From contig CM071568.1 in NCBI GenBank assembly GCA_036426205.1, positions 44,438,203 through 44,502,202 of the forward strand: a DNA stretch of 64,000 nt, in the 5' to 3' direction. Below, in pieces: positions 1-64,000 of this stretch; within the stretch, counting starts at the first letter, position 1, and every line of letters begins with the position of its first letter. A model generated the notes under the pieces. It did not search any database and was not told the origin of the DNA. It worked only from the letters and a program-made list of their open reading frames with translations. The DNA is from Ascaphus truei (taxonomy: Eukaryota > Chordata > Amphibia > Anura > Ascaphidae). A program made the position numbers and the translations under genes.

Positions 1-1290
1 TGAAAGATAGTACAATTTGCTGATGGATAAAAATATACGTACTTTCCTATCCTTAAAACATATTAGCAACATTTTACCCTAAACTCTAACCATACCATGT
101 TTGTTATCACTAGCAACATCTAAACATTTAAAACCGGGTCCACCACGTATGACGTGGGACCCTTGTCATGGGCCAAGGCGCCTTAAAAGGATTACGGTGT
201 AGGGAGTCGCCGCCCCCAAGGCGACGTGGCGAGGCCTCAAAGCCTATGGCTGTCATGTTTGTTATAGTAACGGGTAACTGCAGTGGTCAGTGTGTGCGGA
301 GCTCAGTGTTTGTAGGCGTTCAAGCTGGGCGTTAGCCGAATGTTAATTGAGTGGGAGGAGTGTGTGCGTGCGTTTCACAGCTGGTTTAACAAGCGTAACA
401 AAATGGAACGTTGCATTTGCGCATTGTGTTATCGGCCGTCCTTTCTGTCCACACACTGTTGTGTTAAAGAAGAATACAGATTACTCGTTTACGAACAATG
501 TAGTTTCGGTTCTTCATTGTATTGAAATAAAGATTTTCGTTTACTTGGTATTTTCAAGATGTATTAACGCACAACGTACGCTTTGTTTGCGCATGCGCTA
601 ACAGTTAGTGGAGCCAAGCGCAAGTGCGTGCGCACACTAAGATGTGCAACAGCGGACATTTTCAGTATAAACAGGCAACGTTCATTCATAAACATAGTTT
701 GCCTGTCTACAATTTAAAGAAACATTACATATGATGTACACTGTATACTTCTAACATATAAGTGAGTGACGTTGTGTATGTTATTCAACAATATGATAGA
801 GCTGTGTAACGCGTTGTCACGGATACATATATAGGTAAGGGTGCCATATTTGACCATCATATGTTTGCGTATTTCAGAGATGTACAGGGGAGGTAATACA
901 CATCGAGTCAATAGTAATTGATTTCAAAGAGTCACCTTTTGAGATGAGTGGGAGAGAGGCCACCGATACTACTATACTACATATGGAACTAATTTTATAT
1001 TGCTTGCAGGCGTTATTCAACAAACAATTAAAAATGTGATACCCTATGCCATATATGCATAAGACACTTAATTAACATAATGATGTGCAAAATAGTGCCT
1101 CATGAATTTTTATTGAGTGTTCTTAATGACACTATCATTTTATGGCATGGTGTGTTTTATATATAACAACCATTCCCCCTCTGCTAACACATTTGTGTTC
1201 TATTATTGTGTAAGGAACATATGACATATATCGAAACTATGTACATAATAATAATTATATGAGCATGTTCATGTATAGCGCGCTAGTTGT
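1..1290. other. Intergenic DNA, no gene recognised
   Basis: No open frame here resembles a known family. The stretch from about 130 to 660 is richer in CpG (CGCATGCGC at about 590) than the AT-rich sequence around it and may be an old repeat, but I cannot name it. Confidence 0.4.
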
Positions 1291-1294
1291 ACGC

Positions 1295-1500
1295 AGCGCT
1301 TACAGACAACATTTTTCAGCCTGAGGTTCCCTGGCACCGTGGAACTTACAATTATTTTTTGCCGCCTGAGGCACAGGGAGATAAAGTGACTGCCCAATGT
1401 CACAAGGAGCCGACAACCGGAATTGAACCAGACTCCCCATGCTTCAAACTCTCAGTGCCAGGTTGTGTCTTACTCACTGAGCCACTCCTTCTCCCAATGT
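1295..1500 (-). mobile_element. MIR/CORE-like tRNA-derived SINE
   Basis: Read on the minus strand from about 1497, the sequence has a tRNA-type A box (TGGCTCAGTGAG), about 45 bp later a perfect B box (GGTTCAATTCC), and then the conserved CORE/MIR stretch (TTGGGCAGTCACTTTATCTC, CTGTGCCTCAG). The 3' part (TTGTAAGTTCCACGGTGCC) resembles the L2-type tail that MIR-like SINEs share with their partner LINE. Such SINEs are transcribed by RNA polymerase III and mobilised by L2 proteins. The ends and target duplication are not clear. The copy is diverged and presumably old. Confidence 0.7.
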
Positions 1501-1509
1501 GAAGACCTT

Positions 1510-3240
1510 ACAACCAACCTAGCCATTATTGTTAAAAATCTCTTTGATACATGGGTATGTTGATAAAATGGTTTGGGACTGTAGCAAATAATTTATTGCA
1601 CAGATGTTGTGGTCCCCTACAATTGATGATTTCTGATATTCATCAACATATGTAATAGAAGTACGTTTCTGTGTATATTTCAATTAACCAACTACTAAGT
1701 TTACTGTGTTTATTAAACGTTTTTAAAAATAAATAGTATATCAATATGACATCATATAAGCTACCATAATAAAGCTGGTGGTTATCATTTGTGTGGTGTT
1801 ATACATGGATCCTACACAAATTGATATCCGACACAAACAGTGTCTTTAAAAAGGTGTGTCTATGTCTAGTGCACGTGATTGACGTTACATTGTGGAGATA
1901 CTTGATAATATCATCATGATAATGATGAAGTGACGTGATATGACATTCACAAAAATATTCCAACAATGTCATATTGGGAAATTAGAAATGCTACATGACA
2001 GTAACATTTGGACAAAAACAAATTGTGTTTTCTGTTTGACAGTTTAACACTTGGTCAATGTAGGACACAATCCAACATGTGACTTATAGCATAACACTGT
2101 CAAAACAACATTTAAAATTGATGTTGACTATTAATATCCTAGCATTAATAAACAACCACTTGCTAAATATAAGATGTAGTACGCTTGTTGTGATGTACAG
2201 GCATTCATCATGGAGTGTTATGATCAGTCAATTGCAACCGTGATGAATGAGCTCCCGTAAGAACACAATAAGTGATAACAGTATTCCCCTTTTCCCAAAC
2301 ACTCTATATTACATTAATGGAATTTATAAGGAAACATACATAAATGTGATGAAATGGGAGTAAATTGAACATTTCTAATACAATGCACATGAAAACCTTC
2401 AAGATAGCTAATGCATATACATGATACAGAAAAATTTACATGTAGTTACATTTGTGTTTAAACCAATATGTTGGGTTTTTAGTTCAAATAATTATAGGAA
2501 GAATGAGGTAGGTCACATCTTATGAGAGAATGTCAGCAAAATATACCATACCATGATCAGTCATCTGGATATACCTATATGCAAAGGACACAATAATAAA
2601 TTGCAAACAATTGACATGCCATACTTCATACCGTAAACAACACAGGTGCAAGTGTGTATTTGGTGTTAAATGTCAACACCATGTATATTTAAGAAATGAC
2701 ATTCAAAATGTAATCAGCCTGGTGTACACATCATATGGATGTATTCATGTTACACTGAAAGCCACTAATAACATTGTAATGTAAGGCATACTAGAGCATG
2801 AATGAGTATGGCATAATATGTGTATTGTCTTAGCAATTAGGAACACACCATGTAAAATTTGTCTTTGTTACGCCATAACAGGAAAACTACCAGAATAAAA
2901 TAGTGCTTTCAACACTAGCATCACAAACTAATGTACAATGGATTGAAGAGGGATATATAACTCTGTGCAACAATACATACGGACCTGGATCAACAAACAA
3001 GACACCGCTTTGTGTGCACGACGAAGAAAGAAAGGTGTGCAACCATATTCATGGCTGTGTCCTAACAGAAGTGTTATATAAAAAACATTATTGTTAAGAT
3101 AACATAATTTAACTATAAAAGTGATAACTTGGAACATATATGTTTTTACTTACAAGAAAAAAAGAAGATTGAGGAGATTCTTGGCGTGTCTGTGGCCAAC
3201 ACATAGGCTTTTGTTCATTTAGTCATGGCTATGGGTTGTA
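1510..3240. other. AT-rich intergenic DNA, no gene recognised
   Basis: Only short frames without family resemblance are present. The segment may be the flank or the second-gene region of the Harbinger relic that follows, but no Myb/SANT-like motif could be read. Confidence 0.35.
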
Positions 3241-3249
3241 AGAAATATG

Positions 3250-4150
3250 CTCGTCTACCAAAGGCTCAGCTAGGTCTGTTATACATTGTGCCTAGCAGTG
3301 CAAACATGTGTGCAAAATTGCAACAGGCAAGGATAATACTCCCTTTTTGAGCTTTATAAAGAGCCCACACAGTATCTGTCAGACACCTAAATCTGGTCTT
3401 GAGTAGGCCAAAATGTCTTCTCTATAACAGATCTTGTCGAGATATGGGGCTGCAGTATCCGTCTCCTCTGCTTCAGTTTGTAGGGTTTAGCACCGGAGTC
3501 AAGAGCCACGGGCCCGAGATTCCGTATCCTGAGTGTCACCTATAATGAATGGCGCACACCTAAGTCTGACATTAGTGATCAAAGTTGTACAATGCCAATA
3601 TTCCTAAATAAAAATGTGTTTTGTGTTATAACATGTAAATGTGTACTCACCCAGCAGGCCACATCCAACAAATGCATGTCCTCTTCGAACGCTGGAAGAC
3701 TGAAGAGTTCCTCAGGATAGAGGAATCGTGACTGGAACCAGGGATTGGGGTACCACAATGCATTATCCTCATCGTGGCATACCACATCACCCCTAGTACA
3801 TTGAGTGAATGGTCGTGCTTACGATTGCGGTACACATGCTCAACCTGACTGAGTGCAATCAAAGCAACATGCTGTGCAACATGATTGCAACCCAGCACAC
3901 ATGGTATCGCCTGGCTATATTATAAAAGCCAGTCCTGACTTCCAGCCACTCTGTTGCCTTCTGTAGGAAAATGAATATAATTCCTAGCGCGTCTATTAGT
4001 GCATAGAGAACTGGGTAAAGGCCCCGCGAGAGATGATAGAGAAATTCGAGACCCCGCCACTATGCCACACATTTGTTCTGGTATGACGCGGCAAGCAAAG
4101 ATAATGTAATAGCACAAGCAATTTTAACAAGCCCAGGGACTGGCACGACC
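3250..4150 (-). pseudogene. PIF/Harbinger transposase relic
   Basis: Read on the minus strand with several frame changes. Pieces in family order are: NYIHFPTE; then IPCVLGC and EHVYRNRKHDHSLNV; then PGSSHDSSILRNSSVFQ; then HLLDVAC; and finally STRSVIEKTF with a C-terminal part ending in CNF..HVC-like residues. In HARBI1-type DDE transposases the matching segments are the CDGTH/EHVYRNRKG..HSxNV region, the PGSxHDS..LRNS block and the ..IERTFG..K.R catalytic-glutamate helix. The middle block is split between two frames that overlap at 3647-3898 and 3579-3785, so the gene is dead. Harbinger enzymes cut and paste DNA with a 3-bp TWA duplication. I could not place the terminal repeats of this copy. 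It is the only sign of a Harbinger element in the window. Confidence 0.75.
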
Positions 4151-4159
4151 TTTGGCTGT

Positions 4160-7100
4160 GAAAAAAATCTAAATCTCCCCTTATCTCCTGATAAAGAGAT
4201 CATAAGATTGACTGCTGAACTCAAACGATAGCCGACTTACTATCTCCTCCTCACTCATCCATCTAACACGGTTCTCTCCTGTACACACGGCGGACACGGC
4301 ACAACTTGTCTCCTCTGTCTTCTCCTCTGATCTCCTGTCCCTCTACACTGTCCCTCGGCCGTCCACTCAACTGTACCTGTCCGCTGCGTAGTCCTGGCGT
4401 GACTGTCCCTGTCACTGTCCCTCTTTGTTTCGCCTGCCCTTGCCCTTATCATTCTCTGATCATACAAGCATGTCATAGAAAAAAAGATGTTCCTCCGTCC
4501 TCCTAAACAATCTCAACATTTTGAAATGAGTAGCTGTGAATGGAGCCGAGGTAATGGGCGTCGGCTTTAATAGGTTATGTGATGATGCAGGTGCACATAG
4601 TAAAATGCAAGTGTGTTACATTAACATAATAAGAGTATCTATCTGTGGACAGCTGTGTGGCAGTTGTTCTTAGCAGATAGTATTGTTGTGTGCTATTTCT
4701 GCACGGAATGATGATATTGCCAATGATGTGACGTGAAGCTTTGTACAAAGATTTGGTTGAAAATAAATAGTGTAATGTGCCATGCATGTAACACTTGGTG
4801 AACGCAACCAAGTACTCATGTTTAAGTTGACAAAAAAAAACACTGAGATTGACGTGGGAAAGTTTGGTGTAAACATGTGTAGTTAGGCCATGAAGTATTT
4901 AGTGTCCATGTTTACAACAATGGAATAGTGTTAGTGGCATATGGCATGCATTTGCGTATGAGGATAGTTGCTAATAGAAGATTTACAAGGTGTCCCAATG
5001 ATGAATACTGTACATGTGTTATCAGTTAGTTGAAGTGCTTGTAAGTAAGGCTACGAGTTAGCAAATGTAAAACATGCAATTGTGATTGAGACTGTCCAAT
5101 AAGTGACGTCCATGAAACATAGGGAGGACCCAAGAAATATAATGTAAACATGGGAAAAGAATACAGATGTACATGAACGTTAGAAGATGCGTGACCATTA
5201 CAAGCTTGTGTAATTCCAAGGCAGATAGTGTCAATTGTAACTGAGCGATTGTAACCTGTGTGACATGTCGTGACATGTGTAACATCATGTGGAAATAATT
5301 GTCCGGCTCAAGCTTCAGTACAAATGTGTTGATATTATGTAGGTTCTCCTTTAAGAGTTGCAGTAATATATTTCCCCTTGCACACCAATACATCACACTG
5401 AATGAGTAATTGCGACAACCAAAACGCCGAATGCTGTACAGACAGGTAAAGTAAATATATCAAATAAGGACCGTCCCGCCCAAAAAACCCCGAATGTGGG
5501 CCTGTTAGACAAACACAAAAACCCCAAAATCCCCCGCCCAAAGGGAAAAATGCGCTCCCCCCCCCCCTCATCTAACCTGTAATTCAAATGACTTTTAGTA
5601 TACCGGATTAGGAGGCACTGAAACTGTAACAGTACCTATACTGTTAATACGTCCCCCGCTCATTGACTCCATTGATAATACAATAGGCAGAAAGAGTTTA
5701 AATTATTGTTTTTCATAAGTGCCGTTCTCGGAGCCTAGTCTATCGTGGTCTCTGACCCTCCAAAGACTGCCCACAACTTTAGTTGGCAGACGAAGGACAG
5801 CAAATTGCAATACATAACATCTCAAGTTTCGATAGTGCGCTCAGCCCCGATAAGCATGACTTTTTTTTGTTGAATCCAGCCGATTAAAAGTGGCATCGGC
5901 GTGGCGAAAACGGGCTTATCGGCAGCCGACTTGGCCATAACATAAATAACTTCAGGCTCCGAAACCTGGCGAAATCAAGAACTTATCGGGCGCTTAAACT
6001 GAATCTCAAAACCCAATTTTGGCTATAAATGGCGATAATATCCGCTAGTATCAACGCTTACTGCATGAGGGCCCATACCCTTTAAAAAGAACAAACTATA
6101 GATTCGGAAATATGGCCCGTTGTAATGATTTATCCTGAGATGATCGGTCCTCTCGGGAGGTGATTCAAGATCCTTATGCATTGATGTAAATTTTTATATT
6201 TATATAGGTAAAGTATGTTTAATAAACATGCAAAAAACAAAGAGCAAGTCCAATAGCAGTGAACTAAAACCCTCTCTTGTCAGTTCATAGATGTATCGAC
6301 AGATCACTGCTGCTCAGGATAAATCCATGGGTACCTTCTCATAAAGAATCAAAGGATCTCAGCTTACTTGTTGATTTCAATGTATGATCGGCACAGATCA
6401 CGAATCGCAGACGCTGGCATATGCGGTATTAGATTGCCCAAGGGTTCTGGGAGCAACCAACTCGAGACCACCAGAACCAGAGGAATACCAGACCTATGTA
6501 ACCAAAAAATGGAACAGCCGGGGGCGCGTAGCAAATCACCGAGTACTACTAGGCTGACCAGCACCGCTCCAATAGGTTGACGGAATGAATTATAATAAGT
6601 CATTGAATATAGGAAAAGGTTTGATAACGTTTATGATAAGGAAGCATGAAACATGTTAGAGCTAACTTTTTCCCTTAACTAGAGTGTTTGCTTATGTGCC
6701 AATAAACTGGCTTTATTTTTCTTAGATATCAGATCCGCCCTTTTTCAGCCACGTGCCACACACCATTTTTCTTGTTTTGTTCTCATAATTGGGTTTAGCC
6801 TTCCATACAAGACTTAAACTCAACATCTTAAAAAATCCTAGAGATTTACCCCCTGAGAGTAAAATAATTTAATTATTTCCAAAAAGTTTTATGGTGGGAT
6901 CATTTTTATATTTAATATATGTCTGTTCACTACGCTTAACTAAACTATTTGGCTTGTTGAGTGTGTAATACGATGTACCTATATACGACCACTCCCCCTC
7001 TCTCTTATTCCACCGTTTTTATAACATATCATCATCACTCCAAAAGTTCTTTATTGCCTCTTCTCTTATTTTACCTAATTGTCTCGGATATTGATTACTA

Positions 7101-7275
7101 TGGGTTAGTTTTTGACTAGTCTCTTATAATCATCTGTTATAAAGACTCCAACAAGTACCTTTATATCATTATTCGTAGGCTAAAAGCTCTACCTGGCTTC
7201 AAATTTCTATGTCAATAATTAATTTCATTAATCTTATCAGGATTTTCAGTACTCAGTACAATCTTTCAGCATCTT
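4160..7275. other. Intergenic DNA with unclassified repeat-like segments
   Basis: No credible coding frame. Around 5840-6000 there are repeated GATAAG/CTTATC words in both orientations (CCCGATAAGC, GGGCTTATCGG, CTTATCGGGCG), suggesting an old inverted-repeat element, but its ends could not be set. A C-rich run lies at about 5555-5568. Confidence 0.35.
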
Positions 7276-7280
7276 TATTA

Positions 7281-8286
7281 TGTCACGCCCCTGTATGCCC
7301 GCACGACCTGGCAGACCCCAGTACTCGAGGTGGGAATGGTATTACCACTACACCACACAGCAGAAGGGGGCAACAAGCCATTGATGTGTATGGTTAATTG
7401 CTGGGCCTGTTGAAGATAGTTAGTATACTTGCACACGTCTTTGGTGGTATAACGTAGAGTGGTCGTGTCCGTGCTGCGCACAAAGTCCAGGGATCCTGAA
7501 AGCAGAGTAGTCAAGTTCGGCAAGTCCAAGTCCAGGGTTCCAGAGATCATCCCAAGTAGAGAGTTCTTAAGCAGGGTTCATGGGGTAACAGAGAGCAGGG
7601 TAGTCCCAGGATGAGCAGGGGTCAAAGCAGCGGAAATCCAAGGAACAGACAGGGTTCTGGAACACAAGAGAGGCAAACTGCACACACGGGATAACACGTA
7701 ACTCATTGGCAGAGGCAATGGATAGAGAGGAGTCCAGACCTGGATTAACAGGAGGGACATCCAATACGGAGAGAATGGAGCGAGCAAGGGAGCAAGTGAG
7801 GTGATAGTCAGGCTAGTGATCAGGTCCGAGGGATAGAGGAGGAGACAGGGATCGACAGAGCTATTGCTTTGTTCAGGGCCATTGGCAGGAAGGGAGTTAT
7901 AGACTGACACGGCCCTTAGAAAAGAGATCGTGTGCTTCTCGCGCCCTTCATGTAAACTGAAGAGTGCGCTGGCGCACACGGCTGCGTCACGAGACAGCGA
8001 CGCCCGGGCACTACCTGGCGTTGAGAGGAGCTTGAAGCGTATGGACAGCCACCTGAGGTGAGGGAATGGAAGCAGGCACTGAGGGGACCTGGGAGCGGGG
8101 AACGTCGCCACAGGGGCCCGGGGGTCACGCGGTTGCGCGAGACTTGCGGAGCGCGCGCCGTGGCAAGGGAACGGCTTCGGAGGCTGCCGGAGCGGAGCAG
8201 GAGTGGGTAAGCGAAGGGAGGTTGGCAGGGGAAGGGACAGAGTGTGACATCAGGAGCATCAGAAGGGGAAGGAATCCCCTGTCACA
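7281..8286 (-). mobile_element. Probable solo LTR, minus orientation
   Basis: The block begins TGTCACGCCC and ends CCCCTGTCACA, giving the TG...CA outline of an LTR. It is GC-rich with purine- and pyrimidine-biased stretches and is bordered by AT-rich DNA on both sides. The frames inside it have no family match and look like antisense noise. Near the left end, on the minus strand, lies an A-box-like word (TGGTGTAGTGG). A matching target duplication is not seen. It could instead be a non-LTR repeat with similar ends. Confidence 0.5.
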
Positions 8287-8289
8287 ATT

Positions 8290-9280
8290 TAAAAGTAATC
8301 TTTTAAGCTTCAGTTTCCTTAAAAAAAAAATATTCGCATCTACCGTATAAACAGTTTGAAAATGTTTGGTACAAAACTGAGACCTTTAGCAATAAATGTG
8401 ATCTGTGCTGGAGTCATTATCTTTTTACTCAGATTGAAAATTCTCTTTACTGAATTAGACTTTTTGGTTTCATTCTTTTTTCCCAGTGTTCCTCTAAACT
8501 TTCTTTTCTCTGTGTGAATACTTGTGATCCCTCTCCCTTCAAAGGCGTACATCGTTTTTTTTTGTCTTCCACTGATTCCTGGGTTGTGGCTTCCCTAACA
8601 AAAGGTGATGATGATTTGGGTATTTCTTTTCTCATTGTGTGTCTTTCCCCTTATCAGATGTATAAATATTGAGAGCTATGCGTGAATGTTTTTATTAAAG
8701 TTATTTTCTTGATGTTTTCTGAAAGCAATCAGTCTCTGTCTCAAATAATAAATGTTTTACTTACCCCTGCCAGGATGAAGGCCTCTTCCACCTCTTCTTC
8801 ACCAACATACTGTATAAGGGCGATGCCCAACCATTAAAACACTATGTAACCCATTAATTAGCGGTAATTAAGGGGCTACTGGTCTTTTAATGGGGTGGGT
8901 GATGGTTGAGCTGTAGTTGCCCCGGAGAGGGTGGTTAGGCCTTCAGGAAGGGTTGCAGCATGGGTTAACTCCTAAATTACTGTAGCGGTTATAACTGCTA
9001 TGGTAATTAAGGGGGTAACCCCAACCGTCACCCACCCAGTGTGGTCAAACCACCTTCCCTGGGGCAACTACCCCTATAACCACACACCAAAATGACTACT
9101 AGCGCTTTTGCCCATTTGTGCAGCAAAAAAAAAAAAATACACAATACAATTACATTGACAATACAATACTGTACATTAAAATAAACAATAAACAGTAGGC
9201 AATAAACCCATTGATTGCCACTGTGGTTACTTATGCCCTCAACAGGGGAACAGATAACCACGGTGCTCTGATCAGTCAGA
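8290..9280. other. Intergenic DNA with an imperfect GC-rich repeat
   Basis: From about 8860 to 9080 related words occur on both strands (GGGTGGGTGATGGTTG, then CAACCGTCACCCACCC; GTAGTTGCCCC, then GGGGCAACTAC). This indicates an old imperfect inverted repeat of unknown family. No gene is visible. Confidence 0.4.
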
Positions 9281-9283
9281 CAG

Positions 9284-9739
9284 TGTAAGGATTCTGCTCG
9301 ATCCGTGACAGGTTTTGCTGAGGTTTGCATTCTCCAGGTTGCCTGCACTTTCTGCTCAGTTTGGCCATTTTGTGTACTGGCAGCCTGCTATATAAAGCTG
9401 CAGTTCCTGGAGGGAGTTGCCGAGCAAGGTTCTTACATTTGCAGTTCCTGTTGTTTACGCTGTCGTGCCTCACCCTTTTGTCTGTTTGGATTCCCCTGCT
9501 GCTGACCCCGGACCGTGACCCCGACCTCACTGCTGTTTACTGGACTCTGCACCACTGCCGCCAACCCTGACTTCTGCCTGCTTACTGAACTTTGCACCAC
9601 TGCCGCCAGCCCTGACCTCTGCCTGGTTACCATCTTCGGTTACTCTAACAGGACTCTGTCCCTGGGCTCTGGTCGGTTATTCTTCATCCCTACCTTAGCC
9701 CTGTGGGTCCACTTTCTGATTGGAGACGAGCACCGTCAT
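9284..9739 (+). mobile_element. LTR or LTR fragment, related to the one at 45.3-46.2 kb
   Basis: It starts TGTAAGGATTC and carries a TATA box (TATATAAAG, about 9389). Its 3' part resembles the end of the 45.3-46.2 kb LTR: GGTCGGTTATTC...CATCCCTACCTTAGCCCTG versus GGTCGGTGCTTTC...CCCACCTCAGCCCTG, then ACGAGCACCGTCA versus GCGAGCAAACCCGTTACA. Two degenerate copies of a CTGACTTCTGCCTG/CTGACCTCTGCCTG unit lie near 9575-9625, a pattern also present in the LTR at 29.8-30.4 kb. The 3' end abuts a fold-back element. Confidence 0.5.
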
Positions 9740-10104
9740 AGTCAGCCTCCGCTGCTCAGGATGTTACCCTCAATGGCGGCATTAACAGCTGACAGCTCTC
9801 TGGTGTTCGAATTCTGTCACCAAAAACAGGGAACACGTAGTTAGCAAGATTCAGAGCTCATAGGTTTGGGGTCCTCATCCTATCCGTTTCAACAGTTAGG
9901 CTTCTTCAGGTGTTTAAAAAAGCTTTTTTATATCTCTGAAGAAGCCTAACTGGTGAAACGCGTAGGGTGAGGACCCCTAACCTTTGAACTCTGAATCTTG
10001 CTATCTACCTATTCCCTGCTTTGGCACCAAAATTCAAACACTGGAGAGCTTTCAGCTGTGAACACCGCCATTGAGGGTAACATCCTGAGCAGCAGAGGCT
10101 GACT
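9740..10104. repeat. Fold-back element with long inverted arms
   Basis: The left arm starts AGTCAGCCTCCGCTGCTCAG and the right arm ends CTGAGCAGCAGAGGCTGACT. The arms (about 170 bp each) pair across nearly their whole length and leave a short A/T-rich centre near 9912-9930. The right arm carries a hammerhead-like motif; the left arm holds its decayed mirror copy (CCGTTTCAACAG). No transposase or reverse transcriptase is encoded. No clear target duplication was found. Confidence 0.8.
9932..9968 (+). ncRNA. Hammerhead-ribozyme-like motif
   Basis: Order seen: short stem I strand (9932-9935), CTGAAGA core (9936-9942), one extra A, stem II GCC/GGT with loop TAACT (9944-9954), GAAA (9955-9958), minimal stem III ACGCGT, A at the cleavage position 17 (9964), then GGGT. 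The core agrees with CUGANGA...GAAA. Stem I is weak here (two G.U pairs). Penelope-like elements are known to carry hammerheads with a tiny stem III; the assignment here is by pattern only. Confidence 0.5.
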
Positions 10105-11950
10105 GACTGATCAGAGCACTAAAACCAGTGATTACATCACACGCCTGGAGCAGAGAGTCTAGAGGAGCATTGCTGTGATCCCAAATAAGCACAGGTATTC
10201 CTTGCAGCAATGTTTGTTTCTCCCAAACAGCCCCCAAAAGACCGGACCCGATTGGAAGAACAGTATCCTGATTCAAAACAGCAAGGAAGTTCCCAACAGC
10301 AGCGTATGCCTCGTGCAGACAGCCTGCCACTGACAGGGTAAGCCGCAGACGCTAATCATAAGCAAGCAGTGATAGCGGTGGACTGGGTGAGGGGAGAGTG
10401 TATATGCTGATACCCTATATCCCCATTATCTGGAAAAACACTGGGGAATCAAGGCACATATCTAAACATCTAGTGCTGGGAAGGCAATTGCTCACAAAAG
10501 ATGACACACCCACAAATATATCACCCTCATACATAACATCTACTGGGTGATTGAAGATCATTAACAGCACTGCTGCTTTTTTAAAAGAATTTATTCTCAA
10601 GATTTTAGGATCAACTAACCATTTAAAGATCACGAATGATGACGTCTTGATATGTGATGCAATAATCAGGAGAATCTGACTATACACCAATACACAGAAG
10701 CTTCTCTTTTCTCCCTTTTCAAATTCCCCCAACCTAAGATAAAGCGCTTTTAACCTCCTTTTTAAGGTCCTTGGAGGTCCTATCCAGATATACTAATAGA
10801 CCCATGTCTAGTGAAACATCTATTGGACTGTGTGTGTGGATATCTAGGAATTGGGATTTGTTTGGAATGTTAATAGCAATATATCTGATTCAGCTGATTT
10901 AAGGTTTTGGGTTCCATATTGATGTTGTATACATATTTTTTTATTTTGTGTCATTGCTTTAATAAATGTATATTTTATATTAATTATTAGTGATCCGTAT
11001 ATATTTTTATCTTTAGGCACCTCGGCATAAGAAGCTCTTTTCTAAGATCCAAAATATTGTGCTAATCTTTCCCTATCGTCGTATTGGCTATTTGTAGCTT
11101 TAAATTTAGATCCAATTTCATGTGCTTGATTTTTTCCCTACCTTCATCCTATTCATAGGGGATTCGAGAACCCCTATATTCTGGCTGCAGAAAGACGCTT
11201 TTCCCCATTAAACACTAAGGTACCACTTTATTTTATTTGGCACTTTAATTAGCTATTTTGCACAAGCGCCCCTTTTTTTCTATAACTATAACACCATAAG
11301 ACACAATCACTATGTTTGACTCACTGTCATGTTTCGCAAATAGTTTGAATTTGGGGGGAGCGTGAGGTGAGAAGGGGAACGATTACAATTTTGCAAAAGC
11401 ATTTGACGGTTTTGCATATCTCTATTCATATCTCGCTCCTAATTTTTGCCTTTGAATTACAAACAAGAGTGATTAGTGGGGGGTGGGGCAATATAAATAA
11501 AAACAAAATAAAAAGTCATTTGCAAGAGATCCCAAAAGCAGCAAATTTGTGCAACACTATTCAAAGTGACACAATGATGCCATCTGCTGACTTGAAGTGC
11601 ACATACATAATTTAACTGTTAATTGAATGTTCCTATAAGCTAGAAAAAGCATAGAGTCTACTGTCTATATCGCAAACAACCTAAATGCAAATTTATAGAA
11701 ATGTGGTATCTCCCCAAAACAGGGACAGCATTACATTTCACAATTTTATTAAAAAATAATCTGTCTGAGACTTATGAATGTGCTCACAAGTGAAATTTAT
11801 ATTTGCATAAAAAATAATATACTTACCTGTCACATCTTGCCTTGTATGGTTCGAGAGGCACCCGCCCATCCTGGAACTCTTTAAAAGCAGACAGTATCCT
11901 TATATATTCTGTTCAGTATACTGTATATTTTTTGTATTTTTATCTTGTGT
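10105..11950. other. Intergenic DNA, no gene recognised
   Basis: Short frames at 10052-10330 (minus) and 10415-10732 (minus) show no family resemblance. AT-rich DNA follows from 10900. I see nothing else that can be supported. Confidence 0.35.
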
Positions 11951-12009
11951 TTGGTCCTTTCATAGCTTCAATTTTTTTCATTTTATTGTTTTGCAGCTGT
12001 TAGCTTTAA

Positions 12010-12085
12010 ATGTGAGTAAAGTACTTTGAGTCCTATTGGGAGAAATGCACTATATAAATAAAGTTATTTTTATTATTATTACTAT
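12010..12085 (+). mobile_element. 3' tail of an L2/CR1-group LINE or partner SINE
   Basis: GTGAGTAAAGTACTTTGAG, then GGGAGAAATGCACTATATAA, then ATAAAGTTATTTTTATTATT, is the usual terminal pattern of L2-group LINEs (a GCGCTATATAAATAAA-like end followed by a short tandem ATT tail). Only the tail is present, as expected for 5'-truncated copies. Confidence 0.65.
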
Positions 12086-12253
12086 AATCTTATGAAAACC
12101 ACAAACAAAAAAACATAAATATTTGCTCATATCAGAGATCACAAGTGTTATGTAGTTCGGACACAAATGAAGTAAAGCCTGTTTCAGATACAAATATTGG
12201 TGACTTGTTTATAAAAGCCTTGCAATAATGCACATAATGAACTTCTAAAAAAC

Positions 12254-12267
12254 GCGTAGAGGTGATG
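12254..12267. repeat. Left copy of a 14-bp target-site duplication
   Basis: GCGTAGAGGTGATG here is repeated exactly at 13548-13561, on either side of the fold-back insertion at 12268-13547. Confidence 0.85.
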
Positions 12268-13547
12268 AACAAACAAAAATAAACTGTGCGCTACTATCTA
12301 ACTCCTACTTATAACTAATTAAAGTGCAGTGACTAAACCATATATAGACTATATAAACCACAATACCAAGTGAATAAGTGATTATATAATAAATTAAATC
12401 ATAACCGTGTGGTTGATAAGGGCGTCTGCTGCTATAAACATTGGGGGTGGCTCAGCACCCCACACACTCTAGGAAATGGAAACAAAAAGAAAACAGCGCA
12501 CAACGCCAAATAGTGAAGCAAGTAATAAAAATGTATTACAATAATATTGGGGTATAAAATCTGCGTACAGTACAATAAGGATACCTAAGCATATAGTGGT
12601 ATTTAAAAACACTTGTTACCACTCCAGGATGTAGACAGGGGAATCAGCTTTATCTGCAGGAGCTCTCTGGTGGTGTGGTGGGCACAGGATCCCTCATACA
12701 CTCTTTGTCCAGCTGGAAGACTGCTTTCAGGGGAGTTCCTTAGCAGCAGTCTGGCTCAACTGCAGGTTCAAGCACTCACTGAAACAAAGTCTCAGGCGGC
12801 AGTATGCCTCTTCCAGGGGTTTTTCTTTTTCTTTCTTACAATCCTCCGTCCGTTTGCAGCAGTGACAGGGCAGTTTAGAGCCGATGGAGAGGCTGAGAAG
12901 TACTTAGAATGTACGAAAACGCGTTGGATGTATATTAGTTATGCCATTTATGTTTTTTATTATCCCCTGTATCTGCATTGTATTCAATCCATTTGGGGTT
13001 TTTTTGCTGATTGAAGCGGTTATTGCGCCGCTGTAGAGACTCTGAAGGATTTTCTTCTGCTCCTTCCTTATTGCCACGGGAGCTGTGACGTCACCCCGCT
13101 ACATCACGTGACAGAGCGACATCGTGGCCGCACGCCGTGCAGGTGGCATGCAATTGCGGAAGTGTCTGCTGAGCCTCTCCATCGGCTCTAAACTGCCCTG
13201 TCACTGCTGCAAACGGAGGATTGTAGAAAAGAAGAAAAACCCCTGGAAGAGGCATACTGCCGCCTGAGACTTTGTTTCAGTGAGTGTGCTTGAACCTGCA
13301 GTTGAGCCAGACTGCTGCTAAGGAACTCCCCTGAAAGCAGCTTCCAGCTGGACAAAGAGTGTATGAGGGATCCTGTGCCCCACAACCACCACAGAGGCTC
13401 CTGCAGATAAAGCTGATTCCCCTGTCTACAATCCTGGAGTGTAAAAGTGTGTATATAACTAAATGCTTCGTATTCCTTATTTGATGTACGCAGATTTTAT
13501 ACCCCAATATTATTGTAATACATTTTTGTTACTTGCTTCACTATTTG
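12268..13547. mobile_element. 1.28-kb fold-back insertion with a 14-bp target duplication
   Basis: The insert has about 235 bp of single-copy sequence (12268-12504), then a left arm (about 12505-12897), a spacer of about 270 bp, and an inverted right arm (about 13168-13547) reaching the insertion edge. The left arm starts GCCAAATAGTGAAGCAAG and the right arm ends CTTGCTTCACTATTTGG. The arms match well, including the CTCTCCATCGGCTCTAAACT segment beside the spacer. The spacer holds GAAAACGCGTTGG. No protein is encoded. The 14-bp duplication excludes the usual 2-10-bp duplications of cut-and-paste elements and suggests copying by a target-primed reverse transcriptase such as that of a PLE or LINE. 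Confidence 0.8.
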
Positions 13548-13561
13548 GCGTAGAGGTGATG
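13548..13561. repeat. Right copy of the 14-bp target-site duplication
   Basis: Exact copy of 12254-12267 (GCGTAGAGGTGATG). Downstream continues TCATCACGCAGCGG, so the target itself looks like PLE-type terminal sequence. Confidence 0.85.
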
Positions 13562-13826
13562 TCATCACGCAGCGGGGAGCGAACGTGACGACGTAAGCCC
13601 AGCCTGTTGCGGATACACAGCGATCTAGCACTAGGGGTGTTCTCCTTCATATGTAAGCAGTATTATAGGCTAAAGCAGTCAAATTCAGGGCATTCTTGAA
13701 ACCCTAAGTAGTCCATCAGGAACAAAAAGCGGAGCACAGCTATGAAGAACCAAGGGGCTACACACCAATGTGATAAAAATAGAAGTACCTTTATTCCATG
13801 GTACACGTGGTGACACGTAGATAAAA

Positions 13827-13868
13827 CACTCTGACGCGTTTCAGGCCTTAGCCCTTTATCAAAGAGTG
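13827..13868 (-). ncRNA. Hammerhead-like motif downstream of PLE copy 1
   Basis: On the minus strand: CACTCT (stem I), TTGATAA (core), A, GGGC-TAAG-GCCT (4-bp stem II), GAAA, ACGCGT as minimal stem III, C at position 17, then AGAGTG, a perfect 6-bp partner for CACTCT. The core differs from CUGANGA at C3 (U) and G8 (A), so this copy is probably inactive, but the six paired bases of stem I and the order of parts are hard to explain otherwise. Confidence 0.65.
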
Positions 13869-14882
13869 AGTTCGCGTCTCACCAAACTGCTGCTCTTATA
13901 GACTATCCCCCATCCCCAGCTACCAGTGACGCGTGATGAATTGGCGTGAAATTCTAAACGGAGCAACCCCATTGGCGGACCCTGTCCTCCAATCGGCCGT
14001 CCGCAGAATCAAAATACTGTGCTGTGCGGAGGGGACAGAAACAACAGCGCAGATGACAGAGAAATACACGGAACAACATACTTATACAAAAACATACACA
14101 ACAATTGAAAAATACTTAAAAACAACGAACTATTCGAACGGAAAATGATATGAGTAGGAGACTCGGATTTAGATCATAGACATTCTCTATGTAATGAAAC
14201 TTATAAAACGGCAGCGGATCAGTCAATATTGTTTAGCGAAATGTATCATTTGAAAATTAATGTATCTGATGAACCATGTACATGCTTGTAATGTAATGAT
14301 GCATCAGAAAATGATTGTATCAATAAACATTAAACAAAATATATGTGCATATGTAGATACAATGGAACTACAAGATATTCAGATTTATCTCCAGATAGAC
14401 TATTTTGTAAACTATAAACATTAATTATAATTATAAAATGTAACATTATAATAGTAAATAATATCCAACAGGGAAAAAGGTTATAAGATACTCCTGTAAG
14501 GTGACCCTATGGCTATAAAGTTTGGACAACATCCTATTCAAAATATGTTCACAGAACCAAACCAATGTAAAGAACAATGCCAGAACATCTTAATCATAAA
14601 GTATATATCATAAAGTGTATATATTGAAGAATACACATATCCTAAAAAATGTAAATATTATAATTTATATCTGAATATCTAAACCATAATATGCATTTGC
14701 TAAAACATCCATGCATCTTAAACATCTATAGATAAATTGAGATAGATCATGCTGATGGAATTGTAATATGTAAATAAAATTATATACTCATAATGAGATA
14801 ATATAAAGAGATGATGCTACAATGGTCAAAATAAAATTTTCTAGCAGCTATCCATATGAGGGTAATTACTCCAGAAGGATCT

Positions 14883-16541
14883 CTAATCTACAAAGGAAAA
14901 TGTAACATAACGGACATTTGATTTAAAAAATGGATGGGGTATGACAAAAAAATGTTTCAATTCCCAGTCCATATTCATGCCCCTGGGTGATAGAGTCCCC
15001 AGGGCATATATCCAATGCATCTCTCTGCAATTTAGGCGAGCCTCTCTGTCGCCTCCCCTAGCATTAATCTGTATCAGTTCTATCGCACTAAAAGAAAAAG
15101 TGCTGATAGAGCCTAATGGACAAGAAATGAAATGACGTGCTACAGGGAATCTCTCATCTCTGTTTCTAATACTCCTAAGGTGTTCTCCTATTCTAACCCT
15201 AAGGGGTCTGATGGTTCTTCCTATGTATCCACATCCACATGCACACCTAAGTATGTAGATGACAAATTTGGAATTACAAGTCATAAAGGAAGAGATTCTA
15301 TATCTCTGATTTGTATAGACATTCCTAAGTGATCTGATGGGTGTTTCATACTGACAAAGATTACAATCACCACACCTGAAAAAAACTTTTGGAGTATTGT
15401 TTGAGGTATCTTTTTTGGAACAAAAAAGACTCGGGAAAATATGATGTCCAAAGGTCTTTGCTCTTTTGAATACTATCCTTGGGTTAGAGTTAGTAAAACT
15501 ATTCAGATCTTTATCTAACCTCAAGATCTCCCAATGTTTAAGTAAAATAAGTCTGATCTGTTCCGCCTGTTTAGAGTATGTTGTAATAAACAATGGAGTA
15601 TCCTTGGTAGATTCAGTCTTAGAATATAACATCTAAAGTTTTTTGTTTTGATTTAACTCTATTTAAGAGCTCTGCCCTGTCTGTGTGTAGAGTCTGTTCA
15701 AATGCGACTTCAAGATCATCCTCTTTATAGCCCCTGTTTTTAAACTTTAATCTCAATTGTTCAGCTTGCGATAAGAAGGACTCTTCAGTTGAGCATATCC
15801 TCCTCAATATTAAGAATTGCCCTTTGGGGATACCTCAAATTAATGATCTAGGATGGGCACTATTGGCCTTGAGCAAGGAATTCCGGGAATTAGCTTTTCT
15901 GAAAACATCAGTCTGAATTTGTAAATTGGTATCTACATAAAGACTTAAGTCCAAGTAGTCAATTTGGATATCATTATAATTGTACGTAAACTTAAGATTG
16001 TAGACATTGTTATTCAGATATTCAAAAAATTCAAACAGTGTATTTAAATCCCCACACCAAATCAATAACAAATCATCTATATAACGACGATAAAAAATAA
16101 TAAAGTGTCTAAAGGGGTTGGTGTCACCGAAAATGTGAACAGCTTCCCAGACCCCATATATAGATTGGCATATGAAGGTGCAAAGGATGTGCCCATGGCA
16201 GTGCCCTGTGTCTGTAAATAATATTTATTATCAAAAAGAAAATAATTGTGTTGTAATAAAAACATAACACAATCTAAAATGAAGGTGCTCTGTGCTAAGT
16301 GAATGTTATAATTAGTCAGAAAGTGACTAATTGCTTTTGTGCCCAGAGTGTGATCTATTATAGTATATAGTGAGGTCACATCTAGTGTGACCCACATATA
16401 AGTGTTAGACCAAGTGATCTTTTGAATATCTGATAATAAGTCAAGTGAATCCCTCAGATATGATGGTAGTGTTTTTACCAAAGTTTGCAAAAAATGATTC
16501 CTGATGGATGTACTTAGCCACTGCCTATCTGTGTGATGCAC
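14883..16541 (-). pseudogene. PLE reverse transcriptase plus GIY-YIG endonuclease, broken
   Basis: The protein copies RNA into DNA at a nicked target; the GIY-YIG domain makes the nick. Reading minus: 16541-16077 holds the RT fingers and palm with VTLDVTSLYT and GTAMGTSFAPSYANLYMG. A frame change just after 16080 leads into RRYIDDLLLIW, the catalytic YIDD box. 16071-15835 continues the palm to NSRNSLLKANSAHPRSL. 15807-15619 is the linker (QAEQLRLKFKNRGYKED). 15632-14883 contains the Cys-rich lead (CGDCNLC) and the endonuclease core VIYILRCACGCGYIGRT with RIGEH. Catalytic residues of both domains remain visible, but at least three frame breaks separate them. The family match is clear from the YIDD and GIY-YIG pairing. 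Confidence 0.9.
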
Positions 16542-16904
16542 GCACGGATGGACTGCGACAAATGTGAGTACTCATCTGTCCCTCTATTCATGTTTAGAGG
16601 TACTGAGACCTTCCATAGGTGCAACTCCATGGTGACTTCCTTAGTGGCATTGTCATAGAAGATTGATTATCTACCAGACATAGTCTGAAACCACTATATG
16701 GACTGTCCTATTATTCAATCCCTATTGGAGTTTTCATGCATCAGGTCCTGGGTCTCACATCATGGTATTATAGGTTCATCCAATACCTAACAACTTTATC
16801 ATATAAAGACTTTATTGCAATATATGTTCATCTGTACTTTTGAGCACCGTTTTTTGGACTTTGTTTATATATACATTCTTATTGAAAACCCTGCTCTCTG
16901 AGTG

Positions 16905-17200
16905 GTTACAATTCCGGGCATTATCCAATCAGTAATGCCCGAAATTTAAGCTGCAGAATGTGTAGTTTTCAATGTGTTTATTTCCAGCCAATCAGCTTTC
17001 AGAACAGTTGAGACAGGGCAGGGGATTTGTCTGTTTGAAGTAACAGCTCTGAGACAGGGCAGGGGATTGGTCAGGACGTATCAGCCACGGGTTGACTCCT
17101 CCCCCTTCCGAGCTGACTGAGATTTTCTGAGCAGATTCAGCTGAATTGGGGGAGAGAGGGGGAGAGAGTCTGCAAAGAAGTAAGTGGCTGTCTGCAGTTT
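16905..17200. other. CCAAT-containing segment with a duplicated 17-bp word
   Basis: A short hairpin (CGGGCATTA...TAATGCCCG, about 16917-16950) is followed by two copies of GAGACAGGGCAGGGGAT (about 17010 and 17051) and CCAATCAG/GATTGG boxes. The layout looks promoter-like, but no transcript unit can be identified. It may be one end of the repeat that closes with the hairpin at 18254-18396, since both carry GGGCATTA. Confidence 0.35.
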
Positions 17201-17203
17201 CTT

Positions 17204-18110
<907 letters not shown>

Positions 18111-18253
18111 GCACTGTGTGATATAGATATCTGCAGTGTAAGCGTATATAGAGGTGGTTTCATGTATTTACCATTTTATTTTAATAAAAAAATCTATTTA
18201 ACTATACAAAAGTGTCTATTATTTATGAAAAAAGTCTACATTTAGCCTATAAT

Positions 18254-18396
18254 AGTAATAATCCCCTCAGAACAGGGCATTACTGGCCAATAATGCCCTG
18301 GCTGGGTTCAAGTCCTTCGGCTTCGCCTCGGGCCTTCAACTCTTCCAGCCAAAGCATTATTGGCCAGTAATGCCCTGTTCTTCGGGGATTATTACT
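18254..18396. repeat. Hairpin repeat (inverted arms of about 50 bp)
   Basis: AGTAATAATCCCC and AACAGGGCATTACTGGCCAA on the left pair with TTGGCCAGTAATGCCCTGTT and GGGGATTATTACT on the right. The loop is GC-rich (about 18308-18340). Family unknown; it could be a MITE or the end of a larger element. Confidence 0.75.
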
Positions 18397-18538
18397 TAAA
18401 TATAATCTTCTGCACCCTGTACTTACCTAGCTGTAGTTCTGTGGGTTTTGAATTGAGAATTCACCATTGTGCATAGACTGTGTGGGTTTACAGATCCTAT
18501 GTGATCTTTTTTTATTCATGTAGTTTATGTGATATTGT

Positions 18539-19298
18539 TATAGCCCATCTTCCCTCTCCCAATCGCAGATAGGGTCCCTTAAGGTGTTCTGGGGTCTGGC
18601 TAGGTGTCTCTGTGTGGTGCATACCTGCTGGCAACAGGAGGGCCTGAGTCTCCCTCGATGACATGGGGGATAACAGGAACAGGTTACTGGGGTGGATGCC
18701 TTTGTTCTGGTTCAATGGTGCAGCGCCTCCATCTATAGTAAGCCCCAGGAATGCGGGGTGGAATCCTTACCACAGAGTTTCCCCTCCAGGGATGAGAGAT
18801 TCCAGTCTCACACAGGGTTGTCTTTAAAAGCAGCAGTCTCTTTATTCACAGCAGGGCAGCAGCAGCAGCCGACAGGTACACTTCATGCACAGTCCACTAA
18901 CTGTTCTCCCTTGAGATGGTCCTGTCTCCACTCTGGATCCTACGGGCATCTAGAGTGGGGCTAGCTCTTCCCTCCCCCCTAAGCAGGATGAGAGGTACTT
19001 GATCCACCTCACTAACTATAGCTAGATCAGCTCTACTCAAGAGCTGATCACTCCTCTGCTTCCTAACACACTTCAACCCTTTTGCACTAAATAAGAAGTG
19101 ACACTGCTTTATGTAACCTCCAGTAGGCACCCCCCTGCGTCTCTTGATTGGACACAGGGTTACGTGACCTACCTTCACTTACACAACCCAGTGTCATAAG
19201 CGGGGGAAACCCATGTCAACTCCTGGCAATCTTCCCTTAGCAGAGTTTACACACAGGAGGAGGATAGAACTATAGCCCCATTTCTTACCAGGGCTACA
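18539..19298 (-). mobile_element. Solo LTR, minus orientation, 4-bp duplication TTGT
   Basis: The ends are TATAGCCC (TG mutated to TA) and GGGCTACA, flanked by TTGT at 18535-18538 and 19299-19302. On the minus strand an AATAAA signal lies near 18836. The motif GGTGCAGCGCCTCCA (about 18717-18731) is shared with the other LTRs here. The start CCCATCTTCC...CAATCGCAGATAGGG is nearly the same as that of the LTR at 33713, so the two are related. Confidence 0.8.
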
Positions 19299-19404
19299 TT
19301 GTTATTTTGAGTCAATTTCTAAAGTTTTGGAATATTGACTGATGGTTCTTTTCTCTTTTGAGCTTCCTTTTTGTGTATACATAATGAACTTCTGCCTTCA
19401 TAAG

Positions 19405-19660
19405 ACATGTGTAAGGATCCGTGATAAGCCTGGCCGCGCACCCCGCAGCACAGGTCCACCTTGTCCCACGACCAAGCACCTTCCTGACAAAGTGGGGGGA
19501 CACCACAAGCACCCTTACCAAGGTGTGCTCCCCTGGCACATCCCGCAGCGCCACAGAGGTACCCGTCCTGTTCGGCCCACGTGCCCGCCGTGCGCCTGGA
19601 GAGACCGGTGCCGCTGGCCCTGCCTCTGGTCTCCGTTCCCATCCGTTCTTTTATATATAT
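19405..19660. other. GC-rich LTR-like fragment
   Basis: A GC-rich block bounded by AT-rich DNA begins TGTAAGGATCCGTGA, similar to the start of the LTR at 9284, and stops at the AT microsatellite at about 19651. It has no matching end, so I treat it as a possible truncated LTR. Confidence 0.3.
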
Positions 19661-19677
19661 ATATATATATGTATATA

Positions 19678-20504
19678 TGTAGCCATGCTGTAAAATGGAC
19701 TGCAGTTTCCTTTCCTGCTGGCAGTAAGGCCTGGTAAGTTACAGGAATGCCAGCAGTAATCATGGAGGTTTGCCCTCGCACCCTGGTGAGGTGCCCTATG
19801 TGTGGAGGGGAGGAGCTACATACTCTGAGTCCATTGTTAGTGACATCAGAGATGTGCCTGCCCCTGGAGATATAAGGCACAGCACTGTTCAAAGTTAGTG
19901 TTGTTGGCGTAAGGAGCAGGTCTGCGTTGAGACCTGGGAGCTGGAGGCCCACTAGTGCTGTAACTAGTGGCCTTATAATATATCAATCAGCAGCAAGCTG
20001 TGCACACCATACTGTGTCCAGGGACCTGGCACAGGGGTGATCTCCCTGAAGGGAGAGGGGAACCCACTCCATTGGGAGGGTGTACCTTTGAAGGGATCAC
20101 ACACCAAGATGTGCAGCTGAGTCAATCACTGCGAGGGGCAGCTAGCCCATACCGCAACTACAATAAAGAATGACCTTGCATAAAGATAATTCACTGTGAG
20201 AGTCTGGAGTTACTCGGCAGGGGAAGACACCACCAAGAAGGAGTTCCTCATCAGAACCATCTCCTTGCGGACGCAGAGATCCTGATGAGGTGGAGGCGCT
20301 GCACTGGATATAGGTAGGACTCATACCCACTACCTCAGCTGCCTGTCTGGGTTGGCAATCCCCACACAACATCATGCGGGAGACTCAGGAGTCCTGTTGC
20401 CAACGGGTGCACCACCAGACACTACCATGTAATGGGGACTGGTTAGACCACAGGGGCCAATGTGAGATATGGTTTGGTCAGGCCAGGCCAGAAAGTCTGT
20501 TACA
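19678..20504 (+). mobile_element. Solo LTR, plus orientation, 4-bp duplication TATA
   Basis: It runs from TGTAGCCATG to GTCTGTTACA and sits inside an AT microsatellite with TATA on both sides (19674-19677 and 20505-20508). Internal signals in the right order for U3-R-U5 are a TATA-like box (GATATAAGG, about 19868) and AATAAA (20162-20167). It carries TGGAGGCGCTGCA (20291-20303), the reverse complement of the word found in the minus-oriented LTRs, which confirms its orientation. Confidence 0.85.
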
Positions 20505-20573
20505 TATATATCTATATATATATATATATAATATATAGAATATTATTATATATATTATATATATATAATATAA
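20505..20573. repeat. AT microsatellite
   Basis: Alternating TA and imperfect TATA units. Together with 19651-19677 it is the target into which the solo LTR inserted. Confidence 0.85.
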
Positions 20574-21068
20574 TCTGCAGCACTCGCCTAATGAAATGCA
20601 ATGTCAAATTTATTTATACCATATGGCAACCCATAGAAAAAATGATGATTGGTAATCCTAGTCCTTCTGCCTGCACTCCATACCAAACTAAGTATGTATT
20701 CTTCGATACATGTGTATGCACCAGGCATCTTTTGTTTTATATATATATACTTAGTTAAGTTATGGTGGGTAAAAAAAAGTGACAAAAAACCTCCGCAGCA
20801 AAGCATATAGCAAATGGAAATATTCCTGTATGCTCATTTGCATGTCTTAGACAGGTCGGCAACCCCGCCTTTCACCATTATAACCCAGCACACAGCACTT
20901 CCACTGCAGCAAGGGATTCTGGGAAATGACCTGCAAATGAGCACACATATATATACAGTATATCGCCCCTATCACACCTGGCTGCATAGGGATAGGGTGT
21001 ACATAATAACAGTGTCTCTCAATGTCTCTAAATCTATCAGACAGGGTTTTATATGCTCCAATAGTATA

Positions 21069-21801
21069 TGTAGCTCATCAGTTACCTCTCATCTCAGGGT
21101 CTTCTTCTGGGGGGCTCAGGCCAAGGCTGTTGGAGTGAAATGAATAGAACAGGGCACAGGAACTTTTCAACTGTAGTATTTATTGGGTACAATTATCCTC
21201 ATACAGCTTAAACAAGGTTCTTCCTTAGGCAAGAGAGATGCTTACCTCCCCCATAATTTGCTTCAGAACTGACTCTCTATTGCTACCCAGGACACGGGTC
21301 CTTTCCTGGGTCTCAAGCCACTTCCTTTGGGCAGGAACTGATCACCTAGAACTATAATATCCTCAACCTTCCCTTGGGTATATTAGGCCTCAGCAGGAAC
21401 TGATGTACCTAAGACTGGAATATCCTCTCCCAGGGGTCTCATCCACCCCCTGGGTAGGAGAGGGCTCAGGAGGAGTCAGACAAGCCTCTGACTCCACAGG
21501 ACTCAGAGCAGAACCAGAACCTCTCAACTGAATGAGGGGGGGGAGGGGAGAATCACAACTTTATACATGGGGAGTGGACAACTTCTCTGCCCCAGTTACT
21601 GGGCAGATCTTGCTGTAGCAAAATCACTCACCCTGGCATGTGACTTCAACTGCTCTCAGACGTGCCTGAACACTGCAACATAGTACCTATACTGGGGAAC
21701 TCACTCACATGCCGGGCCATGTGCTAAGGATTAACTCTAGCACTGCCTGATATTACCAGGATTTACACTGCTAGGCCAAAGGAATATAGCAGGGTGCTAC
21801 A
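21069..21801 (-). mobile_element. Probable solo LTR, minus orientation
   Basis: It runs from TGTAGCTCATC to GGGTGCTACA, giving inverted TGTAGC/GCTACA ends. On the minus strand AATAAA lies near 21178, close to the 5' coordinate end as in the other minus LTRs. Its last 40 bp (TATTACCAGG...GCAGGGTGCTACA) recur at 25006-25058. No matching target duplication is visible on the right because a CA repeat follows. Confidence 0.55.
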
Positions 21802-21846
21802 CACACACACACACATGTATGCATGTAGCATGTAGCATACTGTGTA

Positions 21847-21931
21847 TGTAGTCCCCTTTCCCTATGCCTAAGGGAACTTCACGGGCAACTATGCGTGCTG
21901 CTGTACCTGTCTGCTCACAGGAGGCCTAAGC
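21847..21931 (-). mobile_element. Head fragment of the LTR family seen at 25.1 kb
   Basis: TGTAGTCCCCTTTCCCTATG...CAGGAGGCCTAAGC matches the first 85 bp of the LTR at 25113 with few changes. It is cut off abruptly and followed directly by PLE coding sequence. Confidence 0.7.
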
Positions 21932-21949
21932 CTTTCAATTTGTTTTCAA

Positions 21950-22740
21950 TTCTAATCTCTGTGTGCCTATTTTGTGCCATATCCCAAAGATCCATAAGAC
22001 CTTAATTGATCCCCCAAGCTGTCCAATTGTGTCGAGTATAGACTCTATCACTGCCAAACTTTCACGTTATGTGGACACATTTTTGGCACCCATGACCTCC
22101 GTTCTTCCATCATATCTTAGAGATGGTATGGAAGTTTTAAATTTACTTAATAATATAATTTGGGAGGAAAATTTTATTTGGGCCACTTTGGATGTCAGCT
22201 CACTATACACATGTTTAAAACATAGATTAGTTATTATGGCAGTTGCACATTTTCTACACCAACATAATAATTTATCAAGTGCACAACAGGACTTTATCAT
22301 TGATAGCATTTGATTTATTTTGCATCACAATTATTTCTTGTTTGAGGGTGAATACTTTTTACAGACCAATGGAATGGCCATGGGCACTTGTTTTGCCCCC
22401 AATTGTGCAGGGTTATTTATGGGTCTCTGGGAAGAGGAATATGCATGGATGGATAATGGGTATTGTCAATATTTGGTCTATTATGGCAGATATATTGACG
22501 ATATTCTGATTATCTGGTCTGGATCTAGGGGAGAATTGGATGAGTTCATCACATTTTTAAATGAGAATGATCAGAACATTGTTCTCATTGGAGAGGTAGA
22601 TCCAATAAAAATCAATTTTTTGGATCTGAATCTAAAGGTGGTAGAACATCGTATTGTGACCAAACCCCATTTTAAGAAGGTAGATGTCAATTCCTACCTT
22701 GATTACACTAGTAATCACTCTGAAAAATGGCTAAAAAATA
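21950..22740 (+). pseudogene. PLE copy 2: reverse transcriptase fragment
   Basis: Frames 21963-22313 and 22320-22754 read HIPKIHKTLIDPPSCPIVSS, then WATLDVSSLYT, NGMAMGTCFAPNCAGLFMG and RYIDDILIIW, and end at NSYLDYTSNHSEKW LKNIPYG. These are the template-binding motif, the palm and the catalytic YIDD of a PLE reverse transcriptase. One stop/frame change lies at about 22312. The 5' part of the protein and the whole GIY-YIG domain are missing. The coding sequence ends exactly where a minus-strand LINE begins. Confidence 0.85.
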
Positions 22741-24455
22741 TACCGTATGGGTAGGTTGTGCCAGTTTTGAGGTGCACTGTAAGAGAAGGAGGAGCGGCCG
22801 GATACTTTGTTGAGCCATGGGACCATGAACAGTCTTTTGGAGTCTGATCTCAGATAATGAGTGCTGCATGTGGTAGGGGTGAGGAGCTTGTTCATATAGA
22901 TGGGTAGCTTGCCCAGAAAGTATTTGAAGGCAAGACAGGAAAGGTAAACTTTGCGCCTAGACGCGAGTGATGACCAATCTAGTTCATTGAGCATTTCGCA
23001 GTGATGTGTGCTGTAGTTGCATTGGAGAACAAAATGACAAATTGAATTGTAGAGGGTGTCAAGTTTGCTCAGGTGGGTTTGGGGTGCTGAGCCATATACT
23101 GTGTCTCCATAGTCGATAATTGGCATTAGCATTTGCTGTGCAATACGCTTTCTGACCAGCAGGCTTAGGAAGGATTTGTTCCTATAAATTACACCTAGTT
23201 TGGCATAGGTTTTGGATGTCAAGGTATCAATGTGCAATCCGAATGTTAAGTGGGAGTCAAACCATCTGCCCAGGTATTTAAAAGTAGTAACAGAAGATAG
23301 GGTGGTGTTAGCGTTGGTTCTGATCTGGAGCTCAGTCACTGGAAGCTTTAAAAATTTAGTCTTGGTCCCAAATGCCATTGTTACAGTCTTGTCAGTGTTT
23401 AAAAACAGTTTGTTTTCGGAAATCCATTCTTCGAGTCTCAAAAAGTCAGACTGAAGTATGTGTTCAAGGTCGGAGAGGCTATGGCTGTGTGCATATAGGA
23501 TTGTGTCATCTGCATACATGTGTATTGAAGCTTCCTTACAAGCTGTGGGAAGATCATTGATGAACACTGAGAAGAGTAGGGGCCCCAGAACAGAGCCTTG
23601 CGGGACGCCACAGATGATATCAAGGGGATTGGAGTTAGAGCCTGAGATGGACACATGTTGGGATCTACCTGATAGGTAGGACTGAAACCAGTTGAAAGCA
23701 TGCTTCCCTATTCCAGAGCTGTGGAGTTTGTTAAGCAGGATAGCATGATCAACAGTATCAAAAGCCTTTGCAAAATCTAGGAATATTGCACCAGTGAGTT
23801 GACCCCGTTCCATTCCACACTGGATTTCATTGCAAACTTTTAGCAGGGTAGTTACGGTAGAGTGTTTGGGGTGAAAGCCAGATTGGAATTGGCTAGGGAA
23901 ATTTGTCTTGGTATAGTAATCGCTTAATTGGGAGTGGACAAATTTTTCCATGACTTTGGATAGGATTGGGAGAAGGGAGAATGGCCTGTAGTTTGAGACA
24001 GTGTTTTTGTCCCCACTTTTGAAGATTGGGACAACTCTGGCAGTTTTCCAGGTCTTAGCGATATGGCCTGCAGACAGGATAGAGTTGACTATAGAAGAAA
24101 TTGGTTTGGCAATAGCTGGGGCACCAAGTCTTAGGAACCTAGATGGTAGTAAGTCAGGTACACATTGGCTGCTTAGTTTTAATTTGAGGAGCGCTTGTGT
24201 AATCTCCTCTTTGGATACTGGGCCAAATTGAAAATAGTGGGCAGTGTTGGGAGGGGGTGGGGCTATATGGGTACTCCCAGGATGAGATTCAGGTTTGTGG
24301 TTTGGGTTGCATTTCGCTAATAAATTAGTAGCACACCCCGCAAAGTAATCATTGAATGCACTTGCAATGTCAGTGGGGTTTGTCAGAGTAATATCCCCCT
24401 TAGTGATATCACATGGCTGTTGATGGTTAGAAGGCTTGTATAATGTTGTCATGTT
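22741..24455 (-). mobile_element. Rex1/CR1-group LINE, truncated at both ends, long open RT frame
   Basis: A 573-residue frame on minus (24452-22731) is an RT of a non-LTR retrotransposon. It shows [53 protein letters not shown] and the catalytic HMYADDTILY. The thumb follows and the C-terminus stops at APQNWHNLP. There are no internal stops, so the copy is relatively young. The endonuclease domain is missing at the 5' side (usual truncation), and the 3' UTR and tail are also missing, which is unusual. A related 3' end, including UTR and tail, is at 58.0-58.4 kb. I place it in the Rex1/CR1 group by motif style; L2 is less likely. Confidence 0.85.
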
Positions 24456-25005
24456 ATGTATGTGTCATGTTATGTATGTGTCATTCTTGGGTGTATGTGT
24501 GTTTGTTAGTATTCACCTGATATAGAAGAGCAATTATCCAAATTATGCACTTTAATCTAAGCACTTGGGATAATTTGTGTAGACTCAATTTAAGGGACAC
24601 ATTCCAGTGTGCTTGGATACCTCCTGAAGAAGCGCATGAAATCGTGAAACGCGTAGAGGGTTACCATACAGTCCCCACAAACCAAATTATATATTTTATG
24701 TGTCTGTGGGATAAGTTCAGCATTTGAACCTCCCCAAAGATAAGCAATTGTGAGCGCTGCTAGAGCTAGGCACGCAGCTCTAAAGAGAGGAGCAGGTTCT
24801 TCCTGGTAGCCAGCCCCTGATCCGGGTTAGTTGCAGCAGGGGGGACTCTGCGGATCTCGTGGTGTTGACGTCGGCGGTGTGAGGGGATTTGGATCGATCA
24901 AGTGGCTGAACTTCACTGTACGTTTTGAAGTTACTATGTGTATAAATAAATGTGAAATATTTCTTTGACGTCCTGACTTCTCTGTGCTCCTTTCTTTGTT
25001 CTATA
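24456..25005 (+). other. PLE-type 3' flank after copy 2
   Basis: A short tandem repeat of TCATGTTATGTATGTG (about 24447-24482) is followed by non-coding sequence with a hammerhead-like motif and, near 24940, ATAAATAAATG. By position and strand it could be the 3' region of PLE copy 2, separated from it by the LINE, but the intervening GIY-YIG part is absent. Confidence 0.4.
24620..24659 (+). ncRNA. Hammerhead-ribozyme-like motif with intact core
   Basis: CCTC (stem I, 24620-24623), CTGAAGA core (24624-24630), extra A, GCG...CGT stem II (24632-24634 with 24643-24645), GAAA (24646-24649), minimal stem III ACGCGT (24649-24654), A at position 17 (24655), then GAGG (24656-24659) pairing with CCTC. 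All invariant core residues (C3, U4, G5, A6, G8, A9, G12, A13, A14) are present. The extra A before stem II deviates from the textbook fold. It is the best candidate in the window for an active ribozyme. Confidence 0.6.
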
Positions 25006-25054
25006 TTACCAGGACTTGCAATGCTAAGCCAGAGGAATATAGCAGGGTGCTACA

Positions 25055-25112
<58 letters not shown>
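25006..25112. repeat. LTR tail fragment plus GT microsatellite
   Basis: 25006-25058 repeats the last 50 bp of the LTR ending at 21801 (TATTACCAGG to GGGTGCTACA). A GT run (25061-25112) links it to the LTR at 25113. The same order, LTR tail, simple repeat, LTR head, is found at 21761-21931. Confidence 0.7.
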
Positions 25113-25117
<5 letters not shown>

Positions 25118-26174
25118 CCCCCTTTCCCTATGCCTAAGGGAACTTCGCGGGCAACTACGCGTGCTGCTGTGCCTGTCTGCTCACAGGAGGCCTAAGCATC
25201 CGCCTCTGGGAACCTTGGGTGAGCTCTTTCTCCTTGCATGCAGCGCCTCCACCTAAGAGGTATTCCAGCGTTGGCGGGATAACCCCTCAGAAGAACCGAT
25301 ACACAGTAATAATACACCACACAATGTATATAACTAAGCTTTACTGTACACACATACTAACACAGATAACATACAATAACTGGTACCCACAGTATAAACC
25401 CAGTGACCGAACACGTGGTGGTTCCTCCAAAGTACAGAGGGTGCTGTGGCACCAGTAACCCCTGGTGTCCTATCCCAGCAATCCCACCCAAATGTGAGGC
25501 AGCGCTACCACCTGTAGATGTAGGTGCACATTGGTTACCTGGCTGGGTACTCCAGTAGCTGCTTGGCATGGTGGGTTGGAGCGAGTCCCGCGTAGCGGGG
25601 CCTCCAACACAAATCCCCTCTCTCCTAAGGGGTCCTGATCCTCCTCGCAATGTGAACTCCAGCCGGAGGGTCTCACACAATGTCTCTGGATCCTGTGACC
25701 TGGTCCCAGGCTGCGAAGCGTCCCTATCTGGGTCCTTCCCTACAACACTGACTCTGATATGGCTCAGGGCCAAACTGGGGCCTACCGTAGGGGGCAAGGT
25801 CTAGGCCTAGCCCAGGAAGCTACTGCTCCCTGGACACTACCTTTCTCCTCGGTGCCTCCGTCAGAACTGACGCACGTGCTCCCCGCACGCAAAGGATATC
25901 CTGTTCCCCAACTGCTCGCATCCCATTGGCTGGGACAGTCCCATGGTGTAGTCCCTCCCTCTAGGGATTCTGGGACTTGTAGTCTCATGGCTGCATATAT
26001 GGAGCCATCCTAAGATGGCTGCCGCACTCCTGACACTGCGCATGCATGCCTCGCCGCACTGCATATGCACGACTACCAAAATTGCCACCCCCACACTCCC
26101 GATCGCGCGGAACTCTGCCCAACCAACTGAGCAGTTCCCCTGAACCAGAGGCAGGGTAGGAGGACTCGGCTACA
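25113..26174 (-). mobile_element. Solo LTR, minus orientation (1.06 kb)
   Basis: It runs from TGTAGCCCCC to GGACTCGGCTACA. Features shared with the other minus LTRs are GCAGCGCCTCCACCT (about 25240), an AGTAAAG poly(A)-like word on minus near 25340, and a GC-rich U3 with GCGCATGC (about 26038). The flanks TGTG and TATG are an imperfect 4-bp duplication, blurred by the microsatellite on the left. Frames inside it are not genes. Confidence 0.8.
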
Positions 26175-27333
26175 TATGTATTTAATATATAAAAATGTTG
26201 TTGCCTATTTTAAAATTGTTAAACATTATACATTCGCTTACAGCACCATTAGCACCCTTTGGCTAATAGGACTGTTAGCCATTCATATATGCACACACTA
26301 TGGCTACTAATGGGTTAATACAATAGTGTTTGTCGTTTTTTCCCTATTGGTTCAGGGTTTATTACAATTAGGTTTTTTTATATGGCAAAGGCCATATCCT
26401 GCACTCTGCCATACTTGGCCACTACAGCACCCTGGTCTAGTCGGGGAAAAAATCCTATTCGCTTCTCTGAAAAAATGACTTCGGATTATTTAGAATACAA
26501 GGTGAAGATATACTTCAGCAATGCCAGCCGCTTAAACAGATCTTTAGCATTCAGTTGATTTCAGGGCTTAACCCCGAAATAGAAGTGGGAGAAGAGGGTA
26601 CCAGCATTTTTTAGCATTTTTGTTTGCGAAAAAACTGCAGAAGCTGCCGCTTTGGGCTTTATAGAATATAGCCATATATTATATATATAGAATTATATAT
26701 ATAGAATAATTTCCCTTAAACAGAATAGGACTAAAACCTTCTCCAGCTCAGGGAAGACAACATCATAGCATACTGAAAAGAGTCAGTGGGAATAGATGTG
26801 ATTCTTCCAAAGGTAATATAAAATGCGGCACGGTGCTCTTTAGTTTCATATTGTTACTGCCATGTTACAGTAAGAAGTAAAACAGAAACACAATCGGCAA
26901 CCCAGAGCTGATAAAACTGTTTCTCTAAGCCTCCTGACACAATCCTTTTATCCAGCGGGTGGCTCTAGTGCTACGCTGTAAATGTACCTGTACATCATGC
27001 AATATGCAATGCATAGCCGGTGCCTCTGGCAGAGGAGGTGTTAAATAACAGAGAAGCTGGAAATTCCCAACAGAATTAGACATACATCCATTAAAGGAAA
27101 ACGGCAAAGCATTTTAGGAATGTAGTCAGTTTTCAAAAACGATAACTTTAAATATAAGTTCCCGTATGGTACTGTTGTCTTAAAACATGTACTGTAGGGC
27201 GTATGCTTCAAAGTCTCCAATAAAGAATGTGGATTTTTTACATAACACTTTAGCAACATTTATTTTATACTGTAGCTGCAGTCTGTTTTAAACAGTTTTC
27301 AGAAATGATATATATATATTGATATATATATAT

Positions 27334-27380
<47 letters not shown>

Positions 27381-28495
27381 ATCTCTCCCTTGCCGTACTC
27401 TGTCCTGTATCTTTGTATGCTGTGTTTATTTCTCATAACATTTTAAAATGTACAGGAAGTAACAAAAAAATTGATAGGTGAGATAAGAGGTCAAGTAAAT
27501 ATCCCAGCGAAGAAATCAATAAAAATCGACAAGAACAAAATGCACTGCACAAGATATTACATTCTTTTTGTAATATCAGTCATCTTTTTAACCTAGAAGA
27601 AAGCAATAAATACAGAAAAAACTCTATAGTGCAACGTGATAAATAAAATGGAGAGAAATTAAGAGCTCAAATATTTTATTGTGCATAGAACCAAAACAAC
27701 AAACAGAAATGAAATGAATAGGTGAAAACTAGGTGAAAATCATATAAGTATTTGAAAATATTTTTTTAAAGGTTTTTTGTCAGTGTTTCTGAACATTAAA
27801 GGGTGTTGTCCTTCTTATCTGTCCCTTGCCCCGCCCTCTGTCTTTCTATTTTAGCCTACCTTCAGAGCAGAGCTATCGACATGAGGAGACAGACGGCCCT
27901 GGTGTTTCAGGCATGTTGAGTGAAGGCCCTTAAAACTTCTGAGCCAACAAGTTGGCCTGGTTCCATAATGGAACACTGGGCCCCAACATTCCACTTGATG
28001 ACTTCTGATTTAAAATTAAAATAATGGAAGATTTCCAGACTATCAAAATTGATTTTAAGCTTATACGTGTCTGATTTTTATGGCATCAAGACATGCAAAG
28101 GTTTTAACTTATTATTAATAATAATAACACACACACTCCTGCGCCAGAAGACATCTGATAGACTATTGAAGTGGGCATAGGTGTCTTCTAGCGCCGTATT
28201 GTATCTTATGTTATAGCAGTGCTTAGTAAATATGGGCCAACATTTTGGTAGCAATGTACACTGTTTATGGATTACAATGTGTCCAAATAATTTTCTCTTT
28301 GTATGTATATAAGAAGATATGTGGTTTGCTTTTCCACATAAGTTGTACTTTTATAATACACTTGCTGTATTATTGTTTGAATAAACTTTAAAGCACACAA
28401 AACTTTACTATATTATAGCTCTGCTGACAGAAAAGCCTACAATTTTTGCCTTCCGTCAGGGAACTGCTGCCAGCTTTTTTTTATGATACACTCAC
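26175..28495. other. Intergenic DNA, no gene recognised
   Basis: AT-rich sequence with a TA/CT microsatellite (about 27308-27390). At 28215-28245 a GCTTAGTAAATATGGGCC end resembles the inverted repeat of the MITE at 35839. No coding frame is credible. Confidence 0.4.
27308..27390. repeat. AT and CT microsatellite
   Basis: TATATATA units pass into a (TC)n run with two ATCTCTCT interruptions. Confidence 0.9.
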
Positions 28496-28499
28496 CATG

Positions 28500-29819
28500 G
28501 AGGAATGGGACTGCCCACACAGTCAGTTGTTTTACTGACTACCGCCCTATCTGTCTTCGCCCTTTTGCCTCGAAGCTACTTGAGCGACATGTATACAACT
28601 GCCTGACTCACTTTTTCTCCTCCAACTGACTGCTTGACTCTTTGCAATCTGGTTTACGTCCTCAACACTCCACTGAGACAGCAGTAACAAAAGTCGCCAA
28701 TGACCTACTCATAGCTAAGTCTAAGGGTCACTTCTCTTTACTCATTTTCCTAAATTGCTTTGCTGGTTTCAACACTGTTGATCACCCCCTTATCCTGTAC
28801 GTTCTCCACTCCATTTGTTTCTGTGATGCAGCCTTTTCCTGGTTCATGTCCTAACTATCCAACCGCTACTTCAGTGTTTCCTTCACTGGTGTCTCCTCAT
28901 CTTCACTTCCTCTCTCTGTTGGGGACCGACAAGGCTCTGTCCTTGGCCGTCTGCTATCCTCACGCTACACCTCTTCTCTTGGTGAACTGATACAATCTTT
29001 TGGCTTTTTTCAGTATCATCTCTATGCCGATTGGACCATAATGTACCTCTCTTCCCCTATCTCCTGTTCACTGTTCACTCAAGTCCAAAACAATATGAAT
29101 ACTCTTTCTCCATTCCAATGCCACCCCTACACCCAAACTCTTCACTGTAAATAACACCACAATCTCATCCGCAGCACAAGCCCGCTGTCTAGGAGTCATC
29201 TGTGACTCCGATCTCTTCTTCATTCCTCACATTCAGTCCCTCATGAAGTCCTTCCATCTCCACCTACACAATATTGAAAGCCCTTTTCGCATTCATGATG
29301 CTACTAAAATTCCAATTCACTGATCATGTTCCGCCTTGATTACTGCAACATTCTCCTACTTGGCATTCCCCTTGTCTGTCTAACCAAACTCCTATCCATT
29401 CAAAACGCTGCTGCAGACTCATCTAACTCACTCACTGCTCGACATCTGTTGCTCCACTATGCAAATCCCTACACTGGCTTCCCATCTCATCTAGAATCAA
29501 ATTTAAAACCCTAGCTCTGACTTACAAAGCTCTCAACGACGCTGCTCCACCTTACATGTCAGCCCTCATCCTCAAATATATCCCTAAACTCCCTCTATAT
29601 TCTGCCACAACATCCGCTTTTCCTCCTGTCTTATCACCCCCTCTCACTCCTGCCTAGAAGACTTCTCCCATGCTCCCCCTCTCTCTGGAATTCTCTACAA
29701 CACACCATCAGACTCTACCCCAGCTTTCAGATATTTAAAAACTCCCTGCAAACTCACATTTTCAAGGAATCCTACAGTATCTGGCATATCTCTAAAATCC
29801 AACTCTTGCATGTGCTAAG
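28500..29819 (+). pseudogene. L2-clade LINE reverse transcriptase relic
   Basis: Plus-strand pieces with many frame changes match the L2 RT in order: TDYRPICLRPFASKLLERHV, then LQSGLRPQHSTETAVTKV (28642-28854), [30 protein letters not shown] (catalytic second D lost), RLDYCNILLLG (29326-29514), and at the 3' end SLWNSLQ and FKNSLQTHIF. It is related to the nearly intact element at 47.3-50.8 kb but much older. A solo LTR interrupts its 3' end at 29824; the sequence resumes at 30387. Confidence 0.85.
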
Positions 29820-29824
29820 CTGTG

Positions 29825-30381
29825 TGTCAGGATCGCCTAGACCTCCTGCCTAGCCATAGCTTCCTTGTCCACTGGGTGTGCTGCTGCCTTCTGTTGGCTC
29901 TGGGTTCCTCTGTCTGTCTGTCTTCTTGTTGCTCCTGTCTCTGTCCTTATAGCTTGCTTCCTGTCTGTTGGTTTTGCCTTTGCTTGAAGTCAGATTCCTG
30001 ATGCACATGCTTCTGATATCCTGATCTGTTTTCTGTACCTGTACCATAGAAATCTGTTCACAGTAAAAGCCCTTGCTGGTATCTGGCTTGTCCCTGTTTG
30101 TTCCTGTTCTCAGTCCCTGCCCCCAGACCTGTCCTTGCTCCCCTGTCCTGTTCCAGTCTCCTCGTTGCTGACCTCTGCTTGTTACCTGACTTCGCTACCT
30201 GCCGCCTGCCTCGGACCTCTGCTTGTTACCTGACGTCGCTACCTGCCGCCTGCCTCGGACCTCTGCTTGTTTCCTGACTGCGCTGTCTGCCGCCTGCCTT
30301 GGACCCCTGCTTGTGACCCCTACTACGCTCGTGCTGTTCCGGCCACCGAGATCCTACCCGCCACAGGAGTCTCCCGTGACA
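29825..30381 (+). mobile_element. Solo LTR with 5-bp duplication CTGTG
   Basis: It starts TGTCAGGATC, ends CCCGTGACA (inverted TGTCA/TGACA), and is flanked by CTGTG at 29820-29824 and 30382-30386. An AGTAAA word near 30063 may serve as the poly(A) signal in plus orientation. A tandem 44-bp unit, beginning GACCTCTGCTTGTTACCTGA, is present about three times (about 30170-30312). The surrounding L2 sequence is continuous if the LTR and one CTGTG are removed. One LTR alone means the internal part was lost by LTR-LTR recombination. Confidence 0.85.
30170..30312. repeat. 44-bp tandem repeat inside the LTR
   Basis: Three successive units each start GACCTCTGCTTGTT(A/T)CCTGAC and end CTGCCGCCTGCCT(C/T)G. 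The third is more diverged, and a partial fourth (GACCCCTGCTTGTGACCC) follows. Confidence 0.9.
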
Positions 30382-30439
30382 CTGTGTGACTGAATTGCAG
30401 TGTGCCTCAAGTGCAGTCTGTATTAGGTGCGGGATTAGA

Positions 30440-33400
30440 ACAAGGAGTTGATGAAACAAGGTATAGTGAAGTCAGAAAGGCATCATATCAGAATTATAAG
30501 GAATATAAAAAAAAAGTTGCAAAAGTGCAAATTAGCTCAATTGAAAAAAGAATTGTAATATAAAGTAAGATCAACCCAAAAAAGTTATTTTGGTATCTTA
30601 AAAACAAAAACATTATAAAATAAAATATAGGACCCTTTCAGTGTGAGATGGGAAGGAAAACGATTGGAAATAAGGAAAAAAATAGAAAAATTAAACAATA
30701 CCAGGGAAGAATCAATTGCAAAAATAGGGCCACAGGAGAAAGTCACAAGCTCTATATTAACAAACAATTGGCTAACTGAGGAAGAAGTGCATAGACGGCT
30801 AGATAAAATTAAAGTAAATAAAGCACCTGTCCGCAATGGCATGCACCCAGGAGTTCTTAAGGAGCTAAGTTCAGTAATAGCCAACCATTACATTTAATAT
30901 TCAATTATTCCATTTCCACAGGCTCAGTACCATAAGATTGGCGTAAAGCAGGTGTGGTGTCTATATTTAAAAAGGGAGCTAGATCACAACCGGGGAATTA
31001 CAGAGCTGTAAGCCTGACATCAATAGTGGGGAAGCTACTTGAAGGTTTAGTATGGGATAATATTCAGAAATACCTAATGAATAACAAAATTATTAGGAAC
31101 AGTCAGCGTTAATTTATGAAGGATAGGTCGTGCCAAACTAACATTATTATTACTTTTTTTCAGGGGTGTCATGTATGGCACACCTGTGAGCACATGACCT
31201 GCATATGGGACAAGTGTTAATACAACCACCTTTCACCTTCGCAAAGGTCCCTTAAATGAACAATATCTCCCATAAATCCGCCCCCATATACCATCTGTCC
31301 CAAACAGCACACAAGTGAGCACGTGACTTAGATATGCAACCAAGGGTACTTTCAATTAGTTAATATTAACCCCTTACTCAATTGCAATCATATACAGTAT
31401 ATCCACTGTCAGCACCTGAGAAGTATGCAAAATATGTAATATATATATCTGCCAGTGTCTCAGGTCCCTGTTTATTATAGAAAAAACTCTGCACTTAACC
31501 CACACAAATCTGTTGTAGTAAAATGTGTCAAAATTTAAAAACCCTACAAAGCGTGCAACAGTTCATTCAGAGCCCCAAAGCATTACTTATTAAAGAATTG
31601 TTTCATATATATCAAAATACATTGCTTAGATTACAGAAAAATTAGTACAAGAACATACAGTTACAATAAATGCAGAACAGTTAAAATATCAAGATAAAAC
31701 AGAAAACAGATGTCCCTATACAGTAGTTAACATTTGTCATCGGTTTGACTGGCGTAGAAATATGAAAATTCACATGTTTGATCCCAAACACACCACAGTC
31801 ATAAATCAGCTGCTAGGTTGACAGTTTTACAACTTAGGGGGAAAAACGGCTCTAAAAAGATGTTTAAAATCTTGACTCAAGATATAAACACTCATAACTT
31901 AATTTCCCCAATACTTAGACAGAAGCCATCTTCACAGCTGTGCCCGTGCTATCAACACGAACGCCTGTGTAAAAAATTTAAAATGTCACAAGCCTAATGT
32001 CTATTTTTGCAGGAGAAACAGTTCTCTGTCCTAGGCACCGCTTACCCATGTAGTGTGTGGTATGATTTGATTTGCTTATTGCCACGATGCAGCATATACA
32101 GTATGTCACTGTTATTATGCAGAATAGATTACATCTCATGATATTATCATTTTTAATAAAGTCCTCCAACTAAGCGATGACCAACGTCACTTTTAGTGAG
32201 CCATCAGTGATAACCCCTCCAATTAAGCCCTCTTTGTAGAACAGAACAGACCCCGGAAGGGTCTTGGCCTGTCATAAACCCAATATATTGCATTTTAAGA
32301 CAAACGGTAAGCACATTAAACGCTAAAGCACCAGATAGATTAAGATACTTAATATCTCATGATATTATCATAATAAGTCGAAATTTAGACCGGGGTAATG
32401 CAGCTGATGTGATCTACTTAGATTTTGCAAAGACTTTGATACTTTGCCACACAAGAGATAAGTGTACATGATAAAGGAAATTGAACTGGGTAAAAATGCT
32501 TGCACCTGGATTGAAAACTGGTTGAAGGATGGACAAAAGAGAACTGTCATAAATTTAACCTTTTTAGGTTGGGCTCAAGTTGTAAGTGAAGTACCTCAAG
32601 GATCGTTACTGGGACACCTGCTTTTTAACTTGTTTATTAATGACCTTGAGATTGGCATAGAGAGCAAAGTCTCCATCTTTGCTGATGACACACAATTGTG
32701 TAAGGTAGGAAAATCAGGGCAGAATGTAATTTCTCTCCAGAAGGACTTGAATAGACTGGAAACGTGGGCAGGTAAATGGCAGATGAGGTTTAATACAGAT
32801 AAATATAAGTTTATGCATTTGTGAGACAAGAATAAACTGGCAACTTACAAATTAAATGGGGTAAAATTAGGTGAATCCTTGAAGGAGAAGGATCTAGGAG
32901 TGCTTGTAGACAGCTGGCTTAGCAATAGGGCCCAATGTCATGCAGTAACTTCAAAGGCAAATAAGATCTTATCTTGCATTAAACAGGGACTGGATGGAAG
33001 GTAAGTAAGCATAATTAAGCCACTGTATAAATTATTAGTAAGACTGATATGAAGTACAGGTTGGGCCACCACTCCATAAAAAAGACATTATGGAACTAGA
33101 AAGAGTGCAGAGAAAAGCCACCAATTTAAGGGGATAGAAAATCTGACATGAGGAGCGGCTACCTAATTGATATTTGTTTATAATAGAAAAAAGGCATCTA
33201 AGTGGAGATATGATAACTATATACAAATATATTGGGGGGTCAATACAAGGAGCTTTCAAAATAACTATTCATCCCAAGAGCAGTACAAACGACACAGGTC
33301 ATCTTTCAAGATTGAAGGAAAGCAACAAAGGAAAGGGTTCTTTACAGTAAGGGCAGTTACAATGTGGAATTCATTACCCATGGAGACTGTGATGGCAGAT

Positions 33401-33712
33401 ACAATAAATATCTTCAAAAATAAGGTTGGACATCTTTTTAGAAAGGAAAGTTATATACGGGATATACTAAATAAGTAAACATGAGAAGGATGTTCATCCA
33501 GGGAGAAATCTGATTGCCATTATTGGAGTCAGAAAGAAATTTATTTGTTCCCTTATGAGATCTCATTTGATGATATTTCACTGGGAGTTTTGTTTGCCTT
33601 CCTCGGGATCAAAATACTGTCAATACAAATATAGAATAAGTATCTGTTTAAATTTAGCATAGGTTGAACTTGATAGACATATGTCTTTTTTCAACATCAT
33701 CTACTATGTAAC
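30440..33712 (+). mobile_element. CR1-clade LINE, 5'-truncated, split by an insertion
   Basis: The 5' part (30440-31160) reads LTEEEVHRRLDKIKVNKAP and GNYRAVSLTSIVGKLLE. After a 1.2-kb foreign block, the RT resumes with RGNAADVIYLDFAKTFDT, then EVPQGSLLGHLLFNLFINDL, the catalytic FADDTQL, and the CR1-type end MWNSLPMETVMADTINIFK (33167-33478). The 3' UTR (33481-33712) has the CR1 pattern CTTCCTCGGGATCAA, GGTTGAACTTGATAGACATA and TTTTTTCAACATCATCTACT, ending CTATGTAAC. Frame breaks and stops are many, so it is inactive. A solo LTR has inserted in the very end of the UTR. Confidence 0.9.
31161..32378. mobile_element. Unclassified 1.2-kb insertion in the CR1 LINE
   Basis: CR1 coding sequence stops at about 31160 (QTNIIIT) and resumes at about 32379 (RGNAADV). 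The block between is AT-rich and non-coding. The word TCTCATGATATTATCAT occurs twice near its right end (32134-32150 and 32355-32371). No terminal inverted repeat, LTR ends or clear target duplication could be identified. Confidence 0.55.
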
Positions 33713-35022
33713 TGTAACCCATATTCTCCCCCCCCCCCCCCAATCGCAGATAGGGCGTATATGAGGGGATCTATATGCATTACCCAGTGTGGTGCTTTAC
33801 CTGTTAGGCTCACAGGAGGCCTCTGCCTCCGCCATGGAGAGCCTGGGGCACGTATGACACAATATGAATAACCTCGTACTTGGTGCAGCGCCTCCACCTG
33901 CGATGGCTCCCACCAGAGGGGGAGTGGTTCCTTGCAGGACACTATATATATCACTCCACACACAATATGTAAAACAACCAATGACTTTACTTGTGAGCAT
34001 AGGAAACGTACTTTTGCATATAATAACAGGTGTCCCTCCCTAGAGGAGACACTAACTACTGCATCTTGCAGGACGCTACCTCCACCTCCACCTCCACCGG
34101 ATGATCCCACCCAGTGTCCAGTAACCCCACACAGTATTACCCCACCCTCAAGTGAGAGAGATATGTGACTGCGCAGCCACTATGTCCCTTGTGAATGTGA
34201 TATGACTCGTTGGTGCACTTGTAAATTACCTGCCGGGCACTCCGGTGCCCGGGCCTGCCAAGGAACTTCACAAAGGATCCTGATGTCGACTTTACACAGG
34301 AACTACCGTCCGGGGCGATCCCACCCGGATGGCAGATGCAGCAACAGCGAAGGTCTGAGCCCAAACCTCTGGACGGATGCGCAGCGTCTGCTGGGCCCCT
34401 AACTGACTCTAGATAGTAAGTGGCAGGGTCCCTAACCTGGGGGCTGTCCCTGACACAACTCACACTACTGGGTGACTCAGGGCTAGCTGGGGCCTTGGGG
34501 GCTGCTGGCCTAGTGCAGGGAGTCACTGACTCCTGCACCCTACCTCCTTCCCCTAGCTTCTCCTGGCGCCAACTAACATGCTCCTCCAAACCCCGTGAAA
34601 TGTATCTCTTTTGGTCTGCAGGGCAATCCTTCAGCCCTGTTGGCTCCCTGGCGTCACATGGGGTGCTGCTGGGGCTCATGGGACTTGTAGTCCCTTCCAA
34701 GAGCCCTCTGCTAACTGGCTGTCTCTCACCAGCTATCACTGCGCATGCGCAATGTCCCTGGCTTGCCGCCGCATGCGGGGACTCCCTGCGCATGCGCAAC
34801 TACATAAGGAATGGCGGCGCCCTGCACGGGGAGCCGCCGAGAGCCCTAGCGACGCTCCCGAGGCCCTGACTACCAGCCGCTCGCGTCCCCGGCAACCTCC
34901 GCTCCGGTTCCCATCTGCCCCTCATCCTGTCGATTGCTGACGGGTCCACCATTGGGCCCGGCAGCACCCGCGATCGCCAGCGTAGAGAGGGAGGGCGACG
35001 GGCAGAGGGGGACCTGGCTACA
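33713..35022 (-). mobile_element. Solo LTR, minus orientation, 4-bp duplication TAAC
   Basis: It runs from TGTAACCCAT to GGGGGACCTGGCTACA, with TAAC at 33709-33712 and 35023-35026. The insertion lies in the CR1 tail (CTATGTAAC). It shares CAATCGCAGATAGGG with the LTR at 18539 and TGGTGCAGCGCCTCCA (33881-33896) with the other LTRs. CpG-rich segments with GCGCATGCGCA lie at 34741-34799. Frames of up to 220 residues inside it have no family match. Confidence 0.85.
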
Positions 35023-35265
35023 TAACTATGAAACTAGTTTTACTTGCAGGTTTTGTCATTCACTTTTACGATGTGCCTATATATAAAAAGCTAGTTATAA
35101 TATAGTAAAGATTCAGTCTTGCACACTATAAGCAACACAATAGAAGCAAAATACTTGCATTTTTGGTACCGGTGCACCTTGGTTCAGGGGAATTCCTAAG
35201 TATAAGCAAAGGAAGGGAAATCCAGGGCACTACGGATTTGAAAATAAAGATTTTTCTGTCAAAGG

Positions 35266-35303
35266 CACGACGTTTCGAACTACACAGAGTTCTTTATCAG
35301 GTG
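35266..35303 (-). ncRNA. Hammerhead-like motif, left arm
   Basis: On minus: CAC (stem I), CTGATAA (core, G8 changed to A), A, GAAC-TCTGTGTA-GTTC (perfect 4-bp stem II), GAAA, ACGT as minimal stem III, C at position 17, GTG (stem I partner). GTC at the cleavage site is the preferred hammerhead triplet. The G8 change would be expected to reduce or abolish cleavage. Confidence 0.5.
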
Positions 35304-35312
35304 ACTGGCAGT

Positions 35313-35350
35313 CACTTGATAAAGAACTCTGTGTAGTTTGAAACGTCGTG
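35313..35350 (+). ncRNA. Hammerhead-like motif, right arm
   Basis: On plus: CAC, TTGATAA, A, GAAC-TCTGTGTA-GTTT, GAAA, ACGT, C, GTG. It has the same layout as the left arm with one more core change (C3 to U). Confidence 0.5.
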
Positions 35351-35466
35351 CCTTTGACAGAATAAATCTTCATTTTCAAATACATAGTGCCCTGGATTTC
35401 CCTTCCTTTGCTTATATATAAAAAGCAACAATTTACATAAACCATTCTAAAAAAACAAATCATATA

Positions 35467-35792
35467 CAGGGCCACTTTATACATTAGGCCGACTAGGCAC
35501 AGTGCCTAGGGCCTGCAAACCTTTTAGGGCCTACTGTACAATATTTCACTTACAAAAATACCTAAACAAAAAAAATCACAAAATAAGAGAAAACAGCAAA
35601 TTTTTATTTAAAATGCCTTCGAAGTATCGATACCTTTCAATATCGAAACAAAAGTATCGATGCCAAATATCGCTAGTATCGAAAGAAACAAGCAAATGAT
35701 TAAATTAGCATACAAATTAGTACAAATATCGGACACACAGGCCTCTAGAAATAAAAGTGCCTAGGGCCTACGAAGGTCTTAAAATGGCCCTG
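35467..35792. mobile_element. hAT-type MITE with perfect 8-bp duplication
   Basis: The element starts CAGGGCCACTTTA and ends AAAATGGCCCTG, with ATCATATA directly on both sides (35459-35466 and 35793-35800). An 8-bp duplication and CAGGG ends are the marks of hAT transposons. At about 330 bp it has no transposase, so it depended on a related autonomous copy. Inside, at about 35627-35690, lies a cluster of TATCGATA/TATCG words. Confidence 0.85.
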
Positions 35793-35838
35793 ATCATATA
35801 AACACTTGTTCTTTGGGTAAGTATGTGAAAGATCTTGG

Positions 35839-35986
35839 GTCATATTTATTAAGCAGTCTTCTGCCCTTAGGCATCTTCTGATGCTGGAGGACATCTTCCA
35901 GCCTATTCAAGTCAAATGGACTGTAAAGTGTCTTCCAGAGCTGGAAGGTGCCATATGGCAGATGACTACTTAGTAAATATGCAACC
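35839..35986. repeat. Short MITE-like inverted repeat
   Basis: CATATTTATTAAGCAGTC on the left pairs with GACTACTTAGTAAATATG on the right. It is about 150 bp long and non-coding. A related end occurs at about 28225. Superfamily not determined. Confidence 0.6.
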
Positions 35987-36033
35987 TTATTCTACCTACA
36001 ATTAAAAATATAAAATTCAAATATATTCTTACA

Positions 36034-36313
36034 GATGCAGCAACGAGTATCCGAACACTTGCCTGGGAAAATCTGGGGCAATCTCCCAGTAATGCTGCAA
36101 CATTTCTGCAAACAGACGAATGGCCCATCGGATTAACACAGCGGGTGTCCCTGCCAGTCTCATTCAGTTTGAATGGGACTGCCAGGGACCCCCGCTGTGT
36201 TAATCCAATGGGCCATTAGTCTGTCTGCAGAAATGTCACAGAAATGTTGCAGCATTACTGGGGTATTGCCCCAGTTTTTCCCAGGCAAGTGTTCGGATAC
36301 TCGTGGCTGCATC
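36034..36313. repeat. Fold-back MITE
   Basis: GATGCAGCAACGAGTATCCG on the left pairs with CGGATACTCGTGGCTGCATC on the right. Arms of about 135 bp cover almost the whole element and meet near 36172 at CATTCAGTTTGAATG. Non-coding. There is no hammerhead motif, so it is probably a different class from the fold-back at 35201. Confidence 0.85.
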
Positions 36314-36593
36314 AGTATGTCGCTATGCAATTTCACAAATATGTGTTGATCACTGGATTCAGCACTGGTGAGAGAAAGGGAGGGGGGTCTCCATATACTT
36401 ACACTGACACCCTAATTTTAATGAATAAATGTTAATAATTGTATTGACTAACTGCAAGAATCTATCCTGAATGCATTATTGCTCCCCTCTGTTTCACAAT
36501 CAAAGACATCTCTTTTTTTTCTGATAGATTACTTGAAGGGATTGGCCACTTGGATGTGGTCCAGCTTGGTTTCTGACTCATACTGCTATTATG

Positions 36594-38265
36594 TGTAGCC
36601 CTTTTTGTGAACCGGCCGACCCACCCAATATCACATTGGCCCCTCGTGGTCTAACCGGTCCCTTTCCCTGCAACACACCTCTCTAAGGATACTGGTACTG
36701 CATAACCTGGGTGGCTCCAGGAGATCTGAGCCTCCGCTAGCTGGGAGCCTGGGGAAACCCTTACCCTTCCTTGGTGCAGCGCCTCCACTTACCAGGACCC
36801 CCGTTAGGAAAGATACCCTGAGTAAAAATACAATAACACTTATAGATAAACAATACTAACTCTTTACTTAACACACATATAACACATTACATAACATAAC
36901 CATAACCAGATGCTCTACCCCGCATCACATCAACCCAATGTCTGGTGTACCCCACCCAGTGTCCTGTGATCACCCCACACCCAATGTCTCGTAACTCCTA
37001 CGGAGGTCGTGGGTGACTGCGCAGTCACTATATTAACTGGGCCCAGTTGGTGCACTTAATATGGAAGATACCTTCCGAGCACTCCGATGCTCGGGACCGC
37101 AACACACTTTCTTCTAAAAGGGTCAAACGTCCGTCTGACCTATTCCAGGTACTCTCCGTTGGACCCAACGAGGGTCCCACCGCTTCACGGAACTGCAACC
37201 GGAACACGGCAACACCAACCACGTGGGAACAGCAACCGCCGCTATCCCTATCACTAACCACTGCTAGAGCGACAGCAACCCTAACCTGGCCTGTCCCTAG
37301 GATCCGCAACACTGGGATGGCTTGAGGGAAACTCCTAGGGCCTGTGGACATAACCTGCCCCCCTTCCCCCAGCTACCCAGTCCTAACTGTAACTAACAAC
37401 TAGGCTATTAACTAGCTCACCTGCAGCTGACACCACCGCACACCTGCACCACTGCGCCAGCACATACAGCGACACTACTCACAGGCAGCTGCAATCACAC
37501 ACACCCCTGATCCCGCAGCAAACACACTGCTAGCACACTGTGCCTCTTTGACAGTGCCCACAGCACTCTCCCCGCTGTGGCACTACCAAACCAGCACTTT
37601 CCCACACTCAAGGGTCACCTCCCTAGCTATGGCCGTCCCTCTTCAGTTACCCCCTACCCTTACCCGGAATTGGGGCCTGCCTGGGGATCTAGGGAGAACC
37701 CTTACCTGATGCAGGAGCCACGAGCTCCCTGCACCCTTCCTACTCCTTCTCCTCTGCTTCTTCTCTGACTGACGCATGCAAGCCCGGGAAATGTATCTAT
37801 ATTCCCGGCTGAGCTTCCTCCAGCCCTATTGGCCGCAAGGGAGCACCTGACCTTTGTCTCCCTAAGCCTCCTGGGAGTTGTAGTTCCCAGGGGCTGCCTA
37901 AAGCATTGGGGCCGCGTGCGCGCTTCCCTCCCATGCGCGAACCCCTATGGCCGCCTCAACCTCTCTACTCCCTGTCCTGGCCCTCGCGCGATCTCTCTGG
38001 AGCCTTCCCTGCGCTTGCCACCTACTGCGCATGCGCGAAACTCCTGTAATGGCGCGCACTCTCCTCCAGCCGCCGATCCGGTGGCAACGCGATCGCGGCC
38101 CTAGCGACGGCCCGATCGCGTCCCGGCAACCACAGCTCCGATCTGCTCCTGCTCTGGCCCCCCCCCTCCGAAGTGCCGGCGGGTCCGTCGCAGCCTCCGG
38201 CGGCACCCGCTACCTCACGCACTCGCTTATATTGCCAGAAATCGTGATTTTACCTCGGGGCTACA
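36594..38265 (-). repeat. 3' LTR of the gag-only element
   Basis: It runs from TGTAGCCC to GGGGCTACA, 1672 bp. It aligns with the 5' LTR over its full length. Many single-base losses relative to the other copy fall in homopolymers and short runs, which may be mutation or sequencing error. It contains CCTTGGTGCAGCGCCTCCA (about 36770-36788). Confidence 0.9.
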
Positions 38266-40479
38266 TTCTCCCCTCCGCAGAATCCCAACGCCCTCGCTTG
38301 GGTAGCAACCATACATGTTGTTATATAATGGAAAATACATGGCATAAATCACATCACATGTAACATGCATTTTGTCATCAATCCTCATATGGATACCCGA
38401 GGCCAGCTGAGTCTCAGAGTGGAGTGCCCCTAACAGATTGGGTGAGGGTATCCCACCTTGACTCCTGTGAGTCTTTTGGAGCTCAAGACCTGTCCCTTGC
38501 ACCAACCCACCTTCTCCCCCTCGCAGAAAAAATAGTAAGGGGTCCAGGGTATTGACCCTTTCCGGATCCTCCGGTCTCGTCTCACGGGAGACAGGGAGGC
38601 TCAGTCTCTTTCCTCGGTCCACCACATGGCGTACATAGCGCTCCATCGCGCACCTGGGAGAGGCCACAACTACCAGAGCGGTCTCAACAGAGTCTTTGTC
38701 CGCTCCAACAATCCCTTTAACGTTGACTTCTTCCGCGGACGGCACCACTTCTTCGGGTAGGCCCGGGTCTTGAGAAGGCCAAGTTTGGAGACTCCTCGTG
38801 CAGGAGTATGTGTCGCTCCGGTCCGCTACACCGGATACCTGGATAAGGTCGAGTTCATTCCACGATCTGCAGAGATCTTCTGGGGGAGACACCTCCACCA
38901 GGACGCGATGACGGGGTGAGCCCATCGCCCGGGTGACCCTACCTTTGGAGTCACCAGGCTCCACGATCACCGGGGAGCTCACACCCGACACCCCTGGGGC
39001 AGTCAACTTACCCCTGTCGTTGTCGGCAGGTACTGATCCCAAGCCTGGGACCGCTGGTACCTCGTTGATAGGCCGGACTGTCAGTTGCAGGGCACACGGG
39101 CCCACATCATGGTCTGCATCAGTTGAGGCGGTTGCTTCGGTGACCTCACTGGAGTGGTCCGCCGGGAGGCGCATCACCACGCTCGGTTGGTCGCTAGAAT
39201 CACCACACATGGGCGGGGGTATAACCACCTTACCCTGGCCTTCCGGGATCTGTGGTTCTTGCTCGGGAACCGGGTCTGGAACCGACATCTGGGGTCCCAA
39301 CTTCTGGAGCTCCGCCTTCAGCGGCTCCGCCTCAGCGTCTAGAAAGTTCATTTGGGCACACGGCCCCTCCACCACCTCCATCGCTGAAGTGGAAAAATTA
39401 GTAGCGGCTTCACCCACCTCGGTATCACCATCAGGCGCCTCTTTCTCCGCAGGTTCCGCCCTCAGAGGTTCCTGCTCTTCCTTCTCAGGGAAAGAACAAT
39501 CCAGTTCTGCTACAGTGTCCTCCCCCACTGGCAGCTCGGTAGGCTGCGGCAGTTTGGGTTGCAGGAACTGCGCCGCACAGTCAGGGCACTCGGGCCCTCG
39601 GGTCAGTTCACCCACAGGACACTCACACTCATGCAGACGGCCGTGCAGGCATTCTTCCCCGTCTACCACGGTCATCGTGAGGGCGACGGCTAACTCAGGG
39701 GACCCGTCCGCCCAGCCACCAGTCGCTTTCCAGTCTCTTAATGCACACGGGCACACCGCCATTGACAAGTCTAAATGGGGGGCCCGTACGATTCTATACA
39801 GCCAAGGGTGCTTTTCTCGGCATCCCTTGCTTTCCTTAGGGGGAACAGAGTTGGCTGATTTCTGCTCACGACACTCCCTCCCCCTGGTGGACTCTAGAGG
39901 AAAAGCAGCACAGTCTTTTGGGGAATGTTGCAAACTCTGTTCTGAGTCACTCACAGTATGGGGGCGGGGCTCTGGCTTTCCCGCCAGTCCTGGATAACCG
40001 GTTGCAACATTTTCCTGTGCAGGCTGGCAGTCAGCCGCACACGTGCCATTTGGATTTGGCGGGAGCCGCCATTTTAGGTGGGGCTCACGGTCAATGTCTA
40101 TAGGGCTCTCGGTGCAGGTAGAAACTGCCAAGTCAGGGTAGATAAAGGGGCACCCATCAGTCGGACCCCCGGGCAAATTTAAGAACTTAGGGCCATCTTC
40201 CTCGCTTAGGGTCTGGCCTACATATATCAGGACAGTACTCCATTGCACGGTGTCATCATACCTTCGCCCTCTGACCCACGTACCCGACAGTCCAGGGAGC
40301 TTCCGAACCTGCGCCTGGACATCTAACAAGGGCACGCCAGCCGGGACTGCCCCCACGGCAACCACGCGGTTAGGATTCACGTTTACTTTCAAGGCCCAAG
40401 CGTAGACCTCCTGCTTTGAGAGCACCCACATGGTGGAACAAAAATAGGACACAAATTTAGAAAAACATGTACAGGGCAC
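38227..40479 (-). CDS. Gag-like protein with PNMA-like N-terminal domain
   Basis: This is a 750-codon frame on minus with no stops. A start at codon 17 (MWVLSKQEVYAW, 40431) is more likely than codon 1, because the similarity begins just after it. Residues about 23-115 resemble the N-terminal domain of PNMA proteins, themselves domesticated Ty3/gypsy gags: a helix ending in W, NPNRVVAVGAVPAG, a second helix, then TWVRGRRYDD...STVLIYVG. Residues 243-301 hold a cluster of Cys and His (CPC, CLHGRLHECEC, ECPDC) that is not a standard CCHC knuckle. Residues 305-500 are acidic and Pro/Glu-rich, probably disordered. The last 13 codons read into the 3' LTR. A capsid fold could not be recognised by eye. 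It presumably builds or decorates the particle; other roles are possible. Confidence 0.6.
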   Translation of the reverse strand: MPCTCFSKFVSYFCSTMWVLSKQEVYAWALKVNVNPNRVVAVGAVPAGVPLLDVQAQVRKLPGLSGTWVRGRRYDDTVQWSTVLIYVGQTLSEEDGPKFLNLPGGPTDGCPFIYPDLAVSTCTESPIDIDREPHLKWRLPPNPNGTCAADCQPAQENVATGYPGLAGKPEPRPHTVSDSEQSLQHSPKDCAAFPLESTRGRECREQKSANSVPPKESKGCREKHPWLYRIVRAPHLDLSMAVCPCALRDWKATGGWADGSPELAVALTMTVVDGEECLHGRLHECECPVGELTRGPECPDCAAQFLQPKLPQPTELPVGEDTVAELDCSFPEKEEQEPLRAEPAEKEAPDGDTEVGEAATNFSTSAMEVVEGPCAQMNFLDAEAEPLKAELQKLGPQMSVPDPVPEQEPQIPEGQGKVVIPPPMCGDSSDQPSVVMRLPADHSSEVTEATASTDADHDVGPCALQLTVRPINEVPAVPGLGSVPADNDRGKLTAPGVSGVSSPVIVEPGDSKGRVTRAMGSPRHRVLVEVSPPEDLCRSWNELDLIQVSGVADRSDTYSCTRSLQTWPSQDPGLPEEVVPSAEEVNVKGIVGADKDSVETALVVVASPRCAMERYVRHVVDRGKRLSLPVSRETRPEDPERVNTLDPLLFFLRGGEGGLVQGTGLELQKTHRSQGGIPSPNLLGALHSETQLASGIHMRIDDKMHVTCDVIYAMYFPLYNNMYGCYPSEGVGILRRGECSPEVKSRFLAI
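38266..38276 (-). other. Polypurine tract
   Basis: GGAGGGGAGAA on minus lies immediately upstream of the 3' LTR. This is the expected primer site for plus-strand DNA synthesis and fixes the orientation of the element. Confidence 0.85.
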
Positions 40480-40493
40480 CCCAGGTCTGATAT

Positions 40494-40511
40494 CTCAGCA
40501 GCGCCTCCAAA
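40494..40511 (-). other. Primer-binding-site-like segment
   Basis: On minus, TTTGGAGGCGCTGCTGAG follows the end of the 5' LTR. The TGG two bases after the LTR is typical of a tRNA-primed site, but I cannot match the rest to a tRNA 3' end. The same GGAGGCGCTGC core also lies inside the LTRs of this and five other elements. Confidence 0.5.
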
Positions 40512-42211
40512 TGTAGCCCTTTTTTGTGAACCGGCCGACCCACCCAATATCACATTGGCAGCCCGTCGTTGTCTAACCGGTCCCTTTCCCTGCAACACAC
40601 CTGCTCTAAGGGACTACTGGTACTGCATAACCTGTGTGGCTCCAGGAGATCTGAGCCTCCGCTAGCTGGGAGCCTGGGGAAACCCTTACCCTTACTTGGT
40701 GCAGCGCCTCCACTTACCCAGGATCCCCCGTTAGGAAAGATAGCCCTGAGTAAGAAATACAATAACACTTATAGATAAACAATACTAACTCTTTACTTAA
40801 CACACATATAACACATTACATAACATAACCATAACCAGATGCTCTACCCGCATCACATCAACCCAATGTCTGGTGTACCCCACCCAGTGTCCTGTGATCA
40901 CCCCACACCCAATGTCTCGTAACTCCTACGGAGGTCGTGGGTGACTGCGCAGTCACTATATTAAGCTAGGGCCCAGTTGGTGCACTTAGAATATGGAAGA
41001 TACCTTCCGAGCACTCCGATGCTCGGGACCGCAACACACTTTCTTCTAAAAGGGTCAGACGTCCGTCTGATCCTATTCCAGGTACTCTGCCGTTGGACCC
41101 CAACGAGGGTCCCACCGCTTCACGGGAACTGCAACCGGAACACGGCAACACCAACCACGTGGGAACAGCAACCGCCGCTATCCCTATCACTAACCACTGC
41201 TAGAGCGACAGCAACCCTAACCTAGGGCCTGTCCCTGAGGATCCGCAACACTGGGATGGCTTGAGGGAAACTCCTAGGGCCTGTGGACATAACCTGCCCC
41301 CCTTCCCCCAGCTACCCAGTCCTAACTGTAACTAACAACTAGCTATTAACTAGCTCACCTGCAGCTGACACACCGCACACACTGCACGCACTGCGCCCAG
41401 CACATACAGCGACACTACTCACAGGCAGCTGCAATCACACACAGCCCCTGGATCCCGCAGCAAACACACTGCTAGCACACTGTGCCTCTTTGACAGTGCC
41501 CACAGCACTCTCCGCTGTGGCACTACCAAACCAGCACTTCCCACACTCAAGGGTCACCTCCCTAGCTATGGCCGTCCCTCTTCAGTTACCCCCTACCCTT
41601 ACCCGGGAATTGGGGCCTGCCTGGGGATCTAGGGAGAACCCTTACCTGATGCAGGAGCCACGAGCTCCCTGCACCCTTCCTACTCCTTCCTCTGCTTCTT
41701 CCTGACTGACGCATGCAAAGCCCGGGAAATGTATCTATATTCCCGGGCTGAGCTTCCTCCAGCCCTATTGGCCGCAAGGGAGCACCTGACCTTTGTCTCC
41801 CTAAGCCTCCTGGGAGTTGTAGTTCCCAGGGGCTGCCTAAAGCATTGGGGCCGCGTGCGCGCTTCCCTCGCGCATGCGCGAACCCCTAATGGCCGCCTCA
41901 ACCTCTCTACTCCCTGTCCTGCCCTCGCGCGATCTCTCTGGAGCCTTCCCTGCGCTTGCCACCTACTGCGCATGCGCGAGACTCCCTGTAATGGCGGCGC
42001 ACTCTCCTCCAGCCGCCGAGCCGGTGGCAACGCGATCGCGGCCCTAGCGACGGCCCGATCGCGTCCCCGGCAACCACAGCTCCGATCTGCTCCCTGCTCT
42101 GGCCCCCACCCTCGCGAAGTGCCGGCGGGTCCGTCGCAGCCTCCGGCGGCACCCGCTACCTCACGGCACTCGCGGGTAGGGCAGAAATCGTGATTTTACC
42201 TCGGGGCTACA
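40512..42211 (-). repeat. 5' LTR of the gag-only element
   Basis: It runs from TGTAGCCC to GGGGCTACA, 1700 bp. U3 is GC-rich with CpG-containing GCGCATGCGCGA words (about 41870 and 41970). The word TTGGTGCAGCGCCTCCA lies at 40696-40712. Frames within it, of up to 154 residues, have no family match. Confidence 0.9.
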
Positions 42212-42215
42212 TATG

Positions 42216-43915
42216 TATAATGAAATTGCATTTCACATACATTATGTTGACTTATGTTAGAGTCTCCTTGTCATATTATGACTAATACCATCATACTAAG
42301 CATAGTTTGGGTCAAAGAAAATCCTGATTTTCATTGTCTGTGTAAAAGCAGCAGGTTGGATGGCTTTCTCAGGTCTGAATATTTTGCCCGAGTTGGTGAA
42401 ATTCTACACTTTCAAAAACATTTAAAAAAAAAAAAGGACACCGTTTTGTCAAGACTTTTCTTGGCAAGGACCTCAGAAAAACGATAAGTGTTCAGGTGAC
42501 AGTGTTCAGGGAAATGGATCCTTTATTTTATTAAATGTTGTACTGAATGATACTTAAAGCTAATGTCTGTGGTTGGAATATATGCAGGACATTTGATACT
42601 ACATTCCCTACAGCGTTTAGTGAGTGTGGCTGATTGAGTGCATGTTGCAACTCACTATTGTTAATTGTTAGTTGCCTAGGAAGGAAGGTGTAAAATGCCA
42701 ATTTGGTATGAAAACAAATGCAAAGGCATCCAGAGAGCACAATGCACTAAAAAAGAGCAACTTTTGTACAGTGCAGTTATCTTGATAGGGATATTAGAAG
42801 TTTTAGTAACTGGTTTATACTTTTTATTTCTTACATTTCTAATAAATCTGCACTGTGCTTAGGATCCGGAACAGGCCATCTGCAGTTAACAGTTTTGGAG
42901 AAATTGTACAGTGAAGGTCAAATCCATGTCACAGAGATGTCATGTAGCCGAGTTACATTCGCAACGGGAATATAAATTGGTGTTTGATCCACAGTTATAG
43001 CATTCAGCATTCAAAATCATATTTAGTGAACACTGCTAAGCTGTACATCTTTGTTTTATTCAAATCTGGAGGTCCTGCCCCCAATGCAACAATTAAGAGC
43101 AATTTATACTAAATATGGGACATGTTTTTCACTTGTGAAGATAGGGGTTTGGGGGGGGGGGGGGGGGGGTTTAAACCAGGTATTAGCTCATTTACAACTG
43201 GGATGATAAGTCAGGTCTTTGAAAACCAAGGCATTGTTTAAAAACAATTAAAACAAATCAGGCTTCTTTAAATCATTTGTAAATGACGTTGTGATTTGGA
43301 AATAAACCCTGTCCCTTCTTAATATGCATACTGCTTTCTGTCTGAGTCAGTTCTGCGTTTACAGTGTACTGCAGAGCTATTGTTTTTTATTCGCTCTAGG
43401 TGCACTGGACTGATTAACCAGGCTGCTAGTCCAGACAGATACTGTAGCTCAAGCAGACTGCAGGAGAAGGGTGTGGTTGCTCAACCTGTTACTCTTCTGT
43501 ATTGCCTTTTTATCTGCTGACTTGCTGTTAGCCTGATGAACTGGCTGCTATAATACTATTCTGCGAGTCCTGTGACTATCATTAACACTAATACAAACAG
43601 CAAGAATACATTCTCCTAAAAAAAAAAAAAAAGGAAAAATTTGATGCGCTGAGTTAACTTTCAATAGTGAGTTTAAAACCAAAATTGCCATTCTGGGATG
43701 CTATGAATGGTAGCCCCCTAACTGAAGGATGTTAATCCTAGGTGTGTGGTGTGTAAATGGAAAAACACAACAAACATATGTTACAGAATAACTCACACAA
43801 AGTGACTAAATGACATGAACCACTGTATAGATTCTGTCCCTAATGGTTTAGAAAAAGATGTTAAATCCAAATAGTAAACCACAAGGGTTTTTCCTATAGA
43901 TGGGAAAGGTATACA
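42216..43915. other. Intergenic DNA, no gene recognised
   Basis: AT-rich, with a run of about 19 G at 43151-43169 and A-runs at 42422-42436 and 43619-43632. I see no credible coding frame or named repeat. Confidence 0.4.
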
Positions 43916-43921
43916 GGGATA

Positions 43922-44257
43922 TACAGGCATACCGCGCATTAACGTACGCAATGGGACCGGAGCATGTATGTAAAGCGAAAATGTACTTAAAGTGAAGTAC
44001 TACCTTTTTCCCCCTTATTGATGCATGTACTGTATTGCAATCGTCATATACATGCATAATTGATGTAAATAAGGCATTTGTAACAGGCTCTATAGTCTCC
44101 CCGCTTGCGCACAGCTTCGGTACAGGTAGGGAGCCGGTATTGCTGTTCAGGACGTGCTGACAGGCGCATGCGTGAACTGCCGTTTGCCTATTGGGCGACA
44201 TGTACTTACTCGCGAGTGTACTTAAAGTGAGTGTCCTTAAAGCGGGGTATGCCTGTA
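43922..44257. mobile_element. MITE with TACAGGCATACC ends
   Basis: The left end, TACAGGCATACCGCGCATTAA, and the right end, TTAAAGCGGGGTATGCCTGTA, form imperfect terminal inverted repeats of about 20 bp. Subterminal words (GTACTTAAAGTGA, AAAGCGAAAATG) are repeated in both halves. It is non-coding and lies directly beside a CR1 tail. The superfamily is not certain; no clear duplication length was read. Confidence 0.7.
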
Positions 44258-44261
44258 CCAA

Positions 44262-44483
44262 ATAAGTATACATGGGAAGGATGTTGATCCAGGGATTAAT
44301 CCGATTGCCAATTCTTGGAGTCAGGAAGGAATTAATTTTTCCCCTTAATGGGGTTTTTTGTTTGCCTTCCTCGGGATCAATAAGTATAGATATAGGATAA
44401 AGTATCGGTTGTCTAAATTTAGAATAGGTTGAACTTGATGGACGGAAGTCTTTTTTCAACCTCATCCACTATGTAACTATGTA
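44262..44483 (+). mobile_element. CR1-clade LINE 3' UTR, 5'-truncated
   Basis: AAGGATGTTGATCCAGGG, TTTGCCTTCCTCGGGATCAA, GGTTGAACTTGATGGACGGA and TTTTTTCAACCTCATCCACT, ending CTATGTAAC, align with the 3' UTR of the CR1 element at 33481-33712. The orientation is the same. Only about 220 bp remain. Confidence 0.85.
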
Positions 44484-44489
44484 AGGGAT

Positions 44490-45145
44490 GGTACATCAAT
44501 GTTAAATATATACACGTGTAGTAGATGTATTATCAAAGTTTGTTGATCTGCTGAGTGAAGGAAATCTGAAGTTGCAGCCCCAAAAAGCCAGATAACAACT
44601 CCTCCAGCGACAATACCTCAAAGAAAGAAAAGTGGCACAACATGGCATAGAATCCTTTATATTTCACTGTTAAAAAAAACAAATATACTGTATGAAGGCA
44701 CTCACATTGGGAATTTAAAAATGAGTAAATTAGCCTGGTAGAAGTAACTGCTGGTTTTCTAACCCGATTTGGGGATCCGTTCCTCCCTCTGGTAAAACTC
44801 TGGACCTTGGATAGCGTTGGAGCCGATGTAATCCACCAATTCTGACCCCTTCTGATGGTATTTTCATCCCCTGTGTGTTATCCTGAGTGGTGTCCTACAC
44901 TTGGGGCGATCTGCGGCACATGGTGTCCTCTCTCCTCATCTGTTACCCGGAAGTGCCGTGTTCAATGAAGCATCAGTGTGATGTGGGTGGGGAATCGCCT
45001 GGACTGCAGCAGCGCAAGAGTGACTGGCTAATTATTAACCTCCCGTTCAGCTATGGGAATGGTGTACTGTAAAGTCCTATGCATTTCACCATATAGTATG
45101 GCTTCTTTAGGAATACTAACTAGATGTGACGCAACCCATATATAT
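44490..45145. other. Intergenic DNA, no gene recognised
   Basis: No coding or repeat family could be assigned. Confidence 0.35.
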
Positions 45146-45149
45146 ACTA

Positions 45150-45176
45150 TTAGCATTTTTTAGAGTGAGGTGTGAT

Positions 45177-45216
<40 letters not shown>

Positions 45217-45264
45217 CTCACTCTATAAAAAGATATATAATTATATATATTATATATATATATA

Positions 45265-45296
<32 letters not shown>
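45150..45296. repeat. AT-rich hairpin with inverted AGAGTGAGGTGTG arms
   Basis: AGAGTGAGGTGTG (about 45163-45175) is followed by a long (AT)n tract and CACACCTCACTCT (about 45212-45224), forming a near-perfect hairpin. A third copy, CATACCTCACTCTATAAAAA, lies at about 46191-46210 after the LTR that interrupts the AT tract. Confidence 0.8.
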
Positions 45297-45300
<4 letters not shown>

Positions 45301-46190
45301 AGGGTTCCGGTCCTGGCTTTGGCTGGAACCCACCCTTACAGGACTATAAAGCTTCCAGGCAAAGCCCTCCCTGTACTGGGCAATTGGAATCTCCTGGTTC
45401 TGGATTTACTGCAGTCTGCTTTATGCAGCCTGCTATGCAGCTCTGTCCCTATTGGCTGTCCGTGCTATTTAGGTTCAGCCCTTTCATCAGGAAGTGGCTG
45501 AGCATAATTCTGGAATCACTGTTTCCTGGTAACCTGTGCTTGCTACAAACATCTCTGACTGGCCTACCTTAGGCCTTTCTGCTCCTGTGCTGAAGCTCTG
45601 GATCCCCAGCACCAAAGCTTCAGTGTTTCTGTGGCCTGTCTGCATACTCTGCTTCATGAGGCCTTCAACACTTCCTGCCCTGTATCTGTGCTTGTCACAA
45701 GCACCCCAGCTTGGCTCATCTGGCCTTCTTGTGCTGAAGCACCTATGCTGAAGCTTCCAGTCTCCTTGTTTCCTGTTCTACAGGTCATCCCGTGCTGGAG
45801 CATCTGCACTGGATCCCCTGTGCTGTAGCTGCTCTGTTCCGGGGACCTTCCTTTGCGCTAAAGCGCTAACGCTGAAGGGCCTACGCTCAAGATCTACACT
45901 GAAGCTCTACGATGAAGTCTACCTGATGCTGACCCCAGCCTGTGCCCTCGACCATCCTTCTGTGCCACCTACCTTGACCCCAGCCGGTGACCTCGACCAT
46001 TGCTCCTGTGCCGCCTGCTTTGACCCCAGCCGGGATAACGTTTACTCTGCCTTCTCTAACCCCGACCCAGCTACCCACAACGACGGAATCCGCAATCCGG
46101 ACCCGGCTTCGCGGTCTCAGGTCGGTGCTTTCCTATCCCCACCTCAGCCCTGCGGTGTAGTCCTGGTTTGTGGCGAGCAAACCCGTTACA
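45297..46190 (+). mobile_element. Probable solo LTR inserted in the AT hairpin
   Basis: It lies between the AT tract and CATACCTCACTC. The end, CGAGCAAACCCGTTACA, and start, TTTAAGGGTTCC, suggest TGTAACGGG-type inverted termini with a mutated start. The 3' half has repeated TTGACCCCAGCC units (about 45970-46030) like other plus-oriented LTRs here. A TATA-like GACTATAAAGC lies at about 45342. Confidence 0.55.
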
Positions 46191-46214
46191 CATACCTCAC
46201 TCTATAAAAATGCA

Positions 46215-46630
46215 AAATTGCTTGATTGAGCAATTTGCCTTACTTATACATTAATTGGGGTTGCCACAACCTGCAGTAATCAGTGGTTCATGTCAAAGTA
46301 AGCTAAAAACAATAACAAAAAAATGAAATGAAGGAAGAGACAGACAAAATAATAATAATTCCTTTTCACCCTAAAAGAAACAATGTGTTATATGTAACTT
46401 CAAAAAAGCCTCTGAATTAAACAAATGTATATTGTTAATTGAAACAACTTATTCATAAGTTGAAGAATGTAGGTAACCGGTGCATCAGAAAAAGTCCCTT
46501 TAATAAATATATAAGATCTCTGCTAGGTCCACTCCAATATAAACTGTATATACTATAACTTCCCTAATAGGGATGGGGGACTAGTACCTAGTGCTCCCTA
46601 GCACAAATACACAGTACATAGATTGTCCCA
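46215..46630. other. Intergenic DNA, no gene recognised
   Basis: AT-rich. Nothing can be supported beyond short A-runs. Confidence 0.3.
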
Positions 46631-46639
46631 TACAGTATA

Positions 46640-47170
46640 GAATAAGGGCATGAAAACCCACAGGAATAACTCACTGTTTGCTTCCACAGTCCATAGTGTG
46701 GTCCCAAGGCGGTAATTCAGCGGCGTATAGTCCACCAAACAAGGTAACAGGATACAGGTGAGAAGCAGTGCACTGCCTAAAAAGCAGGAGGAGGCTCATG
46801 GCTGCATAAAAACATCTTTATTCCATAAGTGGATCAAACATGACCCCCAAGAGCAACAGCAGGTAACACACCTACGCGTTTCAGGCCGTGTGCCCTTTAT
46901 CAAGGTGTAATATGCTTAAAATGCCAGCCGGTATATAAATACAAGCGCCGATCGTGCCAACGGGTGACATCACGTCCCATAAACCAATCCGCTAACATCT
47001 CCTACGTGCGGTTACTCTGATAGGCTAGAGTGTTGGTCTCAATTAGAACAAACTTTATTGAGACTATAACATGTCTCCCTATATATCAACAAGTGTGTAT
47101 AAGCTTTAGACACGGACGATCTGATTGGTTGATCGTCACGTCGTCACGTCAATAAGAACTTAGACTGGGA
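46640..47170 (-). mobile_element. PLE-type 3' end fragment
   Basis: It has the same layout as the 3' region of PLE copy 1 (13740-13990): on plus, a TTTATTCCAT word, then about 50 bp later ACGCGTTTCAGGCC and CCCTTTATCAA, then GC-richer sequence with CAATC/CCAATC words. No coding part remains. Assignment to PLE rests on this resemblance and on the ribozyme-like motif. Confidence 0.5.
46868..46908 (-). ncRNA. Hammerhead-like motif
   Basis: On minus: ACACC (stem I), TTGATAA (core), A, GGGC-ACACG-GCCT (4-bp stem II), GAAA, ACGCGT, A at position 17, then GGTGT pairing perfectly with ACACC. The core has the same two changes (C3 and G8) as the motif at 13827-13868, so the two probably descend from one decayed source or represent a variant core. 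Confidence 0.6.
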
Positions 47171-47597
47171 CTGGTGGCGACTGTAAAAGTGGTATGTTGT
47201 GGCAAAGAGTGGTGAGAATTGGAACTGTTCAAAGCCACCGTTGAACTTCGTCGCTTCTACTTTCCAGTCTTTAAACATTCCAACTCTGTACCTTCATGGC
47301 TCTTCTTCCTGTATTGTATTGTATGTCTTTATTTATATAGCGCCATTAATGTACATAGCGCTTCACAGTAGTAATACATGTGGTAATCGAATAAATAACA
47401 GATAATATAAATAACAGATCATGGGAATAAGTGCTTTAGACAAACATAACATTAAGGAAGAGGAGTCCCTGCCCCGAGGAGCTTACAATCTAATTGGTAG
47501 GTAGGGAGAACGTACAGAGACAGGAGGAGGGAGTTCTGGTAAGTGCGTCTGCAGGGGGCCAAGCTTTATGTATCATGTGTTCAGAAAATCCACAGTG

Positions 47598-49496
47598 CTA
47601 TTCGTATGCTTCTTTAAGCAAGTGTGTCTTAAGGTGGGTCTTAAAGGTGGATAGAGAGGGTGCTAGTCGGGCACTGAGGGGAAGGGCATTCCAGAGGTGT
47701 GGGGCAGTCAGTGAAAAAGGTTTAAGGCGGGAGAGGGCTTTAGATAAAAAGGGGGTAGAAAGAAGACATCCTTGAGCAGAACGCAAGAGTCGGGATGGTG
47801 CATAGCGAGAAATTAGGGCTGAGATGTAAGGAGGGGCAGAAGAGTGTAAAGCTTTAAAAGTGAGGAGAAGAATGGAGTGTGAGATACGGGATTTGATTGG
47901 AAGCCAGGAGAAGGATTTCAGGAGGGGAGATGCTGAGACAGATCTAGGAAAGAGTAGAGTGATTCTGGCAGCAGCATTTAGGATAGATTGTAGGGGAGAC
48001 AGGTGAGAGGCAGGAAGGCCGGACAGCAGGTAATCAAAACGGTAGAGAATGAGGGCCTGAGTCAGCGTTTTAGCAGTCGAGCAACAGAGGAAAGGGCGTA
48101 TCTTTGTTATATTGCGGAGGAAAAAGCGACAAGTTTTAGAAATGTTTTGAATGTGAGGGGCAAATGTGAGAGAGGAGTCGAGTGTGACCCCTAGGCAGCG
48201 TGCTTGGGCTACTGGGTGGATGATCGTAGTTCCAACAGTAATGTGGAAGGAGGTTGTAGGGCCAGGTTTGGGAGGAAGTATGAGGAGCTCTATTTTTGCC
48301 ATGTTGAGTTTAAGGCGGCGGAGGGCCATCCAGGATGATATAGCAGAGAGACATTCAGAAACTTTGGTCTGTATAGCAGGTGTAAGGTCAGGTGTTGAAA
48401 AGTATATTTGTGTGTCGTCAGCATAGAGGTGATATTTAAACCCAAAAGATGTGATTAGGTCACCTAGAGAGAGTGTGTACAGAGAAAAGAGAAGAGGTCC
48501 CAGGACAGAGCCCTGGGGTACCCCCACAGAGAGATCAATAGAGGAGGAAGTGTTAGCAGAAGAGACACTGAAAGTACGATGGGAGAGGTAGGATGAGATC
48601 CAGGATAGAGCTTTGTTCCGAATACCAAGAGTAAGGAGAATGTGAAGGAGAAGAGGGTGGTCCACGGTGTCAAATGCTGCAGAGAGGTCGAGTAATATGA
48701 GCAGAGTGTAATGACCTCTGTCTTTGGCAGCATGGAGGTCGTCAGTTATTTTAGTGAGGGCTTTTTCCGTGGAGTGAGCAGTGCGGAAGCAAGATTGTAG
48801 AGGGTCTAGGAGAGAGTAGGTGTTGAGAAAATGGAGCAAGCGAGAGAATACAAGACGTTCAAGGAGTTTAGAGCCAAAAGGCAGGAGGGAAACAGGTCGA
48901 TAGTTAGAAAGACAGGTAGGGTCAAGCTTGCTGTTTTTGAGTAATGGTATGACTGTTGCATGTTTGAAGGAGGATGGAAAGGTTCCAGAGCAGAGGGAGG
49001 AGTTAAAAATGTGTGTGAGCGTAGGGATTATAGTAGGAGCAAGAGGTTTTAGGAGATGGGAGGGAATGGGGTCAAGAGGGCAAGTGGTAGAGGGAGAAGT
49101 GGCGATCAACAGCGACACATCCTCCTCTGAGACAGTGGAAAAAGAGTCAAGGAAGGCAGGAGGAGAGTTAGGAAGAAGTGTAGGATGGGAAGAAGAAACA
49201 AAGGGGATGTTCTGACGTATGGATTCCACCTTTTCCTTAAAATAGTCAGCAAAGTCCTGAGCGGAAATGGAGGAAGGAGAGGCAGCTGAGGGTGGTTTGA
49301 GTAGAGTATCAAAGACAGAGAACAGTCGGCGTGGGTTAGACTTGTGCATGTTGATTAGTGCAGAAAAGTAGGCTTGTTTAGCTTGCGAGAGGGCAGAGTT
49401 GAAACAGGATAGCATAAATTTGTAGTGAAGGAAGTCTGCGAGAGTGTGAGAATTCCTCCAGAGGCATTCAGAGGAACGAGTGGAGGAACGCAGCAT
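47598..49496 (-). pseudogene. L2 reverse transcriptase domain (in frame with the endonuclease, after one stop)
   Basis: A 632-residue open frame. RT motifs in order: [92 protein letters not shown], the catalytic [12 protein letters not shown], and the thumb with [16 protein letters not shown]. The C-terminus, [19 protein letters not shown], is typical of L2. The domain copies L2 (and MIR-like SINE) RNA at the nicked target. Only the TAG about seven codons upstream separates it from the endonuclease frame, so the ancestral protein was one ORF2 of about 1,000 residues. Confidence 0.95.
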
Positions 49497-49514
49497 GCGT
49501 GTGTGGGAATTTAG

Positions 49515-50564
49515 CTAGGGTCTAGGGTTAGAAGGGCGAGTGCGGCAGAGAGAAAGTGGGGCATGTAGATCAAGAGAGGAGGACAAGACAGAGTTGTAGT
49601 TCCTGACCAGGTTGTCAGGGTCTGTAGCAGAGCTGAGAGAGGAGAGGGAGGAGCGTAAACTGGACTCAAAGTCAGGTAAGTGAATAGAGCGCAGGTTTCT
49701 GCAGAACCGGGGTGTAGATGGAGGTGGAGAAGGGGAGAAGCGAGATAGAGAGAATGAGATGAGATGGTGGTCAGAGAGAGGAAAAGGGGAAATGGAGAAA
49801 TCGGAGAGAGAGAAGTTGTTAGTGAAAACCAGGTCTAAGTAGTGTCCATCCTTGTGGGTGCTGGCTACAGTCCACTGTTGAAGGCCAAAAGAAGAGGTTA
49901 GAGAAAGAAAGCAGGAAGCCCAAGGGAGAGAGGGGTCATCAATGTGGCAATTGAAGTCCCCAAGGAGAAGAACAGGGGAGTCTGAGGAGAGGAAGAAAGA
50001 GAGCCAGGATTCAAAGTGAGAGAGAAAGGCAGAAGGGGGATGAGTAGAGGTAGGTGGGCGATAGATGACCGCCACATGAACATGGAGAGGAGAGAAAATC
50101 TGGACAGTGGTGAGCTCAAGGAGGGAAAGCAAGAGAGGAGGAATAGGAAGGGTTCGGTAACGACAGAGAGAGGAGAGCAGGAGCCCCACGCCTCCACCCC
50201 TGCCATCAGTGCGCGGAGTGTGGGGAGAAGGAAAGGCAGTGGCCTTTCCTTCTCCCACACTCCGCGCACTGATGGCAGGGGTGGAGGCAGCTTCCAGAGA
50301 GTCAGACTGAGTGAGCCAGGTCTCAGTTATAGCAAAAGAACAGGGAGTGAGAGAGAAAGAAGTCATGCACAGAGAGGAACTTGTTAGAGGGAGCGAGCAT
50401 TCCAAAGGGCACAGAGAAGGGAGAGAGGAGGGAGGGTGGCAGGGGATGGGTATGAGGTTGGAGGGGTTGACACCAGAAGGAGTAGAGGTTGCAGTTGGCA
50501 GGCGAGGACGACGCATGTAGGAATAAACAGGGACCAGGATTGGGAGAGATATCCCCAGAAGCAA
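49515..50564 (-). pseudogene. L2 apurinic-type endonuclease domain
   Basis: A 349-codon frame ending in TAG. APE-family motifs: FAITETWLT (catalytic Glu), GRGGGVGLLLSS, VAVIYRPP, VLLLGDFNCHID (Asp/Asn pair), YLDLVFTNN and PLSDHHLISF (catalytic Asp-His). All catalytic residues expected for target nicking are present. The first roughly 35 codons of this frame overlap the 2A-like leader in another frame. A 99-bp palindrome (50190-50288) lies within the domain and does not break the frame. Confidence 0.92.
50190..50288. repeat. Near-perfect palindrome inside the L2 endonuclease gene
   Basis: GCCTCCACCCCTGCCATCAG (from 50190) pairs with CTGATGGCAGGGGTGGAGGC (to 50288). Arms are about 47 bp with a 4-bp spacer (50238-50241) and one or two mismatches. 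It encodes residues TPAISARSVGEGKATAFPSP and the following HTPRTDGRGGG without breaking the reading frame. Confidence 0.95.
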
Positions 50565-50817
50565 GGAGGAGAAGCATGGATAGAAAGAGAATGTGTGAGG
50601 AGGATTTGTAGGGGTGTGTTTTAGTGCAGGGGATATAGCTGTGTGGTGTCAGAGGACGCAGGTAAGAAAGGAGTTCATGTGAACTGAGAAGTGGGGAAGG
50701 AAGGAGAGATGGAGATATATGGACAGAGTTAGAGACATACTGAGGCTGGTAAAAAGAAGTGCATAATTTGTGAAGAAGTGAGGCCACTGCAAATATAAAT
50801 GGTAAAGGCAGCATCAC
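50323..50817 (-). pseudogene. L2 ORF2 leader with a 2A-like peptide
   Basis: The frame starts at 50817 with a hydrophobic leader. Residues 77-96 read LFLSMLLLLASGDISPNPGP. The GDISPNPGP end (50556-50530) resembles 2A-like ribosome-skipping motifs (DxExNPGP) reported at the N-terminus of several CR1/L2-group LINEs. After it the coding moves to the frame of the endonuclease, so a frameshift lies close to 50530. The rest of this frame downstream is noise. Confidence 0.6.
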
Positions 50818-50830
50818 AGCAGTAATGATG

Positions 50831-51425
50831 CAGTCTGGTATTGATGATATCCTCCTTTCCAGCGTAGTTCAAATGCAGGAATCAGGGCCAGATGGTGTGT
50901 CCACTTCTTCCTCACTTCTTTTGAACTTCCTTTTAAACTTCAATTGTTCAGTAGTCATGCCACTTATAATGGGCCACTTGGATGTGGGCTGCAGACAGAC
51001 TAGCCGTTCTGGGTTTATATAGGCCTAAAAAGTCACCTGACAGTGTGGTTCTGTCTTCTTAATTAGCACATCTGAGGCACATTCAAACAAATGGTTTTCT
51101 ACACAGGGTGTTCCCTGCCTAGGTGGCAACACTTAATTCCTGCAATATCTTTTCTCAAGACCATTTTCACTCCTACCAGTAATTTTTGATTTCCCCTCTG
51201 GGGCAATCATCGGGTACTCAGGACGTGATGTACAGAGGCTTGCTATCTTATTATCAGTTCATGACCCTAATGATTAGTCATGGTTGAAGGAGACACTGGT
51301 GACAAAGCCCTTGTAGCCTGTGTACCTAAACAGTGTCTCAAGTACTCATTTCACCATGATGTGCTTAGCATCCTCAACCCTGCGGAGGACTTTTCACTCA
51401 AGCTCACCTTTCCATTTCACCAACT
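50831..51425. other. Intergenic DNA, no gene recognised
   Basis: Unique-looking sequence between the L2 element and the ASPM-like relic. It may belong to the same relic, but no protein similarity could be read. Confidence 0.3.
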
Positions 51426-51431
51426 CTTCTT

Positions 51432-51674
51432 TTACTTGCTTGGAATGAGTTCTTCAAAGTGTTGTGCGATCTCTTCTTCCCTGTCTCTATCTGCATCTTG
51501 CTCAACACCTTTAATCCCCAGCACCTCAATCTTGACGGAGTTCTCATCAACTCTGACTGTACCCTGTAGCATCTTTCCTTTGCAGTCGGCAGACTTGAAG
51601 TCTTGGGCCTCTATTTTTCGATGTATTAATTTATCCATACGAACATGCCGCTGGACAAACAGTGACACAACCAT
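51432..51674 (-). other. Short open frame of unknown origin
   Basis: An 80-residue charged frame (VRMDKLIHRKIEAQD...REEEIAQHFEELI) sits directly downstream, on the same strand, of the ASPM-like piece. The heptad-like spacing and words such as RMDxL.R.K.E recall a myosin rod, but the resemblance is too weak to call. It could be a continuation of the same pseudogene. Confidence 0.25.
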
Positions 51675-51699
51675 CTCAGCGTCAGATAGTGGATATGTT

Positions 51700-52055
51700 T
51701 CTGTCTCATTCTAGTCACAGACTGAATCTTTATAGCGGCTGCTATCATAGTAAGGAATCTGTTTCGGACCACATGGGCACGGTAGCACAACTGAAGTTCA
51801 ATCACACATTGCTTTAAATGTCCATATTTCTTCCTTTGTCTTTGCATCCTTAAAATCAATTGAATAACGCAGGCTGCTTTATTCTGGCAGTAAAGTTGAT
51901 GAGCTTTCATCCCTCTGTAGGCAGCCTGTATGTGGAGAGTTGCGGAGCGTTTGCAGTGATAACTTTCTCTCTCGATCCTTCCTTGGATAAGAGCTCTATA
52001 GTATTGTTAGAATACTTCTCTTTTTTCTTTCTGATACTGTTCTGATCGGAGAAAG
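51700..52055 (-). pseudogene. ASPM-like IQ-repeat fragment
   Basis: On minus: EQYQKEKREVF, a stop, QYYRALIQGRIERESY, RSATLHIQAAYRGMKAHQL, AACVIQLILRMQRQRKKYGH, ELQLCYRAHVVRNRF and AAAIKIQSVTRMRQKHIHYL. This is a series of calmodulin-binding IQ repeats at the spacing of the ASPM array. The words YR...RE.Y followed by IQAAYRGMKA are characteristic of that protein (spindle-pole organiser) rather than of myosins. One in-frame stop and the lack of flanking ASPM sequence make it a pseudogene fragment, perhaps one exon or a retrocopy piece. Confidence 0.65.
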
Positions 52056-52199
52056 TTCTAAATGGAAACCTGGGCCTTACCTTTTTCCTGCTCCAAGGTG
52101 CCCTCTGCTTCTTGCAGAGCTAACTTCATCCTTGACTTTTCTTATTGAAATAGATCATCCTGTGATAATCTCTTTCCCCAACGAAGAATTCCCTGCAAA

Positions 52200-53512
52200 T
52201 ATGGGATAGAATGGGCTTGAGATGTGGCCGGACAACTCGATCCCCCAGTTGCCATTATTCAATAATCCTATATTTAAACAAGGATGCGGAACCCAAATGC
52301 ACCAGAGGTAGAAAGGCCAAAAAGTCGTCAGAATTAAAGATTTAATTGTTGGTGAGAAAGTTAAAATATTCCCACAATTACAAGAGATGCATCAGCTACA
52401 TAATACGGAACGATTTTCCTACATACAGATAAGGCATTTGATAACAAGCAAAATAGCTAAGAACAAGATCAGCAATACCACCCTATTGAATAAATCTGCA
52501 TAACCAACCCACTTAGCAAGGGATTGATAACCAGTTTATACGAAATCCTTCTTCCGCCTAGCACAGTAAAAGCCACAAACTATATTAAGCACTGGATCGA
52601 AAATCTAGGAGAACCACAAGACCCAAATGATTGGGCAGATTTATGGGAGGCAATATCAACCATATCTATTAACACAAATATAAAGGAAAATGCGTACAAT
52701 GTACTATATCGCTGGTACCTAACCCCTGATAGATTACAAAAAATGTATAGGAACACCTCACTGGCCTGTTTCTGGGGCTGTGGGCAACGAGGGTCCATGA
52801 TGGACATGCCCATTGAAAACAGATACTTGGGCGAAAACGGTAACATTCACAAACAGAATTCTATACACACATATCCCTAGATCCCTGGGCTCCCCTATTA
52901 AACAAACCGTCACAGAACTTGAGCTATTATGAGCTATTATGAGAGAAAACACAGCTCCCATATACTGGTAGCCACCAGATGCACCATAGCGGCAGCCGGG
53001 AAAGACCCAGTCCCAAATATGGCCAAAATAACAAATAGAATATGGCAGACTTTATGCTATGAGAAGATTACTGCCTACATAAATGACAGTATGTGTAAGT
53101 TTAGAAGGGTTTGGGACCCATGGATGGATGCTTTGGTGGATCCTATGTTTGATACATGTTCACTGGAACTCTGAACCGCAAAATGTATAAACAAATAGAT
53201 AGGTCTGGGACTGTATGCAATGTAAATAAAACAATCAGGATTTAATGATGTTTAAGAATGCGGAAATAATAACACAGTGGTATAAACACTAATTAACATG
53301 AAATTTTGACAAATTGAATAAATGAACTACATTGATATTGAAGTAATGTATCCGAACCCAAGCTCCCCCCACCATTTTCATTTAACCTGATTCATTTTCT
53401 TTTTGTACCCCCCAACACCTCCCCCTCCTACCCCCCCAATATGTGACTGTCTAAAATACTTGTATTGTATCTTACTCTGATACATAATAAAAACAGAGTT
53501 TATAAAAAAAGA
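52200..53512 (+). mobile_element. Tx1/L1-clade LINE 3' fragment
   Basis: Plus-strand coding pieces match the C-terminal region of L1/Tx1 ORF2: NNPIFKQG, PQLQEMHQLHNTERFSYIQI, ENAYNVLYRWYLTPDRLQKM, then the knuckle-like CFWGCGQRGSMMDM, and later LVATRCTIAA and MAKITNRIWQ (52929-53174). The 3' UTR leads to ATAATAAAAACAGAGTTTAT and an A-rich tail at about 53500-53512. The copy is 5'-truncated, with stops between pieces. It separates the ASPM-like and myosin-like relics. Confidence 0.8.
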
Positions 53513-53850
53513 AATAGTTTCTTCACTTTTTTTAGCTTGTGAAGCTTCTCATTCCTTTCACGGACCTGGTCAGCCAAATCTGAAACTTCCTCTTTCAGCC
53601 TTCTATTTTCTCATTTTACAATCTCTAAATGAATCAAGTTCTTTCCATCAGCATCGTTCAAGTTACACACCTCTGTGCTGAGAATGCGGATCTCATGACG
53701 TAAGAGTTCTAGTTCTGTGATGAGATTGTGAACCTCTTTCTGAAAGATATCATAGTACTATTTCCAGTCAGCAATCATTTTGTCAGACCTTGTCTGTCTC
53801 TCATCCATGGCGGCAACAGCAGCATTGGCCTTCTCCAGACTAGTCATCAC

Positions 53851-53960
53851 GGTCACAGGAGACCAGGACTATTACACTAGGGTTCAGTACTAAATAGAAC
53901 TGCAGAGTTCAACAAAAAAGTGAATTTATTGAAAAAAGTTTCCACAAACCTCCAATACAT

Positions 53961-54051
<91 letters not shown>

Positions 54052-54986
54052 CTAAATGGAAAAACTGGTGGAACAACCTAAAGTCCTAGGTGTGGGGACC
54101 TCCAGCTGAAAGCTTAACACGATACGAGTTCCCAACTTGCGCCACTGTCCTTGGTAGTATGGGCTGCACTGCCTTGCTCTCCGCTAGATAGCAGTTTTAA
54201 ATTCCCTGCCATTGCTTCACTCCAAACAATTCAGGCCGACGCTGCACTCACAGACCACAACTCCACCATATACTTCAGACCCCTACACTGGGTCTCTTTG
54301 GTTCCCTTCTGCTGGCTCCCTGTCAGCTTTTTCAGCTCCGTCAGCACACAGCCTTCACAAAGGCTATCAGGTCCAGAATGACTCAGTTGAGGCTAGGGAG
54401 AAGGAGTATTTATACGCCTGTCCCAATCAGGGAGATGCCAGCTAGTCTGGGTAGGAACAATAGTCCTGGCCTCTGCACACGGCCCAAGACACAGTTGATG
54501 AGATTACTGGGGTTGAAGGTGGGCCAGGAAGCCCAAATTGGCATGCCCAAATATGGTAATTCCTATCCTTAACATAGTCCACAGGATGTAGGCAGAAACA
54601 GCACAATACCCACACAATTCCCCTACACATTCATACAATACAGATATAGCCCCAGGGCTTACCGCTTTGTTGCAGAACAAGTCCACTCTGCAGGTAGTCA
54701 ACCGCTCCCTGGTTTCTCAACAATGGGCCTAATCTTATCACAGTGTCCAGGCCTACAATACCAAACTCTGATGTGATTACAGCTTTTTGCAAGAGACCGT
54801 TAACCCCTGCGAGTCCACCCTCTTGAACAGAGCTGAACACCACTGTTTTACATACATTAAGAATGACATATATAAGACTGGTACAATAAAATGTACATAC
54901 ATAAATAAATACATCACATCATTGACAGGTAGGGGTAATGGCAGACTTAACTTTTAAGAGCAGCCAAATCTACCCCTACCGTCACA
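53851..54986 (-). mobile_element. Solo LTR in the myosin pseudogene (1)
   Basis: It runs from GGTCACAGGAGACC (TG probably mutated to GG) to CTACCCCTACCGTCACA. Its start and end match those of the LTR at 55131 (TGTCACGGGAGACC ... TTCACCGTCACA). On minus an AATAAA lies about 76 bp from the low-coordinate end. It contains a long CA microsatellite. The myosin reading is continuous across it. A clean duplication was not found. Confidence 0.7.
53964..54047. repeat. CA microsatellite
   Basis: About 41 uninterrupted CA units inside the solo LTR. Confidence 0.95.
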
Positions 54987-55130
54987 GTCCATCCTCCAAC
55001 TCACTCTGCACGAGACGCTTTGTCTTCTCCATAGACAAACTCTTAGCTATCACTGCAAGCAGACATCTCTGTAGCTCAGTCTTGTTTTCTTGCTCTTTAT
55101 CTAATTGTACACGAAGGAGACAACAGTCAT

Positions 55131-56513
55131 TGTCACGGGAGACCAATGCTTTTAACACCTTAATACCTGGATCCTTTGAGCAAAGCAGAAGATAAAATAA
55201 ATTGTCATTTATTCACACAATGAACATACACTGCATGATTTACAAAATAACACGAAAATACACTTACTAGTTACCATGTTAAATCTTGTTACAGGAAATA
55301 TCTTAGATGGAACTCTTTACGGCATGATGAATCTTAGATGGATCTTAGGTGAGTCTCAGATGGAACTGTTACCTGATTTTTAAACCTTCCAAATCCCTAT
55401 CTATACAGTCTGCAGCCAACCGCTGCTTGGGAACTAAATAACCCACCTATCGTCAGGTTTTGCCAGTCTCTTACTGAACTTGGCAGAGAGCTTCAATATA
55501 GCAACTGAGCATGTGCGAACCGCCATCTTCCCCCACTTGTCATGCGAGACCCCCTGCCAGCTCAGCACCAGAGAGTCTGGACCGAGTAGCCATTTGCAAG
55601 GATGGCTTATTGAACTTCTCTTTCTTTTCTCCTCCCTGGTACCAAATGGTTAACACCTCCATATCCTTGCTAGCCCATGGTTAACACATTCATCCTGGAT
55701 GGCCTTTGAAGCTGATTCTTTGAAGCTCAGAGGCAGAGTAGCTTCCCCTGCTTCCTATGCAAATGGATTTTTATCCATACTAAATGCCTTCCTCTGAACA
55801 GTACTGGAATAAAAATATAAACTTTGGCGATTGTTAAAAACCATTTTCTTTTCCCCTTATGCAGAAAAACATTGTTACAATAAGCCATACCTTTAAAACA
55901 GGATATGATTCTAGCCCCCTTTAGCCCTGGTGGGAGACACACAGGCAGTCCCCAATACAATTACAGTATTACAGCCCTCACAGGATCGCAAAGCTGACAC
56001 TCCCTATAACTCTCTTCACCTTATACCTGGTGAGAGGTACGGAACCCCTCACTGGGTTCTGGGATTTGGGCATACCCCGGGACCTGTAATGTAACCCAGC
56101 TCCCTGCCTGGGCTTGCTGCCCTGGTTTGTGCTGAAACAAGATTTGATGGTGAGCTGCAAACTTCTTTCTAGGGAGGATTTTATCTGGTGGTCTGTGTTC
56201 TTCAGGTCCTCAGGAGTCTGGGGAGATTCCTGAGTGCATGTTTCGGGGTAACCTACAACATTGGCCCCCTGCTACCCTAACACACCCTGACAACATTTTA
56301 CCGTAAAATCATTCCTGAAATGTAGGCCTTGCACATCTCCGCTGGCTAGCACTCCTGGAACTGTAAAAACTCACACTTATCTGTATTACACATGCAGTTA
56401 GATGCCACAATTGGGTTGAAGAGCTGACACTCACAATTCCCCAATATGGTTCAGGGGCACCCAGCCAGGCCAAATACCTTTATTAATGGCCTGGGTACCC
56501 CTTCACCGTCACA
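55131..56513 (-). mobile_element. Solo LTR in the myosin pseudogene (2), 5-bp duplication GTCAT
   Basis: It runs from TGTCACGGGAGACC to TTCACCGTCACA, with GTCAT at 55126-55130 and 56514-56518. Removing the LTR and one GTCAT joins the myosin codons for KYD and CCLLR exactly. AATAAA on minus lies about 80 bp from the low-coordinate end. Length 1383 bp. Confidence 0.88.
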
Positions 56514-56614
56514 GTCATACTTGGCAGTTTGTAGTACATTTTCAGCGTGGCTCAAGGAATCATCACTCTTTGGTTCCTGGTCCACTTCCCTGGTACCGTT
56601 TGTTGAGGGGTTCT

Positions 56615-57300
56615 CATGGTGAGAACCGGATAGACGCACCTACTGGGTACAAGACTTCAGCATTGGACCCTCTCATGCGTCGGGGCTCCTGCTGTGGCTC
56701 CGGCCCAGGCCCTGCTTCTGAGAAGCCCCTGGAGATTTCGCCATTCTTCTGATGAACTTGCAAGTCAATCTGGGCTGCAGTACATCTCGGCTCCTTTTTA
56801 ACACATGCCTTCCTAACATCCCAGGATCATCGTTAAATGTTTCTGCAACTTCCTCTGTAAGTTGAGAACTTCTTGTCTTATTCTCTCTCTTCCTCTTCAC
56901 CTTGGAAGACTTTGATGCATTAGTGGTGTTGAGCACACACTCATTGTTAAAAGCTGCTGCATCTTTCTTGCGTCCACAGCGCGTTGCTTGCTGCTGCAGT
57001 TGCATAGCTCACTGGAGCAAATATTCCCCTTGTTGTTAATGCTGCTCTTTTCCCGGGCCACATTGGAGTAATACTCATCATCATCATCATCATTATCAGG
57101 CCTGAAGGGACAGTTTCGTGTGACCGGGCTCTTTACACAATAAACACATTGTAACTTTCAATCTGGCACTTTCAGGTGTATTCTGTAGGCGTCTTACTCT
57201 CACGGAGCAGCAATTTTAACCCCCCCTTTTTTTGTTTTGCTTCCTTAATTCCAGAGACCTTTAGGGGATATGCCTTTTAGAGTTCCCAAATTATACAACA
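56615..57300 (-). pseudogene. Unassigned relic with a broken CCHC zinc knuckle
   Basis: On minus at about 57172-57115 the reading MCLLCKEPGH has CX2CX4H spacing. After a one-base shift it continues RNCPFRPD, which supplies the final Cys of a CCHC knuckle. An acidic (GAT)n-encoded run follows (57068-57085 region). Such knuckles occur in retroelement gags and in cellular ZCCHC proteins. The Lys/Arg-rich 110-residue frame at 57005-56673 on the same strand has no recognised family. No further domain was seen. Confidence 0.4.
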
Positions 57301-57302
57301 AT

Positions 57303-57863
57303 TGTGTCAACTAGGCCATGTTGCAGGATCATTGCTCTTCCATTAAAGGCAGGAAGCATAAGAATCTGTTAGCAGGTTTATTCTTACAGGCATAAACAAA
57401 GCAACAATCAAACAAAATGCCTAGCTCCTCACTGAGCACTAACTACACAGTAAACAGCGTTCCCCTAACTATCCCCGATGGCTACCCCACTTACCGGTTA
57501 AACAAAACTCAGGGATATTGAATCACAGACAGTGCAACACAAGCAGTCTGAATTGTCCTTACTTTACACTCCTGAGGTAAGTCCATCTCCTGTACCAGAC
57601 ACATCCTCTGGGCAGCTTCATCCTGACTAACCTCGTTCACGGCTGCAGAGTCCTTCGGCTCCCAGGTATAACCTTCTGGGCAGTTCTCACAGTCTCTTGA
57701 CCTGTCTCTTTGGGTTCGGGAAAAGGTTGCACTGACAGGGAGCCACTTCCTGCTTTTCAAAGCCCTGCTCTGGAGGTAATTGTCCACATCCTAGCACAGC
57801 ATACATCTAGGGTGTGGTCTGCCTGCCTGCAGAGTGAGGGAGTTAACCCTTCAGTTCCTCACA
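57303..57863 (-). mobile_element. Possible solo LTR
   Basis: On minus the block starts TGTGAGGAACTGAAGGG and has GAATAAACC (AATAAA) about 75 bp from its other end, the same signal position as in the two LTRs just upstream. The low-coordinate end (about TGTGTCAACTAGG) is a guess, and no target duplication was found. Confidence 0.35.
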
Positions 57864-57869
57864 GTTAGT

Positions 57870-58020
57870 ATGTATATCTTTATTTATAAAACGCCATCCA
57901 TGTACATTACAAAGCGCTTTACAGGAGTAACATATGTGACATAATAGGAATAAGCACCTCATACATAAAAGTAGACATAAGGAAAAGGAGTCCCTTCCCC
58001 AAACAGCTTACAGTATATAT
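57870..58020 (-). mobile_element. L2 LINE 3' tail, 5'-truncated
   Basis: TGTATATCTTTATTTATAAA, ATGTACATTACAAAGCGCTT and AAAAGGAGTCCCTTCCCC align with the 3' UTR and tail of the L2 element at 47311-47490 in the same orientation. Only about 150 bp are present. Confidence 0.8.
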
Positions 58021-58034
58021 TATGGGAAAAGTTG

Positions 58035-58432
58035 ACATTCCAGAGGGGATTAACCATGAAAGAACTAGATTGGCTATCACTTGAGTCTAGGCGCAAAGTT
58101 CACAAGCTTCTTGTCCTTAACACACACAGCACTTATCACCTGAGATCTTATTCCAAGGGACTGTTCATGGCCCAAGTTTCAACAAAGTATCCGTCCGCCC
58201 CTCCTTCTCTTACCATGCACCCCTCAACTGGAAACATCTACCTGAGACTCTCAAAGCCACCACCAGTCTAAGTTCTTTCAAAACTAAAGCATTTGAATGT
58301 TCACCTAATGTAACCATGTATTTGTAACCATGTATCTGTCATCATAACTGTGCCCAGGACATACTTGAACACGCAAGTTACTCTCAATGTATTACTACCT
58401 GGTAAAACATTTTATAAATAAATAAAATGAAA
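58035..58432 (+). mobile_element. Rex1-type LINE 3' end
   Basis: KELDWLSLESRRKVHKL and TYHLRSYSKGLFMA correspond to NELDWSSLASRRKVYLS and THYLRSDSKRLFMV of the LINE at 22741-24455. Here the 3' UTR and tail are kept: CTCAATGTATTACTACCTGG, then TTTTATAAATAAATAAAATG. It shows what the copy at 22.7 kb lacks. Confidence 0.8.
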
Positions 58433-58781
58433 GAATCTAGAGGGCTTACTTATTTGCTCAGTATCTGGACAGTCAGATCTAGGCCCTCAATTGCCCAGCC
58501 AAAATTTAATACGAGAACATATAGAAATTGTCATAGGAGATCAACTGACTAGTGATCAGAGATCTCAGTTATTATAAGTCATTCAGAATTTTAATGACGT
58601 GCTCTCAGGGATTTGGGGGAAAATGGACTTCATCGAACACACCATTATTAATTAAACTGGAGTGAAAATATGATCCAGACGTTATCAACTTTGAGAAATC
58701 AAAAAGGGTTCCATATGCCAAGAATTAGAGGAAATGCTTTGAGTAGGGGTAATTGAACAATCAGAAAGTGATTGGTATAGC

Positions 58782-58796
58782 TCAATACTTTTGGTA
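58782..58796. repeat. Left copy of a 15-bp target-site duplication
   Basis: TCAATACTTTTGGTA, repeated exactly at 60017-60031. In the pol frame it encodes SILLV. Confidence 0.88.
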
Positions 58797-60016
58797 AAGA
58801 ATACAAAAAAACGGCGCCTCCAATGAATAAATAAATGAATCCAACCAATGGCGTAGTCCAATGTGGGTAGCAGGCAGTCCTGAGTGGAGTCTTCAAAGAA
58901 GCCTCACAGAAAGACATACAAACATGTAGGACAAAAACAAAAAAAGAGACAAAAGAACAAAATCATAGTGTAACTCAAATAACAAAACAAAAAAATCTAA
59001 AAAAAATACTATAAAAAAATTCACTGAAAAGATGGGCAAAAGGATAAATTACAAATTTAATGCAATTAACTAAAATATAACAATAAACAAATGTCCATTG
59101 GGCTAGAGACGCTATTAAAGCTGAAGCATCCGGTAGGGGTAAAATTAAAAACCTACTTACAGCAAAGCTGATTTAAAATGACCTTTAGAACAACAGTCCT
59201 AGAAGTCAGACTGAAGCCTCTGCAGGAGATGGAACCGCACAAACTCAGAAGATCCACACTGCCAGGATGATCGCCACTGCCAACACACAGACCCTCAAGG
59301 TAGGTGAAGGTTTCACAAGGAGGAACCAGAACTCCACGCCGCTCGGAGAGACGCCGACACCATGCACACAGACCCTCAGGTCGCGTGATGTGCCAGTGAT
59401 GTCACAAGGCGGCGCGTGGGCAGGGGGAGCGCCCAGACAGGCAGCAGAGCTCGGGAAGCTAGAAGGCAGGTCTGACAGGAACAGCGTGCAGCCAGGGGTG
59501 GATTATTAATGTCAGTAGCCAAGGAGGTTCTCTCCTACCGGATGATTCAGCTTTAATAGCGTCTCTAGCCCAATGGACATTTGTTTAATGTTATATTTTA
59601 ATTAATTGCATTAAATTTGTAATTTATCCTTTTGCCCATCTTTTCAGTGAATTTTTTATAGTATTTTTTTAGATTTTTTTATTTTGTTATTTGAGTTACA
59701 CTATGATTTTTTTCTTTTGTCTCTTTTTTTGTTTTTGTCCTACATGTTTGTATGTCTTTCTGTGAGGCTTCTTTGAAGACTCCACTCAGGACTGCCTGCT
59801 ACCCACATTGGACTACGCCATTGGTTGGATTCATTTATTTATTCATTGGAGGCGCCGGTTTTTTGTATTCTTTGTCTTAATTGGTTTGTGTACACCATTA
59901 TTCCCTTAGGCAGCCCCTACTTTAAGTTTAAAGTGTATTGTAATCACCTCTGTCACTTTTATTGTCACAGATTTATAATGTAGCATTAGCGCTTATTCAC
60001 TGCTCTTCCCCTTTAT
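58797..60016. mobile_element. 1.22-kb fold-back insertion with a 15-bp target duplication
   Basis: The left arm (about 58797-59138) begins at the insertion edge with AAGAATACAAAAAAACGGCG. The spacer (about 59139-59534) is GC-richer and single-copy. The right arm (about 59535-59873) is the inverted copy ending CGCCGGTTTTTTGTATTCTT. About 140 bp of single-copy sequence close the insert. The layout (arms reaching one edge, single-copy DNA at the other) is the mirror image of the insertion at 12268-13547. Non-coding. The 15-bp duplication suggests target-primed reverse transcription. Confidence 0.88.
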
Positions 60017-60031
60017 CAATACTTTTGGTAC
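60017..60031. repeat. Right copy of the 15-bp target-site duplication
   Basis: TCAATACTTTTGGTA, identical to 58782-58796; the gypsy pol frame resumes here. Confidence 0.88.
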
Positions 60032-61140
60032 CCAGGTGTGATGGTTCTAGACACTTCAGCATAGTTTGTATAAAAAATAGTGCTGTGTTGACATTTCATG
60101 AGTACCCTATGCCCAGGGATGGTGAACTTTAAGAGGAAATAGGTTCTGCTCAGTTTATTTCAACCGTGGACTTGACAAAAGGGTCCTGGCAGATTCTTTT
60201 GAAAGGCCAGTCAAAGCCAAATCGCACTTTGCAACCCCTGAACAATTATGCATTTTGACCTTCACTGAGGTCCAGTCTCATTTTATAGGTTATTGGGCAA
60301 AATGTTTGTGCTTCAACATATTTGGATGACATTGTCATCTATAGCCAAAACTGGAGATGTCATCTAAATAGGTTCAATTACATTCTCAACTCTATAAGGT
60401 AGGCTGGTCTTACGGCCAATTGACCAAAAAATGTGTGTTAGCCTGGGTTGATACAAAGTACTTGGGTTATTTGTTAGGGAATGGCCAGGTTCGGTGACTA
60501 GCTAGCTGAATACCTTCTACAACAGTGCTATCTCCAAAAGAAAAACACAAGATCATTATTTCTCACTATTCCACTGTGACATGGTGGGGGAGAATGACAT
60601 GAGCCTTTCTATTTGTCCTGATTTTAGGTTCTGAGATTAGGTTTATGTATCAGAGATATGGCGTGCTGCAGTGCTCTGCCAGGACATAGATGGGGAAAAG
60701 CACTCAGTCCTTTATATCAGTCAAAAAATGTAGCCAGGGGAAACCCGCTATTCCGTTATTGAGAAGAGTGAATGCCGAATACCAAGAAGGATTTTTTGGA
60801 CAATCCTAAAGTCATCTAGGCTGCAGGTCTCTGGACATTTCACAGGATTGGTATTGTAGATAATTTATCTATACATGATTTATATATTTTTTGACTAAGG
60901 TTGCCCTAGCGCTGAAAGTTGTGTTAGATCTCCATATTGAAAAAAGAGTGCTTTGCTATAAAGTGGGCCTGCACAACACTCTGGTATTATCTCTTTGGGG
61001 TGGGAGTTTATACTACAGGCAGACCATGCCACGCTAAAGTGGTCGTAATCTATGAAATATTCAAACTTTCCTTTCAAAATCCATTCTGTGGGGTAAAATT
61101 CGCAGATGGATTGTTTTAACTTCAATCATAACGGATTAAT

Positions 61141-61850
61141 TAAAATTCCTCTATGCGGAACGGTTTTGGTGCGTTAAAATACCCCCCTACCTCCCCCCCA
61201 ACTCCCACCCCCAACTCCCACCCCCTGGCGGGATTAACCTAAATCCATTCCGCGGATTGTGTTTATTTCTAATCCATCGTTGTAATGTAAAAAAAAAGTA
61301 AGACTGATTAATTTGTTGTACAGGAGAATGTAAAAATCCGTCATTAAAAACTACAACCAGAGCGACATCATTTTATTAATAAAATATTTAACATTGTCTA
61401 CAGTGAGCACATTTTTTTCTATCAACAATCAAATAAATGCTATGCACATTCCAAGAGTGAGCAAGGAATGTGTGTCAATAATGCTGTATATTGCCTAGTT
61501 TCACTGCTACACCTGGTTTAAACTGTCACATACCCAACCTCTAGTGCCCTGGGATTGGAAGGGAGACTGGGAGTTAGTAAGCGCTCTATCAAATTATGTA
61601 ATTTTAAATATTGGGTCTTTTTTTAATCAAAACTATGCATATATACATTTTCATGTCTATTGAACGTGTTGCTGATGCAGACGCTGACTTTTTTTTTTTA
61701 CATACAACACAGATGTTATGTAATTGGTGGGTGGCTGCCAGATGACATTTGTCAATTCTGACAGATGTTAGGGACGGGTGTAGCACTGCATGCCTGGCAC
61801 AGCACAGATGGCACTTAAGAGGTTGATTTGTTTGGGACACCACTACTACA
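61141..61850. other. Intergenic DNA, no gene recognised
   Basis: A C-rich stretch (about 61182-61226) and AT-rich sequence. No family assigned. Confidence 0.35.
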
Positions 61851-61853
61851 AGA

Positions 61854-61962
61854 TGTAGCCGGGTCCCCTCTTACCTCCTGTGCCAGGGAGGGTGACGGCT
61901 GCGGGGTGTCAGAGTGCCGGAGATCCGTAGCGTTCTTGCTCTCTCTCTCTCTCTATATATAT
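61854..61962 (+). mobile_element. LTR head fragment and CT/AT microsatellite
   Basis: TGTAGCCGGGTCCCC...GGGTGACGG resembles the sense start of the LTR at 33713-35022 (TGTAGCCAGGTCCCCC on minus). Only about 80 bp remain before a (CT)n(AT)n run at 61938-61962. Confidence 0.5.
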
Positions 61963-61999
61963 ATACTTGCACTCACCCTGTCATGTATAATTTAGATAG

Positions 62000-62470
62000 A
62001 GGTGCTAAGATCCTGCTTTCATACTGTTAGATGCATACAACTACTAAAAACCATATTAGATCAGCCCATGGGTACGAGGTTTGCGCCTAGCTATGCTAAC
62101 CTTTTCCTGGGAAACTGGGAGGAGGAGGTTATTTACAATCATAACCCCTTTGGCGCAAACCTTGTTCTATGGCGGCGCTACATAGATGATATTATTTTTA
62201 TATGGGATGGAGCAGAATCTCTTTTATTTGAATTCTTAGCTCATCTTAACGTGACTAATTATAATTTAGTATTCACAGCGACACATAGCCCATTGGCTAT
62301 TCCTTTTTTAGATCTACTGGTATATGTAGAAGATTTGAGTATTAAAACAAAAACCCATTTCAAGAATATAGACTGTAACAGCTATATTCTTGATTCAAGC
62401 TGCCACCATAAAAAGTGGCTGAGGGTGTCCCCTTTGGACAGTTTCAAAGGATAAGACGAAACTGTACAGG
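62000..62470 (+). pseudogene. PLE copy 3: reverse transcriptase fragment
   Basis: The 150-codon frame (62002-62454) reads QPMGTRFAPSYANLFLGNWE, RRYIDDIIFIWDG and HFKNIDCNSYILDSSCHHKKWL. These are the fingers, the catalytic YIDD and the end of the palm of a PLE RT. Just after FKG a one-base shift would continue IRRNCT, the next conserved PLE word, and then similarity ends. The N-terminal RT part and the GIY-YIG domain are missing. Confidence 0.85.
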
Positions 62471-62474
62471 TGAC

Positions 62475-63185
62475 GCATCACGTGACGTGTCGTCATTCAA
62501 ACATTTGCATTATTCATGATGTCAATGCTCCATAAAGCTTCATAGCATATTTGCCAACCATTCTCCTATTAGGTATAATAGTCCACCATCTGTGGTTGGA
62601 ATCTTCAATCCAACAAACTTATTGAGCATTTTTTGACAAAAACACACAAACTTCCCAATACAAGTCCCTGAGATTTACATAACATAGGTAATTGGTTAAG
62701 GCAGCGGACATGCCACTAATGACATCATCTAACCTTAACAAAGTACCTATGTAATATTACAAACAATTAGAACATGAAAAGATGTGGGTTTAGACTTCCA
62801 TCTACATATATGTTAATATATAAATGGCTATCACTGTTACAAAAATGATGCCATATAAAAATATTACAGTTACTTATACAATGAAAAAGGACATAGCAAA
62901 AGACATTGAAAGGCATAGTTTAAATTAAAATACCATATACATTGATTCATTCATGTTTTAGCATCAGTGCAATATTATGCATGCAATGATGTCAAACAGG
63001 AAGAATTACAATACAAAAATAAAAAATAAATTAACCTTTGCTACATTCTAGATGTTGATGAATCCAGGGCGTAATGGTCTAAAAGTAAAAATATGATAAT
63101 TAATACATAGAATAAAAAAGTTTCAAGGTTATAGGACACACTTCAGGAATTATTAAGAGTAGAGGTACATCCTAAAATTTAGGTC
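62475..63185. other. Non-coding DNA, probably the 3' region of PLE copy 4
   Basis: AT-rich and without coding frames. By strand and position it would be the 3' untranslated region of the minus-strand PLE that follows. No hammerhead-like motif was found in it. Confidence 0.35.
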
Positions 63186-63189
63186 AGGA

Positions 63190-64000
63190 ACGCATTTATG
63201 TCAAATTCGACATTCAAGCCTCTTGGCTGGTCGCGTCTTAAATATGAATCACAGGAAGGATGTCTCATCCTTGATAGAGACTGAATTCTATTTCTACCCC
63301 TCCCAGTGGGCGCTATTTTTCAATCCCATATATTTAAGTCCGGAGGGATCTGAATTGTGACACTTTTTAAAATGAAGAGACACATTATGTGTTTCAAGCC
63401 CAATTGTAATGTTGAGTATTGGTCCAAGATTTCTCACCTTAATGGGTGGGATAGTTCTTCTACATACTGATAATTACAAGACCAGGTCAAAAGATACACT
63501 ACATATGTGCTTTTACAGTGACAAATCCCTCATTTTAATTGTTTCATTAGTATTAGTAGAAATAAAGGTGTCCGATTTCTCAACCCCAATTTGCAGGCCT
63601 TCATTATCTCACTCTAAAAAATACCTTGGTTTCCAGTAACATGTTGTACTATTAGAACCACACTTTTCTCAGTGCACTTGGAGCTATGTTGTCTTCAGGT
63701 TCCTTGCCTTGTTAAAGACCACCTGTGGATATTCTGGAAGATAAGTTTCAAGATAGCATCTTGTTTCAACGACATGCCATGCTTGCGAATTACATTCTGG
63801 ATTTTTCCTGATTCCCTATTAAATGTGTAATAAAAAGGTAAAAAGTTGTTGTTTAATTGTTTCTTTTTTGAAGTGCTCAATAAAACTTGTTCTATCTTGG
63901 TTCAAAGCTTTCTTTTTTGCTTCTTGTATTAGTATGGATCATACTTTTTTCTTTGGATCTTTCTTCCAAGATTTGGGCTGGTCTTGAAAGGTGGCAACCT
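63190..64000 (-). pseudogene. PLE copy 4: C-terminal GIY-YIG region, runs off the window
   Basis: On minus, with frame changes: STSKKKQLNNNFLPFYYTFN, GKIQNVIRKHG, FQNI (linker to endonuclease), then TYVVYLLTWSCNYQYV and SHPLR (degenerate GIY-YIG core, expected VYLLxC.C..QYVGRT.RPLKVR), HNVSLHFK-type residues, and the end GRNRIQSLSRMRH...PRGLNVEFDINAFL. The pattern matches PLE C-termini. The RT half would lie beyond position 64000. Multiple stops show it is dead. Confidence 0.7.

Follow-up and report, generated by a model that had tools for sequence, protein, structure and literature searches.

A putative variant hammerhead with an extra core adenosine in the pseudo-LTR of a Penelope-like retrotransposon of Ascaphus truei

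Minimal hammerheads have been described in Penelope-like elements (PLEs), where, according to the accessible passages of PMC7761336 and PMC6155905, they stand in tandem in the pseudo-LTRs (pLTRs) and may cut as dimers, their in vivo activity and role being called unknown. The hammerhead of PAc, a PLE of Anolis carolinensis, cleaved only when protein was present, and mutations that affect cleavage left insertion in vitro unchanged (excerpts of PMC11167929). The hammerhead of the viroid CChMVd(+) carries an extra adenosine, A10, between A9 and G10.1 and still cleaves, with a moderately lowered trans-cleaving rate; at this position 10, C or G is strongly harmful and U is 3-4 times faster (PMC3705267, in the part available). 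Natural covariation of the core pair from C3-G8 to U3-A8 was documented in several hammerheads in 2011 (PMC3088659, section 8). Minimal PLE hammerheads, U3-A8 and A10 are therefore each already in print. The extra-A hammerhead of PMC12531169 was considered as a further precedent and rejected, its extra A lying on the GAAA side by the sequence printed in the excerpt of that paper.

Here, we followed up a motif at positions 24620-24659 of the window, the whole 64-kb stretch of Ascaphus truei DNA analysed. Judged from its sequence, this is very probably a variant type I hammerhead, predicted to cleave, in the pLTR of a Penelope-like retrotransposon, and its identification as a PLE hammerhead in an earlier sequence-only reading is supported by its core, by covariation across copies and by same-strand PLE context. 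As a single locus it is ordinary. The interest lies in its family, in which a core insertion that had been taken for damage is the rule, and which has the hammerhead core, compensatory stems I and II, the NUH rule, a nearly fixed extra A and same-strand PLE context.

The motif at 24620-24659 and its genome-wide family

Read directly on the plus strand, 24620-24659 consists of CCTC CTGAAGA A GCGCATGAAATCGT GAAA CGCG T A GAGG, and every residue of the type I hammerhead core CUGANGA ... GAAA ... UH is found in order, as had been claimed. The two outer strands, CCTC (24620-24623) and GAGG (24656-24659), do pair, forming the four contiguous pairs of a stem I that covaries among copies. Between them lie the core residues C3 U4 G5 A6 N7 G8 A9 (CTGAAGA, 24624-24630), the extra A between A9 and stem II (24631), equivalent to A10 of CChMVd(+), stem II with its loop (24632-24645), the core residues G12 A13 A14 A15.1 (GAAA, 24646-24649), the CGCG of a diminished stem III (24650-24653), U16.1 (24654) and H17 (A24655), with cleavage predicted 3' of 24655. 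Stem III at the locus comprises A15.1-U16.1 and one C-G pair around two bases; its CGCG was fixed in the patterns searched. The sequence-only reading gave the motif as it is written, except that it counted A15.1 twice, in GAAA and again in ACGCGT, where there is one base only. Flanked by A15.1 and U16.1, CGCG forms the palindrome ACGCGT, so that two copies could pair there, from which we infer a possible role in dimers.

At least 42 places in the genome match the surrounding repeat (40 of 66 candidates scored), and 29 homologues were fetched with a 261-base query, 40 bases of which are the motif. Their core columns are conserved at 0.93-1.00, with the exceptions of the free N7 (0.90) and of G12, retained in 22 of 29; in the remainder of GAAA, A13 is kept in 27, A14 in 28 and A15.1 in 27. 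The extra A is kept in 27 of the 29. Nevertheless, the motif stretch does not stand out in conservation from the remainder of the repeat in these homologues (means over 20 bases of 0.855 and 0.862, against 0.78-0.95 for the repeat), so that conservation within the subfamily makes no case for function, and the case is the covariation across families.

Genome-wide, the strict pattern CTGANGAN{4,30}GAAACGCGTNGAGG had 1,764 exact matches in 2.82 Gb and none in the reversed control. A loose core pattern without CGCG was near background (433 matches, 323 reversed). The commonness of the bare core is what would be expected if the motif were a chance resemblance, in which a hairpin happened to match in a few letters and spread together with the repeat carrying it, and such a reading also draws on the lack of excess conservation and on the fold of the locus, which is no better than that of shuffled sequences (z -0.84). 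Against it stand compensatory pairs in stem II of 91 and 58 distinct sequences, covariation of stem I outside the search pattern and the table of 3-8 core pairs, all given below. We consider this explanation of the motif extremely improbable, and chance resemblance is very unlikely for the family.

A covariance model (R1), built from 39 other loci with the 24620-24659 copy left out, was applied to the window, the 29 homologues and 14 further loci only. In the 64-kb window it scored the copy at 39.9 bits (E 2.3e-8, the E-values being rough), and in the 29 copies of the surrounding repeat it recovered the motif 25 times, in the corresponding position, missing it in L045, L046, L055 and L057. The Rfam hammerhead check that had been proposed was negative at the locus: Rfam (release 15) reported no family at gathering score in the window and listed no hammerhead in 24300-24960 at E up to 10. 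All of 19 variant-bearing loci likewise missed the gathering scores, that of RF00163 included, while a canonical control from the same genome (L070) passed with 46.1 bits. These results suggest that standard RNA family models overlook such variants and that PLE hammerheads may be under-annotated.

The extra A, which the sequence-only reading had regarded as a deviation of this copy, is instead a property of the family, and one with a known active precedent in CChMVd(+). It follows CTGANGA in 100 of the 100 places listed for the strict pattern (all on contig C1, the head of the list and not a random sample). Across the genome, CTGANGA is followed by A and then G in 30,509 places and by a base other than A in 929 (control 78), the latter count being too high, as its pattern lacked the G demanded by the former and some of its places start at a chance CTGA upstream of ordinary extra-A copies; the share of A is thus about 97% or more. 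Judged by these counts, the extra A seems to belong to the design of the motif and not to result from decay. About 12 of 100 listed non-A places share the form CTGANGACGCCAAGA..GGTGAAACGCGT, in which C replaces the extra A and which could represent a minor subfamily instead of decayed copies.

Two classes of core pair were found with the extra A. Genome-wide, positions 3 and 8 are C-G in 30,509 places, U-A in 27,286, C-A in 1,737 and U-G in 1,442 (reversed controls 10, 6, 2 and 10, respectively), an odds ratio of about 332 in counts that come from related copies sharing ancestry and are not independent events. U3-A8 thereby makes up nearly half of the 57,795 places in the two paired classes in one genome, and the mismatched states, C-A and U-G, are what single-base decay would leave. 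Only this genome-wide table counts for the 3-8 pair, since its covariation inside the 39-copy alignment described below is an artefact of sampling 20 C3-G8 and 19 U3-A8 copies.

The stems were compared across copies in the register that skips one base after A9. Among 58 distinct C3-G8 sequences, stem II had 3.41 of 4 pairs, compared to 2.88 (sd 0.07) when arms were shuffled between copies, and 36 sequences were fully paired; without the skip, the mean fell to 0.67. Among 91 distinct U3-A8 sequences (hand-typed from 100 listed, repeats left out), the corresponding values were 3.80 and 2.51 (sd 0.08), with 74 fully paired, and the second pair was UA in 33, GC in 27, CG in 16 and AU in 11. A stem II starting directly after A9 was rejected, being fully paired in 0 of 58 and 2 of 91 sequences. 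Since the arms pair when one base is skipped, the extra A lies outside stem II in the family.

Stem I, which the search pattern does not fix, was examined in the 39 loci used for R1. These were hand-picked without a written rule near the head of each list (roughly its first 30 places), some repeats and others being skipped, and with no sequence condition outside the core and CGCG; 40 had been fetched and one (L102, an 11-base filler) was dropped. On average, 3.82 of the 5 stem I pairs were formed, compared to 2.72 (sd 0.15) after shuffling, and 24 of 39 loci had at least four contiguous pairs. In the alignment of these copies (A1), 85.3% of cells in the named structure were paired compared to 57.5% in shuffles, none of 500 of which reached the observed value, and the covariation score was 0.788 against 0.275 for shuffles and at most 0.173 when the partner was slid. 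Two of the five measures were not above the shuffles, namely pairs changed on both sides (9 against 8.2, with 189 of 500 shuffles as high) and pair types (31 against 28.9, with 100 of 500 as high). Taken together with the 58 and 91 stem II sequences, covariance in stems I and II across copies, on which the sequence-only reading had made its claim depend, was found in both.

Position H17 in the 39 loci is A in 21, U in 14, C in 4 and G in none, and it is G in none of 100 listed copies. This is the hammerhead (NUH) rule, and it was not imposed by the search. It bears on a reading in which the structure is kept for a role other than cleavage, such as binding or priming by the PLE RT, with an ancestral core that is catalytically silent. 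Such a role would fit with PAc, which did not cleave without protein and whose cleavage mutants insert normally in vitro (excerpts of PMC11167929), with the lowering of CChMVd cleavage by the extra A (PMC3705267, in the part available) and with the retention of G12 in only 22 of 29 homologues. A pure protein-binding hairpin, however, would need neither the exclusion of G from H17 in all 39 loci nor the core residues other than G12, found in 27-29 of 29 homologues, and we therefore regard a non-cleavage role as unlikely compared with the hammerhead reading.

The host element and its neighbours

The motif lies in an interspersed repeat (24436-25002, plus strand; copies about 73-92% identical), which is read as the pLTR or 3' untranslated region of a PLE, here called copy 2, and whose left edge varies between 24436 and 24463 with the copy compared. 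Upstream on the same strand, at about 21932-22751, is a PLE reverse transcriptase (RT) fragment with one internal stop, its translation containing RYIDDILIIW and NGMAMGTCFAP, which we take to be PLE RT motifs. At another locus (L080), the same RT fragment recurs at 90.6% DNA identity; the same pLTR (83.7%) lies 1.4 kb downstream of it on that strand, and a GIY-YIG match separates the two. GIY-YIG is absent from copy 2; where the PLE endonuclease part would be, 22752-24435 holds another RT ORF on the minus strand (RVT_1, Pfam E 1.9e-36), and neither L079 nor L080 matches the window between 22751 and 24463.

The RT fragment and the pLTR are enclosed by a direct duplication of about 182-195 bp, detected by sequence comparison (left copy 21750-21931, right copy 25003-25197, both on the plus strand), with 75% identity including gaps and 89-95% in ungapped parts. 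Its two copies come within 2 bases of where the RT fragment starts and the pLTR ends, boundaries that were set from the points at which the match to L079 breaks off on either side and that to L080 on the right. PLE target duplications measure 8-10 bp in the passages available of PMC3846280. The duplication around copy 2 is either unusually long by comparison or a pre-existing repeat. The arrangement is best accounted for by one insertion that duplicated a long target, and a pre-existing tandem repeat is less favoured; both readings place the RT fragment and the hammerhead in one element. No comparable flanking duplication was found within 1.5 kb of 25 other copies, the longest repeat there being 51 bases and inverted. 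The same-strand link of the hammerhead to PLE copy 2, proposed in the sequence-only reading, is accordingly borne out by the RT fragment with the pLTR, the L080 arrangement and the enclosing duplication.

Since the element is 5'-truncated at 21932, it has no first pLTR. Tandem hammerheads in two pLTRs are absent here, the insertion having one pLTR, which is a property of this copy and need not hold for the family. No second copy of the repeat lies beside the pLTR in 18000-27000.

Across 30 pattern loci, GIY-YIG or RT matches within 1.5 kb were upstream on the same strand in 11, upstream on the opposite strand in 2, downstream on the same strand in none and downstream on the opposite strand in 1, with none within 1.5 kb in 18; 2 of 8 chance-core loci had a PLE match. 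In some copies of the surrounding repeat (L043, L048), PLE matches lie on the other strand. The 21 of 29 repeat copies (L040-L068) that have no PLE protein match within 1.5 kb on either side would suit a non-autonomous retrozyme, a short repeat with a canonical hammerhead, in place of a PLE pLTR, and so would the presence of canonical type I hammerheads in the genome. Such an origin is hard to reconcile with the same-strand upstream RT and GIY-YIG in L080 and the GIY-YIG of L041, L045 and L053 (L045 without the motif), with the single duplication that encloses the RT fragment and pLTR, and with R1, which scores canonical motifs at no more than 13.5 bits. Metazoan retrozymes are recognised by short tandem repeats with canonical hammerheads; at this locus no adjacent repeat copy occurs in 18000-27000, and PLE coding sequence lies in cis. 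A retrozyme is thus very improbable here, and the pLTR of a PLE is the preferred host.

The canonical type I hammerheads score up to 48.8 bits with RF00163 and have at least 42 matches in the genome (74 candidates scored). In 9 of the 10 canonical loci L069-L078 (e.g. L070:1501-1544), the motif is shown alike as CTCACACTGATGAGACC...GGTCGAAACGGCCGTCTGTGAG, with a palindromic stem III.

The window contains further hammerheads of both core classes. In PLE copy 1, on the minus strand, a U3-A8 hammerhead (13825-13870, R1 46.2 bits) lies about 1.0 kb 3' of a GIY-YIG ORF (14883-15632; Pfam 21.1 bits, just below the cut-off of 22.6), and an RT is present at 15820-16493. A second U3-A8 hammerhead occupies 46865-46911 on the minus strand (R1 52.6 bits), and both places read TTGATAA rather than CTGANGA. 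A hammerhead of the C3-G8 class with a weak stem II is at 9928-9972 on the plus strand (R1 31.6 bits). The RTs of copies 1 and 2 are 34-50% identical in pieces, and both core classes with the extra A are thus present in divergent PLEs.

Head-to-head arrangements were also seen. The 9928-9972 hammerhead faces a weak match at 9873-9917 on the minus strand (R1 14.0 bits, E 0.24), and 35261-35355 holds two related motifs on opposite strands, both ending in GAAACGTC, of which the minus copy reads CTGATAA (R1 23.9 bits) and the plus copy TTGATAA (22.0 bits). The latter pair sits inside an inverted repeat, and GAAACGTC amounts to an even shorter stem III. Both pairs (9873-9972 and 35261-35355) resemble the head-to-head PLE pLTRs in the excerpts of PMC3846280. 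Elsewhere in the window are a further PLE RT fragment, 45.9% identical to that of copy 2 (62068-62433, plus strand), adjacent ORFs with Exo_endo_phos and RVT_1 matches, resembling a non-LTR retrotransposon (47598-50648, minus strand), and a 52-nt inverted repeat, 92% complementary with arms 39 nt apart, resembling a small foldback element (18254-18396).

Condition of the copy and a proposed mechanism

At 24620-24659, stem II is formed by the pairs 24632-24645 (a G-U), 24633-24644 and 24634-24643. The fourth, 24635-24642, is broken by T24642, which is private to the window (27 of 29 homologues have G and 2 a gap), so that only three pairs remain, the G-U included. Folded as a hammerhead, the copy has a calculated energy of -5.3 kcal/mol compared to -11.9 kcal/mol for its best fold, and among 14 natural copies this topology is the best fold in none and within 1.0 kcal/mol of it in three, the gap in the 13 others ranging from 0.3 (L052, L064) to 9.3 kcal/mol (L041); these energies ignore the non-standard contacts of the hammerhead core. 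Homodimer energies were below twice the monomer energy in 14 of 14 copies, a comparison that had no control and is no measure of activity.

The presence of all catalytic residues and an R1 score of 39.9 bits, 11th of 26 when ranked with the 25 homologous copies by bits from separate scans, would be in keeping with an active self-cleaving ribozyme at this locus. With the fourth stem II pair broken, a weak stem I, a competing fold and no tandem partner, we nonetheless think activity of this copy rather improbable. It is most likely a decayed, 5'-truncated relic that is itself hardly active, if at all, its activity being doubtful because of the private stem II mutation and the lack of a 5' partner pLTR. 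The sequence-only reading had called activity uncertain on account of the extra A. That base is no deviation of this copy, whose weak points are instead the damage to stem II and the lack of a second pLTR.

Where an element is full-length and in tandem, its two pLTR copies could pair through the palindromic ACGCGU to form a shared stem III; alternatively, they could be held by PLE protein. Hammerheads paired or held in this manner would cleave 3' of H17 and release unit-length pieces of the transcript. We speculate that A10 might keep a lone motif slow, such that cutting would take place only in tandem or protein-bound transcripts. More broadly, we tentatively propose, at somewhat less than even confidence, that an undescribed hammerhead subclass with a fixed A10 and either C3-G8 or U3-A8, represented by 57,795 exact matches to the patterns in a single genome of 2.8 Gb and missed by Rfam thresholds, may serve two or more divergent PLE lineages as their standard module for predicted self-cleavage, in which A10 may be kept as a brake that makes cutting dependent on dimers or on PLE protein. 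The family shows clearly how the 3-8 core pair varies in nature, and its many natural sequences can be used to ask what would make a slow hammerhead preferable for a retrotransposon.

Comparison with known systems

Lunse et al. are said to have reported about 150,000 variants in 2017. In the open literature passages covered, which include neither Cervera and de la Pena 2014 nor Lunse et al. 2017, we found no PLE hammerhead described as having a fixed A10, and the combination of A10 with U3-A8 may already be visible in one or the other of these two papers. Like the minimal type I PLE hammerheads, as presented in the accessible passages of PMC7761336 and PMC6155905, the family has a pLTR location, almost no stem III, thousands of dispersed copies and a dimer model. 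It differs from them, in comparison with those review descriptions rather than with the original figures, by its fixed extra A after A9 and by its U3-A8 class. The PAc hammerhead, whose cleavage is protein-dependent, stands at the start of the ORF in the excerpts of PMC11167929, unlike the family described here. RF00163 (Hammerhead_1) shares the order of the core and an open stem I with the family, whose tested loci, in contrast, stay below its gathering score.

The family resembles CChMVd(+) in having one extra A between A9 and position 10.1, with stem II in the register of one extra base. A CChMVd-type stem II opens with G10.1-C11.1, whereas the 24620-24659 copy has a G-U at 10.1-11.1. Furthermore, CChMVd is a plant viroid with loop-loop contacts, whereas the copies found here belong to retrotransposons, number in the tens of thousands and have hardly any stem III; A10 is a feature shared by the two and not a sign of shared descent. 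Tens of thousands of natural sequences hence keep a core base that, in the one case described in the available part of PMC3705267, lowers the rate. As in the hammerheads of Perreault et al. 2011 (PMC3088659), C3-G8 covaries to U3-A8; unlike section 8 of that work, which presents several examples and no insertion after A9, the family has U3-A8 in nearly half of 57,795 places, together with the extra A.
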